Source of the DNA: Rhodococcus sp. 14-2470-1b
Lineage (GTDB): Bacteria > Actinomycetota > Actinomycetes > Mycobacteriales > Mycobacteriaceae
Reading direction: 5' to 3'
Length of the DNA: 64,000 bases
NCBI RefSeq assembly: GCF_002259415.1
Contig: NZ_NPFY01000006.1
Location: 1-64,000, forward strand
Shown here one piece after another: positions 1 to 64,000 of the stretch. The notes under the pieces are model-generated. The model searched no databases. It was not told the origin of the DNA and saw only the letters and a list, made by a program, of their open reading frames with translations. The number at the start of each line of letters is the position of its first letter. Positions within the stretch are counted from its first letter, which is position 1. The position numbers and the translations under genes were made by a program.

Positions 1-84
1 CCCCCCCCCCGCATCGCTTGGAAGTCACATTCATGCGTACCGATAGCCAGCAGGGCCCATTCATGCGACAAGGGGGGGGTGAAC
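1..84. repeat. Intergenic tail downstream of mazG with C-tract/G-tract ends
   Basis: This 84-base stretch opens with a run of ten C and closes with a run of about nine G, so the ends can pair. Between them the string CATTCATGCG occurs twice. A related CCATTCATGCCGAAC stretch lies at about 37317, downstream of metG. It sits just after the mazG stop codon and could end mazG transcription on the minus strand. I see no gene in it; the neighbouring sequence to the left is outside the window. Confidence 0.3.
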
Positions 85-996
85 CTACCGCCTACCCCAG
101 TTCTCTATCCATTCGATTGCGGTGAGTTTGCCAGGTACTGCGCCGTGGACTTTGGCGGATTTTTCGGCGTCGCGGATGCGGTCGGCGAAGCGCAAGACGT
201 TGCGCCGCAACAGGTCCTCGGCGCTCTCACCGCCGTGACTGTGGTCGAGGCCGATGTGTACGACGCGGAGTTCGTCGGGGATCAGCTCGTCGGGCAGTCC
301 GGCTTTGCTCGCGCGTGCCACGACTTTCTGAGCCAGTGCCAGCGCGGGTTGGGAGAGCGCGACGCCGTCCAGGCAGGAACCGCGGGCTTTCTCGGCGGCT
401 TTCTTCTCCTCCCACGCTTTCTCCTGCACGGCGACGTCGATCGGTCCGGTCGATCCGTCGTCGAGATGCGGGGTTCGATGGGTCAGCTTTCGGACGAGGC
501 CCGCTGCTACGTCGTCGACGTCGAACGCATTGTCCGACGCGTCCTGCGCGATCCGAGAATGGAACAGCACCTGCAGCAGGATGTCCCCGAGTTCCTCTTT
601 CAGATCGTCGAGGTTGCCGCTGTGGATGGCGTCGAGGAGCTCGTACGTCTCTTCCAGCAGGTAACCACTCAACGACGCGTGTGTCTGCTGAGCTTCCCAC
701 CCACCTCGGACCCGAAGGCGGTCCATCAGAAGTACGGCGGCGATCAGGTCGTCGCCAGGCAGCTTCGGCGACGAGATCACGCGGTCACCGCGCCGAATGC
801 GCTGCTGCACATCCGGGTTCGACGGGTCGGTGCTGACGAGTACCTCGGCGGAGCCGTCGGCGTGCGCGGTACCCGAGAACAGCCACCGGGTGCGCACCGG
901 AACCTCCTCGGTGAATTCGACGACTCCGTTGAGGAACTCCACGGCCTCGGCCGGGACCATCGTCGGGCGAACGGGATCCAGCAGCACTACCGTCAT
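85..996 (-). CDS. mazG: MazG nucleoside triphosphate pyrophosphohydrolase
   Basis: MazG hydrolyses (d)NTPs, including damaged ones, to the monophosphate and pyrophosphate, and so cleans the cytosolic nucleotide pool. The protein is about 303 residues. The MazG domain runs from about residue 95 to 200. It shows WEAQQTHASL, then LLEETYELLDAI and KEELGD, which carry the Glu/Asp residues that bind Mg2+. The N-terminal 90 residues form the extra domain seen in actinobacterial MazG. It follows mfd directly. I chose the ATG at 996, whose TGATG overlaps the mfd stop by one base; a GTG three bases upstream is an alternative. Coupling with mfd suggests shared expression of pool cleaning and DNA repair, as in mycobacteria. 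Confidence 0.93.
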   Translation of the reverse strand: MTVVLLDPVRPTMVPAEAVEFLNGVVEFTEEVPVRTRWLFSGTAHADGSAEVLVSTDPSNPDVQQRIRRGDRVISSPKLPGDDLIAAVLLMDRLRVRGGWEAQQTHASLSGYLLEETYELLDAIHSGNLDDLKEELGDILLQVLFHSRIAQDASDNAFDVDDVAAGLVRKLTHRTPHLDDGSTGPIDVAVQEKAWEEKKAAEKARGSCLDGVALSQPALALAQKVVARASKAGLPDELIPDELRVVHIGLDHSHGGESAEDLLRRNVLRFADRIRDAEKSAKVHGAVPGKLTAIEWIENWGRR

Positions 997-3900
997 CACA
1001 CCCCCACAGTCTGCTCCAGCAACACCGACCTGGACGGTTTACCGTCGAGTGACAGTATGAGGTCGGCGATGTACTGGACCAACTCGACGTCCCGCACTCG
1101 CGCAGCACCGACGCCGCCTCCCTCCACGCGAGGCAGAGGCGTCTGCACCACACCGGTGGTGGCCCGGTACGCAGCGTTGGGGTAGAGCCGCTTGAGTCGG
1201 ATCTGCTTGGAATCGGGCAGATCCATGGGTGCGAGCTTGACCTGCGTACCGGCGACATTGACGTCCGTCAGCCCGTATTCCTTCGCGATCAGGCGAAGCT
1301 TGGCGACGGACACCAGGCGTCCCACTTCCTCGGGAAGCGGGCCGTAGCGGTCGACGAGCTCGTCCAACACCGCCGTGATCGAGTCGGAATTCGTTGCTGC
1401 GGCCAGCTTTCGGTACGCTTCGAGACGCAAGCGGTCGCTGGTGACGTAGTCCGGCGGAATGTGTGCGTCGACGGGCAAGTCGATGCGCACTTCCTTCGGC
1501 GCTTCGTCCGTGGAGATCGGTTTGCCGTCGGCGGCCGCTCGGTACGCCTCCACGGCTTCGCCGACCAACCGCACGTACAGATCGAATCCGACGCCGGCGA
1601 CGTGGCCGGACTGTTCGGCGCCCAGAACGTTTCCGGCGCCGCGGATTTCGAGGTCTTTCATGGCGACGGCCATACCGGCACCGAGGTCGGAGTTCTGCGA
1701 GATGGTGGACAGCCTGTCGTAGGCAGTTTCGGTGAGCGGCTTCTCCGCCGGGTACAGGAAGTACGCGTATCCACGCTCGCGGCTACGCCCGACACGGCCT
1801 CGAAGTTGGTGCAGCTGCGACAGGCCGAGGGAATCACTGCGCTCGACGATCAACGTGTTGGCGTTGGAGATGTCGAGGCCCGTCTCGATGATGGTGGTGC
1901 ACACGAGCACGTCGGTCTCGCGTTCCCAGAAGCCCTGCACCGTGCGTTCGAGAGTTTCCTCGTTCATCTGACCGTGCGCGGTGGTCACCCGAGCTTCCGG
2001 CACCAGATCTCGAATGCGCTTGGCTGCCTTGTCGATCGAGCTGACGCGGTTGTGCACGAAGAACACCTGACCGTCGCGCAGCAGTTCACGACGAATCGCG
2101 GCCGCGACCTGCTTGTCGTTGTACGCGCCGACGTAGGTCAGGACCGGATGGCGCTCCTCGGGAGGCGTGAGGATGGTCGACATCTCACGAATCCCCGCGA
2201 GGCTCATCTCGAGCGTACGAGGGATAGGCGTCGCGGACATCGTCAGCACGTCCACGTGGGTGCGGAGCGACTTGATGTGCTCCTTGTGCTCGACGCCGAA
2301 TCGCTGCTCCTCGTCGACGACGATGAGGCCGAGGTCCTTCCACACGACACCCGTCTGCAACAGGCGGTGCGTGCCGACGACGACGTCGACGGTTCCGTCG
2401 GCCAGACCTGCCATGACTTCTTTCGACTCGGCGCCGTGGGTGAAGCGAGAAAGGCCCCTGACTGTCACCGGGAATGCGGCCATTCGAGCGGTGAACGTCT
2501 GCAGATGCTGCTGAGCGAGCAGCGTTGTCGGCACGAGCACCGCCACCTGCTTGCCGTCCTGAACTGCTTTGAACGCGGCGCGGACGGCGATTTCCGTCTT
2601 GCCGTAGCCGACGTCGCCGAGAATGACGCGGTCCATCGGAACCGCCTTCTCCATGTCGGCCTTGACGTCGGTGATCGCGGTCATCTGGTCCATGGTCTCG
2701 GTGAACCCGAAGGCGTCTTCCATCTCACGCTGCCACGGGGTGTCCGGACCGAATGCGTGGCCCGGCGCCGCCTGACGCGCCGCGTACAACTGCACGAGCT
2801 CGCCGGCGATCTCACGAACCGCCTTGCGTGCCTTGCGTTTGGTGTTGGCCCAGTCCGATCCGCCGAGCTTGCTGAGCGACGGCAACTCGCCGCCGACATA
2901 GCGCGAGAGCTGATCCAGCGAATCCATCGGCACGAACAATCGGTCGCCGGGCTGACCGCGCTTGCTGGGTGCGTACTCGATGACGAGGTACTCGCGTCGC
3001 GCACCGCCGACGGTGCGCTCGATCATCTCCACGAATCGACCGATGCCGTGCTGATCGTGCACGACGCTGTCGCCGGCAACCAGTGCGAGCGGATCGACCT
3101 GATTTCGCCTCTTGGCCGGTAGCTTTCGCCCTTCGGTGGCCGCGACTCGGTTTCCGGTGAGGTCGCTCTCGGTGACGACCACGAGCCGGGCGTCGGGCAG
3201 AATCAGTCCTTCGTTCAACGTGCCACACAGCACGCTGACGACGTCCGGCAACGGCTCGGAGCCCGACTCGATATGCGCCGCAGGTACTTCCGCCTCGCCG
3301 AGCCTCTCGATGATGCGGTTGGCGGTGCCTGCTCCGGCGACGGCGATGACCGCGCGCCCACCCGTCGAGACGTGTGCGCGGAGCATCGCGAACACGCCGG
3401 CGAGCAACTCCTCGGAGCCACGGACCTCGGGGACCGACTCGACGACGAGTGCGACCTCGTCCTCACTTCCGGACGCGAGAGGGCTGATGGTCCACCAGGG
3501 TCGACCCAGAGCCTGCGCGGATTCGCGAATCTGCCTGAGCGAGCGGTACGCCGACGCCCCGAGATCCAGGCTCACTCCGCCGAGACTGTCGGTGTTGACC
3601 GTCGACGCATCGAGAGGGGCTGCGCCTCCGACCGACGCGGCCGTCCACGACGCTTCCAGGAACTCCTGGCCGGTCCGCACCAGATCGGTTGCACGCGTGC
3701 GGATTCGCTCCGGATCGCACAGAAGGACGTGCGCGCCGTCGGGCAGCACGTCGGCGAGCAACTGGAGCTCACCGGGCTGCAGCAGCGGCAGCAGTGCCTC
3801 CATGCCTTCCACGGGAACACCCGCGGACAGCTTGTCCAGCATCTCGACCAGCGCTGCATCCGCCTGGTTGTCCGCAGCGAGGGCGGCCGCGCGATCGCGG

Positions 3901-4634
3901 ACCGTCTCGGTGAGGATCAGCTCACGACACGGCGGCGCGATGACCGACTGAATGTCGACGTCCGGGAGAGACCGCTGGTCCGCAACAGAGAAGGCGCGCA
4001 GTTCGGTGACCTCGTCGCCCCAGAACTCGACACGAACGGGGTGATCGGCCGTCGGCGAGAAGATATCGAGAATGCCGCCGCGAACGGCGAATTCACCGCG
4101 CTTTCCGACCATGTCGACGCGCGTGTAGGCCAATTCCACGAGGCGGTGGATGAGCCCGTCGAAGTCGATCTCGACGCCGACGCGCAAGCCGATGGGTTCG
4201 ATCTCCCCCAGCCCCGGCGCCATCGGCTGCACGAGCGAGCGGACGGTGGTGACGATGACCTGAAGCGTCGGGCCGTAGTCCTTGTCGTCCGGCCGGGCCA
4301 GACGTCGCAAAACCTCGAGGCGTCGGCCGACGGTGTCCGCGCTCGGCGACAACCGCTCGTGCGGCAGTGTCTCCCACGACGGGAATTGTGCGACGGCGTC
4401 GCCGAGAATCTGCTGCAGTTCGGTCGTCAGATCATCGGCCTCGCGGCCGGTAGCGGTGACGACGAGTACCTGCGCTCGTTCGGCGATGGCGGACGCGACG
4501 AACGGCCGCGACGAGTTGGGTCCGACGAGGGTGCGTTCCGCGGCTCCGACGGCGTCGCGCACGGCGGCGAGCGTGGAGTCCGACAGTGCGACGCGCGCGA
4601 GGCCCGACAGTGCAAGCGAAGAATCGGAAGACAA
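996..4634 (-). CDS. mfd: Transcription-repair coupling factor Mfd
   Basis: Mfd is a cytosolic DNA translocase. It pushes RNA polymerase stalled at a lesion off the template and recruits UvrA for nucleotide excision repair. The 1212-residue protein has an N-terminal UvrB-like region, a CarD-type polymerase-interacting domain near residue 510 ([13 protein letters not shown]), and an SF2 motor with Walker [12 protein letters not shown] and the DEEQ box VVDEEQRFG. Further helicase motifs ([20 protein letters not shown]) and the C-terminal TRCF domain follow. Length is typical for the family. I prefer the TTG at 4634, which has AGGAG eight bases upstream, over a TTG ten codons earlier. mazG is translationally coupled behind it. 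Confidence 0.97.
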
Positions 4635-4729
4635 CTGCGGGGCTCCTGAGCGAGATCGGCGCAATGGATATCGCGATCGATCCTACCGCCGACGTCGTGC
4701 GTCCTTTACATACGTCCAGCTACGGGCAA

Positions 4730-5368
4730 CTAGTGCCGGATGACGCGCCGGGCCGCGAACTCACGGAAGTACTCGACCTTGCCCGCCGTCACGAGTGACG
4801 GAAGGAGGTAGTACCAGAGACGTTCCATCCGTGACGGAAGTTCCTCCGTGTTGCCCGTGGCGACGGCGACCATGTGCACGCCGGTGAGGATCTCGAGGAC
4901 GAGGGCACCGATGGTCGCGGGATCCGCATCGGCCGCAAGGTCGCCCTGCTTGATCGCCTTGGCCGCCAAAGCGTTGAACGACTCGCTCCAGCCGGACATC
5001 ACGTTGCCCTGGGTGCCCCGGTAATCACCGATCTGGTGGCTGAGCCGCAGCATCGCCGACACCATCGGGTCACTGACCGACATGTCGACGACGATGTAGG
5101 AGATGCCGATGGCCGCTTCCAACGCCGGGATACGTCCGTCGTTGAACTGCTGGCACGCCGCCGTCAGCCGGGCATTGCCCTCGTCGATGACCGCACGCGC
5201 CAACTCTTCCTTCGACCCGAAGTGGAAGTAGAGGGCACCCTTGGTGACCTGGGACTGAGAGATGATCTCGCTGAGGCTCGCGTTCGCGTAGCCCAGGCGC
5301 AAGAACACATTCGCGGCACCCGACAGCACGGTGTCGCGCGTGATCTCAGCGCGTGCCTGTCTGACCAT
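4730..5368 (-). CDS. TetR regulator, gamma-butyrolactone-receptor-like
   Basis: This 212-residue protein has an N-terminal TetR helix-turn-helix (residues about 8-55, containing SQVTKGALYFHFGSKEEL) and a ligand-binding C-terminal half. The helix-turn-helix and the later motif FREFAARR resemble the ScbR/ArpA group that senses gamma-butyrolactones in Streptomyces. A full-length paralogue lies at 49315-49992. No butyrolactone synthase (AfsA-like) gene is visible here, so the ligand is unknown. It lies between mfd and another TetR gene on the same strand, with 190 bases upstream that could hold its own operator. The TetR assignment is certain; the receptor subgroup is inferred from motif similarity. 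Confidence 0.85.
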   Translation of the reverse strand: MVRQARAEITRDTVLSGAANVFLRLGYANASLSEIISQSQVTKGALYFHFGSKEELARAVIDEGNARLTAACQQFNDGRIPALEAAIGISYIVVDMSVSDPMVSAMLRLSHQIGDYRGTQGNVMSGWSESFNALAAKAIKQGDLAADADPATIGALVLEILTGVHMVAVATGNTEELPSRMERLWYYLLPSLVTAGKVEYFREFAARRVIRH

Positions 5369-5558
5369 TGGATCCGCCTTCGCAATACTCGACTGCCACT
5401 GCGCAAATTACGAGCGAACGGTACCACTCGGTGGCATTCTTACCTTGGTCAACGTACAGATGGTCCGAACAACATACATGCGTCGCTGTGAAGTAGGTCT
5501 CATGGACGCAAACCAAACCCTACCCGCTCTTTCACCGACACGTGGGGAAATACTCGCC

Positions 5559-6185
5559 TCATTCACCGGCCAATAGGGGCGCGGCCTCCAGATTGGTGAG
5601 ACCGTTCCAACACAGATTGACGACGTGCGCCGCGACGACCTCTTTCGACGGCTCCCTCACGTCGAGCCACCACTGAGCCGTCATGGACACCATCCCGACC
5701 AGCGCCTGCGCGTACAAGGGAGCGAATCCGGCATCGAATCCGCGTCGAGTGAAGTCTCCCGCAAGGATGTGCCCGACCTGGCTCACTGCATCGTTCAACA
5801 GCGACGAGTACTTGCCGTCGGCCGCAGCGACCGGAGAATCACGGACCAGGATGCGGAACCCGTCGGTTCGCTCCTCCACGTACGTCAGCAATGCAAGAGC
5901 AACCCGCTCGACCCTCACCCTCGATCGGTTCTGCGACAACGACGAAGTCACCATGTGCAGCAACGTCGACATCTCACGGTCGACGATGACGGCATAGAGG
6001 CCTTCCTTGCCCCCGAAGTGTTCGTAGACGACGGGCTTCGACACAGTCGCCCGGACCGCGATTTCCTCCACCGACGTCGCCTCGTACCCTCGCTCGGCGA
6101 ACAAGGAGCGACCGATCTCGATCAACTGCTCGCGACGCTGCGTTCCTGTCATCCGGACACGCGGCGCCTTCTCGGGCTCGGACAA
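5559..6185 (-). CDS. TetR-family regulator next to tRNA-Gln
   Basis: This is a 208-residue TetR repressor. The helix-turn-helix spans residues about 12-58 and includes ATVSKPVVYEHFGGKEGLY, followed by an all-helical sensor domain. I set the start at the TTG at 6185, because GGGAGG lies six bases upstream. An open frame extends further 5' but would run antisense through the tRNA. Its place between mfd and glmU matches the mycobacterial TetR gene (Rv1019 by recollection), which controls itself and the downstream mfd-mazG genes. Here another TetR gene is inserted between it and mfd. A spaced inverted repeat at 6215-6239 is a plausible self-binding site. Confidence 0.88.
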   Translation of the reverse strand: MSEPEKAPRVRMTGTQRREQLIEIGRSLFAERGYEATSVEEIAVRATVSKPVVYEHFGGKEGLYAVIVDREMSTLLHMVTSSLSQNRSRVRVERVALALLTYVEERTDGFRILVRDSPVAAADGKYSSLLNDAVSQVGHILAGDFTRRGFDAGFAPLYAQALVGMVSMTAQWWLDVREPSKEVVAAHVVNLCWNGLTNLEAAPLLAGE

Positions 6186-6214
6186 GACGTACCTCCCTGC
6201 GATCTGTTCTCCTG

Positions 6215-6239
6215 CCGGTTTCCCCGGCGTCGAAACCGG
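6215..6239. promoter_or_regulatory. Candidate TetR operator upstream of the 6185 start
   Basis: An exact inverted repeat has arms CCGGTTTC and GAAACCGG separated by nine bases. It lies about 30 bases upstream of the TTG start of the TetR gene, where a self-repressing TetR would bind. A further GAAACC half-site follows at about 6260. This is seen in sequence only; binding is inferred. Confidence 0.4.
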
Positions 6240-6416
6240 GCCTCCGGTCTCCCAGCGTCGAAACCCGAGCTTATGGGACGAATGACACCGATCGACGGGA
6301 GCGGTTCGACCTCGGGCCACCCCGCATGCGAGACTCGTTGCGCTCGGCGGGAGCTTCGAGGCCAGTAGTCTGTCTTGTGCAGACACCGGCGACCGGAGAA
6401 ACCGCTGGTGAAATGA

Positions 6417-6487
6417 TCCGCCGTGGTGTAATGGCAGCACCTCTGATTTTGGTTCAGATAGTTCAGGTTCGAGTCCTGGCGGCGGAG
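6417..6487 (+). tRNA. tRNA-Gln (anticodon TTG)
   Basis: The 71-base sequence folds as a cloverleaf. The acceptor stem TCCGCCG pairs with CGGCGGA. The anticodon stem TCTGA/TCAGA encloses the loop TTTTGGT with anticodon TTG at 6449-6451. The T arm contains the canonical GGTTCGAGTCC. No CCA is encoded. It sits directly upstream of glmU on the same strand and reads codon CAA, with CAG by wobble. Confidence 0.96.
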
Positions 6488-6541
6488 CGAGAAACATTGC
6501 CCTGAAGATCCAGTTCAGCGATCGTCGCCCGAGGAGCCCCG

Positions 6542-8026
6542 TTGCCGTTGCATACCGCCGTGGTCGTTCTCGCAGCAGGTGCAGGCACCCGAATGCGATC
6601 CAAGACCCCGAAGGTGCTGCATCCGCTGGGTGGGCGAACGATGCTCGCGCACGCGTTGCACGCCGCCGCTGATCTGGGCCCCGATCACCTCGTCACCGTC
6701 GTCGGACACGACCGCGAACGTGTCACCGAATCCGTCGTCGAACTGAGCGAGGAACTCGGACGCACCATCGTCACCACGGTGCAGGAACAGCAGTTGGGCA
6801 CCGGCCACGCCGTGCAGTGCGGGCTCAGCGCGCTCCCCGACGATTTCGAGGGAACGATCCTCGTCACCGCGGCCGACGTTCCCCTCCTCGACGGACACAC
6901 CTTGAAGGCTCTGCTCGACGAGCACCTGAGCGCGCCGCTGCCTGCAGCGGCAACGGTTCTTACGTTCGTGCCCGACGACGCGAACGGGTACGGCCGCATC
7001 GTGCGCGCCGACGACGACCAAGTCGCCGAGATCGTCGAACACGCCGACGCCACCCCCGCGCAGGTCCTGATCGACGAGGTCAACTCCGGCGTCTACGCGT
7101 TCGACGCGACCGCGTTGCGCGTTGCGCTGGGCAAGCTCAGTACCGCCAACGCGCAGCACGAGCTGTATCTCACCGATGTCGTAGAGATCAGCAAGAGCAG
7201 CGGACTCCCCGTCTACGGAACCCAGCTCGCCGACCCCGACCTGGTGATGGGCGTCAACGACCGAGTGCAGCTCGCCCACGTCACGGCCGTCCTGAATCGC
7301 CACATCGTCGAAAAGCACATGCGCGCGGGAGTCACCGTCGTCGACCCCGCAACCACCTGGATCGACATCGATGTCACCGTCGGCGCCGACGTCCGTCTCG
7401 AGCCGGGTGTCCAGCTGCTCGGCAACACCCACGTCGGTGAGGACGCCGTCATCGGACCCGACACGACTCTGCGCGACGTCGTCGTCGGCGAACGCGCGTC
7501 CGTCGTACGTACGCAGGCAGACAAATCCACCATCGGGCCCGGCGCAACCGTCGGGCCCTTCGCGTACCTGCGCCCCGGATCCGACATCGGGGACAGCGCC
7601 AAGATCGGAACCTTCGTCGAGACCAAGAACTCGACCGTCGGCAACCACTCGAAAGTGCCGCACCTGACGTACGTCGGAGATGCGACCATCGGCGAACACT
7701 CCAACATCGGAGCGTCGAGCGTGTTCGTCAACTACGACGGCGTCAACAAGAGTCGCACCGTAGTCGGATCCCACGTCCGCACCGGCTCGGACAACATGTT
7801 CGTCGCCCCCGTGCGAGTGGGCGACGGCGCGTACACCGGAGCAGGCACCGTGCTCCGCAACGATGTACCACCGGGGACGCTCGCCGTCTCCGCTGGTTCC
7901 CAGCGCAACATCGAAGGCTGGGTCGAGAAGAAGCGTCCAGGCACTGCCGCAGCGGACGCTGCAGCACGCGCTCTGGCGGCCGAATCGGCAAACGCGCAAA
8001 AATCAAAGGACGGCGAACAGCAGTGA
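6542..8026 (+). CDS. glmU: Bifunctional GlmU: glucosamine-1-P acetyltransferase / UDP-GlcNAc pyrophosphorylase
   Basis: GlmU acetylates glucosamine-1-phosphate and couples it to UTP, making UDP-GlcNAc for peptidoglycan and arabinogalactan linker synthesis in the cytosol. The 494-residue protein has an N-terminal nucleotidyltransferase domain ([20 protein letters not shown] at about residues 10-29) and, from about residue 265, a left-handed beta-helix of hexapeptide repeats with the acetyltransferase site. The start is the TTG at 6542, with GAGGAG five bases upstream; a second TTG two codons on is less well spaced. The stop overlaps the prs start by four bases, so the two genes are coupled. 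The C-terminal tail is rich in Ala and Lys, as in mycobacterial GlmU. Confidence 0.97.
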
Positions 8027-9006
8027 CCACCCCGAACTGGATCGACAACCAGAAGAACCTCATGCTCTTCTCGGGTCGAGCACACCCCGAACTCGCACAG
8101 CAGGTTGCGAAGGAACTGGGGATCGAGGTAACCCCGCAGACCGCACGCGACTTCGCAAACGGCGAGATCTTCGTTCGCTTCGAGGAGTCGGTCCGAGGAT
8201 CGGACGCCTTCGTCCTGCAGAGCCACCCCTTCCCTCTCAATACCTGGTTGATGGAACAGCTCATCATGATCGACGCGCTCAAGCGTGGGTCGGCGAAGCG
8301 CATCACCGCGATCCTGCCGTTCTACCCGTACGCCCGCCAGGACAAGAAGCACCGCGGACGCGAGCCGATCTCCGCGCGTCTCGTCGCCGACCTGCTCAAG
8401 ACCGCAGGCGCCGACCGGATCATCACCGTCGACCTCCACACCGACCAGATCCAAGGCTTCTTCGACGGCCCCGTCGACCACATGCACGCACACAGCCAGC
8501 TCGCCGAGCACATCCGCGACAAGTACAGCCTCGAACACATCACCGTCGTCTCCCCCGACTCCGGCCGAGTGCGCGTCGCAGAGAAGTGGGCCGACAGCTT
8601 CGACGGCGCACCCCTCGCGTTCATCCACAAGACCCGTGATCCATTGGTGCCCAACCAGGTCAAGTCCAACCGCGTCGTCGGTGACGTCGAAGGCCGCACC
8701 TGCATCCTGATCGACGACATGATCGACACCGGCGGCACCATCGCCGGCGCCGTCAAGGTCCTCAAGGAAGCCGGAGCAGGCGACGTCGTCATCGCCGCCA
8801 CCCACGGCGTCCTCTCCGACCCGGCCGCCGAACGCCTCGCCAACTGCGGAGCCAAGGAAGTCGTCGTCACCAATACCCTCCCCATCACCGACGAGAAGCG
8901 CTTCGACACCCTCACCGAGCTGTCCATAGCACCTCTCCTCGCCCGTACCATCCGCGAAGTCTTCGAAAACGGATCCGTCACAAGCCTGTTCAACGGCTCC
9001 GCCTAA
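8023..9006 (+). CDS. prs: Ribose-phosphate pyrophosphokinase (PRPP synthetase)
   Basis: This enzyme transfers pyrophosphate from ATP to ribose-5-phosphate. The product, PRPP, feeds purine, pyrimidine, His, Trp and NAD synthesis, and decaprenyl-phosphoryl arabinose in this order of bacteria. The 327-residue protein shows the class I signatures: the FARQD-like [14 protein letters not shown] loop near residue 105, [12 protein letters not shown] near 143, and the PRPP-binding loop [12 protein letters not shown] near 231. The GTG start lies inside the end of glmU (GTGA overlap). A long hairpin repeat follows the stop codon and probably ends the operon. Confidence 0.97.
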
Positions 9007-9046
9007 GCCATTCCGCAGGCTCCGGTGGTGCAGGTCCGCCCTTTCG

Positions 9047-9099
9047 GGAGCGAACGTGGCGTTCAGTCCGTCTAACGGACCGAACGCCACTTTCGCTCC
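9047..9099 (+). terminator. Long hairpin after prs
   Basis: The arms 9047-9071 and 9075-9099 pair over 25 bases with two mismatches around a CTA loop. The hairpin starts 41 bases after the prs stop. There is no long T run after it, so it may stop transcription or stabilise the 3' end rather than being a classical terminator. It is also the first unit of the 73-bp tandem repeat described separately. Confidence 0.55.
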
Positions 9100-9212
9100 A
9101 GACGGACGGTCCACCCAACTGACCGAACACCACGTTCAGTCCGTCTAACGGACCGAACGCCACTTTCGCTCCGAACGGGCGGTCCACCCAACTGACCGAA
9201 CATCACGTTCGG
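9060..9212. repeat. 73-bp tandem repeat, two full copies plus a partial
   Basis: The stretch beginning CGTTCAGTCCGTCTAACGG at 9060 recurs at 9133, and a truncated third start lies at 9206, so the period is exactly 73. Each full unit contains a small palindrome (CGTTC...GAACG around CTA) followed by CCACTTTCGCTCC and GGTCCACCCAACTGACCGAA. The copies differ at only a few bases. The remaining intergenic sequence up to 9340 shows no gene. Confidence 0.85.
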
Positions 9213-9340
9213 TTTCTTTACACCCGCTCCGCAGACCTCGGCCCCTTGAAATGAGCTTCGTCACTTCGGTGATGGAAAGCGCAGTTCGGGAGGGAGGGGG
9301 TGTGCGGGGCGGGTTGCGTTGTACCCTAAGATGACTCGTC

Positions 9341-9997
9341 GTGATCGACGCGCAAACCATGGACAGCCCTGCAGCAACTTCTACCGTCCGTATCGCCCGG
9401 TGGACTCCGGGCGGGTGCGTGTGGTGCGGAAGCACCGACTCGATCGAAACTTATCGCAACGAACCGCGTTGCGGCCTGTGCCGTGAAAAAGAAGCCGTCA
9501 TCGACGAGGCGAAGCACTTCATCGGCATGTACGGTCTGCGCCCCCTCGGCGGCACTCTTGCGTCCGATGACGAGGAGGAGCGCGAGTACCGCGTCACTGC
9601 TCGTGATGCTCGTGCCGTGCTGAACAGCATTCGTCTCGAGAAGCTGCCGGATCCGGCTGCGGTCCGCAAAGCGTTGCGCCCCAGGGCTGCTGCTGCAGTT
9701 GCTGCTCCTCGCCAGGCGCCGAGCAGTGCAAGCTCGTCGTCTGCCTCCTCTGCTGCAGCGAGCAAGCCGGCCGCTCCCAAGAAGCAGCAGGCGGGTGTCA
9801 GTGGCATCGACATGATCGAGCTCGAGTCGCGGGTGCAGAAGTTGCTCGCTCAGCTCACCGACGTCGACTCGCAGATCAGCGCGCTCGAGGGACAGGAGAG
9901 CCTGCCGGCACGCGCTCGCCGAAAGGATCTCGAGAAGCAGCGCACCACGGTCCTCACCACCCTCGGTGCGCTCGAGAAGGCGCGTCGCCGCATCTGA
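9341..9997 (+). CDS. Hypothetical protein with zinc ribbon and coiled coil
   Basis: I do not recognise a named family. The 218-residue protein has two CxxC pairs near the N-terminus (CVWCG at about 26 and CGLC at about 46), which would form a small zinc ribbon. A helical region, a linker rich in Ala and Ser (about 115-150), and a C-terminal heptad-like segment (about 158-215) rich in Leu, Glu and Arg, likely a coiled coil, follow. The start is a GTG at 9341; an ATG at 9359 is possible. It stands alone between the prs repeat and a two-component system. A structural or nucleic-acid-binding role is possible but not shown. Confidence 0.75.
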   Translation: MIDAQTMDSPAATSTVRIARWTPGGCVWCGSTDSIETYRNEPRCGLCREKEAVIDEAKHFIGMYGLRPLGGTLASDDEEEREYRVTARDARAVLNSIRLEKLPDPAAVRKALRPRAAAAVAAPRQAPSSASSSSASSAAASKPAAPKKQQAGVSGIDMIELESRVQKLLAQLTDVDSQISALEGQESLPARARRKDLEKQRTTVLTTLGALEKARRRI

Positions 9998-10023
9998 CCC
10001 TCGGCGGTACGTACCCTGGACGG

Positions 10024-11208
10024 GTGTTCAGGACGCTAGCGCGCTATCAGGTCGCCATCGACGTCGGCTTCGCTGCCGTCTTCACGGCCGTGCTGTTTCC
10101 GTCCGCCGTCGCGCACAACGGTGTGCTGGCCGTCGTCGTCCTGCTCGGCTACGGCGTCGCGCTGGCACTGCGTCGTCTCTCGCCTCCCCTTGCGCTGGCG
10201 ATCTCCTGGGTTTTCGCCATCGGTCAGATGGCGGGTGGCCTCGGCACCCAAGGCGCCAACACTGCAATCCTGTTCGTGCTGTTCGCCACTGCTGCATACG
10301 GTTCGGACCGCGTTCGCAAGATCGGTCTCGTGTCCACCGTCGTCGGCGGCATCGTCGCCGCTACCTTCCTCACCCTTGTCGGTGACCCGAACGTCTCACC
10401 GGACGGCAGCCGCTCCGTCGGCGACTACGCGCAGCAACTGATCATCCTGCTGGTTGCCTCGTGGGCTGTCCTTGGGTTGTCGTGGGCTCTGGGGCGTATC
10501 GCGTTGGCGAACCGGATGTCCATCGAGGAGAAGCACCAACGCGCGTTGGCCGAGATCGAGCAGGAACGGGCACTGCAGGATATTGCCGTCGAACACGAGC
10601 GCAATCGAATCGCTCGCGACATGCACGACATAGTCGCGCACTCGCTCGCCGTCGTCATCGCGCAGGCAGACGGTGCCCGGTACGCACGCAAAGCGGATCC
10701 CGAGGCTGTCGACGAGGCCCTCGGCACCATCGCAGGCACCGCTCGCGATGCACTACGAGACGTCCGCGGCGTGCTGGCCCAGCTACGCCACAACACCGAC
10801 GACGTTCCGGCCACGGAATCGCAGGACCTGTCCACGTTGGTGGACCGGATGCGCGCGGCCGGTCTGCGAATCGACTTCGATTCCGCCGGCGACGCCACCG
10901 ACCTGGGTGCCGGCGGCCACCTCACCCTGTACCGGATAGCGCAGGAAGCGCTGACCAACGCTCTGCGACACGGGGACTCGTCGCGCCCGGTATCGGTAAC
11001 CGTCGAGTCCGTACCCACCGGCACGACGCTTACCGTGCGCAACTCCGTGCGAGCAGCATCCGAATCCACAGGCGGGCACGGCCTCATCGGTATGCGCGAA
11101 CGTGCGTTCCTGTCCGGCGGCACACTGAAGACCAGCCACGATCATGGTGTGTGGACACTCGTCGCGCACATTCCCGGAGCACTCACAGGAATGGAGCCTG
11201 CGGAATGA
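10024..11208 (+). CDS. NarL-type sensor histidine kinase
   Basis: This membrane kinase senses an unknown signal and phosphorylates the response regulator encoded right after it. The first 155 residues form about four to five membrane segments with very short loops, so sensing is probably in or at the membrane. A linker helix leads to the HisKA_3 dimerisation box RIARDMHDIVAHSLAVV, with His201 as phosphoacceptor. The HATPase domain follows (about 290-385), with ALTNALRHG and GHGLIGMRER. The start is a GTG at 10024. The final codons (MEPAE) coincide with one copy of the dispersed GGAGCCTGCGGA repeat, and the stop overlaps the regulator ATG by four bases. Confidence 0.93.
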   Translation: MFRTLARYQVAIDVGFAAVFTAVLFPSAVAHNGVLAVVVLLGYGVALALRRLSPPLALAISWVFAIGQMAGGLGTQGANTAILFVLFATAAYGSDRVRKIGLVSTVVGGIVAATFLTLVGDPNVSPDGSRSVGDYAQQLIILLVASWAVLGLSWALGRIALANRMSIEEKHQRALAEIEQERALQDIAVEHERNRIARDMHDIVAHSLAVVIAQADGARYARKADPEAVDEALGTIAGTARDALRDVRGVLAQLRHNTDDVPATESQDLSTLVDRMRAAGLRIDFDSAGDATDLGAGGHLTLYRIAQEALTNALRHGDSSRPVSVTVESVPTGTTLTVRNSVRAASESTGGHGLIGMRERAFLSGGTLKTSHDHGVWTLVAHIPGALTGMEPAE

Positions 11209-11858
11209 GCCGTATAAAAGTGGCGCTGGTCGACGATCAGCAGCTTTTTCGTGCCGGGATCAGGATGCTGATCTCGTCGCAACCCGATCTCGAGTTCGTC
11301 GGCGAGGCCGGCGACGGCAAGGCCGGGGTCGAGTTGGCGGCCGAGGTCTCCCCCGACGTCGTGTTGATGGACATTCGGATGCCGGTTCTCGACGGCATTG
11401 CGGCGACAGCGGAGATCGTCGCGGCATCGAGCGAACCCCCGAGGATCCTTGTGCTGACGACCTTCGATCTCGACGAGAGTGCGGCGAAGGCGATCAAGGC
11501 CGGCGCGAGCGGATTCGTACTCAAGGACGCCGACCCTGAATTCTTGCTCGCGGCGATCCGCACCGTCCACGCAGGCAACTCGGTGATCGCGGCGTCGGCC
11601 ACGACCGCGTTGCTCGGTCACTTCACCGACACCCCGGCAACTCCGCAGGCGCCCAAGGAGTTCGACCTTCTCACCGCACGCGAACGCGAGCTGTTTCACC
11701 TGGCGGCGAGGGGTGCGAGCAACTCCGAGATCGCGGCACAGGAGTTCCTGAGCGAAGCAACCGTCAAGACTCACATCAGCAGAATCTTCACGAAGCTCGG
11801 TCTGCGGGATCGGGTCCAGTTGGTCGTGTACGCCTTCGAACACGGTCTGGTGCGCTGA
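11205..11858 (+). CDS. LuxR/NarL-family response regulator
   Basis: This is a 217-residue DNA-binding response regulator. The receiver domain (1-120) has the acidic pair D10-D11, the phosphoacceptor D56 in VVLMDIRMP, and the conserved Thr and Lys (LVLTTF, FVLKDA). The C-terminal LuxR helix-turn-helix spans about 150-212 (LTAREREL ... SEATVKTHISRIFTKLGLRDR). The ATG overlaps the kinase stop (ATGA). The ABC exporter 100 bases downstream is the likely target, because NarL-type systems often control an adjacent drug or peptide exporter. Confidence 0.95.
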   Translation: MSRIKVALVDDQQLFRAGIRMLISSQPDLEFVGEAGDGKAGVELAAEVSPDVVLMDIRMPVLDGIAATAEIVAASSEPPRILVLTTFDLDESAAKAIKAGASGFVLKDADPEFLLAAIRTVHAGNSVIAASATTALLGHFTDTPATPQAPKEFDLLTARERELFHLAARGASNSEIAAQEFLSEATVKTHISRIFTKLGLRDRVQLVVYAFEHGLVR

Positions 11859-11956
11859 ACTCCCCGATGCACCGACCCCAGATCATCCTCTGGATGTACG
11901 AAGCAGAGACTGCAGCCTGATTCTTTTCACCCCTGTGGTTCGTAGTTTCTACAGAC

Positions 11957-12709
11957 ATGACCACAACACCAGCACCGGTAGCCCGGGTTCACCGGGTCCA
12001 CAAGAGCTACGGCGACGCAGCCAACCATGTGAACGCGCTCGACGACGTGTCGCTCGACATCCGCTCCGGAGAGTTCACGGCCATCATGGGCCCGTCGGGC
12101 TCCGGCAAATCGACCCTCATGCATGTGATGGCGGGCCTCGATTCGGTGACGTCCGGACAAGTCGTACTCGCGAACACCGACATCACCGATCTCGGCGACG
12201 ATGCCCTCACCGAGCTTCGCCGACGCCAGATCGGCTTCATCTTCCAGGCGTTCAATCTGGTCCCGACGCTGGACGTCAGGTCCAACATCCTGCTTCCGTT
12301 CGAGCTCGACGGTCATGCGCCGACCGAGATGGAAGCCGCGTGGGTGGAACAACTCATCGCCACCCTGGGCCTGAGCGAACGGACGTCTCATCGCCCCCAT
12401 CAGCTGTCCGGCGGACAGCAGCAGCGGGTCGCCATCGCACGAGCGCTCGGCTCGCGGCCACACCTGATCTTCGCGGACGAGCCGACGGGAAACCTCGATT
12501 CCCGCACCGGCCGTGAGGTTCTCGCGCTCCTCGCGGCCGCAGTTCGCGAGTACGGCCAGTCGATCGTCATGGTCACTCACGACCCGGTGGCCGCCAGCTA
12601 TGCGGATCGGATCGTGTTCCTGGCGGACGGACGAATCGTCGACGAGCGGGCGCGTTCGACGCCCGAGCAGATCTCCGGTTACATGCTGGCGATGGAGAAG
12701 GTCGCGTGA
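11957..12709 (+). CDS. ABC transporter ATP-binding protein (MacB/LolD type)
   Basis: This 250-residue ATPase powers the FtsX-like permease encoded next to it. Walker [10 protein letters not shown] lies at 45-53, the signature LSGGQ at 150-154, Walker B LIFADEP at 170-176 followed by TGNLDS, and the switch His in VTHDP. These features, with [10 protein letters not shown], are those of the MacB/LolD subfamily, which exports lipoproteins, peptides or antibiotics. It overlaps the permease start by four bases. The two-component genes upstream suggest inducible export, perhaps as part of envelope-stress defence. Confidence 0.94.
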
Positions 12710-14085
12710 GGGCCGCAACCGCGTCGACACCGCATCGTGAACACGGTGCGAGCATCCTCGTCACAGCGCTCGCATCGTTCTTCGGTGTAGTGCTGATCCA
12801 GGCAACGTCATTCCTGCTCGACATCTTCGGCACCGACGGACAAGGCGCTGTCGCCGTCGCGCTCTACAGCGTCGCAATGGTGTTCGTCCTTCTCGCACTG
12901 TACGTCGCGTCGGTCGTCACCGCGAACACGTTCGGCACGATCGTCGCCGGCCGTACGAAGACCATTGCGCTGCTACGACTCCTCGGTGCCTCCGGCCGAG
13001 AACTGCGTCGCTCCGTGTCCCGTGAAGGACTGTCCGTCGGACTGTTCGGTTCGGCGGTGGGCTTGGTGGTGGGCGTCGCCGGCAGTCACCTGGCCCGAGC
13101 GATCGCCGTCGGTGCAGGCAAGCTACCCGACGTCGCATACACGACGGTGCAGCCACTCGTCGCGCTGCCGGTCGTCATCGTCGTGGGAACCACGTGGGCG
13201 GCGTCGTACATCGGAAGCAAACGCGTTCTCGACGTGACGCCTGTTCGGGCGACGGGCGTCGCCGTGACCGCTGCATCCGAGGATTCGCGGCGCCGAGCCG
13301 CACGCACGACGTTGTCGATCGTTCTCATCGCCGGTGGCGCAGTGCTGTTGGGACTCGGGGTGCTCGTCGGCGCGGTGACCCCTGCCGGTGTGCTCATCGC
13401 CTTCTTCGGCGGCGCCGCGTCGTTCACCGGCATCATGGTCGGCGCACACCGAATCGTGCCGTGGGTCCTGCGAGTAGTCGGCAGGCTCTTCGGCAGCACG
13501 CCGTCGGCGCGCCTGGCCGCAGCGAACGCAACGCGGTACCCGGAGCGTGCCACGCGCACAGCGCTGGGTCTGCTGATCGGCGTCACGCTGGTGGTGACGT
13601 TCGCCGTGGCGATGTACAGCTACCGAACGATGCTGCAACACGAGTTCAGCGAAGAATCGCTCGATCAGGTGCTGACGGTGACCGTCGGGATCATGACCGG
13701 ATTGATCGGCTTCTCGGGTGTCATCGCGGCCGTCGGTATGGTCAACAACCTCTCGCTCAGTGTCATGCAGCGCACCCGCGAACTCGGCCTGCTGCGCGCT
13801 CTCGGCTTCACCCGCAAGCAGGTCCGCGGAATGATCGTGTCCGAGAGCGCGCAGATGGTGATCGCGTCGATGGGTTTCGGGCTTCTCCTCGGCATCGTCT
13901 ACGGATGGGCGGCCGCGCAATCGCTGCTCGGTTCCATCGCGCAATCCGGCATCGGCCTGCCGACGCTGCCGTGGGCGATCATCGCCGGAACCGTTCTGTC
14001 GGCTGCAGTGCTGGCGCTGGTGGCCTCTCTCATGCCGTCGCGTCGAGCGAACTCCATCTCACCGGTCGTCGCGCTGTCCGAGTGA
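12706..14085 (+). CDS. FtsX-like ABC transporter permease
   Basis: This 459-residue permease has two FtsX-type units. Membrane segments lie at about 18-40, 50-75, 103-130, 148-165, 200-245, 285-305, 325-350, 380-400 and 420-450. The second unit has the hallmark GMVNNLSLSVMQRTRELGLLRALGFTRKQVRGM, which contacts the ATPase. It lacks the large MacB extracellular domain, like exporters paired with BceRS- or NarL-type systems. The GTG start overlaps the ATPase stop. Its 3' end overlaps the convergent egtD gene by 27 bases. Confidence 0.92.
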   Translation: MRAATASTPHREHGASILVTALASFFGVVLIQATSFLLDIFGTDGQGAVAVALYSVAMVFVLLALYVASVVTANTFGTIVAGRTKTIALLRLLGASGRELRRSVSREGLSVGLFGSAVGLVVGVAGSHLARAIAVGAGKLPDVAYTTVQPLVALPVVIVVGTTWAASYIGSKRVLDVTPVRATGVAVTAASEDSRRRAARTTLSIVLIAGGAVLLGLGVLVGAVTPAGVLIAFFGGAASFTGIMVGAHRIVPWVLRVVGRLFGSTPSARLAAANATRYPERATRTALGLLIGVTLVVTFAVAMYSYRTMLQHEFSEESLDQVLTVTVGIMTGLIGFSGVIAAVGMVNNLSLSVMQRTRELGLLRALGFTRKQVRGMIVSESAQMVIASMGFGLLLGIVYGWAAAQSLLGSIAQSGIGLPTLPWAIIAGTVLSAAVLALVASLMPSRRANSISPVVALSE

Positions 14086-15054
14086 TGTCCGACTGGCGAG
14101 GATGAGAGCGAACCTGCTTTCCGGATCGGTCCAGAACTCGTCGACGCGGAACCCCGCGTCGACGAGTTCTGCTTCTATCCCCTTTTCCCTGAACTTGGCC
14201 GAGATCTCCGTCCGTAACTCTTCGCCCTCGTCGAAGTGGACGTCGAGATCGAGATCCTCGATTCGAATGTCCTGCGCCGTGCGAGCCCGCAAACGCATCT
14301 CGATCCACTCGGCCTCCGAATTCCACAGCGCTACATGCTCGAACTGCTGTGGATCGAAGTTCGCGTTCAGGCGTTCGTTCAGCACCGACAGTACGTTCGC
14401 GTTGAACTGCGCCGTCACACCGGCCGCGTCGTCGTACGCCGGGACGACCACACTCTCTTCGACTACCAATCCCACTCCCAGCAGCAGGAATTCACCGGCG
14501 ATCAGAGCCTGGGCGATGTCGGCGAGAAAGAGTGCACGCTCCTCGGGAATGAGATTGCCCAGAGTGCCGCCCAGGAACGCAATGGTTCGGCTGCCGTCGG
14601 CAGGAAGGTTCTGCAGGGTATCGGTGAAATCGCTGACGATCCCCTGGATCTCGAGCCCGGGATGCTCGCGGGCGATCACCTCGATCGCCCCCTCGAGTGC
14701 CGTCGGAGACACGTCCTGGGGTACGTACTTGCGCAGCGATCCGTGCTTGATGCCTGCATTCAGCAACAGTCGTGTCTTCTCCGAGGACCCCGAACCCAAC
14801 TCCACCAGGATCGCGGCGTTCGTCCGCTCGGCGACGTCGTAGGCGTGTGTCTCGATCAGTCCACGCTCGGTGCGAGTCGGGTAGTACTCCGGCAGTTCGG
14901 TGATCTGCTCGAACAGCTCGCTCCCACGCGCATCGTAGAACCATTTGGGAGAAATCCATTTGGGCGTCGCCGTCATACCCAACCGCACGTCGGAACGAAG
15001 ATCGTCGAGCAGCCTTTCGGGTGAGATGTGCACGTCCAGAGCAATGTCAGCCAT
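14059..15054 (-). CDS. egtD: EgtD, L-histidine N-alpha-methyltransferase
   Basis: EgtD uses three SAM molecules to convert histidine to hercynine, the first committed step of ergothioneine synthesis. The 331-residue protein starts MADIALDVHISPERLLDDLRS and shows LTELPEYYPTR-type and ELGSGSSEKTRLLL motifs, the latter being the SAM loop, and FLGGTLGN further on. I set the start at the ATG at 15054, because GAGGGGA precedes it inside the end of egtC; a longer frame starts at 15090. The C-terminus is about ten residues longer than usual and overlaps the ABC permease gene on the other strand. It is last of the egtA-B-C-D operon. Confidence 0.95.
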   Translation of the reverse strand: MADIALDVHISPERLLDDLRSDVRLGMTATPKWISPKWFYDARGSELFEQITELPEYYPTRTERGLIETHAYDVAERTNAAILVELGSGSSEKTRLLLNAGIKHGSLRKYVPQDVSPTALEGAIEVIAREHPGLEIQGIVSDFTDTLQNLPADGSRTIAFLGGTLGNLIPEERALFLADIAQALIAGEFLLLGVGLVVEESVVVPAYDDAAGVTAQFNANVLSVLNERLNANFDPQQFEHVALWNSEAEWIEMRLRARTAQDIRIEDLDLDVHFDEGEELRTEISAKFREKGIEAELVDAGFRVDEFWTDPESRFALILASRTSLGQRDDR

Positions 15055-15064
15055 ATGCTTCCCC

Positions 15065-15799
15065 TCAATCGAGATCTGTGACGTCGACATGCCCCGGTCG
15101 GGCGACGACGAACGTTCGGTCCGCGAGCGACACCCACCGGGGGTCCTCGTCGGTGGGCTCGGATGCCACGGTGACGGAGTCCCCCGTGTCCAGCACGGAG
15201 AGCGAGTGGTACACCGCGCTCGCGTACAGCGTGTGGCCGTCGCTCAGCAGGAGATTCAGACGCGGACCGGGTGACGACTGCTCTACGCGAGAGATCAACA
15301 CCCGCAACGCCTTCTCCGGATCGTGCTGCCGCAGCAGGTTCCGGAGGATCACCCACAGCGCAGCAGAATCCGTCGGTGCCGGCAGTGCCAGGAGCTCTGT
15401 CGGCGGCACCTCGGACGCAAGGTCGGCCAATGCGTCGGGCCACCCGAACACGACACCGTTGTGACTGAACGCCCACGTCCCGTCCGTGAACGGGGCACAT
15501 GCACTGCGCTCCATCGGCATCCCGACGGTTGCAGACCGAACGGCTCCGAGCACGGCCGTCGACGACGTCGCACCGAGTACGTCGTCGACCGCCGGGTCCG
15601 ACCAGATCGGCATCGGGTTGCGATAGCTGCGTGCGCCGTCGGCGTCCCACCACGCCGCGCCGAATCCGTCGGCGTTGATCGTGCCGCCGCCCCGCATGTC
15701 CTTCGGCGCCCAGGACTGAACGAACAACGAGTTCTCACCGGCGGTCATGACGTCGGCGACCGACCGTGTCGGCCCGAGATAGCCCAGATGTCTACACAT
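15065..15799 (-). CDS. egtC: EgtC, gamma-glutamyl hercynylcysteine sulfoxide amidohydrolase
   Basis: EgtC removes the glutamate from gamma-glutamyl-hercynylcysteine sulfoxide. It is an N-terminal-nucleophile glutamine amidotransferase fold, so the start must place Cys at position 2. The ATG at 15799 gives MCRHLGYLGPTRSV, and a longer frame upstream is therefore rejected. The protein has 244 residues with HNGVVFGWPDAL and the GGGTINADGFGAAWW segment typical of class II amidotransferases. The start lies eight bases inside the end of egtB, and 10 bases separate its stop from the egtD ATG. Confidence 0.95.
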   Translation of the reverse strand: MCRHLGYLGPTRSVADVMTAGENSLFVQSWAPKDMRGGGTINADGFGAAWWDADGARSYRNPMPIWSDPAVDDVLGATSSTAVLGAVRSATVGMPMERSACAPFTDGTWAFSHNGVVFGWPDALADLASEVPPTELLALPAPTDSAALWVILRNLLRQHDPEKALRVLISRVEQSSPGPRLNLLLSDGHTLYASAVYHSLSVLDTGDSVTVASEPTDEDPRWVSLADRTFVVARPGHVDVTDLD

Positions 15800-17090
15800 C
15801 TCGTGCGCACCGGAAGCCGGCGAAGATCTGCCTCCGGATCGGGTGGTCCCAGTTGCGGAACGTGCCACGGCACGCGACCTCGTCGGTCCCGAAGGATCCG
15901 CCGCGCAGGACCTTGTAATCACCGCGCAGAAATACTTCGGAGTACTCGGCGTACGGGAACGGCTCGAAGCCCGGGTAGGGCTCGAAATCCGACGACGTCC
16001 ACTCCCACACGTCGCCGATCAACTGCTGCACTCCGAGCGGTGACGCTCCGGCCGGATAAGCACCGACGTCGGCCGGTTCGAGGTGCCGCTGACCGAGATT
16101 GGCGTGCACCTCCGTCGGTTCGGCATCTCCCCACGGGTACTTGCGTACCGTCGCGGTCGCCGGATCGAAGCGGGCCGCCTTCTCCCACTCCGCTTCGGTC
16201 GGGAGCCTTTTGCCTGCCCACCGCGCGTACGCCTCGGCTTCGAAGAAACTGACATGTACGACGGGCTGGTCGGGCTTGATCGGTGCCGTCACTCCGAATG
16301 CCCGACGCCACCAGCTGCCGTCGGCGTCGCGTTCCCAGAACTGTGGGGCGACGAGCCCCTCGGTGGTTCTGTGTGCCCAGCCGCGTTCGCTCCACAGTTC
16401 CGGACGGGAGTATCCGCCGTCGGCGACGAACACCTCGTACTGACGGTTGGTCACGGGTGCGACATCGAGGGCGAACGTGGCGACGTACGTCGAATGTGCG
16501 GGTCGCTCGTTGTCGAGTGCCCAGGGATCGAGCGTGGTGCCCATGGTGAAGACACCACCGTCGACGATCACTTCCCCGGCCGCGGGGGTCTGCGCTGTGG
16601 GAGGAGGCGGTGCGTGGAGAACCGCTGGACCGGTACGTAGTTGGTGTGTCGCGAGCATCGTCTCGTCGTGCTGTTGCTCGTGCTGGGCCACCATGCCGAA
16701 CGCGAAGCCGTCGCGTTCGAGCCTGCGCCCGTCCAGCGGACTGGCAGAGAGGACGTCCCACACCTTGTCGCGGACGGACCCGACGTAGGCCCGTGCCTCG
16801 TCCGGCGTCAGCAACGGCAGCGACGGACGGCTGGACCGGGAGTGCTTGAACGCGTCGTACAGTTCGTCGATGTCGGACCGCACCGGTTCGCGCCCGCCGA
16901 CGTCGCGCACCAGCCAGAGTTCTTCCTGGTTGCCGATGTGCGCGAGGTCCCACACGAGCGGGCTCATCAGAGGCGAATGCTGGGCGGTGAGGTCTGCGTC
17001 GTCCACGGCGTCGGTGAGGGCCGAGCTGCGCGCCCGACTTCGGGCGAGTACCCGCTCGACGGTGCTGCGCAGTTCTTCGGTGCTCGTCAT
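15792..17090 (-). CDS. egtB: EgtB, hercynine oxygenase
   Basis: EgtB is an iron enzyme that uses O2 to join gamma-glutamylcysteine to hercynine as a sulfoxide. The 432-residue protein has an N-terminal DinB-like domain carrying the likely three-His iron site (H51 in DLAHIGNQEE, H137 and H141 in HEQQHDE) and a C-terminal FGE/sulfatase-modifying domain (about 190-430) with RLPTEAEWEKAAR and GDVWEWTSSDF. The start is the ATG at 17090, which overlaps the egtA stop as ATGA; a frame 18 codons longer has no advantage. Its position between egtA and egtC matches mycobacteria. Confidence 0.96.
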   Translation of the reverse strand: MTSTEELRSTVERVLARSRARSSALTDAVDDADLTAQHSPLMSPLVWDLAHIGNQEELWLVRDVGGREPVRSDIDELYDAFKHSRSSRPSLPLLTPDEARAYVGSVRDKVWDVLSASPLDGRRLERDGFAFGMVAQHEQQHDETMLATHQLRTGPAVLHAPPPPTAQTPAAGEVIVDGGVFTMGTTLDPWALDNERPAHSTYVATFALDVAPVTNRQYEVFVADGGYSRPELWSERGWAHRTTEGLVAPQFWERDADGSWWRRAFGVTAPIKPDQPVVHVSFFEAEAYARWAGKRLPTEAEWEKAARFDPATATVRKYPWGDAEPTEVHANLGQRHLEPADVGAYPAGASPLGVQQLIGDVWEWTSSDFEPYPGFEPFPYAEYSEVFLRGDYKVLRGGSFGTDEVACRGTFRNWDHPIRRQIFAGFRCARDV

Positions 17091-18310
17091 GCCGATTCCT
17101 TTCCGGTGGAGTGCCGATCGGTCGGTGCCGTTGCACGACGACATCGCTCGGCAAGGTCCAGTAACAGTGTGCGGTGATCGGGCGAGTTCTCGGCGGCCAA
17201 GTGCGCCAACGATTCCGCTGCCCTACGGAGACCGGGATCGGCGAGCCCGTCGCGGGCAGCGTCGACCCAGCGCCCGGCAGTCTCTGCCGCGATCCGCCCT
17301 GCACGGTCGATCACATCGGGGCCGGACAACAAGGCGTCGAACAGCGCGGCGGGAACCACCCACTGGCCGTCCGGCTGCGCGTCGAGGTAGCGGATCTCGA
17401 GATGCCCACACGCGCGAACGTGCGGAAACAACGTGGTGAGGTGGTAATCCAGATCCTCGGTAGTCGGTGGTCGACCGACGCGAGCGGCGTCGGCAATCCA
17501 GTCCGCGAAGGTCGTCCCCGGTGGGGCCTCCCAGTTCTCGCCCTCGCCCCTGATACACAACAGCGGGACGTCCAGCGCCCAGGCGGAATAGTCCGCAATC
17601 GGATCGCCTGAACTGGGCACTTCCGTTCTACTGCTGTCCAATTCGAGCCACGTCCGCATACGTTGCGACGCCCAGCTCCCCGCCGGTGCGCCTCGTAGCG
17701 TCGGCGAGCACGCGAACGCCGCGACGAGAGCCGGCCCGACAGCTTCGAGCATCGTCCACCGGCGCGCCACATCCTCGCGGTCCCGCCCGGCGTCGACGCT
17801 CACCTGGACGGCTGCGGTATTGCACATCATCAACTTGCCGAAAGGGCCGATTGTCGTGAACCTGTCCTCCATCGCGCAGTATCGAGGGAGAACGAGCAGA
17901 CGTTGGGGTTCGCGATCACGATCGGCAGGAACAGAGACCATACCGATCCGTGCGGCATTCAGCATCGACTCGAGACGACGCGTGTCCGCGTCGACCGATC
18001 GCGCGAGCTCCTGCACCGATGGGTACGGCGAACTCGACAGTTCCACCTGGCCACCGGGCTCGATGGTGACGACGCTCCCGCCGGGGAGCGGACGGCCGGG
18101 CGAGGTGGACGAGATGTTTCGCGGGGCGTACTCCCCGAGGGCAGCAGCCAGAGAGTCCAATGCGGGCCTCGCCCCATCCGGCGTGTGTGTCAAGAACTCC
18201 AACTCGGCACCGATCAGCCGAGGTGGGCCGAGTTTGAAGCACACACGTTCGACGTACGCCGCCGCTGCGGGCCGTGTGCTCAGCTCGCGGGACTTGACCG
18301 TGGACGTCAT
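17087..18310 (-). CDS. egtA: EgtA, glutamate-cysteine ligase
   Basis: EgtA makes gamma-glutamylcysteine from Glu, Cys and ATP, the sulfur donor used by EgtB in this order. The 407-residue protein belongs to the plant/actinobacterial GCS2-like family (LIGAELEFLTH, SFEPGGQ-like TIEPGGQVELSS, and CNTAAVQVSVDAG). I chose the ATG at 18310, because AAGGAG lies six bases upstream; another ATG is two codons earlier. It opens the egtA-B-C-D operon, and the EgtE-like gene diverges from the same 178-base region. No promoter motif is certain there. Confidence 0.94.
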   Translation of the reverse strand: MTSTVKSRELSTRPAAAAYVERVCFKLGPPRLIGAELEFLTHTPDGARPALDSLAAALGEYAPRNISSTSPGRPLPGGSVVTIEPGGQVELSSSPYPSVQELARSVDADTRRLESMLNAARIGMVSVPADRDREPQRLLVLPRYCAMEDRFTTIGPFGKLMMCNTAAVQVSVDAGRDREDVARRWTMLEAVGPALVAAFACSPTLRGAPAGSWASQRMRTWLELDSSRTEVPSSGDPIADYSAWALDVPLLCIRGEGENWEAPPGTTFADWIADAARVGRPPTTEDLDYHLTTLFPHVRACGHLEIRYLDAQPDGQWVVPAALFDALLSGPDVIDRAGRIAAETAGRWVDAARDGLADPGLRRAAESLAHLAAENSPDHRTLLLDLAERCRRATAPTDRHSTGKESA

Positions 18311-18403
18311 TGCCATCTCCTTGTGTTCGTCCCGACTACCCGAGTTGCACACGCCTACCCGAGGCAATTCGGCCCGAAACCGAGCCTATGTGAAAGCCTT
18401 GCG

Positions 18404-18426
18404 GGAGTGGAGCCTGCGGAACGACT
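18404..18426 (+). repeat. Dispersed repeat copy between egtA and egtE
   Basis: The core GGAGTGGAGCCTGCGGAACG is one copy of the dispersed repeat also found at 11190, 21103, 28689, 42765 and 59761. CCTATGTGA, the left end of the longer copies, lies 11 bases upstream at 18385. It is in the divergent promoter region of the ergothioneine genes. Confidence 0.7.
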
Positions 18427-18488
18427 CGGCCGGCTCCGCTTACGACAGTAACCACGACTCCCCAGCAGTGCACCAGGAAGGCGTCGAC

Positions 18489-19667
18489 ATGTTCGATCTC
18501 GATCGGATCCGCCGGGACACACCGGCTGCGGTGTCCTCGATATTCCTCGACAGCGCAGGGTCGTCACTGCCGCCCGACCCCGTCGTCGACGCCACCGTCG
18601 CGCACATCCGCCGCGAGGCAGTCGTCGGTGGCTACCGCGCCGCGAACGAGCGCATGGCCGACCTCGCGGCAGTCAAGACCTCCATTGCCCGGTTGATCGG
18701 CGCGACGCCGTCGGGCATTGCTCTGAGCGACAGCGCAACTCGATCGTGGAGCGACTTCTTCTACTCCGTCCCGCTGACACGCGGTGATCGGATACTGCTG
18801 TGCCAGGTCGAGTACGCCTCCAACGCGATAGCTGCGTTGCAGCGTGCGACCGCGACGGGCGCCAGCGTCGAGTTCGTACCGAGCGACCCCTCGGGGCAGA
18901 TCGACCTGGCCGCGCTCGAGAACATGCTCGACGAACGCGTCCGAATTGTCTCACTTGTCCACGCGCCCACCAACGGTGGACTCGTCAACCCCGCACGAGA
19001 GGTGTCCGAACTCGCGCACCGAGTCGGCGCGCTCGTCCTGCTCGATGCATGCCAATCCATCGGACAGGTGCGAGTGGACGTCGGCGAACTCGGAGTGGAC
19101 GCTCTCAGCGCGACGGGCCGAAAGTGGTTGCGGGGGCCCCGCGGAACCGGATTTCTCTATGTCCGACCTGGCCTCGCCGAAACACTGGAACCACCGGCAC
19201 TGGACCTGCACAGCGCACAGTGGACCGGCGAACGGGAGTACCAACTCGCAGCCGACGCCTCGCGGTTCGAGTTCTGGGAGTGCTCCGTCGCGGCCCGGCT
19301 CGGACTCGGCGTGGCCGTCGACTACCTACTGGACATCGGAATCGACGCAGTCCAGGACGCCGTCAGCGCACGTGCAGAACACCTGCGAGCCGGCCTTCGC
19401 ACCGTCGCAGGGGTCACCGTGCACGACCTCGGCGACCGCCGCAGCGGCATCGTGTCCTTCACCGTCGACGGCAGGAACCCCACCGACGTGCGCGACGAAT
19501 TGGCCGCGAAGGGCATCACCGTGACGGTCAGCCATCGACGTTCGACGCTCGTGGACATGAACCTGCGGGGGTTGGACTCGGTGATTCGTGCATCCCCGCA
19601 CTACTTCGTGACGTTCGATCAGCTGGACGAGTTGGTCGCCTCCATGCACACAGGGCGAGGGCACTGA
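18489..19667 (+). CDS. egtE: EgtE-like PLP-dependent C-S lyase (class V aminotransferase fold)
   Basis: EgtE cleaves hercynylcysteine sulfoxide to ergothioneine with a PLP cofactor. The 392-residue protein is a class V aminotransferase-fold enzyme with FLDSAGSSLPP, the VLLDACQSIGQ Asp/Gln site, and the PLP lysine in SATGRKWLRGPRGTGFLYVRP. The start is the ATG at 18489, with AGGAAGG seven bases upstream; an open frame running far upstream is antisense to egtA. It is divergent from egtA-D, not at the operon end as in Mycobacterium. The ergothioneine role is inferred from position; a cysteine desulfurase-like role elsewhere is the alternative. Confidence 0.82.
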   Translation: MFDLDRIRRDTPAAVSSIFLDSAGSSLPPDPVVDATVAHIRREAVVGGYRAANERMADLAAVKTSIARLIGATPSGIALSDSATRSWSDFFYSVPLTRGDRILLCQVEYASNAIAALQRATATGASVEFVPSDPSGQIDLAALENMLDERVRIVSLVHAPTNGGLVNPAREVSELAHRVGALVLLDACQSIGQVRVDVGELGVDALSATGRKWLRGPRGTGFLYVRPGLAETLEPPALDLHSAQWTGEREYQLAADASRFEFWECSVAARLGLGVAVDYLLDIGIDAVQDAVSARAEHLRAGLRTVAGVTVHDLGDRRSGIVSFTVDGRNPTDVRDELAAKGITVTVSHRRSTLVDMNLRGLDSVIRASPHYFVTFDQLDELVASMHTGRGH

Positions 19668-20475
19668 TCGCCGTCCCGGCCACGGCCGTCCAGGTGATGG
19701 GGTCGCCGAACATCAGTAGCGCCCACACCATCGTCGTCGCAGGTGTGAGGTAGAGCAGGGCGCTGACACGCGTGGCACCGCTGCGGCGCAGGACGAACAT
19801 GTAGGTGCCGTATGCGCCGAACGTCGACAGCACGACCAACCACGCGACCGCGCCCCAGAAGCCGATCGTGACGGGCGGCGCTGCGTCGCCCAGGGCCGCG
19901 CTCCACGTCATGAACAGTCCTGCCGCGACGCACGCCTGGATCAGCATTGCGAGCGGAATCGGTTCCGTCGTCTGCAGTTTGCGTTCGAGAACGGTGCCGA
20001 CCGCCAGCGACACCATGCCCGCCAGAGGCAGCAAATACACGAACCAGGGCGCACCCTCACCGCCGAGGTCACCTGCGACCACGACGACGACTCCACCGAA
20101 CCCAACGGCCAGAGACACGAACTTGCCGACGCCGAAGCCCTCACCCAACACACGTACGGCCAGGCCCGCCACGACCAAGGGCTGCATGGCTGCGATGAGT
20201 GCGGCCGTGCCGGCCGGAACTCCGAGGCCGACACCCCCGAACACACACGCCAGGTAGAGGAACTGGCTGAAGAAGCCGAGCACGCTCTGTCGGCGAACCC
20301 CTGCCCAGGTCGTGCGGAGTCCGCGATACCAGCACCAGGCACCGAGGATGGCGACCGCAACGAGGTATCGCCATCCGAGCAGCGTGTGCGCGGGTGCGTG
20401 GGCGGTTCCGTTTTCCGCGCCGATGAATCCGGAACTCCACAGAATCACCAGAGCGATGGCGGCTAGTTTGTCCAT
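19528..20475 (-). CDS. EamA/DMT-family membrane exporter
   Basis: This 315-residue protein has ten membrane segments in two EamA repeats (residues about 3-135 and 145-285), the arrangement of drug/metabolite exporters. The substrate cannot be told from sequence. The start is the ATG at 20475. The C-terminal tail after about residue 280 is polar and rich in Arg, Pro and Ser, and its last 140 bases lie antisense to the 3' end of egtE, an unusually long convergent overlap. It is divergent from a TetR gene with a palindrome between them, so repression of this exporter by that TetR is likely. Confidence 0.88.
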   Translation of the reverse strand: MDKLAAIALVILWSSGFIGAENGTAHAPAHTLLGWRYLVAVAILGAWCWYRGLRTTWAGVRRQSVLGFFSQFLYLACVFGGVGLGVPAGTAALIAAMQPLVVAGLAVRVLGEGFGVGKFVSLAVGFGGVVVVVAGDLGGEGAPWFVYLLPLAGMVSLAVGTVLERKLQTTEPIPLAMLIQACVAAGLFMTWSAALGDAAPPVTIGFWGAVAWLVVLSTFGAYGTYMFVLRRSGATRVSALLYLTPATTMVWALLMFGDPITWTAVAGTAISALALCAWRRPTRPADRTSRSSAGMHESPSPTPAGSCPRASNVDG

Positions 20476-20490
20476 ACCGACGAGGTAACC

Positions 20491-20504
20491 ATACAGGTCT
20501 GTAT
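20491..20504. promoter_or_regulatory. Palindromic operator between exporter and TetR
   Basis: ATACAGGTCTGTAT is a perfect 14-base palindrome (arms ATACAG/CTGTAT) in the 60-base gap between the divergent exporter and TetR genes. Position and symmetry fit the binding site of the TetR encoded at 20536, controlling both directions. Confidence 0.65.
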
Positions 20505-20535
20505 ACTTGCAGTGCACCTGTGATCGGAGGCACAC

Positions 20536-21198
20536 ATGACCAAAGCTTTGACGCCTGCGGGCGAGCGGATTTTGACCGTCGCCAGCGCACTGTTCTACGA
20601 GCGCGGCATCCGCGCGGTCGGCGTCGACCTCATCGCCGACGAAGCCGGGACGACGAAGAAGACGCTCTACGACCGGTTCGGCTCCAAGGACGGGCTGGTG
20701 ATGCGCTATCTCGAGCGACGTTTCGAAAGATGGTGCGAGTTCGTCCTCGCCTATCTCGAACCGATCCCCACCGGACCCGATCGCGTTCTGAGCATCTACG
20801 ACGCACTGGCCGCCTGGATGCGCGACAACCACCGCGGCTGCGGGTTCGTCAACGCCTTCGCCGAGTACGGCGGGACCGACCATCCGGCTCTCGAGGTCAT
20901 CCGGTCCGAGAAGGACTGGACGCGAGCACTGTTCGTCCAGCTCGCGGAGGACGCAGGCCTGCCGGCACCGGACGAGCTCGGCCTGAAACTGTCCCTGATC
21001 CACGAAGGCGCCGTCGTGATGAGCACCGCAGGAGCTCGCGCCGACGCCGTCGACGTCGCCCGATCCATCGCCTCCACCCTTGTGAATGGAGCCTTGCAGT
21101 CCGGTCGCTCCGCAGGCTCCGCTCCTTCCCCCAGGTCTACGTTTCCCCTCACAGGAGAGGGTCGTGTAGAGTCTCCCGGGTTGTCTCGGCGAGGGTAG
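20536..21198 (+). CDS. TetR-family repressor with repeat-encoded tail
   Basis: This 220-residue regulator has the TetR helix-turn-helix at residues about 8-52 (LIADEAGTTKKTLYDRFGSKDGL) and a C-terminal sensor domain. It is divergent from an EamA exporter, the usual layout for a repressor of its own efflux pump. The start is ATG with GGAGG upstream. From residue 190 on, the reading frame is made of a copy of the dispersed repeat and gives GRSAGSAPSPRS. The ordinary TetR fold appears to end just before this, so the tail is probably an addition. The inducer is unknown. Confidence 0.9.
   Translation: MTKALTPAGERILTVASALFYERGIRAVGVDLIADEAGTTKKTLYDRFGSKDGLVMRYLERRFERWCEFVLAYLEPIPTGPDRVLSIYDALAAWMRDNHRGCGFVNAFAEYGGTDHPALEVIRSEKDWTRALFVQLAEDAGLPAPDELGLKLSLIHEGAVVMSTAGARADAVDVARSIASTLVNGALQSGRSAGSAPSPRSTFPLTGEGRVESPGLSRRG
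21103..21152 (-). repeat. Dispersed repeat copy inside the TetR 3' end
   Basis: Read on the minus strand this copy runs from GTGAGGGGAAACGTAGACC to GGAGCGGAGCCTGCGGAGCG. It has both the left part and the core seen at 28689 and 42765. It lies within the last 32 codons of the TetR gene and therefore encodes part of its tail. Confidence 0.75.
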
Positions 21199-21310
21199 CT
21201 CCGCACAGGAACTACCGTGATCGACGCGGCTCGGCTCCTCGGCCGTGCTCGTTCGTGTCTGCCCCGACGAAGCACTTGCCCACACCGTGATCTCAAGGAG
21301 CTGTTCTCTG

Positions 21311-21952
21311 ATGTCGAACGATGTAAACAACCTCAAGGCTGCTGTACGCACCGAGTTCGGCAAGGGCGCTGCACGCCGTGCACGCCGCGACGGCCTGGTC
21401 CCCGCCGTTCTGTACGGACACGGCACCGACCCGCAGCACCTCGCACTCGACACCCGCGCATTCGCCGCAGTCCTGCGTAAGGACGGCACCAACGCCGTTC
21501 TGACCCTCGACATCGACGGCAAGGAGCAGGTCGCACTGACCAAGTCCGTCGTCGTTCACCCCATCAAGCGCAGCATCGAGCACGCCGACCTCCTCGTCCT
21601 GCGCAAGGGCGAGCGCGTCACCGTCGAGATCAACGTCGTCGTCGAGGGTGACGCAGCCCCCGGCACCCTGGTCACCACCGACTCGACCGTCGTCGAGATC
21701 GAGGCCGACGCACTGTCCATCCCCGAGTCCGTCGAGGTCTCGGTCGAGGGCGTCGAGGCAGGCACCCAGATTCTCGCAGGCGGCCTGACCCTTCCGGCCG
21801 GCGTCACCCTGATCTCCGACCCCGAGCTCCTGCTCGTCAACGTCGTCGAGGCACCGACCGAGGAAGACCTCGAAGCCGAGGGCGAAGAGGCTCCGACCGG
21901 CGACGTCGTCGACGAAGAAGAGGCATCCGAGGAAAGCTCCGACGAGAGCTGA
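21311..21952 (+). CDS. rplY: 50S ribosomal protein L25/TL5 (Ctc type)
   Basis: L25 binds 5S rRNA in the large ribosomal subunit; the long Ctc form is linked to stress in Gram-positive bacteria. The 213-residue protein has the L25 domain at about 5-95 ([25 protein letters not shown]-like start) and the TL5 beta domain at about 100-190. It ends in a long acidic tail of Glu and Asp. The start is the ATG at 21311, with AAGGAG nine bases upstream. A strong hairpin follows before pth. Confidence 0.95.
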
Positions 21953-21973
21953 TCTCAGCCCCGCATCACGACA

Positions 21974-22003
21974 CGCGCCGCTCCCCTCGTCGGGAGCGGC
22001 GCG
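21974..22003 (+). terminator. Strong hairpin between rplY and pth
   Basis: A perfect 12-base-pair GC-rich stem (CGCGCCGCTCCC with its complement) has a six-base loop and is followed by GTTCTCGTTTC. It starts 21 bases after the rplY stop and 38 bases before the pth start. It probably terminates most rplY transcripts, so pth would depend on read-through or its own promoter. Confidence 0.85.
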
Positions 22004-22041
22004 TTCTCGTTTCACCCTTCTCGATGGGAGCATGATCAACC

Positions 22042-22620
22042 GTGACTGCAGATACGGCCCTGATCGTCGGCCTGGGTAACCCCGGCGCACAGTACGAAAC
22101 GACCCGCCACAACGTCGGATTCATGGTCGCCGACGTGCTCGCAGCCCGGATCGGTGCGAAGTTCTCCTCACACAAGAAGTCGAACTCCGACATAGTCCAA
22201 GCACGCCTCGCGGACCGTTCGGTGATCGTCGCCAAACCCCGCACCTTCATGAACCTCTCCGGCCAACCCGTCGCAGGCTTGGCGCGGTTCTTCTCCACCT
22301 CGCCGTCGAACATCGTCGTCGTCCACGACGAACTCGACATCGACTTCGGTGCCATCCGGCTCAAGCTCGGCGGCGGCGAAGGCGGCCACAACGGGCTTCG
22401 CTCCATCTCCCAGCACCTGAGCACCAAGGACTACCTGCGTGTGCGCGTCGGCGTCGGGCGTCCGCCCGGCCGCATGGACCCGGCGTCGTACGTCCTCAAA
22501 CCTTTCTCCTCGGCCGAACGCAAGGACCTCGGCGTCATCGTGGAAGAAGCCGCCGACGCCGCCGAGCTACTCCTGCGCGTCGGCCTCGAAGCAGCGCAGA
22601 ACCAGGTTCATCCGAGGTAG
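22042..22620 (+). CDS. pth: Peptidyl-tRNA hydrolase
   Basis: Pth frees tRNA from peptidyl-tRNA that has dropped off the ribosome, and it is essential in bacteria. The 192-residue protein has the family signature [18 protein letters not shown] near the N-terminus (His at about 22 is catalytic), [10 protein letters not shown], and [10 protein letters not shown] followed by [13 protein letters not shown]. The start is a GTG at 22042. It follows rplY, as in mycobacteria, and ends about 90 bases before the convergent acyl-AMP ligase gene. Confidence 0.97.
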
Positions 22621-22707
22621 CTAGCACCGTTTTTGCCGAGCTGGCACGCGTGCTCTCGCACTGGAAAGCGTGCGAAGTCTTCACAAAGGGTGCTGACTCG
22701 GTCCCAT

Positions 22708-24342
22708 TCAGCCCAGCAGCCCCGCCGAGTTGGATCGACGGAGTTTGCCGGAGGACGTCTTGGGGATCGATCCTGGACCGAGGACGGCAACGGTTCTGGG
22801 CCGCACTCCTACTTCCGAGTGCACGGCGTGGACGACGTCGTGTTCTATCCGCTTCACCTCGTCGGGATTCTGGAAGTCGTTGGTCTCCACGGCAACCGCG
22901 AAGCTCTCCCTCTTGTCCCCCGCATCGAGCCTGATCGCGACGGCGTTGCCCGGCCGCACGCCGCGTACCGAGCCCGCTGCCCGTTCGATGTCGGTCGGGT
23001 AGATGTTGCGCCCGCCCATGATGATGACGTCCTTGACGCGGCCGCACACGACGACCAGTCCTTCTTCGGTGAAGTAGCCGACGTCACCGGTGTCGAGCCA
23101 CCCGTCCTCGTCCTGTGTGGCAACAGGTCCGTCGACGGTGATGTATCCCGGTGTGACGGCTTTACCTCGGACCTCGATGATGCCGACGCCGCGTGGAGTG
23201 AGGACCTGCCCTTCTTTGTCCACGACGCGGCCTTCGAGGTTCGGCACCATCGTGCCGAGTGTCGCGAGGCGTCGCAGATTGCCCTTGGTCGACGGGACGG
23301 CTCGACCCATCGCCTCGAGCAGATCGGCGTCGACGACGTCGAGGACCTGCCCCTGACCCGGGTCGGGGATGGACACGGCCAGTGTGGTTTCGGCCATGCC
23401 GTACACGGGCGCGAGCGCGAGCGGATCCAGCTTGTACGGCGCCCCTGCCTCGGCCAGCGCCGCCATCGTGTCCGGGTCGACGGGCTCGGCGCCGTTCCAG
23501 GCGTAGCGCAGCGAGCTGAGGTCGAGATCGAGATCGTCCTCGGCTTGCGACAGCCTCCTCGCCAGCAGCGAGTACGCGAAATTGGGTGCTGCGGTGACGG
23601 TTCCGCCGTACTTGTGGATCAGCTTGGCCCACAGGAGCGGTGACCGGAGGAAATCCAGCGGCGTGATGCTGACGACCTCGGCACCTACCTGCATCGGCAC
23701 CGTCAGAAAGCCGACCATGCCCATGTCGTGGAACAGTGGCAGCCAGCTGACCATGACGTCCGAGTCGACGTCGAACTTGATGCGGTCGATCATCGCGTAC
23801 GCGTTGACGTAGAAGTTCTCGTGTGTGATCCGCACGGCCTTCGGTGATCCGGTGGATCCGGACGTCAACTGCTGCAGTGCGATGTCCGACTCGTCGGTGT
23901 CGACGGGATCGCAGTCCCGGCCCGCACGCATGTCGTCGATCTTCAGCACGGTGATGCCGCGTTCTTCGAGGATGGGCGCCGCGATGTCGAACGGGGCGCC
24001 CAGGATGACAGCCTTCGCGTCGATCATCTTCACGACCGTCTCGGTGTCGGTGCCCCACACCCCGAGGTCGGTGCGCGGTGTCGGCTGGTGCAGCATCGTC
24101 ACCGATCCGCCTCGCATCCACGTCGCCTGACACGCAGGCGCGATGTCGACCGGTTGGCCGGCGAGGACGCCTACCGCATCGCCACGTTCGATGCCTGCGT
24201 CGGCGAGTGCGCCCGCCATCGACCGCGCCACCTGGTGAATCTCGCCCCAGGACTGCCTCAGCGCCTGATCCGGCTCACCGGTGACGAGCCCTCGCTTGCT
24301 CGTGCGCGCCGTCGAGAACATCTCCTCGGTGAATCTGCTCAA
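22708..24342 (-). CDS. Fatty acyl-AMP ligase / acyl-CoA synthetase
   Basis: This 544-residue enzyme activates a fatty acid with ATP. The P-loop [12 protein letters not shown] lies at about 160, the adenylate-binding YGMAETT near 310, TGDVGYF and [20 protein letters not shown] near 420-450, and the catalytic Lys region [10 protein letters not shown] near the C-terminus. [10 protein letters not shown] and the overall pattern are closer to fatty acyl-AMP ligases, which feed polyketide or lipid synthases, than to classic FadD. It occupies the place of mycobacterial pks16 (Rv1013, also 544 residues by recollection) next to pth. The acyl acceptor is not evident; no synthase is encoded nearby. Confidence 0.88.
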
Positions 24343-24487
24343 AACTCATCTCCTGTGCCGACGGTCCGACCTGTACCCACGCTATTGAAATTCGCATGCC
24401 CGCGGAGCCGTTACCCGAGAAAACGTACGAACGACCACGAGTACCCTGGTACCGGCAACACCGCCCCCGTGAATAGAAGAGGTTCGC

Positions 24488-26149
24488 TTGAGTACGCCGG
24501 ATTCGGTCGAGACCAACACTGCGCCCGCCGAGTCGGCCCCCAAGAACGCACACAAGGAACTTCCCGCCGAGGTCTCCAGGCGCCGGACGTTCGCCGTCAT
24601 CTCCCACCCCGACGCCGGTAAGTCGACGCTCACCGAGGCCCTGGCGCTGCACGCTCGTGTCATTTCCGAGGCAGGCGCGATCCACGGCAAGGCGGGCAGG
24701 CGCTCCACCGTCTCCGACTGGATGGAGATGGAGAAGGCGCGCGGTATCTCGGTCAGTTCGACGGCATTGCAGTTCAACTACCAGGTCGATGCCGCCGTCG
24801 ACGACACCAACGTCATCAACCTCGTGGACACCCCTGGTCACGCCGACTTCTCCGAGGACACCTACCGCGTCCTGACGGCCGTCGACGCCGCGGTCATGCT
24901 CATCGACGCCGCCAAAGGCCTCGAACCACAGACCCTCAAGCTCTTCCAGGTGTGCCGGCAGTTCGGTATCCCGGTCATCACCGTCATCAACAAGTGGGAC
25001 CGGCCCGGCCAGTCGCCACTGGAGCTTCTCGACGAGATCGAGCAGCGCATCGGTCTGACGCCGACGCCCCTGTACTGGCCCGTCGGTATCGCGGGCGACT
25101 TCCGCGGTCTGCTCGACGTCCGCGCAGGCAACTACATTCGGTTCACCCGAACCGCGGGCGGCGCGACCATCGCCCCCGAGGAATTGCTCGACGCCGACGC
25201 CGCGGCCGCCCGCGAGGGTGACGAATGGGAGACCGCTCTCGAGGAGAGCGAACTGCTCGTCTCGAGCGGGCAAGCTCACGACCAGGAACTGTTCCTGGCA
25301 GGTCAGACGTCGCCGGTGATCTTCGGTTCCGCGATGCTGAACTTCGGTGTCCGCCAGATTCTCGACACGCTAGTCGCTCTCGCGCCCGCACCCGGCCCGC
25401 GTGACGACGTCAAGGGCGGTGTCCGAGACGTCACCGATCCCTTCAGCGCCGTCGTCTTCAAGGTCCAGGCGGGAATGGACACCGCGCACCGCGACCGGTT
25501 GGCGTTCATGCGCGTCGTGTCCGGCGTGTTCGAGCGCGGCATGGTGGTCACCCACGCGCAGACCGGTAAACCGTTCACGACGAAGTACGCGCTGACGGTG
25601 TTCGGCCGCGAACGCACCACCGTGGAGAACGCCTACCCCGGTGACGTCGTCGGCTTGGTCAACGCGACCGCGTTGGCACCCGGCCACACCCTCTTCACCG
25701 ACAAGAAGGTGGAGTTTCCGCCGATCCCGTCCTTCGCGCCCGAGCACTTCGCTGCCCTGCGCGTCGACAGCGCGGACAAGTACAAGAAGTTCCGTCGCGC
25801 CGTGGAACAGATGGACTCCGAAGGCGTGGTTCAGGTGTTGCGCAACGATATTCGCGGCGACGCCTCCCCTGTCCTCGCCGCCGTCGGGCCGATGCAGTTC
25901 GAGGTGGTCACCGCGCGCATGAAGTCCGAGTTCGGCGTCGACGCGCGGCTCGAACCACTCGGGTACTCCGTCGCACGCCGCACCGACACGGAATCCGCCG
26001 TCGAACTCGGTCGCCAGCGCGGCGTCGAGGTCTTCACTCGTACCGACGGCGCGTTGCTGGCTCTGGTCAGCGACAAGTGGCGCCTGCAGTACCTCGAGAA
26101 GGAAATGCCCGAATTGACGCTGGAGCCTCTCGTCGCCGCAGGCGAATAG
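24488..26149 (+). CDS. prfC: Peptide chain release factor 3
   Basis: RF3 is a ribosomal GTPase that recycles RF1/RF2 after peptide release. The 553-residue protein has G1 SHPDAGKSTLTEAL, G3 DTPGHADFSEDTYR and G4 NKWD in the N-terminal domain, then EF-Tu-like domain II and an RF3-specific C-terminal domain. The start is the TTG at 24488. Its TAG stop shares one base with the GTG of the pnuC-like gene, so the two are translationally linked. Length and motifs are standard for the family. Confidence 0.96.
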   Translation: MSTPDSVETNTAPAESAPKNAHKELPAEVSRRRTFAVISHPDAGKSTLTEALALHARVISEAGAIHGKAGRRSTVSDWMEMEKARGISVSSTALQFNYQVDAAVDDTNVINLVDTPGHADFSEDTYRVLTAVDAAVMLIDAAKGLEPQTLKLFQVCRQFGIPVITVINKWDRPGQSPLELLDEIEQRIGLTPTPLYWPVGIAGDFRGLLDVRAGNYIRFTRTAGGATIAPEELLDADAAAAREGDEWETALEESELLVSSGQAHDQELFLAGQTSPVIFGSAMLNFGVRQILDTLVALAPAPGPRDDVKGGVRDVTDPFSAVVFKVQAGMDTAHRDRLAFMRVVSGVFERGMVVTHAQTGKPFTTKYALTVFGRERTTVENAYPGDVVGLVNATALAPGHTLFTDKKVEFPPIPSFAPEHFAALRVDSADKYKKFRRAVEQMDSEGVVQVLRNDIRGDASPVLAAVGPMQFEVVTARMKSEFGVDARLEPLGYSVARRTDTESAVELGRQRGVEVFTRTDGALLALVSDKWRLQYLEKEMPELTLEPLVAAGE

Positions 26150-26802
26150 TGCTCCTCGGGCTGCTCGACGCGCAGGTCTCCATCGCGGGACACCCCATCC
26201 TGTGGCGCGAGATCGTCGGTAACGGTTTCGGTCTGGCGTCGGCGATCGGGGGAATGCGACGAGTGGTGTGGGCGTGGCCGGTGGGGATCATCGGGAACGC
26301 TTTGCTGTTCACCGTGTTCCTCGGCGGCGCCTTCCACACCCCGCAGGCGTTGGATCTCTACGGCCAGGCCGGGCGGCAGTTGCTGTTCATCGCGGTCAGT
26401 GTCTACGGCTGGTCGCAGTGGCTGCGCACCTCGCGGGCTCGCAAGACGGCGGTGTTGCCGCGGTGGGCGTCGGCGAAGGAACGCATCGCGATGATCGCGG
26501 TGATGGTCGTCGGCACCGCGGCGTTCGCCCAACTGTTCGGCTATCTCGGGTCCTACGGCAAATGGGCCGACGCGTGGATCTTCACCGGATCCTTGCTTGC
26601 GACGTTCGGCATGGCACGGGGAATCACCGAATTCTGGCTGATCTGGATAGGCGTCGATGTGGTGGGTGTGCCGCTGCTGTTCCGTGCCGGTTTCTACCCG
26701 TCCGCATTTCTGTATCTTGTGTATGCAGCCTTCGTGGCCTGGGGTTTCGTGGTGTGGCTGCGCATTCAGAAGGCGAACGGTACTTCGAAAATCTCCGCCT
26801 AA
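26149..26802 (+). CDS. pnuC: PnuC-like nicotinamide mononucleotide/riboside transporter
   Basis: PnuC proteins are membrane facilitators that take up nicotinamide riboside for NAD salvage. The 217-residue protein has about seven membrane segments and the family motifs ILWREIVGNGFGLASAIGGMRR and WPVGIIGN near the start, then YGWSQWLR and GIPLYWF-like VVGVPLLFRAGFYPSAFLYLVYAAF. I chose the GTG at 26149, which overlaps the prfC stop as TAGTG; a longer frame extends into prfC. No NAD-sensing riboswitch is visible, as expected for an internal gene. Confidence 0.92.
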   Translation: MLLGLLDAQVSIAGHPILWREIVGNGFGLASAIGGMRRVVWAWPVGIIGNALLFTVFLGGAFHTPQALDLYGQAGRQLLFIAVSVYGWSQWLRTSRARKTAVLPRWASAKERIAMIAVMVVGTAAFAQLFGYLGSYGKWADAWIFTGSLLATFGMARGITEFWLIWIGVDVVGVPLLFRAGFYPSAFLYLVYAAFVAWGFVVWLRIQKANGTSKISA

Positions 26803-26897
26803 ACGGGTGAAGTGTTATTCTTCGGTGGTCCGAACGGACTTCGAGTAGGTTTTCCTCGGAAATCGTAGAGTTTGACGCTTCTGATGTGGGGTTGGAT

Positions 26898-26918
26898 ATG
26901 ACGCAGGGCTCGCTATGA
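26898..26918 (+). other. Six-codon leader ORF duplicating the next gene start
   Basis: ATGACGCAGGGCTCGCTATGA encodes six residues, and its TGA overlaps the ATG of the next gene as ATGA. The bases TATGACGCAGGG occur twice, 17 bases apart, so the leader looks like a tandem copy of the gene start. It could couple translation into the longer gene, or be a harmless duplication. Confidence 0.45.
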
Positions 26919-27526
26919 CGCAGGGATCCAGCTATCCGCTGGCGGGAATCAAGATCGGCCAGGCGCCGGCTCATCGTCTGAGCACGCCTACTCCCAAGCT
27001 GGCCAGTGGCGTCTCGGCGTCCAAGTCGAACTCTCCCTCGGACGCGGCGACAGACAGTGCCGCTGCGGACCCAGCAGCAGCGAAGTCGACCGAGAACTCC
27101 GCATCGAAGGCCGAGACGAAGCAAGAACCCGAAAGCACGACGCCGAAGCAGCCCTCCAAGGATTCGAACGAGGTTGAAGTGACTACTAGCGATCAGATCT
27201 CCGAGCACGGCCTGCCCACCAATGGCCGTTCCACCCACTCGTCGGGCTCGACGTCCACGGCCGCCGGCCGCGGCGGAGCCCCTGACCGCCGTACCGCCAT
27301 GGGCGTCGCGTCCGTGCGCATCGCGGGCCGCCTCACCCAGAACGAGCTCGGTAGCCGCACCGGCGACATTCGCACCCCTGACACGTCCGTCGGCCCGGAC
27401 GAGCTGCTGCAGCTCCTCGGTGAGTACCTGGTGTCCGGCGGTCTGCAGAACCCCGAGATTCACGTCCGGTCCAACGGCCAGACCATCGTTCTCGACCTGC
27501 TGAACCCGGCCAAGGGTTACCGCTGA
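26915..27526 (+). CDS. Hypothetical protein with disordered N-terminal half
   Basis: I do not recognise this protein. Residues about 25-120 are low-complexity, rich in Ser, Ala, Thr, Pro and Lys, and likely disordered. The C-terminal 80 residues look folded (SVRIAGRLTQNELGSRTGDI, VGPDELLQLLGEYL, and IHVRSNGQTIVLDLLNPAKGYR). The start is the ATG at 26915, which overlaps the stop of a six-codon leader; an internal GTG at 27179 could give the folded part alone. The gene lies between pnuC and a convergent DUF4166-type gene. Confidence 0.7.
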   Translation: MTQGSSYPLAGIKIGQAPAHRLSTPTPKLASGVSASKSNSPSDAATDSAAADPAAAKSTENSASKAETKQEPESTTPKQPSKDSNEVEVTTSDQISEHGLPTNGRSTHSSGSTSTAAGRGGAPDRRTAMGVASVRIAGRLTQNELGSRTGDIRTPDTSVGPDELLQLLGEYLVSGGLQNPEIHVRSNGQTIVLDLLNPAKGYR

Positions 27527-27535
27527 CCCGCTAGG

Positions 27536-28213
27536 TCACTCCCGTTCCACCAGCTTCGACGGGTGTGCTCCGGCCGGGATGTCGGCTGGAGCGCACTCGC
27601 GTTCTTCTGCGGTGAACCAGCCGTGATAGTGGAACAGAGTGCCCAGCACCGGGCTCGTGACGTCGATCTGCACCCGGTGCTTCTGTTCGTCCTCGTCCCA
27701 CCACTCCCGCGCGGAGGTCAGGGCAGACGCCAACTGCGGAATGCTGATTCCCAGTACCCGCGGTGCACCGCTCTCCAGGACGAGGCCACCGGCGGAGTCG
27801 ACCGAGCACGTCGTCCGGACAATCATGTCCGAGGAGAAGCCGAGGTAGTCCAGCGCGAAGTCCGCGCCGGGCGTACGAGCGGGCGTCACCATCACGGAGT
27901 TCATCCCCTGAGGTGATCCGACGAACGCAAACCGTCGTATGAAAGCCATGGTCTCGCGGCCGACGGCGTCGACATACGCATAGTTTTCGATCGTGAACGG
28001 CACGTCCACCCCCCGCCCACCGGGAAACAGCCCACGCTTTCCACCGAGCCACAACACCGGCGGCGGGATCAACTTGGAGTGCCGCATCTCCTCCATGACA
28101 CCGACGCCGAGCTGGCAGCGGTGGTCTCCGGATGCGAGACCGAACCTCCACTGCACCTTAGGATGGAGCTTCTCGAACTCGCTTCCGAGAGCGGTACGCA
28201 CAACGGATGTCAT
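27536..28213 (-). CDS. DUF4166-like protein
   Basis: The 225-residue protein resembles DUF4166 proteins, whose function is not known (ALGSEFEKLHPKVQWRFGL, VPFTIENYAYVDAVGRETM, FRFG-type motifs and a C-terminal FHYHGWF). It has no signal peptide or membrane segment. The start is the ATG at 28213, which overlaps the stop of the upstream acetyltransferase as ATGA, so the two genes are coupled. The assignment is from remembered family pattern only. Confidence 0.72.
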   Translation of the reverse strand: MTSVVRTALGSEFEKLHPKVQWRFGLASGDHRCQLGVGVMEEMRHSKLIPPPVLWLGGKRGLFPGGRGVDVPFTIENYAYVDAVGRETMAFIRRFAFVGSPQGMNSVMVTPARTPGADFALDYLGFSSDMIVRTTCSVDSAGGLVLESGAPRVLGISIPQLASALTSAREWWDEDEQKHRVQIDVTSPVLGTLFHYHGWFTAEERECAPADIPAGAHPSKLVERE

Positions 28214-28674
28214 AGATCTTTCCTCATCTGAATCGACGTTTCTCGATAGTCCAACGAGGTGTACAACTGCCGAGCGACGGCGTTGCCACCGAAGACGTTG
28301 AGCCCCAACGACACAGCACCCTCCGCCCGTGCAGCATCCTCCGCCAGTTTCATCGTCGCCCGACCGAGCCCCCTGCCGCGGAACACCTCGTCGATCTCGA
28401 TGTCCCACACCCACCAGTGCAGCGGTTCCGCGTCGTTTCGCGGAGCGATCCACAGGTAACCGACGCGCACGTCGTCGTCGAACACGTCGAAGATGCGTTG
28501 GGTCGGCGTGGGCACTCCGCCGGGGAAGGTGAGCCGATAGGAGATCTCCGCATTGGCTTCCGCCTCGGCCTGCGTCTCTCCCGTCGCGACGCGCTCGGCG
28601 ACGTACCGTTCCCTGGTACCGCCGAGCCATTGCCGGACTCGCTCGGGGTCCATGAGCACCAGCGTCGGGTTCAT
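28210..28674 (-). CDS. GNAT-family N-acetyltransferase
   Basis: This is a 154-residue acetyl-CoA-dependent acetyltransferase. The acetyl-CoA loop is visible as GRGLGRATMKLAE, following EIDEVFRGR, and the C-terminal strand has LYTSLDYRETSIQMRKDL. The substrate is unknown. I prefer the ATG at 28674 (MNPTLVLMDPER), which has a GGGTGGGG stretch upstream; a GTG three codons earlier is possible. It is the first gene of a pair with the DUF4166-like gene. A copy of the dispersed repeat lies immediately upstream. Confidence 0.85.
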   Translation of the reverse strand: MNPTLVLMDPERVRQWLGGTRERYVAERVATGETQAEAEANAEISYRLTFPGGVPTPTQRIFDVFDDDVRVGYLWIAPRNDAEPLHWWVWDIEIDEVFRGRGLGRATMKLAEDAARAEGAVSLGLNVFGGNAVARQLYTSLDYRETSIQMRKDL

Positions 28675-28688
28675 GCACCCCACCCTAT

Positions 28689-28737
28689 GTGAGTGGAAAT
28701 GTAGGGCAGGGGCAGGAGCGGAGCCCGCGGAGTGACC
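28689..28737 (+). repeat. Dispersed repeat copy upstream of the GNAT gene
   Basis: This copy begins GTGAGTGGAAATGTAGGG and contains the core GGAGCGGAGCCCGCGGAG, ending GTGACC. The flanks CCTATGTGAGTGG (28684) and CCACTCACGTAGG (28752) are inverted relative to each other, which suggests the complete unit is about 80 bases with inverted ends. It fills most of the gap between the ABC-F and GNAT genes. Confidence 0.75.
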
Positions 28738-28765
28738 ACAGGCACCTCGAAGCCACTCACGTAGG

Positions 28766-30562
28766 TCAGTCGAGCTCGGCAGCCAGTTCCATCCAGCGTT
28801 CCTCGGCGACGTCCTTGTCCGCCAGGACCTTCTTCAACTCGGTGTCGAGTTCCACGAGCTTGCTCGGATCCGTGGCCGCTTCCGCGAGTTCCGCGTGCAG
28901 CGCGATCTCGCGATCCGACAATCGGACCACCAGCTTCTCGAGCTTGCTCAGCTCCTTACGCGCTGCCCGCTCCGAGGCTGCGTCGCGGACGGCCTTCTTT
29001 GCCGTACCCCCGGTCGTCAAGGAATCCGGCGTTGCTTCGGCCGCGAGCACCGCACGCCGCCGCAGGTACTCCTCGATCCCACCGGGCAGGTTGGTGAGCT
29101 TGCCGTCACCGAACAGCGCCCACGTCGAATCACAGATACGTTCGATCAGGTAGCGGTCGTGACTGATCACCACGAGTGTTCCGGCCCAGCCGTCGAGCAG
29201 ATCCTCCAGCTGCTGGAGCGTGTCGATGTCCAGGTCGTTGGTCGGCTCGTCGAGCAACAGCACGTTCGGCTCGGCCATGAGCACACGCGTCAGCTGGAGC
29301 CTGCGACGTTCACCGCCGGACAGATCACCGACGGGCGTGCGCTGACGGGCGGGGGTGAAGCCCAACCGTTCAGCCAGCTGACCGGCGGAGATCTCCTTGT
29401 CGCCGAGGGTGATTCGCTCGGCTACTTCCTTCACGGCGTCGAGTACGCGGAGGTTCTTCGGCAGATCGTCCAATTCCTGCCTCAGCCAACCGATCTCCAC
29501 GGTCTGACCTTGAATCCTCTTGCCGGTCGCCGGTTCCAGCTCGCCGGCGAGGGTACGCAGCAGCGTGGTCTTGCCGGAACCGTTGACGCCGACGAGCCCG
29601 ACGCGCTCACCCGGCGCCAGGCGCCACGTGAAATCCTTCACCAGCTCACGGCCGTCGGGAGTTTCGAGGCGAGCGTCCTCGAGTTCGATGACGACACGTC
29701 CGAGCCTGCGCTTGGCGAAGGACGCCAACGCCACGGAGTCTCGAGGAGCAGGCACGTCGGCGATGAGGGCTTCGGCGGCTTCGATTCTGTACTTGGGCTT
29801 GGACGTTCGAGCCGGAGCACCGCGTCGCAACCAGGCAAGTTCTTTACGTGCGAGGTTTCGACGACGCTCTTCCGACGCATCGGCCTGGCGTGCACGTTCG
29901 GCGCGCGCGAAGATCCAGTCGTTGTACCCACCCTCGTACGTCTCGACCTTGCCGCCCACGACCTCCCACGTCTGGTTGGCCACGGTGTCGAGGAACCACC
30001 GATCGTGCGTCACGACGACGAGCGCACTGCGTCGCGACACCAGATGCGCCGCAAGCCATTGCACACCCTCGACGTCGAGGTGGTTGGTCGGCTCGTCCAG
30101 CACCAGCAGATCCAGATCCTGGACCAGAGCCGCCGCCAACGCGACTCGGCGACGCTCGCCGCCGGACAGGTTGTCGATGGTGGCGTCGAGACCCGAGCTG
30201 CCCGCCGGACCGAGGTCCGCGATACCGATGCCGGTCAGGATGTTGCGGACCCGCGAATCACCCGCCCACTCGTGCTCGGCCATGCCGAGCGGATCCAGAA
30301 CGACCTGTCCGACGGTCGATCCCGGCGGCAGAACCCCACGCTGCGTCACGACGGCCATCCGCAGCCCGCCGACGCGGCTGACGCGCCCGGAATCCGGCGG
30401 TTCGAGACCTGCGAGCACTTCGAGAGTGGTTGTCTTGCCGCCTCCGTTGAGGCCGACCATACCGATGCGCTCGCCCTCCTGAACACCGAGCGAGACGCCG
30501 TCGAGCAGCGGTTTGACGCCGAAGGACTTGGAGACGTTTTCGAGATTGACGAGATTGACCAT
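28766..30562 (-). CDS. ABC-F family ATPase (Uup/EttA type)
   Basis: ABC-F proteins have two ATPase domains but no membrane part; they act on the ribosome in translation or antibiotic protection. The 598-residue protein has Walker A GLNGGGKTT and GVNGSGKTT, two LSGGERRR signatures, two LLDEPTNDLD-type Walker B motifs, and a charged linker between the domains. A C-terminal coiled coil (KELSKLEKLVVRLSD on) is typical of Uup. The ATG shares one base with the ispE stop (TGATG), so it is coupled to ispE. No resistance-type long linker is evident, so a housekeeping role is more likely. Confidence 0.93.
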   Translation of the reverse strand: MVNLVNLENVSKSFGVKPLLDGVSLGVQEGERIGMVGLNGGGKTTTLEVLAGLEPPDSGRVSRVGGLRMAVVTQRGVLPPGSTVGQVVLDPLGMAEHEWAGDSRVRNILTGIGIADLGPAGSSGLDATIDNLSGGERRRVALAAALVQDLDLLVLDEPTNHLDVEGVQWLAAHLVSRRSALVVVTHDRWFLDTVANQTWEVVGGKVETYEGGYNDWIFARAERARQADASEERRRNLARKELAWLRRGAPARTSKPKYRIEAAEALIADVPAPRDSVALASFAKRRLGRVVIELEDARLETPDGRELVKDFTWRLAPGERVGLVGVNGSGKTTLLRTLAGELEPATGKRIQGQTVEIGWLRQELDDLPKNLRVLDAVKEVAERITLGDKEISAGQLAERLGFTPARQRTPVGDLSGGERRRLQLTRVLMAEPNVLLLDEPTNDLDIDTLQQLEDLLDGWAGTLVVISHDRYLIERICDSTWALFGDGKLTNLPGGIEEYLRRRAVLAAEATPDSLTTGGTAKKAVRDAASERAARKELSKLEKLVVRLSDREIALHAELAEAATDPSKLVELDTELKKVLADKDVAEERWMELAAELD

Positions 30563-31497
30563 CAGGGGAAACCAATCGATTCACTAGTGACAACACGAGC
30601 GCCGGGAACGGGTCCGCTCGCGACACGCACGGTACGGCAGACGCCTGCACCGGAGAGTTCAGCACCGACCGACACCGCGGTATCGGAGTCGGCGCAGAGA
30701 AATGCGCAGGTGGGACCGGACCCGGACACTATCCCGGCCAGGGCACCTGCGGTCAGACCTGCACGCAACGTGCGGCGCAACTGAGGAAGGAGCGACACCG
30801 CCGCGGCCTGGAGATCGTTGCCCAGAAGCGGAGCGAGAGCGTGCGCGTCGCCGCTCACCAATGCCTGCATCAACGCATCCGGATCACCTAACCGGGGCGG
30901 ATCGCCTTTCGCCCTCAGCTCGTCCAGTTCCGCGAAGACGGAGGGAGTCTGCAAGCCGCCCTTGGCCAGCGCCAGCACCCAGTGGAAACTGTTGCGAGAC
31001 AGCACCGGAAGCAGCTTCTCGCCGCGACCGGTCCCCACCGCTGTTCCGCCGTGCAGAACGAACGGGACATCGCTGCCGAGTTGCGCGGCGAGATCGCTGA
31101 GTTCGCTGCGCGAGAGGTCCAACTTCCACAGGGAATCGAGTGCGACGAGGGTCGCTGCAGCATCGGAACTACCACCGGCCATTCCACCCGCGACGGGAAT
31201 GCCCTTGTCGATGGTGATCTCGACCAGCGGCTCACGCCCCACCTTGTCCGCCAGAAGCACAGCGGCCTTCCACACGAGGTTCCGCTCGTCCGTCGGCACA
31301 CTCTTCGCGTCGGCGCCCTTGACGATCACCTTCAGCCCCTGCGACGGCACCACCGAGACCTCGTCGGACAGCGAGAGTGCCTGAAAGACGGTCGTCAGTT
31401 CGTGGTAACCGTCCTCGCGGAGGTCACCCACGGACAGATGCAGGTTGACCTTGGACGGAGCCCGAACGACAACGGGACTGTGGACAACGGAGAGCAC
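30562..31497 (-). CDS. ispE: 4-diphosphocytidyl-2-C-methyl-D-erythritol kinase
   Basis: IspE phosphorylates CDP-methylerythritol in the MEP pathway, which supplies isoprenoids for polyprenyl carriers and menaquinone. The 311-residue GHMP kinase shows [22 protein letters not shown] at the start, the ATP loop [16 protein letters not shown], and GSGPTCAFL near the end. The start is uncertain: I used the GTG at 31497, with a TTG three codons upstream as alternative; neither has a clear ribosome site. In mycobacteria it follows rsmA directly; here a WYL regulator on the other strand lies between them. Confidence 0.92.
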
Positions 31498-31567
31498 GGT
31501 GTTCAAGACTAATCGAGCATCGGTTCGAGGACAGCATCCGTCCGCAATACCTGTCATCATCGGACCC

Positions 31568-32554
31568 ATGCGGGAAACATCTGCGCGGCTGCTCAAGCTG
31601 CTGTCACTGCTCCAGACACGTCGTGACTGGGCCGGCGCCGACCTGGCCGACAGGTTGAACGTCACACCGCGCACCGTCCGCCGCGACGTCGACAAACTCC
31701 GGGAGATCGGATACCCCGTGAACGCGACGGCCGGGGTGGGCGGCGGTTATCAACTCGGCGCCGGAGCCGAGATGCCTCCACTCCTCCTCGACGACGACGA
31801 AGCCCTCGCCGTCGCCTTCGGCCTCCAGTCCGCAGCAGGTGGCTCCGTAGCGGGCATCGGGGAGGCGTCGCTGCGCGCGCTGACCAAGTTGCGCCAGGTG
31901 ATGCCATCGCGCATACAGCACCGGCTCGATGCACTGAGGATCGACGTCGTCGAACGCCCGGCGATGTCCGCGGTGGACGCCACGGTGCTGTCGACCGTCG
32001 CCGGGGTCTGCCACAACCACGAACGCCTCAGGTTCGACTACCGACGCCACGACGGCACCGAAGCCCGTCGCGAAGTCGAGCCCTACAGCCTCGTGCGTTC
32101 GGGGGCACGCTGGTACCTGCTCGGGTGGGACCTGATGCGCGAAGACTGGCGTTCCTTCCGCGTGGACAGGCTCGAACCCAAGATCCCCACCGGCCCACGA
32201 TTCACCCCGCGACCACTTCCCGACGGCGGGGCCGCGGCATTCGTCGCCGCCGGAATCGACCGCACCTTCAGCCGAGTGCAGGCACGCATCGAGCTGGCGG
32301 CATCCATCGAAACTATCGCACCGATGGTCGACGAGCAGTGGGGCACTCTCGAATCCGGCTCGGAGGACACGTGCACACTCATTCTGTCCGGTGACTCACT
32401 CGCCTCCATCGCACGATGGCTCTCGGCCTTCGACACCCCGTTCACCGTCCTCGACCCGCCCGAACTGCGCGACGAATGCCTGAAAGTGGCTCAGCGGCAC
32501 AGCCTTCTCAGTGAGCGGTATCTGGCGAGTGTGCGCCTGAATGTCGCCCACTAG
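31568..32554 (+). CDS. WYL-domain transcriptional regulator
   Basis: The 328-residue protein has an N-terminal DeoR-like helix-turn-helix (residues about 3-60, [23 protein letters not shown]) and a C-terminal WYL domain (about 135-215, with [17 protein letters not shown] and FRVDRLE), ending in a WYL C-terminal extension. Such proteins often sense nucleic acid or ligand and control DNA-damage or defence genes. No defence genes are nearby. The start is the ATG at 31568. It lies between ispE and rsmA but on the opposite strand, convergent with rsmA. Confidence 0.92.
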
Positions 32555-32602
32555 CTGACAGATCGTATGAATGGGCCAGTCGAGCGATGGAGGGGTGAAC
32601 CC

Positions 32603-33496
32603 TCAGGCTCGAGTGCCCGCCAACCTCACGAATGCTGCGGCGTCGATGGTTTCCCCGCGAGCACTGGGGTCGATGTCGGCTTCACGCAGACGCCGCTCCG
32701 CCTCGGCCGGCGAACCCGCCCATCCGGCGAGCGCTGCTCTCAACGTCTTTCGGCGCTGCGCGAAGGCTGCGTCGACGACGGCGAAGACACGACGGCGGTG
32801 CTCGTCGTCCATCGGCCACGGAGGCTCGGCATACCGATCGATACGAACCAGTCCTGATTCGACCTTGGGCACCGGCCAGAACACCGAACGCCCGACGGAG
32901 CCTGCACGTTTGACGGTGCCGAAGAAGTTGGCCTTGACGCTCGGGATTCCGTAGATCTTGCTTCCCGGGTCCGCCGCGAGCCTGTCCGCAACCTCGGCCT
33001 GCACCATCACCAGCGCAGTGCGCAGCGTAGGCAACTGCGAGAACAGGTGCAGCAGAACCGGAACCGCGACGTTGTACGGGAGGTTCGCGACCAGAGCAGA
33101 CGGTTCACCGGGAATGTCCGCAGCAGTGACCCGAAGCGCGTCGAACTCGACGACGGTCAACTGGTCGGCGTGTGACGGCGCTCGTTCGGCTGCCGTCTGC
33201 GGCAAGCGGGCAGCGAGCTTGGGATCGATCTCGACCGCGATCACAGCGTCGGCGACATCGAGCAGCGCCAGCGTCAGCGAGCCGAGTCCGGGACCGACCT
33301 CGAGCACGGTGTCCGCTCCCCCGACACCCGCCGAGGCGACGATGCGTCGGACGGTGTTGGCGTCGTGGACGAAGTTCTGTCCGAGTTGCTTGGTGGGACG
33401 GACATCCAGTTCTGCGGCGAGAGACCGTACTTCCGCGGGTCCGAGCAGCGCCGCGGGTTCTCTCACATGTTCGGACACTGTGAAAACTCTACGCAC
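32603..33496 (-). CDS. rsmA: 16S rRNA dimethyladenosine transferase RsmA (KsgA)
   Basis: RsmA dimethylates two adjacent adenosines near the 3' end of 16S rRNA during small-subunit assembly, using SAM. The 297-residue protein shows [18 protein letters not shown], the SAM loop [15 protein letters not shown], and the catalytic NLPY in [18 protein letters not shown]. The start may be the GTG at 33496 or a GTG six codons later. It lies 18 bases after rpfB on the same strand, so cell-wall remodelling and ribosome maturation genes are probably co-transcribed, as reported in M. tuberculosis. Confidence 0.95.
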
Positions 33497-33514
33497 CCGT
33501 CACTCGATGGTTCG

Positions 33515-34842
<1,328 letters not shown>

Positions 34843-35673
34843 TCAGGAGAGGCCGTACACCCGCTCGGCGTTGGCAGTGACGTGCGACGCCAGCTCGTCC
34901 GGATCGTCGCCGCGGATGTCCGCCAAGGCACGCACTGTGTACGGCAGGCAGTACGACTCGTTCGGTGCACCGCGGAACGGATGCGGCGTCAGGAACGGTG
35001 CGTCGGTCTCGACCAAAAGCTGACCGTCGGGAATGAGCACGGCCGCTTCGCGCAGTGCATGGGCGTTCTTGAAGCTGACCGTGCCGGACAGGCTGAGCAC
35101 GTAGCCCGCATCGATGCACGCTCGCGCGGTGTCCGGACCCGAGGAGAAGCAATGGAAGATCACCGTCTCCGGCGCGCCCTCGTCCTTCAACACGGACAGC
35201 AGGTCGTCGTCGGCCTCGCGGTTGTGGATCATCAACGGCTTACCGAGCCGCTTCGCGAGGTCGATGTGCCAGCGAAAACCGTCCTGCTGCTCGGGGACGG
35301 TCGCGCATCCGTCGAGCTTGCCCGGCCAGTAGTAGTCGAGCCCCGTTTCGCCGACGGCCACGACCCGCGGATTCGACGCCAACCGCTCGATTTCCGCCTT
35401 GACGTCGTCGTCCAGCACGTTCGCCCGCGTGGGGTGAATCGCGACGGCCGCCCAGACCCGCGAATCCCAGTTCGCGGCGTCGACGGCGAAGCGCGCGGCC
35501 TCGAGGTCGTCGGCGACGGTCACGACTCTCCCGACGCCGACGGACTCGGCCCGATCCAGGATCTCGGCCACGCTCGCGGCGTCGGATGCGCCGCAGGCAT
35601 CGAGGTGTGTGTGCGCGTCGACGAGCGGCGACAGCGCCTCCGGCAAAGGTGGTGCAGGACGTTCTCTACTCAC
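34843..35673 (-). CDS. TatD-family metal-dependent deoxyribonuclease
   Basis: TatD proteins are cytosolic metal-dependent nucleases of the amidohydrolase fold, linked to DNA repair. The 276-residue protein has the N-terminal metal motif LVDAHTHLDACG, VAVGETGLDYYW, PLMIHNREAD, VIFHCFSSG and the C-terminal LVETDAPFLTPHPFRG, all as in the family. I used the GTG at 35673; a frame extending upstream would overlap metG, which diverges from position 35694. The tatD-rpfB-rsmA order matches Mycobacterium. Confidence 0.94.
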   Translation of the reverse strand: MSRERPAPPLPEALSPLVDAHTHLDACGASDAASVAEILDRAESVGVGRVVTVADDLEAARFAVDAANWDSRVWAAVAIHPTRANVLDDDVKAEIERLASNPRVVAVGETGLDYYWPGKLDGCATVPEQQDGFRWHIDLAKRLGKPLMIHNREADDDLLSVLKDEGAPETVIFHCFSSGPDTARACIDAGYVLSLSGTVSFKNAHALREAAVLIPDGQLLVETDAPFLTPHPFRGAPNESYCLPYTVRALADIRGDDPDELASHVTANAERVYGLS

Positions 35674-35693
35674 GTCGATAGAGTAGGCGCACC

Positions 35694-37250
35694 ATGACTG
35701 CGCCAGCTGATGCCTCACGGCCCACCTTCTACGTCACGACCGCCATTGCGTACCCCAACGGTGTCCCGCACATCGGCCACGCATACGAGTACATCTCGAC
35801 GGACGTGATCGCTCGATTCAAGCGACTCGACGGATACGACGTCATGTTCTTGACCGGCACGGACGAGCACGGCCTGAAGATGCAGCAGACGGCCGTCAAG
35901 GAAGGCATCGACGTCCGCGACCTCGCGACACGCAACTCGGACGTGTTCAAGAAGCTCGACGAGACACTCGGCATCTCCTACGACCGATTCATCCGCACGA
36001 CGGACGCCGATCACCACGAGGCAAGCAAGGCGATCTGGTCGAAGATGGTCGAACGCGGTGACATCTACCTGGACACGTACTCCGGGTGGTACTCGGTGCG
36101 CGACGAGGCGTTCTACACCGAGGGCGAAACGACCGTCGCCGACGACGGGACCCGCGTCGCCACCGAGACGAACACGCCGGTGGAGTGGACCGAGGAGTCG
36201 ACATACTTCTTCAAGCTGTCGGCGTACCAGGACAAGTTGCTCGAGCTGTACGAGACCAACCCGGGCTTCATCGCGCCCAACACTCGGCGCAACGAGATCG
36301 TCAGCTTCGTCAAGGGCGGGTTGAAGGACCTGTCGATCTCGCGCACCACGTTCGACTGGGGTGTCCAGGTCCCGAACGATCCCGAGCACGTCATGTACGT
36401 CTGGGTCGACGCCCTGACCAACTACCTCACCGGCGTCGGCTACCCGGACGGCTCGTCGGAGAAGTTCACGAAGTACTGGCCGGCCGACCTGCACATCATC
36501 GGCAAGGACATCACGCGCTTCCACACCGTGTACTGGCCGGCGTTCCTCATGTCCGCGGGCATCGAACTGCCGAAGCGCGTGTTCGTCCACGGATTCCTGA
36601 ACAACAAGGGCGAGAAGATGTCGAAGTCGGTCGGCAACGTCGTCGACCCGTTCGCGCTCGTCGACGAGTTCGGCCTCGATCCGCTGCGCTTCTTCCTCCT
36701 CCGCGAGGTCTCCTACGGCCAGGACGGCAGCTACAGCGCCGAGGCCATCGTCACCCGCATGAACGCCGACCTGTCCAACGAGCTCGGCAACCTCGCGCAG
36801 CGCTCGTTGACGATGGTGGCCAAGAACCTCGAAGGAAAGGTCCCGACGCCGGGGCCGTTCACGGCCGACGACGAAGCCCTGTTGGCCCGCGCGGATGCTC
36901 TGCTCGAGATCTGCCGTCGGGAATTCGACGTTCAAGCGCTGCACACGGCACTGGAAGCGATCTGGTCGGTACTCGGCGAGACCAACCGCTACTTCTCCCA
37001 GCAGGAACCGTGGGTGCTGCGCAAGACCGACCCGGACCGTATGGCCACCGTGCTGTACGTGACGCTCGAAGTCCTGCGGATCGTCGGCATCCTGGTCCAG
37101 CCCGTCATGCCGGGGTCGGCCGCTCGCATCCTCGAACTCCTCGGCGGCCCGGCGAACCAGTTCTCCGACATCGGCACCCGCATCGTGCCGGGTTCGCCAT
37201 TGCCCGCTCCGTCACCGGTCTTCCCCAAGTACGAGGTGAAGGACGCCTGA
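35694..37250 (+). CDS. metG: Methionyl-tRNA synthetase
   Basis: MetG charges tRNA-Met for initiation and elongation. The 518-residue class I synthetase shows the HIGH motif as HIGH in [12 protein letters not shown] (residues 26-29), KMSKS at about 308-312 in [10 protein letters not shown], and the tRNA-binding helical C-terminal region. It lacks the extra C-terminal EMAP domain, as in mycobacterial MetG. It begins 20 bases from the divergent TatD gene and has a convergent neighbour downstream. Confidence 0.97.
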
Positions 37251-37366
37251 GGGTTCGCCCCTCATCCCCTGTTCGGGCATCGATGGTCCGTAGCAACGTC
37301 TGGACAGTTGGCATGTGCCATTCATGCCGAACGGGGGCCGGGCGAGACAGGGCAGGGGGCGGGTGA
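37251..37366. terminator. Convergent intergenic region with imperfect inverted repeat
   Basis: Between metG and the wax ester synthase gene, CCCCTGTTCGGGCAT (37267) is approximately complementary to ATGCCGAACGGGGG (37324) with a 40-base spacer. It could act as a terminator for both sides. The right arm resembles the sequence downstream of mazG at position 50. No gene is seen. Confidence 0.35.
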
Positions 37367-38752
37367 CTACGCCGGATCAACGGATACGGCTTTTTCCAGT
37401 TCCTCCAGTGAGTTCTCCAGGTGTGTGAGCATGCGCTGCAGGTGTGGGACGCTGCGGCGGCAGCCGATGAGACCGAAGTTGAGCGAGTCGCCGTTGCTTG
37501 CGACGGTGATGTTCAGTGCCATGCCGTCGCAGACGATGGAGGCCGGGTAGATTCCGTCGAGTTTGGCGCCGTTCCAGTACAGTTCGTCCTTCGTTCCCGG
37601 GACGTTGGAGATGATGACGTTGAACGGCGGCGGGGTGTTGTTGACGAAGCCGGGTACCGGTCCGAACAGCAGCGGCAGCATGGTGACGGCGCCGAAGGCG
37701 AGTGATTCGAGAGTGTTGAACTCTCGCATCATGTCCTTGCCCTTGACGGTGGAGTCGGTGATGGTGGCGAGCCTGTCGAGCGGATCCGGTTGGTGTGTAC
37801 CGAGATTGCACAGGATGGTGGACACCGAGTTGCCCGGCCCACTGTCCTCGCCTGGTTTGCGGAGCGAGACGGGAACCATTGCAATCAAGGGCGAGTCAGG
37901 CAAAGCGTCCTGATCGATCAGATATCCCCGTAGGGCTCCCGAGCACATGGCGAGCAGAATGTCGTTCAGGGTCACGTCCAATGCCTTTGCGACCGCGTTC
38001 ATTCGGCTGACGGACCAGCTTTCGGCCGCGAAGCGTCGCGCACCACCGATCGGCACGTTGAACATCGTTCGCGGGGCACGCAGCGGCAGTTGCGCACCTT
38101 CGTTGCGGACGGCGCGTACGCCCAATCGTGCTGCGGCAGGCACGAAGTCCGCGATGTCGCCGGCGAGCTTGCGACCGAGGGACAGCCCTCCGGAGACCCT
38201 TTCCAGCGCCCCCGGCGCTTCCTTGTGCTTCTTCTCCCTGAACAGCGACGGATCCCACGTGGCGACGCCGGTGCGGTCGTCCGGGTCGGGGGTGAGGGTG
38301 TTCATCATCAGCTTGAGCGCGGAGACACCGTCGACGAGCGAGTGGTGGACCTTGGTGTAGAGCGCGATCCGACCGTCGGCGAGGCCCTCGATGATGTGCA
38401 GTTCCCACATCGGCCGGTACCGGTCGAGGGGTGCACTGTGGTGCAGGGAGAGGAATTGGAAGAGTTCTCGAATCCGGCCCGGAGCGGGCAGTACGACGCG
38501 CCTCACGTGATATTCGAAATCGATGTCGTCTTCCCTCGACCAGGCGAGGCTTCCCATGACGTTCACCGGTCGGCCAGGACGTTTTCGAAACAGTTCGTGG
38601 ACGTCGCCCGTTGTGAATTGTTTGTGGATTTCTTCTGCAAGTTCGTGGGGGTCACCAGGCGGAACGAACAACTGCAACCCGCCGACGTGCATAGGGTGTT
38701 CGCGAGACTCCGCGATCAAGAACATGGACTCGGTAACAGGCATGAGCGCCAT
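37367..38752 (-). CDS. Wax ester synthase / diacylglycerol acyltransferase
   Basis: WS/DGAT enzymes transfer an acyl group from acyl-CoA to diacylglycerol or a fatty alcohol, storing triacylglycerol or wax. The 461-residue protein has the catalytic HHxxxDG motif as HHSLVDG at 136-142, the N-terminal LIAESREHPMHVGGLQLF, and the later PLIAMVPVSLR and NVIISNVPG. Rhodococci typically carry several such genes. The start is the ATG at 38752; another ATG is three codons on. It diverges from an esterase gene of the hormone-sensitive-lipase type, suggesting coordinated lipid storage and breakdown. Confidence 0.94.
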   Translation of the reverse strand: MALMPVTESMFLIAESREHPMHVGGLQLFVPPGDPHELAEEIHKQFTTGDVHELFRKRPGRPVNVMGSLAWSREDDIDFEYHVRRVVLPAPGRIRELFQFLSLHHSAPLDRYRPMWELHIIEGLADGRIALYTKVHHSLVDGVSALKLMMNTLTPDPDDRTGVATWDPSLFREKKHKEAPGALERVSGGLSLGRKLAGDIADFVPAAARLGVRAVRNEGAQLPLRAPRTMFNVPIGGARRFAAESWSVSRMNAVAKALDVTLNDILLAMCSGALRGYLIDQDALPDSPLIAMVPVSLRKPGEDSGPGNSVSTILCNLGTHQPDPLDRLATITDSTVKGKDMMREFNTLESLAFGAVTMLPLLFGPVPGFVNNTPPPFNVIISNVPGTKDELYWNGAKLDGIYPASIVCDGMALNITVASNGDSLNFGLIGCRRSVPHLQRMLTHLENSLEELEKAVSVDPA

Positions 38753-38884
38753 CTGCGATCACCTTTCCGCCTAGTTTCGATCACGGTGTGACATCGAACA
38801 CGACCGCATGTTTAGACAGACTAGGTCACGGGTTATTGTCCGTTACCAGGAGTTCCAAGAAGACGCGAAATGGAGGCGAGGACG

Positions 38885-39901
38885 ATGACCACCGTGCTCA
38901 CCGCTCTGCCCCAGCCGACGCCCAGAGGCGTCCCCACCAGGCTCGACATGCACGGTCGCAGCATCCATTCGCGCGCTCTCTCGACATATTTGCAGCTGAC
39001 GGTTCGTCCGTTCCTCACGGTGTGGTCCAAGACGTCCGCTCTTCCGTGGCCGATGGGCCTCGTCGACTACGCGGGAATGCTTGTTCCGCCGCTCAAGGGA
39101 ACCCGCCACAGCAAGATCGCGCTCGCCGAGTGCGATGCGGAATGGATCCGCGCCGAGGGCGTTTCCAACGACCGCGTGGTGCTCTATCTGCACGGAGGCG
39201 CGTTCGTCTGTTGCGGGCTGAACAGCCACCGGCGGCTGACCTCACGCATCTCGGCCAGCGCCGACGCCCCCGTTCTGTCGGTCGACTACCGGATGATGCC
39301 GCGCAACCCCATTGCCCATGCGGTGGAGGACGGCGTCGACGGTTTCCGCTTTTTACTGGAATCCGGGTACCGCGCCGACCAGATCGTCATCGCCGGCGAC
39401 TCCGCAGGCGGGTACCTCGCCTTCATGGTCGCCCTGATGCTGCGTGATCTCGGCTTACCGACACCGGCTGGTATCGCCACCATGTCGCCGCTGACCGACA
39501 TGGACCCCAGCGGCAAACTCGAGCACGCCAACGCATCGAAGTGCGCAGTCTTCCCCGCCGGGGCCGTACCCGCCCTGACGGTCCTCGCCGACCGCGTGGA
39601 CGCTCGCATCGTCGTCGAAGGCGAACGGGGACCACGAGTTTCACCCGTCGACGCCGATCTCGTCGGCCTACCCCCGGTCCTGATCCAGGCAGGCTCGACG
39701 GAGATGGTGCTCGCCGACGCCGAACTGATGGCAGAGCGTCTCGCCGCAGCAGGCGTCGACTGCGAACTTCAGGTGTGGGACAACCAGGTACACGTGTTCC
39801 AGGCCGCGGACTTCGTGCCCGAAGCGCACCGCGCGGTCCGCAAATTCGGCGCATTCGTCAAAGCCCACAGCCCAATGTCCGCCACTGCCGACTCCGCCTG
39901 A
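38885..39901 (+). CDS. Alpha/beta hydrolase, hormone-sensitive-lipase family esterase
   Basis: The 338-residue protein has the oxyanion motif HGGAF at about 103 and the nucleophile elbow GDSAGG (Ser173), then the catalytic Asp/His region near VWDNQVHVFQ, which mark the HSL-type esterases. Substrates may be short acyl esters. I set the start at the ATG at 38885 with GGAGG eight bases upstream; an ATG at 38870 is possible. The divergent wax ester synthase suggests a role in lipid turnover, though this is inferred. Confidence 0.9.
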   Translation: MTTVLTALPQPTPRGVPTRLDMHGRSIHSRALSTYLQLTVRPFLTVWSKTSALPWPMGLVDYAGMLVPPLKGTRHSKIALAECDAEWIRAEGVSNDRVVLYLHGGAFVCCGLNSHRRLTSRISASADAPVLSVDYRMMPRNPIAHAVEDGVDGFRFLLESGYRADQIVIAGDSAGGYLAFMVALMLRDLGLPTPAGIATMSPLTDMDPSGKLEHANASKCAVFPAGAVPALTVLADRVDARIVVEGERGPRVSPVDADLVGLPPVLIQAGSTEMVLADAELMAERLAAAGVDCELQVWDNQVHVFQAADFVPEAHRAVRKFGAFVKAHSPMSATADSA

Positions 39902-39916
39902 GTTACCTTTCTTCTC

Positions 39917-40345
39917 ATGGCAGTCACAGCAGATACAGAGGTCGACATCGCAGCCGAGCCGGCAGCGGTGTTGGACGTACTCATGGACGTCGAAGGGCTG
40001 CCCGCGTGGTCGCCTGTCCACAAGAAGATCGAGATCATCGACCGATTCGACGACGGCAAGCCGCATCACGTGAAGATGTCGGTATCGATTCTCGGGATCA
40101 ACGACGAGCAGACCGTCGAATACACGTGGGCGGAGGACAAAGTCGTCTGGGACCTCGTCGAGGGTTCGCAGCAGAAGTCCCAGCACGGCGAGTACACCCT
40201 CACGCCGACCGACAAGGGAACGCACGTGACGTTCTCGCTGACGGTCGACCCGAAGATGCCGATCCCCGGTTTCCTCGTCAAGAAGGGCACCAAGACCATC
40301 CTCGCGGCCGCCACCGAAGGGCTACGTCAGCAAGTCGTCGGCTGA
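39917..40345 (+). CDS. SRPBCC-family protein (polyketide cyclase/dehydrase fold)
   Basis: The 142-residue protein belongs to the START/SRPBCC superfamily, which forms a hydrophobic cavity for lipids or aromatic ligands (VDIAAEPAAVLDVLMDVEGLPAWSP at the start, and the C-terminal helix TKTILAAATEGLRQQ). No catalytic function can be stated. It follows the esterase gene by 15 bases on the same strand, so it may be co-transcribed and bind a lipid product. Its last 24 bases overlap the convergent rsmI gene. Confidence 0.85.
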   Translation: MAVTADTEVDIAAEPAAVLDVLMDVEGLPAWSPVHKKIEIIDRFDDGKPHHVKMSVSILGINDEQTVEYTWAEDKVVWDLVEGSQQKSQHGEYTLTPTDKGTHVTFSLTVDPKMPIPGFLVKKGTKTILAAATEGLRQQVVG

Positions 40346-41170
40346 GCTTCTCGCAGCCAAGACCGCCTCGTAGAGATCCCGTTTGGACACGCCGTCGACT
40401 GCCAGTTGGGCACATGCGTCCTTCAACCGCATGCCCGACGCCACCAGCTCCTCGACGTCGTCGATGAGGTCTTCCGGTTCCGACGCCACGGCGACGGCTC
40501 CGGCGAGCACGACGGTGATTTCTCCGCGTACGCCGTCGGCGGCCCAGTCGGCGAGTTCGCCGAGGGTGCCTCTCTTGACCTCTTCGTAGGTCTTGGTGAG
40601 CTCTCTGCAGACCGCGGCGCGGCGATCGGGGCCGAGTACCGCGACGGCGTCGGCGAGGCAGTCGGAGAGGCGATGAGGGGCCTCGAAGAAGACGCAGGCG
40701 CGCGATTCGGCGGCCAGGGTTTCGAAGAATCGGCGTCGGCCGCCTTGTTTGCGCGGGGGGAAACCGTCGAAGCAGAAGCGTTCGACGGGCAGTCCGGAGA
40801 GCGCCAGGGCGGTCGTGACGGCGGACGGGCCGGGTAGGCACGTCACCGGTAGGTCGGCGTCGACGCATGCGGCGACGAGTCGGTAGCCGGGATCGCTCAC
40901 CGACGGCATTCCGGCGTCGGTGACGAGCAGGACGGACTTGCCGTCGCGGACAGCGTCGACCAGTCCGGGAAGCCGGGACGTTTCCACCTGGTCGTAGAAG
41001 CTGACGATCTTGCCGGTGATGGCGACCCCGAGCCCCGAGGCCAGTTGTTTCGTCCGGCGGGTGTCTTCGGCTGCGACGACGTCGGCCGTGGCCAAGGCGT
41101 CGCGGAGTCGCTGGGACGCGTCACCCAGATCGCCCATCGGTGTTGCGGCAAGGATCAGCATGGCGCCCAT
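40322..41170 (-). CDS. rsmI: 16S rRNA (cytidine-2'-O) methyltransferase RsmI
   Basis: RsmI methylates the ribose of C1402 of 16S rRNA and helps decoding fidelity. The 282-residue protein is a tetrapyrrole-methylase-fold enzyme with ATPMGDLGDASQRL, AAEDTRRTKQLASGL, LVTDAGMPSVSDPGYRLV and LPGPSAVTTALALSG, the family signatures. The start is the ATG at 41170, with GGAGAAG just upstream; an ATG three codons on is a second choice. It diverges from pmt, as in mycobacteria. Confidence 0.95.
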   Translation of the reverse strand: MGAMLILAATPMGDLGDASQRLRDALATADVVAAEDTRRTKQLASGLGVAITGKIVSFYDQVETSRLPGLVDAVRDGKSVLLVTDAGMPSVSDPGYRLVAACVDADLPVTCLPGPSAVTTALALSGLPVERFCFDGFPPRKQGGRRRFFETLAAESRACVFFEAPHRLSDCLADAVAVLGPDRRAAVCRELTKTYEEVKRGTLGELADWAADGVRGEITVVLAGAVAVASEPEDLIDDVEELVASGMRLKDACAQLAVDGVSKRDLYEAVLAARSSADDLLT

Positions 41171-41206
41171 TCTTCTCCACCGGGCCTCGCCCCCTACGAT
41201 CGGTGT

Positions 41207-42748
41207 GTGGCCCTACGCGAGTCGACCGAGCGATACGTAGTCAGTCCGGGGCCGAGTACACCCGCTGCCGACTACTACCGCGACACCGATCGTCGGCGGG
41301 GCTGGATCGTCACGCTGGTGATCACTGCGCTCGCGGCCGTCACGCGGTTCGCGATGCTGCGCTACCCCACCGATGCCGGTACTCCGGTGTTCGACGAGAA
41401 GCATTACGCGCCGCAGGGCTGGCAGGTGTTCACCGGTGGTGGGATCGAGGACAACCCCGGGTACGGATTGGTGGTTCATCCTCCGGTCGGAAAGCAGTTG
41501 ATCGCCGTCGGCGAGGCGCTCTTCGGCTACAACGGGTGGGGCTGGCGGTTCTCCGCGGCGGTTGCGGGAACTCTACTGGTACTGATCGTGATTCGGATCG
41601 TGCGGCGTCTTGCTCGCTCGACTCTGGTCGGTGCGATCGCCGGCATTCTGCTGACCGTCGACGGTGTCACGTTCGTCTCGTCGCGCATCGGGATGTTGGA
41701 CATCTTTCTGGCGTTCTTCGTCACGGCCGCGATGGGATGTCTGGTCGTCGACCGAGACGACGTTCGACGACGCATGGCGAAGGTCCGGGCGGAGGGTCGC
41801 ATCGCCGCCAGCGTGTACGGCCCGCGAATGGGGGTGCGCTGGTGGAGATTCGGCGCGGGCATCCTGTTGGGTCTGGCGTGCGGAACCAAGTGGTCCGGGA
41901 TCTACTTCATCGTGTTCTTCGGGTTGTTGTCGGTCGCGTTCGACCTCGCGGCACGGCGTGCGAGCGGGGTGCAGCGGCCGTGGGTCGGCACGGCAGTGCG
42001 CGACATCGGTCCTGCGCTCTACGCGCTGGTGGTGATCCCGCTGATCGTGTATCTGTGCACCTACGCAGGGTGGTTCGCCAGCGAGACCAGCGTGAACCGG
42101 CATGCCGTCGGCAACCAGATCGGCACGGACGGGCCGTTCTCGTTCGTGCCCGCTGCGCTGCGCTCGCTGTGGTACTACAGCGGAAACGTGCTCACGTTCC
42201 ACTCGGGTCTGACGAACTCCGCGGGCAACGTCCACCCGTGGGAGTCGAAGCCGTGGACGTGGCCGATGGGTCTGCGGCCGATGCTGTACTACTTCGCCGA
42301 GGGCGACACCGTGCAGGGATGCTCGGCGAGCTCGTGCGTCAAGGCGATCATGCTCATCGGCACCCCGGCCATGTGGTGGCTCGCCGTACCGATGCTGCTG
42401 TGGTGCCTGTGGATGATGCTGGTCCGTCGGGACTGGCGATTCGCCGTCGTGCTGACCGGCTACGGCGCGGCGTATCTGCCGTGGTTCGCCACGCTGGATC
42501 GACAGATGTACTACTTCTACGCTGTCGCGCTCGCGCCGTTCATGGTCATGGGATTCGCACTGATTCTGGGGCAGATCATCGGCCGGGCGCGCGCGTCGGC
42601 GGAGCGGCGTGGCACGGGGCTGATGCTCGTGTGTCTCTACGTGGCACTCGTCGTGGCGAACTTCATCTGGTTGTGGCCGATCCTGACGGGAATGCCCATC
42701 ACTCCTGATCTGTGGCAGCAGCAGCTCTGGTTGCCGTCCTGGCGTTAG
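41207..42748 (+). CDS. pmt: Polyprenyl-phosphate-mannose protein O-mannosyltransferase
   Basis: Pmt transfers mannose from polyprenyl-phosphate-mannose to Ser/Thr of exported proteins in the cytoplasmic membrane. The 513-residue protein starts with a membrane segment (about 30-50) followed by an acidic loop with DEKHYAPQGW, which carries the essential Asp/Glu pair, then about ten further membrane segments. It matches mycobacterial Rv1002c in place and length. The start is the GTG at 41207; the frame extends upstream but through the rsmI region. Its stop overlaps the BCCT gene end by four bases. Confidence 0.92.
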   Translation: MALRESTERYVVSPGPSTPAADYYRDTDRRRGWIVTLVITALAAVTRFAMLRYPTDAGTPVFDEKHYAPQGWQVFTGGGIEDNPGYGLVVHPPVGKQLIAVGEALFGYNGWGWRFSAAVAGTLLVLIVIRIVRRLARSTLVGAIAGILLTVDGVTFVSSRIGMLDIFLAFFVTAAMGCLVVDRDDVRRRMAKVRAEGRIAASVYGPRMGVRWWRFGAGILLGLACGTKWSGIYFIVFFGLLSVAFDLAARRASGVQRPWVGTAVRDIGPALYALVVIPLIVYLCTYAGWFASETSVNRHAVGNQIGTDGPFSFVPAALRSLWYYSGNVLTFHSGLTNSAGNVHPWESKPWTWPMGLRPMLYYFAEGDTVQGCSASSCVKAIMLIGTPAMWWLAVPMLLWCLWMMLVRRDWRFAVVLTGYGAAYLPWFATLDRQMYYFYAVALAPFMVMGFALILGQIIGRARASAERRGTGLMLVCLYVALVVANFIWLWPILTGMPITPDLWQQQLWLPSWR

Positions 42749-44367
42749 GCCCCTTTCCCCGCACGTGAGCCGAAACGTAAGCCTGGAGCGGAGCCGGCGG
42801 AGCGACCCGGAGTCCGAGTTCCACTCACAAGGGGGTCGCGGGAGAGGTCGCGGTAGAGCGAGACGCACAGCCCGATCATCACGAGCACGAACGGCGCGGC
42901 GGCGATGATCGTCATGGTCTGCAAACCGTTCAATGCGTCGGCACCTCCGGTCCACAGCATCAGCGCGGCGATCCCGCCGGTCAGCACGCCCCAGAACACG
43001 ACGATCCATCTGCTCGGTTCCTGACTTCCGCGTTGGCTCAGCGTGCCCATCACCATCGATGCGGCGTCGGCTCCGGAGACGAAGAAGATGGCCACGAGCA
43101 CCATCACCAGCACACTCGAAATCCCGGCGACGGGCAGGTTTTCGAGCATTCCGAACAATTGGGACTCGCTGCTGTCCCGGCCGGCGAGATCGATTCCGTT
43201 CTGTTGTTCGGCGATCCCGGCGCCACCGAAGATCGAGAACCAGACCAGGCTGACCGTGCTGGGAACGAGGATCACGCCGATGACGAACTCACGGACGGTA
43301 CGGCCGCGGCTGATTCGTGCGAGGAACATACCGACGAACGGCGTCCAGGACACCCACCACGCCCAGTAGAAGATGGTCCACGACGACAGCCAGGTGGCGG
43401 TCTCGCCGCCGTCGCCGGCCGCTGCGGACCGAGCCGACATGTGCACGAGCTGGCTGGCGTAGTCACCGATGGTCGTCGGAATCAGATTGAGGATCAGCAC
43501 GGTCGGTCCGAGGACGAAGACGAAGACCGCGAGAACCAACGCCAGCACCATGTTGATGTTGGACAGCCACTGGATGCCTTTCGCGACGCCAGAGACAGCC
43601 GAGGCGACGAATGCGAGCGTCAACAGTGCCACGATCGCGACGAGCAACAGCGTGCCCGCCTCCCCCAGCCAGCCGAGAACCTGGAATCCCGAGCCGATCT
43701 GAAGTGCGCCGAGGCCGAGCGACGCTGCAGTGCCGAACATGGTGGCGAAGATCGCGAGGATGTCGATGACCTTGCCGATGGGGCCCTCCGCGCGGCGCCC
43801 GAGCAAGGGGATGAACGCCGAACTGATCAGCTGCTTGCGGCCGCGTCGATACGTCCCGTAGGCCACGGCGAGGCCGACCACCGCGTAGATGGACCACGGA
43901 TGCAGGCTCCAGTGGAACATCGTCGTGGCCATCGCAGCCCCGACGGTGCCGTCCGATCCCGGTGGCGGAGAGACGAAGTGAGAGAGGGGTTCTGCGACGC
44001 CGAAGAACATCAATCCGATCCCCATGCCGGCGCTGAACATCATGGCGATCCAGCTGACGGTCTTGAATTCCGGCTTCTCGCCGTCTTGTCCGAGCGGGAT
44101 CTTGCCGAACTTGCTGACTGCGAGGTAGATCGAGAACACGACGAACCCCGAGGCCGCGATGATGAACAGCCACCCGATGTTGGTCACCAGCCAGCTCAGG
44201 ATGGAGGACGTCGTGGATTCGAGCGAGTCGGCGGCGAGCAGACCCCACACCAGAATGGCGGCGGTTATCGCCGCGGTGGTACCGAACACCAGGTAGTCCG
44301 TCCGCGGTGGGTGCGGTGTCGAGCCGGAAACGACGGAACCCTGGGACCGCTCGGTATTCGTTGCCAT
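42745..44367 (-). CDS. BCCT-family osmolyte transporter (betaine/choline type)
   Basis: BCCT carriers bring in glycine betaine, choline or carnitine with Na+ or H+ and protect cells from osmotic stress. The 540-residue protein has 12 membrane segments and the glycine-rich first helix GMGIGLMFFGVAEPLSHF, and the substrate Trp region WTIFYWAWWVSWTPFVGMFLARIS. The last 25 residues (GRSAGSAPGLRFGSRAG) are encoded by a copy of the dispersed repeat, and the same GRSAGSAP ends the TetR at 20536. The tail replaces the usual charged osmosensory tail. Confidence 0.93.
   Translation of the reverse strand: MATNTERSQGSVVSGSTPHPPRTDYLVFGTTAAITAAILVWGLLAADSLESTTSSILSWLVTNIGWLFIIAASGFVVFSIYLAVSKFGKIPLGQDGEKPEFKTVSWIAMMFSAGMGIGLMFFGVAEPLSHFVSPPPGSDGTVGAAMATTMFHWSLHPWSIYAVVGLAVAYGTYRRGRKQLISSAFIPLLGRRAEGPIGKVIDILAIFATMFGTAASLGLGALQIGSGFQVLGWLGEAGTLLLVAIVALLTLAFVASAVSGVAKGIQWLSNINMVLALVLAVFVFVLGPTVLILNLIPTTIGDYASQLVHMSARSAAAGDGGETATWLSSWTIFYWAWWVSWTPFVGMFLARISRGRTVREFVIGVILVPSTVSLVWFSIFGGAGIAEQQNGIDLAGRDSSESQLFGMLENLPVAGISSVLVMVLVAIFFVSGADAASMVMGTLSQRGSQEPSRWIVVFWGVLTGGIAALMLWTGGADALNGLQTMTIIAAAPFVLVMIGLCVSLYRDLSRDPLVSGTRTPGRSAGSAPGLRFGSRAGKGA
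42765..42807 (+). repeat. Dispersed repeat copy in the BCCT gene 3' end
   Basis: This copy runs from GTGAGCCGAAACGTAAGCC through GGAGCGGAGCCGGCGGAG to GACC, and aligns with the copies at 28689 and 21103. On its minus strand it is in frame with the BCCT gene and provides its C-terminal tail. CCACTCACAAGGG further on (about 42823) may be the inverted end. Confidence 0.75.
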
Positions 44368-44445
44368 AGGTGAAGTGAAGCACTAACACCGTGGTGGCGT
44401 GGCGAATTTCCGAGTAGGTCCCAGGGTTCGGGTCGAGCACAGGGG

Positions 44446-44877
44446 TCAGGCGCGCGATTTCGCGAAGCTCGTCCGGCCGCCGGTTGCGGCGTCGAGGCTG
44501 AAGCGTCCTGCACCGACCGCAGCGATCAACAGGGAGGCGACGCCGAGTGCGACGACGAGCTCGTAGCCACCTTCGGCGACGAACACACCCAGGTCGTAGT
44601 GCACGAACAGGAATGCGCCGAGCATGTCGAGGAACAGCAGGATGCCGATGATCGGGGTGAAGATGCCGACTACCAGCGCCACGCCGCCGATCAGTTCGAC
44701 GAAGGTGGCGAAGTACGCGGAGACTGCGGGCAACGGCACGCCCATACCTTCGAAGCCGGCCTTGGTTGCGTCGAGGCCGTTGGTGTTGAGCTTCTGCCAC
44801 CCGTGGGCAATGAACACGATGCCCAGGCCAATTCGGGCAACGAGAGTTGCGATGTCGCGGAAGATGGTCGAGTTCAT
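44446..44877 (-). CDS. DoxX-family membrane protein
   Basis: The 143-residue protein has four membrane segments and matches the DoxX/SURF4-like family (RIGLGIVFIAHGWQKL, then ELIGGVALVVGIFTPIIGILLFLDMLGAF). In mycobacteria a DoxX protein acts with SodA and SseA in oxidative-stress defence; the function of this one is not known. I chose the ATG at 44877, preceded by AAGGA; a longer frame overlaps the operator. It follows a GntR-type gene, and a palindrome lies between them. Confidence 0.85.
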   Translation of the reverse strand: MNSTIFRDIATLVARIGLGIVFIAHGWQKLNTNGLDATKAGFEGMGVPLPAVSAYFATFVELIGGVALVVGIFTPIIGILLFLDMLGAFLFVHYDLGVFVAEGGYELVVALGVASLLIAAVGAGRFSLDAATGGRTSFAKSRA

Positions 44878-44930
44878 GTCAGATCCTTCGGGCACGGCAA
44901 ATGGGAACGGGCCTACCCTGGCACAGTTAT

Positions 44931-44944
44931 GTTGAAGCGTCAAC
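44931..44944. promoter_or_regulatory. Palindrome upstream of the DoxX gene
   Basis: GTTGAAGCGTCAAC has perfect five-base arms (GTTGA/TCAAC) around four bases. It overlaps the stop codon of the GntR-type gene and lies 54 bases upstream of the DoxX start. It is a reasonable operator, perhaps for that GntR protein. Confidence 0.4.
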
Positions 44945-45293
44945 TTAGTGCTGTGTCGACATGGCTCCGAATCCTGTCGTCGGACAGACCGAGGGCACGC
45001 AGCTCGGTCACGTATCTGCGCGCGGCGCGCGCCGCATTGTCCTCGGTGGGGTCACCACCGGAGGCTATGAACGTCCCCAGACGCCCGCGAGCGGATATGA
45101 CGCCTTGCGCCTCGAGTTCCTTGTACGCCTTCGCAACGGTGTGCGGAGCGATGGACAGTTCCTCGGCCAGACCGCGCACCGTCGGAATCTTGGTCTCCGC
45201 GACCAGTTCCCCGCTGCGTACCAGATCGAGAATCCCCGACCTGACCTGCTCGAACAACGGAGTCCCGGACGCAGGGTCGACGTGGATGCGCAT
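44940..45293 (-). CDS. GntR-family regulator (YtrA-like)
   Basis: The 117-residue protein has only the winged helix-turn-helix of GntR proteins (LVRSGELVAETKIPTVRGLAEELSIAPHTVAKAYKELEAQGVI) and a short C-terminal helix, as in the YtrA subgroup, which usually controls adjacent transporter or membrane-protein genes. I prefer the ATG at 45293 (MRIHVDPASGTPLFEQV); a GTG seven codons earlier is possible. The DoxX gene and a palindrome directly follow. Confidence 0.9.
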   Translation of the reverse strand: MRIHVDPASGTPLFEQVRSGILDLVRSGELVAETKIPTVRGLAEELSIAPHTVAKAYKELEAQGVISARGRLGTFIASGGDPTEDNAARAARRYVTELRALGLSDDRIRSHVDTALS

Positions 45294-45322
45294 GCTGGAC
45301 TTTCTATCACGCACCCACGCGA

Positions 45323-45988
45323 CTAGGCCGCGGAGACAGCGTCCTCCACGGTGGTATCGCCCGACGTCAACATCAGGGTCTTGCCTGCGGCGGCCGGAGC
45401 TTCGATCAGCGCTGCGATGACGGCAGCGACGTCAGCGCGCGGAACCGTCCCACGCTCCAGCGGCGGCGCCGTCAATGTGACGTGGCCGGTCGGCTCGTCG
45501 TCCGTCAATCCACCGGGACGCACAATGGTCCAGTCCAACTTCTGCCTGGACTTCAGGTCTTCCTCGGCCGCCGTTTTCGCAGCGATGTACGCCTTCCAGG
45601 TGTCTTCGGCGTCGTCCGCAACCGGTTCACCCGCTCCGAACGAGCTGATCTGCACGAACCGAGCAACACCCGCCTTCTCTGCCGCGTCGGCCAGCAACAC
45701 CGACGCCGCCCTGTCGACGGTGTCCTTGCGCTCTACGCCGCCGGACGGGCCGGCGCCCGCTGCGAAGACCACGGCATCGGCGTCGTGCAGCAGGGCAGCG
45801 ACGTCGTCCACCGATGCGCTTTCGAGGTCCACGACCTCGGGAAGTGCGCCCAACGCCGTTACGGCGTCGACATGATGGGGATTTCGAATCAATGCCACCG
45901 CTCGATCGCCCTGTGCCGTGAGAACCTGAATCAGGTGCTGCGCGATCTTGCCGTGTCCGCCTGCGATCACTACTCGTCGATCAGTCAT
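45323..45988 (-). CDS. NAD(P)-binding SDR-like protein (atypical, NmrA-like)
   Basis: The 221-residue protein starts with the dinucleotide loop VVIAGGHGKIAQHL (GxxGxxA type) and continues as a short Rossmann-fold protein of the atypical SDR group (VVFAAGAGPSGGVERKDTVD, FVQISSFGAGEP). Such proteins bind NAD(P) and can be reductases, epimerases or redox sensors. No substrate is indicated. It diverges from the arsC-like gene with a 48-base gap, and the GntR gene follows 29 bases downstream. Confidence 0.87.
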   Translation of the reverse strand: MTDRRVVIAGGHGKIAQHLIQVLTAQGDRAVALIRNPHHVDAVTALGALPEVVDLESASVDDVAALLHDADAVVFAAGAGPSGGVERKDTVDRAASVLLADAAEKAGVARFVQISSFGAGEPVADDAEDTWKAYIAAKTAAEEDLKSRQKLDWTIVRPGGLTDDEPTGHVTLTAPPLERGTVPRADVAAVIAALIEAPAAAGKTLMLTSGDTTVEDAVSAA

Positions 45989-46036
45989 TGCACTCGACTA
46001 CCCGACCGACTCGGACCACAAACAGTGGCACTATCT

Positions 46037-46390
46037 ATGTCCATGACTTCGTCTGCGACCATCTACCACAATCCCCGATGCAACACCTCGCGCACCGTAT
46101 TGAAGGCCATCCAGGAAGCGGGGATCGAGCCGACCGTCGTGAAGTACCTCGAGACTCCGCCCACCAAGGACGGCCTGCGCAAGATTCTCGACGACGCGGG
46201 CCTGACGGCCTCCCAGGCGATCCGTCGAAAAGAGGCGCTCTACAAGGAACTCGGTTTGAAGGATGCATCCGAGGAGGCTCTCGTTGCAGCAATGGTCGAA
46301 CACCCCATCCTCATCGAACGTCCGATCGTCGTGACGGACAAGGGCACTGTGCTCGCTCGGCCTGCCGACAAGGTGCGCGAGGTTCTGTAA
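46037..46390 (+). CDS. ArsC-family arsenate reductase-like protein
   Basis: The 117-residue protein has the ArsC/Spx thioredoxin-like fold. The nucleophilic Cys15 lies in IYHNPRCNTSRTV, and the arsenate-binding Arg residues appear in LIERPIVV. This is the glutaredoxin-dependent ArsC type, which reduces arsenate to arsenite. No arsenite pump or ArsR is nearby, so another redox role (as for YffB/Spx-like proteins) is possible. The ATG at 46037 has a second ATG two codons on. A SoxR-like gene follows 19 bases downstream. Confidence 0.85.
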   Translation: MSMTSSATIYHNPRCNTSRTVLKAIQEAGIEPTVVKYLETPPTKDGLRKILDDAGLTASQAIRRKEALYKELGLKDASEEALVAAMVEHPILIERPIVVTDKGTVLARPADKVREVL

Positions 46391-46409
46391 GCGCAAGTAA
46401 TGTCGAGGT

Positions 46410-46868
46410 ATGCCGATGCCCGACTGGAAAGTACGTGAACTGAGCCCAGGCCAACTGTCCGAGCGCAGCGGAGTTGCGGTGTCGGCCTTGCACTTCTACG
46501 AAAAGCAGGGTCTCATCACCAGCCGACGCACGTCGGGAAACCAACGCCGCTACCACCGCGACACTCTGCGGCGCGTTGCGTTCATCCGCATCTCGCAGAA
46601 GGTCGGCATTCCATTGTCACGCATTCGCGACGCGTTGGCCGACCTCCCGGAGGAGCGGACACCCACCAAACGCGACTGGGCCAAGCTCTCGGGCCACTGG
46701 CATGCCGACCTGGACCGCCGCATCGAGCAACTCGTCAGGCTCCGAGACGATCTGACGGGCTGCATCGGGTGCGGCTGCCTGTCGCTCTCCAGTTGCGCGC
46801 TCGCCAATCCGGGCGACGAGTTGGCAGGTAGTGGACCGGGCGCACGTCGTCTGGACGTCGACCTATGA
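46410..46868 (+). CDS. soxR: SoxR-like redox-sensitive MerR regulator
   Basis: SoxR binds a [2Fe-2S] cluster and activates its targets when the cluster is oxidised by redox-cycling compounds. The 152-residue protein has the MerR helix-turn-helix ([21 protein letters not shown]) and the cluster motif CX2CXCX5C (Cys118, 121, 123, 129 in [12 protein letters not shown]). The typical SoxR box is not obvious nearby. It follows the ArsC-like gene and overlaps the end of a convergent SDR gene by six bases, so redox-linked genes cluster here. Confidence 0.93.
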
Positions 46869-47702
46869 CTTCTTCAGCAATTTCCCGAACTGGTCGTTGG
46901 CCTTCTGCAGCACGAACTCGTAGGGCGGCGCGAACTTTCGAGCCCACCAGTACCCGAAGCGAATGTCGTTGGACGAGTAGACCAGATAGCGGTTCTTGAC
47001 GATTCCCGTGATGATCGCGTCCGCCACCACATCGGGTTCGACGGCGCGTTTCTCGAATCGATGCTGCAGCTTCTGCACTCGCGGATCCTCGCGGTCGACG
47101 CCCGCGATCTCCACGGTGTTCACCAGGCCGGTCTTGACCCCGCCCGGTACGACGAGGCTGACGCCGATGCCGTGCCGCTTGAGGTCGTAGCGCAGGACTT
47201 CCGAGGCTCCGCGCAATCCGTATTTGCTGGCGCTGTAGGCGGCATGCCACGGCAGTGGAATGAGACCGGCCGCGGACGAGACGTTGACCAGATGACCACC
47301 GCGGCCTGCCTTCACCATCGCGGGAAGAAAGTTCTCCATGACGTGGATCGGGCCCATGAGGTTGACGTCGATCATCGACTTCCAGTGCCTATGCTCGAGG
47401 TTCTCCACCGTTCCCCACGCCGAGATCCCTGCGACGTTCATGACGATGTCGAGGCTGTCGACGGACTCGTGCACTGTGGACGCGAACGACGTCACGGCCT
47501 CGTAGTCCGAGACGTCGAAGGCCTCGTACATCTCGACCGACGAGCCGACCGCCGCGACGGTCTCCTTCAATCCCACCTCGTTGATATCGGTGAGGTACAG
47601 CGCTGCGCCCGCTTTGGACGCGGCGATGGCCGTGGCACGCCCGATTCCGCTGCCCGCCCCCGTGACGAGCGTCTTCTTTCCGCGCAGATCCTTGATGGTC
47701 AT
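46863..47702 (-). CDS. Short-chain dehydrogenase/reductase
   Basis: This classical SDR of 279 residues shows the cofactor loop [12 protein letters not shown], the NAG-type motif NVAGIS, and the catalytic Ser-Tyr-Lys set (NVSSAAG, YSASK), ending with a short hydrophobic tail. The start is the ATG at 47702 ([15 protein letters not shown]); a longer frame overlaps the next gene. Substrates cannot be stated; mycobacterial relatives with this pattern act on lipid-linked or steroid substrates. It diverges from the YedY-like gene. Confidence 0.92.
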
Positions 47703-47800
47703 CGTGTGTCTCGTCCCCCACGAACTCGAAGAATGTGTCCTTCGCACCCTACGCGCCCGCCCGGTTGTCGCTGGTGGTGTCGACGGAGGAGACTGGTCCG

Positions 47801-48400
47801 ATGGCAATAGTGTCGAGGGGATTCGTCGGCAAGAACAGAGGCGACTCGTCCCGTATCCCGCCCGGCCAGTACCGAACCGACGATTTCCCGGTTCTGTCCG
47901 TCGGGCCTACCCCTCGCGTTCGTACCGAGGGTTGGGAGTTCACGGTCGTCACCGAGCGCGGCGAGAAGCATCGTTGGACGTGGAACGAGATGCGCGCTCT
48001 GCCCGCGGAGAAGCCGACGGTGGACATCCACTGCGTCACCAAGTGGTCCAAGTTGGACACTCGGTGGCGCGGGGTGTCACTGGACACGGTGTTGGACGGG
48101 ATAGAGACCACCGCAACCCACGTGATGGCCCATGGGCGTGACGGGTACACCACCAACCTGCCGCTGAGCGAGTTGCGCAACGGAAAGGCTTGGCTCGCAT
48201 ACGAATACGACGGCACACCGCTGCACCCCGAGCACGGTGGGCCGGCGCGCCTGCTCGTTCCGGGCCTGTACTTCTGGAAATCGGCCAAGTGGATCGAGAA
48301 GCTGACCTTGCTCATGCGCGACGAGCCCGGGTTCTGGGAACGCAACGGGTACCACGACTACGGCGATCCGTGGCAGGAGCAGAGGTATCAGGGAGATTGA
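47801..48400 (+). CDS. YedY-like molybdopterin oxidoreductase (sulfite oxidase fold)
   Basis: The 199-residue protein matches the sulfite oxidase molybdopterin domain (VTKWSKLDTRWRGVSLDTVLDG, with Cys78 in DIHCVTKWSK as the likely Mo ligand, and the C-terminal DEPGFWERNGYHDYGDPWQEQRY). It lacks a Tat signal, haem domain and dimerisation domain, so it is probably a cytosolic YedY/MsrP-type enzyme; substrates such as methionine sulfoxide or nitrogen oxides are only guesses. The start is ATG with GGAGGAG upstream. Its stop overlaps the start of a flavin reductase gene. Confidence 0.85.
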   Translation: MAIVSRGFVGKNRGDSSRIPPGQYRTDDFPVLSVGPTPRVRTEGWEFTVVTERGEKHRWTWNEMRALPAEKPTVDIHCVTKWSKLDTRWRGVSLDTVLDGIETTATHVMAHGRDGYTTNLPLSELRNGKAWLAYEYDGTPLHPEHGGPARLLVPGLYFWKSAKWIEKLTLLMRDEPGFWERNGYHDYGDPWQEQRYQGD

Positions 48401-49101
48401 AATGGCTGATTGCAACACTCGTCGCGAAGATCAGGGAAACCTCGACCGCCGAGACCCTCGTCTTCGACATTCCGGACTGGCCGGGCCACCTGCCGGGGCA
48501 GCACGTCGACGTGCGCCTCACCGCCGAGGACGGTTACTCGGCGCAGCGTAGTTACTCGATAGCAACTCCTACGGACGGCAAAACCGTCGCGCTCACCGTT
48601 CAGAACGTCGACGACGGCGAGGTGTCGCCGTATCTCACCGGGGTCCTCGAGGTCGGCGAGCAGGTCGAAATGCGCGGACCGATCGGCGGATGGTTCGTCT
48701 GGAACGAATCCGACCCTTCCCCGGTGTTGCTCCTGGCAGGCGGCTCCGGCGTCGTTCTTCTGATGTCGATGCTTCGCGCCCGCAGGACGGCGGTACGCAA
48801 GACTCCCTTCCGCCTCGTCTATTCGGTACGCACACCCGCGGAGGTCATGTACGCGTCCGAGCTTCGCTCGATGCCAGGCGGGATCGACGTCGCATACCGC
48901 TTCACCAGGGAGGCACCCGACGGGTACCGAGGCCGCGTCGGCAGACTGACGTCGGACGATCTCGTCGCCGACGGATGGCCCGCCGAGTTCGCGCCGTCGT
49001 GCTTCGTGTGTGGACCGACAGGCTTCGTCGAGGCAGCAGCAGACCTGCTGGTGCAGGACGGCCACCTACCGCCACGCATCAAAACCGAACGATTCGGCTA
49101 G
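48397..49101 (+). CDS. Ferredoxin/flavin reductase-like FAD-NAD(P)H oxidoreductase
   Basis: The 234-residue protein has the FAD motif RSYS (residues 51-54, in QRSYSIATP), and the NAD(P) loop GGSGVV with CGPTGF near the end, so it is a ferredoxin-NADP reductase-type flavoenzyme without its own iron-sulfur domain. The start is a TTG at 48397 that overlaps the TGA of the molybdoenzyme gene (TTGA), with a GGGAG next to it. This coupling suggests it supplies electrons to the YedY-like enzyme. The partner relation is inferred from gene coupling only. Confidence 0.87.
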   Translation: MKWLIATLVAKIRETSTAETLVFDIPDWPGHLPGQHVDVRLTAEDGYSAQRSYSIATPTDGKTVALTVQNVDDGEVSPYLTGVLEVGEQVEMRGPIGGWFVWNESDPSPVLLLAGGSGVVLLMSMLRARRTAVRKTPFRLVYSVRTPAEVMYASELRSMPGGIDVAYRFTREAPDGYRGRVGRLTSDDLVADGWPAEFAPSCFVCGPTGFVEAAADLLVQDGHLPPRIKTERFG

Positions 49102-49271
49102 AGGCGCTTCGACATTTCCTCACGGTAATCGGCGACGGTCGATTCGATGCGCGTCGCATCGTCCTCGTCTCCGCGATGGCGGGCGTCGTCGGCCCTGCTC
49201 TGCAGCGTCTTGATTGCTTTGCGGAGCTCGGCGTCGGACATTCGATGCTCGGTCAGTGCTGTGTGGTTCAT
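49098..49271 (-). CDS. Small hypothetical charged protein
   Basis: I do not recognise this 57-residue protein (start MNHTALTEHR). It is rich in Arg, Asp, Glu and Ala with a heptad-like pattern (LRKAIKTLQSRADDARH), so it may be helical. The ATG at 49271 gives 57 residues; an internal ATG at 49241 would give 47. Its end overlaps the reductase gene by four bases on the other strand. Codon use fits the neighbours, but no function is suggested. Confidence 0.5.
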   Translation of the reverse strand: MNHTALTEHRMSDAELRKAIKTLQSRADDARHRGDEDDATRIESTVADYREEMSKRL

Positions 49272-49314
49272 GTCACACAGTGTCCGCCTGGTTCCGAGAC
49301 TCCGCAAGCAGGCG

Positions 49315-49992
49315 TCAGACGTGGACGGACTCGTTCACCAGCTCGGAGGCAGGAACGAAACTGGACAGGCTGCGGGCCGCGAATTCGCGGAAGTATCCGA
49401 GCTTGTTCGGCGGCACCAGAGACGGCAGAACGGTGTTCCACACCTTCTCCATCCTCGACGGCGCGGTTTCCAACGTCGACTGAGCCTCGGACACCATCAA
49501 CACGCCGGCGAGCATCTCGCACACGAGAAGGGCTGCGTTGGACGAATCCAGATGGTCGGCCACGTCCCCGTGCTCGATCGCACGGTCGAAGAGGTGCTCG
49601 AAGATGTTGCCCCAGGTGCCGAACACACTGCCGCGTGCCGTCTCGGAACCGTCGATCTCCATCTGCAGGCGGTACATCACGCGGACCAGCGGATCCGACG
49701 CGGCGAGTTCGAGGACGGAGTAGGAGATGCCGATGACCGACTCGAGTGCGGGCGACCGCGAATCCACGAGGCCGGCACATGCGGTGGAGACGCGCTCATG
49801 GCCCTCGTCGACGATGGCGCGAGCGAGCTCTTCCTTGGACGCGAAATGGAAATACAGAGCGCCTTTGGTCACTCCGGACTTCGCCGACACCTGGCTCAGT
49901 GTGGCATTTGCGTGTCCGACCTCGAGAAAAAGATCTGCGGCCGCCCGCAATGCTGCTGCACGCGTGGCTTCTGCCCTCAGTTGCCTAACCAT
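49315..49992 (-). CDS. TetR regulator, gamma-butyrolactone-receptor-like (second copy)
   Basis: The 225-residue protein is a paralogue of the one at 4730 over its full length: MVRQ at the start, GVTKGALYFHFASKEELA in the helix-turn-helix, IGISYSV in the sensor domain, and FREFAARS near the end. The same ScbR/ArpA-like motif pattern suggests a butyrolactone-type or similar ligand. There is no synthase gene here. It ends with a 15-residue tail after FAARS. An inverted repeat 130 bases upstream may be its operator. Confidence 0.85.
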   Translation of the reverse strand: MVRQLRAEATRAAALRAAADLFLEVGHANATLSQVSAKSGVTKGALYFHFASKEELARAIVDEGHERVSTACAGLVDSRSPALESVIGISYSVLELAASDPLVRVMYRLQMEIDGSETARGSVFGTWGNIFEHLFDRAIEHGDVADHLDSSNAALLVCEMLAGVLMVSEAQSTLETAPSRMEKVWNTVLPSLVPPNKLGYFREFAARSLSSFVPASELVNESVHV

Positions 49993-50118
49993 GAACTACT
50001 CACCCCTGCTCAGTTGCCTACTCATGACACCGACGCCGCCCTGCTGAGACCGCTCGAGGAATGCTCCGAACCCGTGTTTTCGAATTCGCCGACCCACCCG
50101 ACAGTCCGGTTGCGCAGG

Positions 50119-50149
50119 ACAATACTAACCTCACATGTATCACTATTGT
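50119..50149. promoter_or_regulatory. Candidate operator upstream of the second TetR
   Basis: ACAATA and TATTGT form inverted ends 19 bases apart, in an AT-richer stretch upstream of the TetR at 49992 and downstream of the paired effector-binding genes. Symmetry is only partial inside the repeat. Binding by that TetR is a guess from position. Confidence 0.3.
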
Positions 50150-50186
50150 GATCCACGAGTGACGAATAAGTGACGCGTTGGACGAA

Positions 50187-50621
50187 TCAGATAACTATCG
50201 AAATATAAAGTTCCACTTCGCCGGTTTTTGTAACGACTTCGATGTCTTCTTTGTATGCCCGGAATAGCTCGCCATTAGCTGTGGCGTCCTCGACCTGGGC
50301 CCACACGTCCTCGATGGGGTCTTGAATTACCCCATCGGGGACGAATACCGCATACACCCCACTGGGTACGGATACGAATACGTCACCCACCGGAACGTCC
50401 GACGGAGAATCGAACGGCGTTGCGACGACCGCGTTGTAATCACCGGCCGCGTCCGGGACGTACACGGTGCTGATGTCGACAGGCCCCAAGTGCTGATCGC
50501 GAATTCGTTCGCGCAGGAACCGGAACAGCTCGCTGGTGCTGGCCTCTGCGCCCGGGGTGATCCTGGGCGCGACGAGGCCGCCGAACAGCTCCGCGCTACG
50601 TGCGGTCACTCGATGACTCAC
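50187..50621 (-). CDS. GyrI-like effector-binding-domain protein 2
   Basis: The 144-residue protein resembles the effector-binding (GyrI-like/AraC_E_bind) fold, with an N-terminal strand (VTARSAELFGGLVAPRITPG), SVPSGVYAVFVPDG, and DVWAQVEDATANGELFRAYKEDIEVV before a final strand ending ELYISIVI. There is no DNA-binding domain. It starts with a GTG that overlaps the upstream gene stop as GTGA, so the two paralogues are coupled. The GC content is slightly lower than that of neighbours. Ligand and role are unknown; small-molecule or DNA-gyrase inhibition roles are known for relatives. Confidence 0.72.
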   Translation of the reverse strand: MSHRVTARSAELFGGLVAPRITPGAEASTSELFRFLRERIRDQHLGPVDISTVYVPDAAGDYNAVVATPFDSPSDVPVGDVFVSVPSGVYAVFVPDGVIQDPIEDVWAQVEDATANGELFRAYKEDIEVVTKTGEVELYISIVI

Positions 50622-51073
50622 GCCCGCGTCCCCGACTGCTCGATCGACAGATAGAGGTCGATCTTGTAGGCGTGCGGATAACACTCGTAATCGGCGGTGA
50701 ACGTACGCGTGATCTCGTGCTGCTCTTCCGCGTGCTCGATCTGCTGCCACAACCGGACCATCACATCCGGGAAATGGCCGACGGACGAGAACTTGGCGTA
50801 TTTGGCGGCCGGGATACGCGCGACCAGATGCCCCCGCGTGACCTCGGAGAGTGCCGAACAGCGGTAACCGACGATCTGGGTGTTGTACGAGCCGATGCCC
50901 GGTGCGAAATCGGTGTAGACGGAGGCAAGTGGGCCACCGATGTCCTGCTTCAGAACGGAGGACCACGCCTGATCGAGAGCAGGGTCGTTCAGCCGCCCCA
51001 GCGCACGCTTGGGGCTGCGAACCGGAAGACCGGCAACCCAGGTTTCTTCGAGGTCGACGATCTCGAAAGCCAT
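50618..51073 (-). CDS. GyrI-like effector-binding-domain protein 1
   Basis: This 151-residue paralogue has the same layout as its downstream neighbour: FEIVDLEETWVAGLPVRSPK at the start, then HLVARIPAAKYAKFSSVGHFPDVMVRLWQQIEHAE and DYECYPHAYKIDLYLSIE. The fold is that of the effector-binding domain found in BmrR and AraC-type regulators and in stand-alone GyrI, here without a helix-turn-helix. The start is the ATG at 51073, with GGAGTGG upstream; an ATG at 51085 is also open. It is the first gene of the coupled pair. Confidence 0.75.
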   Translation of the reverse strand: MAFEIVDLEETWVAGLPVRSPKRALGRLNDPALDQAWSSVLKQDIGGPLASVYTDFAPGIGSYNTQIVGYRCSALSEVTRGHLVARIPAAKYAKFSSVGHFPDVMVRLWQQIEHAEEQHEITRTFTADYECYPHAYKIDLYLSIEQSGTRA

Positions 51074-51423
51074 ACACCACTCCACTACCTCGGGGTCGCG
51101 GCGAACAAGCCCGCGACCGGGGTGACGCTTCCCCAGTAGACGTCGACCATCGATACTGATTGAAACATTTTCCGGCCAAAGCCTACCGGTTCGATCTCCC
51201 CGCCATCACGACGGACTGTGCCCACAGACCAGTAATTCATCACGATCGGATGGCCCCGCCGAGACCAGTTGCTTGTGATACCTCTCAAAAACAGACTGCA
51301 GTGGGATGATTTCTTCCGTAACCGTGGACGTGACCGAATTGAATCCTGTATCAATACTTCTTGTCGGTGTCAGTGCCGACGACGTTCGCGAACAACACCC
51401 CTTCAGTACAAGGAGCTCACCGC
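51074..51423. other. Intergenic stretch with no confident gene
   Basis: This 350-base region between the effector-binding gene and the 36-codon gene has short frames on both strands, but none has a ribosome site or a recognisable motif. Two overlapping minus-strand frames give protein-like pieces in different registers (SVGTVRRDGGEIEPVGFG and SDRDELLVCGHS), so a decayed gene is possible but not shown. TTGAATCC at about 51339 might be part of a promoter for the downstream gene. Confidence 0.35.
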
Positions 51424-51534
51424 ATGGATCTCGCAGCATTCATCTCCAGCCTTCTCTCCACCGGCAGCACCACGGGAAGCTCCGCATCGGACATCCCGAT
51501 CATCGACCTGCTGGGCGCTGGTTCCTCCAACTGA
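51424..51534 (+). CDS. 36-residue Ser/Gly-rich small protein
   Basis: The 36-codon frame (MDLAAFISSLLSTGST at the start, DIPIIDLLGAGSSN at the end) has the best ribosome site nearby, AAGGAG eight bases before its ATG, and a 16-base-pair terminator hairpin 20 bases after its stop, so it is a single-gene unit. The peptide has two hydrophobic helices (about 2-12 and 24-31) separated by a Ser/Thr/Gly stretch and has no signal peptide. Small unprocessed porins of Corynebacterium (PorA/PorH) have a similar size; similarity to them is a guess. Confidence 0.6.
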   Translation: MDLAAFISSLLSTGSTTGSSASDIPIIDLLGAGSSN

Positions 51535-51553
51535 TCCCAGACGCACCGAACAA

Positions 51554-51589
51554 ATGAGGCTCGGCCCGGATAACCGGGCCGAGCCTCAT
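51554..51589 (+). terminator. Strong intrinsic terminator after the 36-codon gene
   Basis: A perfect 16-base-pair stem (ATGAGGCTCGGCCCGG and its complement) with an ATAA loop is followed by CTTGTTCG. It is one of the strongest hairpins in the window and follows the small gene by 20 bases. The A-run before it (CAAA) allows function on the minus strand too, ending transcription from tRNA-Ala. Confidence 0.88.
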
Positions 51590-51609
51590 CTTGTTCGTAC
51601 GAGCATTTC

Positions 51610-51671
51610 TGGTGGAGCTGAATTCTTGGTGGAGCTGAATTCTTGGTGGAGCTGGATTCTTGGTGGAGCTG
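51610..51671. repeat. 17-bp tandem array built from the tRNA-Ala 3' end
   Basis: TGGTGGAGCTG occurs four times at 51610, 51627, 51644 and 51661 with an exact period of 17. The last copy is the CCA plus acceptor stem of the tRNA-Ala on the minus strand. The six bases between copies are AATTCT (twice) and GATTCT. The three extra copies lie immediately 3' of the tRNA. Confidence 0.92.
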
Positions 51672-51736
51672 AGGGGAATCGAACCCCTGACCTTCTCGAT
51701 GCGAACGAGACGCGCTACCAACTGCGCCACAGCCCC
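51661..51736 (-). tRNA. tRNA-Ala (anticodon CGC)
   Basis: On the minus strand the 73-base cloverleaf begins GGGGCTGTGGCGCAG and ends CAGCTCCA, followed by an encoded CCA (51661-51663). The acceptor stem GGGGCTG/CAGCTCC contains the G3-U70 pair that identifies alanine tRNA. The anticodon loop TTCGCAT gives anticodon CGC, reading GCG. The T arm has GGTTCGATTCC. Downstream on its strand lie three extra copies of its 3' end. Confidence 0.96.
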
Positions 51737-51788
51737 TTCTTGCGATCCTCGCGAACCGCTGAGCAACCATATCAAAGGCGCGCAGGCG

Positions 51789-52622
51789 TCATGCTCCCGA
51801 GGCGCGTCGGATGTCGTCGTCCATCGAACCTTGCTGCTGGAACGGCTCGTCGTAATGGTCCAGGTGGTCGAATTCCGGGTCCTCGTCGTCGATTTCGAGG
51901 ACCACGGCACCCGGTCGCCTCAGACGCTGCGGGACCAGTTTGAGCTCGTCGTCCGTACGAGACTCGACACCGAGCCTGGAGCGGCCCATGCGAGTCATGC
52001 GTCGGCGACGGATCTCCTGCTCGATCTGCACCTGACGGCGGAGGTAGTAGAGGTACCCCACCAACGACAGCACCGCCAGACCGCACGCCCACCACAGCAT
52101 CGGAGTGAGGATCACGGCTAGCGCGCCGGTGGTGATGGCCGCGAAGACCAGTCCCAGCACTGCGCGCTGGCGGAACGAGTAGCGGGCGGCACGGGCGATG
52201 GCGTCGGCCTCGGGATCGAATCCGCCGCGCCCCCGGCGGTTGGGAACGTAGTCCCGCTCGTCGGCGACGTCCGTGTCGTTCATGTCGTCCATATCGGGAT
52301 CTGCGTGAGTGTCCATACGGTCCTCCGCCTGGGTGTTCGGGTGTTCGCGACCGGATGGGTCGGTGTGCTCGGAGCGCCGTCCGAAGACGACGCTCGCCGG
52401 AGCGGATACGCGCTCGTCGTATTCGGGCCGCCAGTCCGGGTCGCTGGCGTGGCCGGCTGCGGGCCCTCGTGCCGTCCGCTTGGTGCCGCCGCGATGGAGT
52501 ACGCGGGTGGCCAAGGCGACGTCGGATGTCTGCATGATCCGAGGACGCTTGCTCGTCATCATCGGGAGCAGAACGAACACCCAGATGGCGACCAGACCGA
52601 TCCAGATGATCGAGTTGGGCAT
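51789..52622 (-). CDS. glpR: GlpR/SepX-like membrane protein of the divisome
   Basis: GlpR is the membrane receptor of the gephyrin-like protein Glp in Corynebacterium, and the Streptomyces homologue is SepX; both act in cell division. The 277-residue protein has an N-terminal membrane helix (about 4-21), a long acidic, disordered region (about 45-135), two further membrane helices (about 152-190) and a charged C-terminal tail. It lies in the galU-glp-rimJ-glpR order known from mycobacteria, where Rv0996 is the homologue. The start is the ATG at 52622. The divisome role is taken from the relatives, not from this sequence. Confidence 0.82.
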   Translation of the reverse strand: MPNSIIWIGLVAIWVFVLLPMMTSKRPRIMQTSDVALATRVLHRGGTKRTARGPAAGHASDPDWRPEYDERVSAPASVVFGRRSEHTDPSGREHPNTQAEDRMDTHADPDMDDMNDTDVADERDYVPNRRGRGGFDPEADAIARAARYSFRQRAVLGLVFAAITTGALAVILTPMLWWACGLAVLSLVGYLYYLRRQVQIEQEIRRRRMTRMGRSRLGVESRTDDELKLVPQRLRRPGAVVLEIDDEDPEFDHLDHYDEPFQQQGSMDDDIRRASGA

Positions 52623-52772
52623 CGCGCGCGTTCTCCTTCCGAGGCAGATCCGGTTACATCGGTGACTGGATCAGGCTATGCGGAAGAGGTGCCCTAACCG
52701 CGGAGACGCGCCGACCCGAATTACACACACGTCACTTTAGTCACACGAGCCTCGAGCCGTCAGCGGAGATGC

Positions 52773-53420
52773 TCACGCCCAGGCTGCTCGGCCTGCCCGT
52801 ACCAATCGATCCGCGACGGTCCCCTGTACCTCGTGGGACGTCATGGCCACCAGAACGTGGTCGCGCCACCGTCCGTCGACGTCGAGGTAGTTCTTCAGCA
52901 GTCCCTCTTCGCGGAACCCGACGTTGCGCAGCACGGCCTGGCTCGCGTGGTTCTCCGGCCGCACCGTCGCTTCGACTCGGTGCAGGCCGACGGGGCCGAA
53001 GCAATGGTCCAGGCCCAGCGCCAGCGCCGCCGTTGCGACGCCGTGGCCGTTGACTTCCTTGGCGACCCAGTATCCGATCCACGCCGATCGGAGCGCCCCG
53101 CGGACGATGTTGCCGACGGTGAGCTGGCCACAGAAGTCGCCGTTCAGCTCGATCGCCATCGGCAGCATGTGGCCCTTGCGGGCCTCCGACTTCAGACCCG
53201 ACACGAGGCCTGGCCAAGCAGAAATGTGATGGCGTGCAACCCATGCACCTTCACCTGTGGGCTCCCACGGCTCGAGGTGTGCACGATCGGCGATCCTCGT
53301 CCGGCTCCAGGATGCACCGTCACGCAGGCGCACCGGGCGGAGCGTCACCGTTCCGGCCGACACCGTCAGAGGACCCAACTTCGCCGGCCACCCAGGGTGG
53401 CTCGACCACGTGCGTGACAT
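52773..53420 (-). CDS. rimJ: RimJ-like GNAT acetyltransferase
   Basis: RimJ-type enzymes acetylate ribosomal or other protein N-termini with acetyl-CoA. The 215-residue protein has the GNAT fold with GQLTVGNIVRGALRSAWIGYWVAKEVNGHGVATAALALGL, where NGHGVA is the acetyl-CoA loop, and ATVRPENHASQAVLRNVGFREEGLLKNYL. It sits between glp and glpR, as in mycobacteria, but its link to division is unknown. The start is the ATG at 53420. A perfect hairpin lies upstream, between it and glp. Confidence 0.92.
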   Translation of the reverse strand: MSRTWSSHPGWPAKLGPLTVSAGTVTLRPVRLRDGASWSRTRIADRAHLEPWEPTGEGAWVARHHISAWPGLVSGLKSEARKGHMLPMAIELNGDFCGQLTVGNIVRGALRSAWIGYWVAKEVNGHGVATAALALGLDHCFGPVGLHRVEATVRPENHASQAVLRNVGFREEGLLKNYLDVDGRWRDHVLVAMTSHEVQGTVADRLVRAGRAAWA

Positions 53421-53448
53421 TTTTCGATATTAGGCGCCCTGAGTATGT

Positions 53449-53484
53449 GAGTGGAAATGCGTCCCCCAGGACGCATTTCCACTC
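53449..53484. terminator. Perfect hairpin between glp and rimJ
   Basis: GAGTGGAAATGCGTCC pairs perfectly over 16 bases with its complement around a CCCA loop. It lies 10 bases after the glp stop on the minus strand. The left arm and flank (GTATGTGAGTGGAAATG) match the left end of the dispersed repeat at 28687. It may be an attenuator between glp and rimJ or a mobile-repeat remnant. Confidence 0.6.
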
Positions 53485-53494
53485 GAATGAAGCG

Positions 53495-54754
53495 CTATCC
53501 CCTCTGCGCCAGGAAGGACACGTCGACCTCTTCACCGGTCCGAATTTCGGTGACGTCGGGGTCGATGACGACCAGACAGTTGGCCTCGGCGAGCGTCGCC
53601 AGGAGGTGAGACGACGCGCCCGGCGCTCCCCCGAGTGCCTGGACCAGATATTCACCGGTTTCCTCGTCGCGCATCAGCTGGCCGCGCAGGAATCCCTTGC
53701 GATCCTCGATGGACGTGATGGGCGCGACGGTGCGTGCGGTGACGGTGCGGCGCATCGGCTGCCTGCGTCCCAGCGCAATGCGAATGAGCGGCCGGACCAT
53801 CACCTCGAAGACCACGAGCGCGCTGACGGGGTTCGCGGGCAGCAGGAAGGTCGGGACCTCGTCGCGTCCGAGCTGGCCGAAGCCTTGGACCGATCCGGGG
53901 TGCATGGCGACACGTTCGACTTCCAGATCGCCCAGTTCGGACAGCGCTTCGCGTACCGAGTCCGATGCACCGCCACCGACCGCACCCGCGATGACCACGA
54001 TCTCCGAGCGGATGAGCTGACCTTCCACCACTTCGCGCAGTCGCTTCGGGTCGGTGCTGACGATTCCGACGCGGTTGACGTCGGCGCCTGCGTCGCGGGC
54101 CGCGGCGGCCAGTGAATAGGAGTTGACGTCGTAGACCTGCCCTGGGCCCGGCGTCCGATCGGTGTCGACGAGTTCGCCACCCACCGAGATCACGGACAGC
54201 CTCGGGCGCGGGTGTACCAGCACCTTGTCTCGCCCGACGGCGGCAAGCAGGCCCACCTGAGCAGCTCCGATGATGGTTCCGGACCGGACGGCGACGTCGC
54301 CGGGTTGTACGTCGTCGCCGATCTTGCGGACGTAGTCGCCCGAGCGCACCGGTCGATAGACCTTCACCCGTGCGTGTCCACCGTCGGTGCGGTCGAGCGG
54401 CAACACCGCGTCGGCGAGCGTCGGTAGCGGTGCACCGGTGTCGACGCGCACGGCCTGCCGTGGCTGCAATCGGATCGGTTGACGCGACCCTGCGCTCACC
54501 TCACCGACGACGGGCAAGGTGAGTTCGATCCGCTCGTCGTCCTCGTTGCGCAGGTCGGTACCGGCCTGTGCGACGTCGACGCTGCGGACGGCGTATCCGT
54601 CGATGGCCGCCTGGTCGAAGCCGGGCAGGGGGCGCTCGGTGACGACTTCTTCCGCGCAGAGCAGGCCCTGCGCTTCCGAGATCGCGACCCGAACAGGCCG
54701 CGGTGCAACTGCCGCAGCAGTCACTCGGGTCTGCTGATCCTCAACCGAGCGCAT
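53495..54754 (-). CDS. glp: MoeA-like gephyrin protein Glp
   Basis: The protein has the MoeA fold: molybdopterin molybdotransferase by family, but in Corynebacterium the homologue Glp binds FtsZ and GlpR and works in division. The 419-residue protein has LPGFDQAAIDGYAVRS, the RIGRGRAPLPT-like DTGAPLPTLADAVLPL, SVGGELVDTDRTPGPGQVYDVNSY and GGGASDSVREAL. I used the ATG at 54754, with GGAGGA upstream. Coordinate galU, glp, rimJ and glpR genes make a divisome/envelope operon. Whether it also inserts Mo here cannot be told, since the MoeA active-site signatures are mostly kept. Confidence 0.9.
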   Translation of the reverse strand: MRSVEDQQTRVTAAAVAPRPVRVAISEAQGLLCAEEVVTERPLPGFDQAAIDGYAVRSVDVAQAGTDLRNEDDERIELTLPVVGEVSAGSRQPIRLQPRQAVRVDTGAPLPTLADAVLPLDRTDGGHARVKVYRPVRSGDYVRKIGDDVQPGDVAVRSGTIIGAAQVGLLAAVGRDKVLVHPRPRLSVISVGGELVDTDRTPGPGQVYDVNSYSLAAAARDAGADVNRVGIVSTDPKRLREVVEGQLIRSEIVVIAGAVGGGASDSVREALSELGDLEVERVAMHPGSVQGFGQLGRDEVPTFLLPANPVSALVVFEVMVRPLIRIALGRRQPMRRTVTARTVAPITSIEDRKGFLRGQLMRDEETGEYLVQALGGAPGASSHLLATLAEANCLVVIDPDVTEIRTGEEVDVSFLAQRG

Positions 54755-54788
54755 CTGGCCCTTCCTCCGATTTTCACACTTCGCGGGC

Positions 54789-55730
54789 CTACTCGTACTT
54801 CGTGAGCTGCGGCGCCCAGTCGTCACTCAGACGCTCGGTCAGCCACTCACGCAACGCCGGACCGTAATCATCACGTTCGAGAGCAAAGTCAACCGCAGCG
54901 CGGAGGTATCCTCCGGGATTTCCGAGGTCGTGTCGGGGTCCGCGGTGGACGACGACGTGGACCGGGTGGCCTTCTTCGATGAGGAGTGCGATGGCGTCGG
55001 TGAGCTGAAGTTCGCCGCCCGCGCCGGGCTCGATGCGTCGGAGCGCGTCGAAGATCGCACGGTCGAGCAGGTAGCGGCCCGCCGCGGCGAACAGCGACGG
55101 GGCGTCTTCGCGCTTGGGCTTCTCCACCATGCCGGTGACCTTGAGCACGTTCGGGTTGACGGCGTCGGGAACCGTCTCGACCTCGAAGACGCCGTAGGCG
55201 GAGACGTTCTCTTCCGGGACCTCGAATGCGCACAGGACGGAACCGCCGCGCTTGGCACGGACGCGCGACATGACGTCGAGAACACCGCGAGGAAGCACCA
55301 GGTCGTCGGGAAGCAGCACGGCCACGGCGCTTTCGTCGTCGTCGAGCACTTCCTCGGCGCACGCGACGGCGTGGCCGAGTCCGAGCGGCTCCTTCTGTAC
55401 GACCGACTGGACGTCGAGCAGCGCGGGCGCCACCCGGACCTTCTCGAGCATCTTCAGCTTGCCGCTGGCTTCGAGCTTGGTCTCCAGGACGAGGTCCTCG
55501 ACGAAGTGTGCGACGACACCGTCCTTACCGGGCGATGTGACGATCACCAGACGCTGTGCGCCGGAATCGGCGGCCTCACCGGCGACCAATTCGATCCCCG
55601 GCGTATCGACGACGGGCAGCAATTCTTTCGGGACCGTTTTGGTGGCAGGCAGGAATCGGGTTCCCATTCCTGCGGCGGGAACGATCGCAGTTCTGAAATG
55701 CCGTACCGGACCTGTCGACGCGTCTGTCAT
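54789..55730 (-). CDS. galU: UTP-glucose-1-phosphate uridylyltransferase
   Basis: GalU makes UDP-glucose for glycogen, trehalose and cell-envelope glycans. The 313-residue protein has the nucleotidyltransferase motif GMGTRFLPATKTVPKELLPV near the start, EKPKREDAPSLFAAAGRYLL, and the catalytic-site VVHRGPRHDLGNPGGYLRA near the end. I used the ATG at 55730. It is the first gene of the galU-glp-rimJ-glpR set and diverges from a folate enzyme gene. Confidence 0.96.
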   Translation of the reverse strand: MTDASTGPVRHFRTAIVPAAGMGTRFLPATKTVPKELLPVVDTPGIELVAGEAADSGAQRLVIVTSPGKDGVVAHFVEDLVLETKLEASGKLKMLEKVRVAPALLDVQSVVQKEPLGLGHAVACAEEVLDDDESAVAVLLPDDLVLPRGVLDVMSRVRAKRGGSVLCAFEVPEENVSAYGVFEVETVPDAVNPNVLKVTGMVEKPKREDAPSLFAAAGRYLLDRAIFDALRRIEPGAGGELQLTDAIALLIEEGHPVHVVVHRGPRHDLGNPGGYLRAAVDFALERDDYGPALREWLTERLSDDWAPQLTKYE

Positions 55731-55811
55731 ATTGCCTACCCTATCCATGCTCGCTGCGGATTCGCTCCGCGTGTGATGGCTGTTTTCCGTTGGTGCTTAA
55801 GCTGAAAACTT

Positions 55812-56408
55812 ATGACGAACGGTGAGTTTTCGACGCCTGTGTCCAAGGACGCGTGGCGACGTCATGTCCTGACCGCTCGTCGCGCTCTCAGCGCCGAACT
55901 TCACGCCGAGGAATCCAGGAAACTCTGTCATGCCGCGGCTGATTCGGCGCGGGGAGCGAGTGCTGTGGCTGCTTACGTGCCGGTCGGGAGCGAACCTGGT
56001 TCACTCGACCTGCTCGACGGACTTCTTCATCGAACCCCCCAGGTTCTGGTCCCGGTCGCGAGGGAACCGGGGCCGTTGCACTGGGCAGAATACACAGGTC
56101 GGGGCAGCCTTCGGGCGGCTCCCTACGGATTGCTCGAACCGAGCGGTCCGGTGTTGGACCCGGAGTCCGTGACACGGTGTTCGTTGGTGTTCGTGCCCGC
56201 TCTGGCCGTCGATTACCGGGGAGTTCGGCTGGGCCGCGGTGCCGGGTTCTACGACAGGACGCTCGACCTCGTCGAACCAGGCGTTCCGATCGTCGCGATC
56301 GTGCGTGACGGGGAACTGGTGGAGAAGTTGCCCGAGGAACCGCATGATCGACGGTCCACGCACGCGCTGACACCGGACGGTGGCCTGGTGGAACTCACTG
56401 GGGAATAG
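55812..56408 (+). CDS. 5-formyltetrahydrofolate cyclo-ligase
   Basis: This enzyme uses ATP to turn 5-formyl-THF into 5,10-methenyl-THF, returning stored folate to the active pool. The 198-residue protein has the C-terminal family motif LGRGAGFYDRTL, the folate/ATP loop VPVGSEPGSL, and VFVPALAVDYRGVRLGRG. The start is the ATG at 55812, 81 bases from galU. In mycobacteria it is Rv0992c, in the same place beside galU. Confidence 0.95.
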   Translation: MTNGEFSTPVSKDAWRRHVLTARRALSAELHAEESRKLCHAAADSARGASAVAAYVPVGSEPGSLDLLDGLLHRTPQVLVPVAREPGPLHWAEYTGRGSLRAAPYGLLEPSGPVLDPESVTRCSLVFVPALAVDYRGVRLGRGAGFYDRTLDLVEPGVPIVAIVRDGELVEKLPEEPHDRRSTHALTPDGGLVELTGE

Positions 56409-56498
56409 TCGGCCGAATGGCTTCGTTGGCAGTCATGACTGTAGAGTGCCAATGCTCTCTCTTTCACCGATGGAGTGGACCAGCGCGGAGGATCATCG

Positions 56499-56828
56499 AT
56501 GCCCACATATTCGTACGCCTGCACCGAATGCGACAACCGATTCGACATCGTGCAGTCCTTCAGTGACGACTCCCTGACGGTGTGCCCGGCCTGCTCGGGC
56601 AAGCTGCGCAAACTGTTCAACTCGGTCGGCATCGTGTTCAAGGGCAGCGGATTCTACCGAACCGACAGCCGCGGCGGATCCAGCTCGGTGAGCGAGAGCG
56701 CAGGCGAATCCAAGAGCGACTCGTCGACCAAGACGGAGACCAAGACGTCGTCGACCAGCGATTCTTCATCCTCCAGCTCCAGCACGTCCACGTCGAGCAC
56801 GCCGTCGAAGGCTGCTGCCAGCTCCTAG
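56499..56828 (+). CDS. FmdB-family zinc ribbon protein
   Basis: The 109-residue protein has the FmdB/regulatory zinc ribbon at the start (MPTYSYACTECDNRFDIVQS, then CPACSGKLRKLFNSVGIVFKGSGFYRTD) with four Cys in two CxxC pairs. The rest is a long Ser/Thr/Lys/Ala tail that is likely disordered, or possibly O-mannosylated if exposed. Function is not known. The start is the ATG at 56499 with GGAGGA upstream. Confidence 0.9.
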   Translation: MPTYSYACTECDNRFDIVQSFSDDSLTVCPACSGKLRKLFNSVGIVFKGSGFYRTDSRGGSSSVSESAGESKSDSSTKTETKTSSTSDSSSSSSSTSTSSTPSKAAASS

Positions 56829-56909
56829 TTTTTCCAGTTGTCCACAGGCTCCGGCTTCATCCACAGCCGGGGCCTGTTTTCGTCGGTGTAAGGGTCCGCG
56901 GTCGCTAGC

Positions 56910-57623
56910 GTGACCGACATGCCGCCTTCCCGTGATCGCCGCCGGTCTTCCGGACGACCCCCGTCGAAACTCGCTGCGTCCTCTCGTCTCGACGCCACCC
57001 TGCTCGATCGCCTGTCGGCTCGGCCGGCCTGGATGCACGCTGTCCTCCTGCGCCGCATCGCGGCGGGTGTTCTCGCGGTGTGCGCCGTGGCACTGTTCGC
57101 GCGGGACGCGGCGGCCGACGATCATGTCGTCGTGGTCGTCGCGGCGCGTGATCTGACTCCTGGAGTCCAGTTGACGGTCGGCGACGTGGAACTTCGCGAG
57201 TACGCGCCGTCGTCCGTTCCGGACGGCGCGATCACCGATGTCGACGACGCGTCGGCGCGCACTCTGGCCGGCCCGATCCGTGCCGGTGAGCCGCTCACCG
57301 ACGTGCGCTTGTTGTCGTCGCGACTGGCGGAGGCAATCACCGACACGGCCGATGCCCGAGTGGTCCCCGTTCGGCTGGGCGATCCTGGTGTGACCGAATT
57401 ACTTCGCTCCGGAGACGTCGTCGACGTTCTGACGGTCGGCAACGGTGACGACGACAAGTCGCCTCGCATTCTGGCGACGGAGGCCGTAGTCGTTCTCGTG
57501 TCGGCCGACACCGCCCAGCAGCGCGGCCGTGATCGTGTGGTGCTGATCGCCATGTCAGCGAACGATGCAACGACCGTTGCCGGAGCCTCGTTGACCAGCT
57601 CGCTCACGGTGACGTTGCGCTAG
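56910..57623 (+). CDS. SAF-domain protein (CpaB/FlgA-like)
   Basis: The 237-residue protein has a membrane anchor (about 49-70) followed by an SAF domain (about 75-140, VVVAARDLTPGVQLTVGDVELREY), the fold found in CpaB of Flp pilus assembly and in sialic-acid synthases, and a C-terminal RcpC-like half (VVPVRLGDPGVTELLRSGDVVDVL). No pilus genes are nearby, so the role is uncertain. The start is GTG at 56910; an ATG four codons on is possible. It lies 81 bases after the fmdB gene on the same strand. Confidence 0.85.
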   Translation: MTDMPPSRDRRRSSGRPPSKLAASSRLDATLLDRLSARPAWMHAVLLRRIAAGVLAVCAVALFARDAAADDHVVVVVAARDLTPGVQLTVGDVELREYAPSSVPDGAITDVDDASARTLAGPIRAGEPLTDVRLLSSRLAEAITDTADARVVPVRLGDPGVTELLRSGDVVDVLTVGNGDDDKSPRILATEAVVVLVSADTAQQRGRDRVVLIAMSANDATTVAGASLTSSLTVTLR

Positions 57624-57630
57624 GGCCCGC

Positions 57631-58155
57631 TCAGCTGCTGGCGGCAAGCCCCGGGTCGGTCTTCGCGGGAGGCTTCACTTCTTCGTCGTGGATCGGGGCC
57701 TGCTGGGGCTCCAACTTGCCGACGAACGTGGCGTGGTCGGTGAACACGAGTGCGCCGATCGTGTCGGTGAAGACGACGCGGACCCCGTAGACGTCGGCGC
57801 CGTCGGCGGCCTCGTAGGTCTCGATGAAGACGTCACTGTGCAACGCGTCGTCGGCGCGCATGGGCCGGTGCTCCACGACGCGCTGGTCCGAGAGGTGGAG
57901 CACGTAGGAGTCGAAGTCGGCGAAGACGTTTCGCATGACATTGAGGGCTGCGGACGTTCCGAGGTTCCGGTACGCCTCGTCCCGGTGGGCGTAATCCCCC
58001 ACGTCGGCTCGCGTCGGGAACAGCCAGAGCAGCGCAGACTGATCATCCAGCGCGATACTCGGATCGTGGAACCGCGACAGCCGGTGCCGCTTGCCGATCT
58101 GAGCGTCGATCCAGTCACGTGACGGTGCAGCATCCCCTGCTCTGTGACGACCCAT
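57631..58155 (-). CDS. Hypothetical protein
   Basis: I do not recognise this 174-residue protein. It is acidic, with many Asp and Glu, and has no signal peptide or membrane segment. The visible motifs are ALLWLFPTRADVGDYAHRDEAYRNL, SDQRVVEHRPMRADDALHSDVFIETYEA, and VRVVFTDTIGALVFTDHATF, which suggest a beta-rich fold with aromatic pockets like a cyclase or NTF2 type, not proven. The tail after residue 150 is rich in Lys and Pro. It converges with the SAF-domain gene, seven bases away. Confidence 0.7.
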   Translation of the reverse strand: MGRHRAGDAAPSRDWIDAQIGKRHRLSRFHDPSIALDDQSALLWLFPTRADVGDYAHRDEAYRNLGTSAALNVMRNVFADFDSYVLHLSDQRVVEHRPMRADDALHSDVFIETYEAADGADVYGVRVVFTDTIGALVFTDHATFVGKLEPQQAPIHDEEVKPPAKTDPGLAASS

Positions 58156-58239
58156 AACCGGGATCCTATCGTGCGAGGTCGCCTTGCACTAACTCTGTTA
58201 AAAATCACAAGTACTTTGCTTACTGACGGGTAAAACACC

Positions 58240-58272
58240 TCTGGCGGTGACGCGAAATGCGTCACCGCCAGA
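58240..58272 (-). terminator. Terminator after the first porin gene
   Basis: A 14-base-pair stem (TCTGGCGGTGACGC and its complement) with a five-base loop, followed on the minus strand by GGTGTTTTACCC, lies 18 bases downstream of the MspA-family gene at 58291. It ends the porin transcript before the hypothetical gene. Confidence 0.85.
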
Positions 58273-58290
58273 AGCCGAAAATGCGACGAA

Positions 58291-59019
58291 TCAGCCGATG
58301 CTGAAGGGCTGTCCCCACAGCGTCACGGTGGACGTCACTGCGTCGTTGTCGATGGTGACGTTGACGTAGGACCGCGCCTCAGCGAATCCTGCACAGCCCG
58401 AGACACTGAGGGTCTCGTCGGCGTACGTGTAACCGCCGCCGTTGCCGGAGAAGTCGAAGCTGTTGGACGTGTCCGTGGCAACGGTGACGCCGTCGATCTT
58501 GGCGCTTGTCTCGTCAGCGACCAGTTTGATGTCGTTGAGCTGACCGGGAGCCAGGTCCAGGTTGACGCCTGCGCCGATGTCGTACGTGTTCGGCTGCGTG
58601 CGGTTGATCTCGAGTGAACTCAGGGGTTTACCCGGCTCGAGCTTGATCGTGTTGCCCTGGCCGAAGGATCCTTCGACGCCGCCGCTGATGCCGGCCGCGA
58701 AGTCCACCTGGCATCCGACGAGGAAGCCCGGTTCGATGGAACCGCCACCGGGGTTGGAGGTTTCGACGGTGTAGTTGCCGGTGACCCACACGTTGCGCTG
58801 GGTCGGGGTAGCACCCATGGACGGCGATATCAGGCCGCTCTGGCCGAATCCCTTGATGGTCACGACGGTTCCGTCGATGAGCGTCTTCGAGATCTCGTTG
58901 TCCGCGAGCGGCACGAAGGTGTCTGCGTTGGCTGCGCCGGCCGACCAGAAGCCGAGTGCGACGGCTCCTGCTGCGCCCAGGGCCGCGATGCGTGCGGCTG
59001 CGCTCTTGTTGTTCTTCAC
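58291..59019 (-). CDS. MspA-family porin 1
   Basis: MspA-family proteins form octameric pores in the mycolic-acid outer membrane for small hydrophilic solutes. The 242-residue protein begins with a Sec signal (residues about 1-32, ending in ALGFWSAGAANA-D), and its mature part starts TFVPLADNEISKTL. The core has PGGGSIEPGFLVGCQVDF and the end SVSGCAGFAEARSYVNVTI, typical of the family. It is next to a second porin gene on the same strand with a 43-base gap, so the two may be co-transcribed. Confidence 0.92.
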   Translation of the reverse strand: MKNNKSAAARIAALGAAGAVALGFWSAGAANADTFVPLADNEISKTLIDGTVVTIKGFGQSGLISPSMGATPTQRNVWVTGNYTVETSNPGGGSIEPGFLVGCQVDFAAGISGGVEGSFGQGNTIKLEPGKPLSSLEINRTQPNTYDIGAGVNLDLAPGQLNDIKLVADETSAKIDGVTVATDTSNSFDFSGNGGGYTYADETLSVSGCAGFAEARSYVNVTIDNDAVTSTVTLWGQPFSIG

Positions 59020-59062
59020 GTTGGTCTATTCCCCTCGTAAGTTCTGCGAAGTCGTTCGAGCG

Positions 59063-59731
59063 TCAGCCGAGGCTGAACGGCTGGCCGTAGAGCGTGCCCT
59101 TGTATCGGTAATCGCCGGTCAGCTCGAGCGTGGTGTACGAGCGAGCCTGGGCGTACCCACCGCAGTTCTGCACGGAGATCGCGACGTCCTGGTACTGAAT
59201 CGCCGTGACGGGGCCCTTGACGTCCTTCGAGGCGACCTCGACCGCAGCAACTTCGCGATCCTTCAGCGGAACCTCGAACGACAGACCGCCCTCGATCTTG
59301 TTGGTGGTCTCGCCCTCGCCACCGATCTGGAACAGATTGGGGAACAGCGTGATGATGTTGGTGTTGCCGCCTTCGATGCCTGCACCGAGGTCGAAACCGA
59401 GGTTGAGGTCTTCCATGTCCAACTGGCACCCGACGAGATATCCGGTCTTGAGGGTGCCTTCTGCACCCTCGGGGACCTCCGACAGCGCAGTGCCGGTGGC
59501 CCATGCGTTCCGGTTCAGCCCGTTGAAGGCGATCTGCGGAGCAACCTTGGCGGACTCGTCGAAGTGGGCGATCTTGTAGGGCCCTGCCACCTTTTCGCCG
59601 TTAGGGAGGGGCACGAAGGTTTCGGCATTGGCCACCCCGGTGGACATCAGTCCGACGGCCATCGATGCGGCTGCACCGAGCGCCGCGATTCGGCCGATTC
59701 GGCGCAGCGCCGTGAAACGAGACTTGTTCAT
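59063..59731 (-). CDS. MspA-family porin 2
   Basis: The 222-residue protein has a signal peptide (about 1-36, ending GVANA-E), and the mature region begins TFVPLPNGEKV, which aligns with porin 1. LNRNAWATG and TLKTGYLVGCQLDM, with the closing SVQNCGGYAQARSYTTLEL, are family motifs. Two Cys in the mature part are shared with porin 1. The upstream 274 bases to mscL hold a dispersed repeat copy and no other gene. Confidence 0.93.
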   Translation of the reverse strand: MNKSRFTALRRIGRIAALGAAASMAVGLMSTGVANAETFVPLPNGEKVAGPYKIAHFDESAKVAPQIAFNGLNRNAWATGTALSEVPEGAEGTLKTGYLVGCQLDMEDLNLGFDLGAGIEGGNTNIITLFPNLFQIGGEGETTNKIEGGLSFEVPLKDREVAAVEVASKDVKGPVTAIQYQDVAISVQNCGGYAQARSYTTLELTGDYRYKGTLYGQPFSLG

Positions 59732-59760
59732 AATTCCCCTCGTTGAAGCAACACATCGAG

Positions 59761-59783
59761 TCGTTTCGCAGGCTCCACTCCTG
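59761..59783 (-). repeat. Dispersed repeat copy upstream of porin 2
   Basis: On the minus strand the core reads GGAGTGGAGCCTGCGAAACG, preceded by CAGGAG. It lies 30 bases upstream of the porin 2 start codon, so in its promoter or leader region. The long left part of other copies is not recognisable here. Confidence 0.65.
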
Positions 59784-60005
59784 CCGAATCCGACCGCCTC
59801 GACTTACATCACCGAGACTCATTCCTGGGGAAGGATACGGGATGAAATGCCCGTAGTCATTAACAACTTCGAATGATTTTTGTGTGTAACCCTCACATAC
59901 GCGCACTTTCAATCACTTGCGACGTCCGACAGATCCGCATCTCGTTCGACTAACGTCTTGCCCCAGTACACAATGCGCACGTCCGATCGAAAATGAGGAG
60001 GGCTC

Positions 60006-60485
60006 ATGCTCAAGGGATTCAAGGACTTCCTGCTCCGAGGAAACGTCGTGGACCTCGCCGTGGCGGTTGTCGTCGGCGCTGCGTTCACTGCGATCGTCAC
60101 GGCATTCACCACCAACATCGTCAATCCCCTCGTGGCCGCCATCGGCGGTTCCAACGAGTACGGCTGGGGATTCCAAATCACATCCAGCGCCGAGACTTTC
60201 ATCAATGTCGGCGCAGTGGTGACCGCAGTCATCAACTTCATCATCATCGCGGCTGTCGTCTACTTCGTCCTCATCTTGCCTGTGAACACGGCCAAGAAGC
60301 GGTTCGTCAGCCAGCCCGAGAAGGAGCTGAGCGACGTCGACGTTCTCGTCCAGATCCGCGACATCCTCGCCGGCGGCACCGACGTCGGCCGTAAGCTCTC
60401 GACCCCCGCGGACACCACCGGCGGCAGCGGCGAAGCCATCGGCGACACCGACGAGCCAAGCGGTGGGGCACACAGCAAGTCCTGA
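60006..60485 (+). CDS. mscL: Large-conductance mechanosensitive channel MscL
   Basis: MscL opens under membrane tension and releases solutes on osmotic downshock. The 159-residue protein has MLKGFKDFLLRGNVVDLAVAVVVGAAFTAIV as TM1 with the gate region, NVGAVVTAVINFIIIAAVVYFVLIL as TM2, and a C-terminal helix. The extra C-terminal residues (about 115-159) are acidic and Gly-rich. The start is the ATG at 60006. A bidirectional terminator follows, and it is divergent from porin 2. Confidence 0.95.
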   Translation: MLKGFKDFLLRGNVVDLAVAVVVGAAFTAIVTAFTTNIVNPLVAAIGGSNEYGWGFQITSSAETFINVGAVVTAVINFIIIAAVVYFVLILPVNTAKKRFVSQPEKELSDVDVLVQIRDILAGGTDVGRKLSTPADTTGGSGEAIGDTDEPSGGAHSKS

Positions 60486-60589
60486 AAAGCGAGAGGAATA
60501 GCGCCTGCTTCTGCCGACGAATCGGTAGGGACAGGTGCTTTTCTTAAGGCAAACAATCTTTCGGTTCAGAAATCTTTGAACCTAAGACA

Positions 60590-60618
60590 AATGGCCCCGG
60601 CGATTCGCCGGGGCCATT
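60590..60618. terminator. Bidirectional terminator between mscL and the lipoprotein gene
   Basis: AATGGCCCCGGCG pairs with its complement over 13 bases around an ATT loop, followed by TT on the plus strand and preceded by a purine-rich stretch. It sits between convergent genes, 105 bases after mscL and 21 bases from the end of the lipoprotein gene. Confidence 0.85.
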
Positions 60619-60638
60619 TTCACAGAGATAATGGGCGA

Positions 60639-61064
60639 TCAGAACTTCTGGAGCGGGAACTCGGCAAGAGTGATCGTGGTTCCGTCACTCTCGCACGCCG
60701 ATGCGACAGCAGCGGAGTTGTCCACGAACGCTTGACCTGATTCACTGTCTGGCTCGGCCAGTTCCAGCGAGTCAGCGGGGAGTGCCGTCACCAACGACTG
60801 CAGCTGCGTCTGCACGTCGCCGGAGGCACTGTCGCCGAGCGGCCCGAACTTGGCGATTGCGGCATCCTTGTCCGCCGTCCACTTCTCGGCGTCGCCGTCG
60901 ACGGGGCCGGCTGCAGTCAAGTCGGTTAGCTCGTCATGTGCTGCCGCAAATTGGGTGCACGCATCGGCATTCGCTCCGGACGCGGATTCGCCGCTGTCAC
61001 CGCTACATCCGGCAAGGGCGACCAGCGCAGTCAGCGCAACAGCGGAGATCAGAGTGGAACGCAT
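60639..61064 (-). CDS. Small lipoprotein, unknown function
   Basis: The 141-residue protein has a Sec signal with the lipobox LAGC (Cys20 would be lipidated). The mature part is acidic and helical (ADACTQFAAAHDELTDLTAAG, DVQTQLQSLVTALP) with three Cys, two of which could pair. I do not recognise a family. It lies between mscL and a third MspA gene on the same strand as the porins, with a terminator between it and that porin. An envelope role is likely from the lipobox. Confidence 0.82.
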   Translation of the reverse strand: MRSTLISAVALTALVALAGCSGDSGESASGANADACTQFAAAHDELTDLTAAGPVDGDAEKWTADKDAAIAKFGPLGDSASGDVQTQLQSLVTALPADSLELAEPDSESGQAFVDNSAAVASACESDGTTITLAEFPLQKF

Positions 61065-61144
61065 TTGGTATCAGCCATTTCTCGTGCCGTGCAGGTGCAC
61101 CGGCACCTGCCGCACGTCATCGAAGATGGAAGGGAGACAACACA

Positions 61145-61182
61145 GATCGGGCCCGCCCGGATGATTCCGGACGGGCCCGATC
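61145..61182 (-). terminator. Terminator after the third porin gene
   Basis: A 16-base-pair stem with one mismatch (GATCGGGCCCGCCCGG and its partner) and a six-base loop lies about 50 bases after the MspA-family gene at 61234. On the minus strand it is followed by TGTGTTG. It separates the porin from the lipoprotein gene. Confidence 0.8.
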
Positions 61183-61233
61183 GTGATGTCAGTGTGTCAA
61201 CACTGGGATGAAACCGTTGTCAACAGATCGAGA

Positions 61234-61947
61234 TCAGTTGAAAACCCATGGGTTGCCGTAGGTCACAGCAACGTCACCGGTGGAGCTGGTGACCGACACG
61301 TACGGGCGGACGCGGACGTTGCCGAGGATGCCGGTAGCTGTGCCGTGAACATTGGCGATCTGGATCGTGCCGGACGGGCCGGTTCCGTCACCCTCGGTGC
61401 CCTGGACATCACCCGAAGCGCCGGTGGCGTCGACGATGCCGGGTCCGGGAGCGATCTCAGCCGAGAACCCGACCGACGGCAGGAGGTTGTTGGTGGAGTA
61501 GGACGAGTCGCCACCAACCGTGGTCTCAGTGCCGTCCAAAGCGGTGGTGTAATCCGAGCTTCCACCGATGCTGAAGTTCGGGGTCTCGTAGCCGAAGGTG
61601 ATCTTGCCGCCGAGGCTGGCCGGGTAGCCGACCTGGTATCCGACCTTCACGGTGCCCTCGAAGTCGTCGGCGTCGGGTCCGGTAACGGTCCAGCCTGCAA
61701 CACCGTTGGCGAACCACTCACGAGTGAGCGGGTTGCCATCCAGCGGCGGGACGCTGTTGATGAAGGTGTCGGACAGCGTCACGGTGATGAGGTTGCCGTT
61801 GGCATCCACAACCGAGTTGGTGCTGTCGACAGCGGCGGACGCGGTACCCGTACCGAGCACCAGGCCGACAACCGAAGCGCCGGCAACAACTGCAGCGCCC
61901 ATGGACTTCAGTCCACGGCTACGCCGCGGCTTCTGGATCTCCGTCAT
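61234..61947 (-). CDS. MspA-family porin 3 (divergent)
   Basis: The 237-residue protein has a signal peptide (about 1-39, ending TASA-A) and a mature part with LTREWFANGVAGW and GTVKVGYQVGYPASLGGKITFGY, followed by VRPYVSVTSSTGDVAVTYGNPWVFN at the end, which fits the MspA family. It is less like porins 1 and 2 and lacks their two Cys. Several TGTGA-type palindromes lie upstream. Its start is the ATG at 61947. Confidence 0.88.
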   Translation of the reverse strand: MTEIQKPRRSRGLKSMGAAVVAGASVVGLVLGTGTASAAVDSTNSVVDANGNLITVTLSDTFINSVPPLDGNPLTREWFANGVAGWTVTGPDADDFEGTVKVGYQVGYPASLGGKITFGYETPNFSIGGSSDYTTALDGTETTVGGDSSYSTNNLLPSVGFSAEIAPGPGIVDATGASGDVQGTEGDGTGPSGTIQIANVHGTATGILGNVRVRPYVSVTSSTGDVAVTYGNPWVFN

Positions 61948-62500
61948 TTACTTCCTCATCATGTTCAGTCCCAGCGCAGTCGCACGGGAAGCTTGTGGCT
62001 TTCACCCTCGGTTCCTCGTCAGCAACGACGCTACGACTCCCCGAGCAGAACTAGATCCTTGGATCAGGTTCGTATAACAGTTCTGCCAGCCGCGTCCGGA
62101 GCGTGTTGCTCGCACCCGGTCTGCCAGAAGCTGAGGGGAACATTAGAGGAGTTGCCGGATCGTGACAATCCCTACGATTGCCCGTCGTACATGCCCGAAT
62201 CGTGATGTGTTTCAAGCATGTGAACGGTTTTCACACCCTACCGGACAGTAACCCCGGTCACACCCATCGCCGCCGTTGTCGATCCGTTACAAACCTCACC
62301 GCGGCGTAAACACGCGCTGATATGGGAAGACGTTCAAGTAACGCAGTGCCCGGGCGGAGACCGATCGCCGGGCGCGAGGTTTCGAATCGCCCTGATTGGA
62401 AGTCAAGCAGTGCGTATCGGACACGAGCCGACGCTAACGGCGCGTAAACGAACTACTAACAGGACTGTGATTCACACAAAGAAATGTGTTGTGGATCACA
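61948..62500. promoter_or_regulatory. Long porin upstream region with TGTGA-type palindromes
   Basis: This 553-base region has no gene I can support. TGTGAACGGTTTTCACA at 62219-62235 has six-base perfect arms (TGTGAA/TTCACA), and TGTGATTCACA at about 62466 and TGTGGATCACA at about 62490 are similar. Such half-sites resemble CRP/GlxR-family operators, although the spacing differs from the classical 16-base consensus. They could regulate porin 3. Confidence 0.45.
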
Positions 62501-62710
62501 TCAAAAGTGATGGGGCGGACGCTCGCGTTCGAACCAGTCGGCCGACGTCCTGGACGTCGACTCGCTCCGATCGTCGGCAGTCTGTTCGGGGAGAACGTCG
62601 CCGAAAACGCGAGCAAGCCGGGCCCGTTGCGCACGGGCCCGGCTCTCAGCGTCTAGCTCTGTCTTGTTCTGCTCTGCCCTGTTACTCCCGGGCGTCTCGT
62701 CCTCAGGCAT
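62501..62710 (-). CDS. Small conserved-looking protein ending ERERPPHHF
   Basis: The 69-residue frame (MPEDETPGSNRAEQNK at the start) follows moaB2 by nine bases on the same strand. It is charged, likely helical in the middle (AESRARAQRARLARVFGDVL), and ends TSADWFERERPPHHF. Small actinobacterial proteins with a Trp followed by RPPHH/Y at the C-terminus are familiar to me but have no known function. Position and codon use make it a likely real gene. The start is the ATG at 62710. Confidence 0.65.
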   Translation of the reverse strand: MPEDETPGSNRAEQNKTELDAESRARAQRARLARVFGDVLPEQTADDRSESTSRTSADWFERERPPHHF

Positions 62711-62719
62711 CGGCGATGC

Positions 62720-63217
62720 TCAAGCGTCCAATCCGGACAGCTCGGTGATGACCTGTGCGGCCAGCGGGGTCAACGTCGCCATACCGTCGCGGATTGCCGC
62801 CCGCGAGGACGCGAGGTTGACCACCAGGGTGCTCCCCGATACCCCCACGAGACCACGCGACAGGCCGGCGTCGAGCGAACCCGCCGCGAGACCTGAGGAC
62901 CGCAGCGCCTCGCTGATTCCTGGAATCTCTCGGTCCAACACCTCGGCCGTGACGTCGGGAGTCACGTCGCGCGGCGAGACACCGGTTCCGCCGATCGACA
63001 CCACCAGATCGACACCGCCGATCACCGCCGTGTTGAGCGCGTTCCGAACGTCGACCTCGTCCGACGTCACCGCGACGACCCCGTCGACCAGGAAGCCCGC
63101 CTCGGTGAGCAGCTCCGTTACCAACGGACCCGTCGAATCCTTCTCGTTGCTGTGTGCGGTCCGATCGTCGACGATCACGACCAAAGCCCGCCCGGCCAGA
63201 GGTGCCTCGTGTTCCAT
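62720..63217 (-). CDS. moaB2: MoaB2/MogA-like molybdopterin-binding protein
   Basis: MogA/MoaB-domain proteins bind molybdopterin and adenylate it for Mo insertion; in mycobacteria MoaB2 may also interact with SigE-related stress control. The 165-residue protein has VVIVDDRTAHSNEKDSTGP, the GGTGVSPRDVTPD loop, and SGSTLVVNLASS. I used the ATG at 63217, because mycobacterial MoaB2 starts there; the frame continues upstream to a second ATG at 63310 that overlaps the pepD stop, with poor codon use between. It lies in the pepD-moaB2 order of mycobacteria, where it sits beside the mprAB genes. Confidence 0.88.
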   Translation of the reverse strand: MEHEAPLAGRALVVIVDDRTAHSNEKDSTGPLVTELLTEAGFLVDGVVAVTSDEVDVRNALNTAVIGGVDLVVSIGGTGVSPRDVTPDVTAEVLDREIPGISEALRSSGLAAGSLDAGLSRGLVGVSGSTLVVNLASSRAAIRDGMATLTPLAAQVITELSGLDA

Positions 63218-63306
63218 ACCGATAACCGTAGTAGTAGAGCCCGCTCCCGATTCACGCTGTGCGTAAATAGTTGCCACTGTCGCCAGACGTTCGGTGTCGA
63301 TCGGCA

Positions 63307-64000
63307 TCATCGACCACCGGGGAAGCCGGGGATCTGCAGCGGCGACTGCGACTCGGACGGTGCCTGCACCGCCGCCGTCTGAGGCTCTGCCGTTCCGAGT
63401 GTCACGTCCACAGTCTTCTCGCTGCCGCCCTCGGTGTAGGTGATCTTCACCGAGTCTCCCGGCGCGTGCGAACGCACAGCGGCGATCAGTGCGTCACCGC
63501 TCGTGATCACACGATCGTCGACCTTGGTGATGACCGCACCCGTCGGGATGCCCGCTCCAGCCGCAGGACCGCCTTCGGTGACCTCGACGACCGTCGCGCC
63601 GTTCGCGTTGTCCTGAGACGGCACCTGGACGCCGATCATCGCCTGCGTGGCCTTGCCCGTCGTACTCAGTTCGTCGGCGATGCGCTTTGCCTGATCGACC
63701 GGAATTGCGAAGCCAAGGCCGATCGATCCGCTCTGCGATCCGGTCGACTGGCCACCGCCGAGGGTCGCGATAGCGGTGTTGATGCCGATCAGCTGGCCCT
63801 CGGTGTTCACGAGCGCTCCACCGGAGTTACCGGGGTTGATGGCCGCATCCGTCTGAATGGCGTCGATGACGGAGTTCTGGTTGCCGGATTCACCGCTCGT
63901 CGAGACCGGGCGGTTGAGCGAGGACACGATGCCCGTCGTGACGGTTCCGGCCAGGCCCAGAGGCGAGCCGATGGCCACGACCTGCTGACCGACCTGGAGG
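63307..64000 (-). CDS. pepD: Trypsin-like serine protease PepD/HtrA, C-terminal part (truncated by window end)
   Basis: PepD is a membrane-anchored periplasmic HtrA-like protease and chaperone, linked to the MprAB/SigE envelope stress response in mycobacteria. The visible 230 residues hold the catalytic Ser region [23 protein letters not shown], a protease-domain end, and a PDZ domain (about the last 100 residues, with [22 protein letters not shown]). The His and Asp of the triad and the membrane anchor lie beyond the window. The stop overlaps a possible upstream start of moaB2. Confidence 0.93.

Follow-up and report, generated by a model that had tools for sequence, protein, structure and literature searches.

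A conserved 36-codon gene beside tRNA-Ala in Rhodococcus, its genus-limited small-protein family and a possible role at the mycomembrane

Among the small proteins described from the mycomembrane are PorA and PorH of Corynebacterium, which bear mycolic acid at a serine residue. In PorA this residue is Ser15, the modification of which is required for the PorHA channel, and within the part of the source consulted neither protein has a characterised signal sequence (PMC5310785). Sites of O-mycoloylation are serines, less often threonines, located among serine and small residues (Gly, Ala) in flexible stretches, and no strict consensus is given in the sections available (PMC11066868). In the literature covered, some of it in excerpt, O-mycoloylation was described for Corynebacterium only. 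A pore protein of 37 residues, PorACur of C. urealyticum, is made without a precursor according to the accessible part of the source, which also places the PorA and PorH genes between those for GroEL2 and polyphosphate kinase (PMC5944148). Cell-wall channels of Rhodococcus, as far as the excerpt consulted describes them, are of the MspA type and have signal peptides (PMC9233653).

The locus analysed here lies in a stretch of 64,000 nucleotides from Rhodococcus sp. 14-2470-1b, referred to as the window. The following features are relevant:

51320-51357, plus strand: promoter-like region, consisting of the box TT-N8-TA-N3-ATA and an upstream A-n-C
51410-51415, plus strand: ribosome-binding site AAGGAG, 8 bases before the ATG
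51424-51534, plus strand: 36-codon gene, with ATG at 51424 and stop codon TGA at 51532-51534
51554-51589, plus strand: terminator-like hairpin of 16 uninterrupted pairs with a loop of 4
51661-51736, minus strand: tRNA-Ala (CGC), convergent with the 36-codon gene, found in 37 of the 37 genomes of the genus
58300-61797, minus strand: three MspA-family (PF09203) genes, comprising all such matches of the genome, ~7-10 kb away from the 36-codon gene

A preliminary description had reported the frame of 36 codons, the AAGGAG eight bases upstream of its start and the hairpin of 16 base pairs behind its stop, and all three were recovered as described. The encoded peptide is MDLAAFISSLLSTGSTTGSSASDIPIIDLLGAGSSN. 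Nineteen bases separate the stop codon from the stem of the hairpin, which has a weak T-tail (CTTGTTCGTA); in the minus-strand orientation TTGTTC follows, and the hairpin may end the tRNA-Ala transcript as well. The box in the promoter-like region reads TTGAATCCTGTATCAATA (51339-51356) and is followed by C, with the A-n-C located 16-18 bases before it. A site scan of 3 kb found one terminator-like site against a mean of 1.4 in shuffled sequences, and a simple scan of the same 3 kb for a sigma-70-like promoter found none (mean in shuffles 0.9). Since the terminator-like site is no rarer than in shuffles, the sequence and its site count alone decide nothing, and comparison with relatives is more informative. 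The tRNA-Ala gene is a marker of the locus, outside the gene proper, because every genome of the genus has it.

Carriers of the gene make up 12 of the 37 genomes of its own genus (Rhodococcus / Rhodococcoides, a group of soil and plant bacteria) and together hold 15 copies, a single one in the genome of the window. Included is G004, where a run of 10 N interrupts the gene beyond its first codons; these codons, the ribosome site and the promoter region are as in the other carriers. Of 101 genomes covered by a protein search, 10 had the gene, and each of these belongs to this genus. A profile of 12 peptides matched 16 of the 37 genus genomes at E 0.1 or better, 11 of them strongly (E 1e-12 or better); the weak matches in G001, G002, G005 and G016 (E 0.005-0.07) were not counted as carriers because they are partial, lie in long frames or contain stops. 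Among 401 genomes of the bacterial family no match was found beyond the genus at E 0.001. A degenerate DNA pattern, which being exact and of fixed length overlooks divergent copies, gave 12 matches on 9 contigs in genome_contigs (84,980 species per its description), and all 9 contigs belong to Rhodococcus or Rhodococcoides. Carriers known by name include Rhodococcoides kyotonense KB10, with one copy, and JCM 23211, with two. Relatives in other genera were sought with a short profile; its N-terminal matches in ten genomes (E 0.010-0.048) are all partial, none starts from position 1, and they were taken as chance. A phage or plasmid origin was likewise rejected: phages and plasmids gave no tblastn match at E 0.01, viral contigs gave 0 matches to the DNA pattern, and PHROGs gave none for three peptides. 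Pfam, NCBIfam and PDB sequences also held no match for the peptide, and no description of the family was found in the literature searched, a scope that had subscription journals outside it. By these sequence comparisons the gene belongs to a small-protein family (28-39 residues) limited to one genus as far as searched. It is a well-supported small gene unnamed by any family library searched.

Comparison of ten full-length copies showed strong purifying selection at the protein level. The pN/pS ratio is 0.33 over all pairs and the Jukes-Cantor dN/dS is 0.25, while a codon model gave an omega of 0.088, a value that is rough, the sequences being few, short and related, although its direction is clear. 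The log-likelihood was -560.6 with omega free and -617.9 with omega fixed at 1 (~57 log units), the latter figure coming from a related GY model with another treatment of kappa; in a grid of fixed omega values on the tree of the free model, the best value at omega 1 was -619.9 and that at omega 0.1 was -562.4. The test covered 10 of the 15 copies, with the four short paralogues described below and the G004 copy left out; the latter was also excluded from the peptide statistics and included for the promoter box. The sole internal length difference amounts to three codons and is in frame, and the ends vary by one or two codons. Copies in relatives have comparable purine-rich ribosome sites. A chance frame is rejected because start, stop, frame, ribosome site and hairpin recur in relatives and omega is 0.088; purifying selection rules it out. 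The preliminary description had let the gene stand or fall with conservation of frame, start and hairpin in close relatives, which was found, and the codon-substitution analysis it had proposed resulted in the omega given above. Its view of a stand-alone small gene with its own terminator-like hairpin is thus supported, and frame 51424-51534 is almost certainly a real protein-coding gene.

The same comparison bears on the possibility that the locus specifies a regulatory RNA with a secondary frame, or that the hairpin serves the tRNA only. The hairpin is strong and convergent with tRNA-Ala, and genomes G025 and G014, which have no family frame, keep a similar one; on the other hand, omega is 0.09 over the frame and the hairpin is kept in copies far from the tRNA, which makes this reading very unlikely. 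A stem of 13-24 bp follows all 14 readable copies, starting 9-21 bases past the stop codon (one mismatch and G-T pairs being tolerated in the search). A hairpin of the tRNA alone was ruled out, and the hairpin is assigned to the gene, because copies away from the tRNA also carry it. The similar hairpins of G025 and G014 (loci L091 and L092) are located ~60 bases from tRNA-Ala; they may be left over from a lost copy or may terminate the tRNA transcript itself.

Upstream of the gene, the box TT-N8-TA-N3-ATA is found gap-free in all 15 copies, the distance from its TA to the ATG being 61-85 bases. Shuffled upstream sequences contain the pattern in 0.27% of cases; because the copies are related, its conservation is partly descent. 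Before the box, C at -16 is present in 15 of 15 copies and A at -18 in 13 of 15. The box pattern TTNNNNNCNGTAWCAATAC is matched exactly at a single site of the genome and hence gives no sign of a regulon. A wider regulon was considered at up to one mismatch and rejected, with 2 genome sites against 1 for the reversed control.

Two kinds of copies can be distinguished. Eleven are full-length (35-39 residues in the 10 readable ones) and four are short (28-32 residues); both kinds are present in G003, G021 and G026, whereas G030 has the short kind only. Seven residues, M1, D2, T13, G14, S15, G18 and S19, are identical in every aligned row (12-row and 13-row alignments), and positions 3, 6, 7, 10 and 11 read as hydrophobic in all rows. 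The short paralogues share the core MD...TGSxxGS and have no second hydrophobic segment. Over the first 20 or so residues the paralogues are alike, and their tails are unlike.

This pattern might be expected of a peptide exported for signalling or antagonism, or of the precursor of one, in which a conserved N-terminal leader precedes a variable, C-terminal active piece and the gene has been duplicated. Indeed, the second copies lie near the first ones (across the tRNA in G003, and in G021 and G026) and the distribution is patchy. However, judged from shared gene clusters, no constant maturation, export or immunity gene adjoins the gene, its neighbours vary between genomes, its location is a different one in two carriers, and the full-length copies retain a recognisable tail, IP..-LL. 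Moreover, the peptide differs from most leaderless bacteriocins in being acidic and, across the 10 full-length copies that can be read, free of Lys and Arg. An exported peptide of this type is therefore considered unlikely.

The net charge is -2 or -3 in 14 of 14 copies, and -3 in the peptide of the window, which has no Lys or Arg. Of 14 copies, 12 reached p < 0.05 in a hydrophobic-moment test on residues 2-12 (p = 0.043 for the window's peptide); the copies are related and so not independent, and two miss the threshold. AlphaFold2 predicted helices at 3-13 and 25-31 (11 and 7 residues) with low confidence (pLDDT 64.1, pTM 0.30), separated by a Ser/Thr/Gly hinge at ~12-20. Two short hydrophobic segments flanking a Ser/Thr/Gly linker had been noted in the preliminary description, as had the lack of a signal peptide; the segments are supported, and on reading the sequence no signal peptide is recognisable. 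A type I toxin, or another membrane-lytic peptide silenced by antisense RNA, would also be short, partly hydrophobic and accompanied by a strong hairpin. Type I toxins have a single membrane-spanning helix, whereas none of the 14 copies has a membrane-spanning stretch (best 19-residue Kyte-Doolittle mean 0.5-1.0). The peptide is acidic, and tRNA is the only Rfam family that reaches its gathering score here, so that a toxin is the least probable of the readings considered.

An amphipathic N-terminal segment without a recognisable signal peptide, acidic and under strong selection, would also suit a cytoplasmic membrane-binding regulator. SpoVM-type small regulators are the model for such a peptide: the N-terminal amphipathic helix would dock onto the plasma membrane from the inside, or onto a protein partner, and the tail would tune the partner. 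This explanation leaves the invariant Ser/Gly hinge unaccounted for, and the patchy presence and tail-variant paralogues are somewhat easier to reconcile with an accessory role at the surface or after export; a regulator is somewhat unlikely.

The invariant hinge directs attention to the small proteins of the mycomembrane. PorA and PorH resemble the window's peptide (36 residues) in being very short and without a signal peptide, and their genes are often in tandem. PorA furthermore has its modified serine in a Ser/Gly context, at position 15, and Ser15 is invariant here, perhaps by coincidence. The Ser/Thr/Gly hinge is richer in the window's peptide, the host has MspA-family porins, and the gene is not located between GroEL2 and polyphosphate kinase genes, as the PorA and PorH genes are in the part of the source consulted (PMC5944148). 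PorACur is similar in size, in having no precursor and in its predicted helix, again within the text available (PMC5944148), but belongs to another genus and another gene neighbourhood; the likeness is one of description. MspA-family porins (PF09203) share the window and the presumed membrane with the small gene, yet are six times longer, and the Rhodococcus examples in the excerpt consulted have signal peptides (PMC9233653); a resemblance in sequence would not be expected.

The preliminary description had considered a role related to PorA and PorH possible. Four representative peptides gave no match at E<=10 to the PorA model NF033925 or to the PorH models NF033937 and NF033938, in searches where HMMER filters may lose weak matches. 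As controls, C. glutamicum PorA scored 83.5 bits with NF033925 (cut-off 50), and PorH of this species reached 39.5 bits with NF033938, where the cut-off is 30, but did not attain that of NF033937. None of the 37 genus genomes has a match to NF033925 above cut-off, and the window's own genome has none at E<=1 to this model or to NF033938. Matches below the NF033925 cut-off (E 0.19-0.94) occur in 18 of the 37 genomes, and the small gene is at none of the 22 places listed. In 14 control genomes the model found matches in 6, C. glutamicum among them, and 1 exceeded the cut-off. Membership of the PorA or PorH families thus finds no support, while the peptide, being signal-less, acidic and amphipathic with a candidate Ser/Gly acceptor, may still work in a PorA-like way.

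By analogy, the most likely role, though somewhat short of an even chance, is that of a signal-less amphipathic peptide in or on the mycomembrane, with the Ser/Gly hinge as a possible mycoloylation site. The peptide would leave the cytoplasm without a signal peptide and settle in or on this membrane. Residues 3-13 would fold into an amphipathic helix, its greasy face made up of positions 3, 6, 7, 10 and 11. The invariant TGSxxGS motif would provide a flexible hinge, one serine of which could be mycoloylated like Ser15 in PorA; the motif fits a candidate site of this kind. In the full-length kind the second short hydrophobic segment might add a further contact. The paralogues, in which anchor and hinge are constant and the tail differs, suggest that the tail would set the binding or action of each. 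Against an envelope role count the lack of PorA/PorH kinship by model, the presence of MspA porins, the short helices and the low confidence of the structure model, as well as the short paralogues without a second segment and the description of O-mycoloylation in Corynebacterium only. An envelope-bound accessory peptide is favoured over a general porin, since the three MspA-family genes, and Rhodococcus channels of that type, leave no need for a further porin; its role would be accessory because 25 of the 37 genomes have no detected copy. The more specific proposal, a new leaderless Rhodococcoides family of mycomembrane miniproteins, mycolate-anchored at the Ser/Gly hinge and diversified in the tail, is as a whole rather unlikely. 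If true, it would represent a PorA-like solution without detectable PorA kinship, outside Corynebacterium and in cells with MspA-type porins. The gene offers a compact case for two questions: by which route small proteins lacking a signal peptide arrive at the mycomembrane, and whether mycoloylation extends beyond Corynebacterium.

In the window the neighbours of the gene are a Cass2-like gene and tRNA-Ala, and the interval between these two is variable within the genus. A copy lies within ~150 bases of tRNA-Ala(CGC) in 8 of the 12 carrier genomes; G032 and G026 have it in the same interval, 1.8 or 3.4 kb from the tRNA, and G013 and G033 have it elsewhere, beside other genes. In G003 the two copies flank tRNA-Ala, one on each side (L075, positions 4826 and 5261). 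A MoeA tree of 35 of the 37 genomes (G018 and G034 missing; 10 of 25 inner branches well supported) showed carriers to be clustered, with 5 changes against 9.3 in shuffles, and its well-supported branches require a minimum of 3 gains or losses. This fits an old accessory gene that was lost several times, or some transfer.

Two minor observations concern the tRNA itself. Upstream of tRNA-Ala in G034 (L070), the translated flank resembles by eye the final part of a serine recombinase, a likeness that would point to integration at this tRNA. In the window, 51610-51660 contains 3 copies of TGGTGGAGCTGRATTCT with a spacing of 17 bases, which run directly into the 3' end of tRNA-Ala and duplicate its final 11-12 bases, CCA included. 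These repeats could be traces of an attachment site or the result of slippage; G004 has 2 similar copies.
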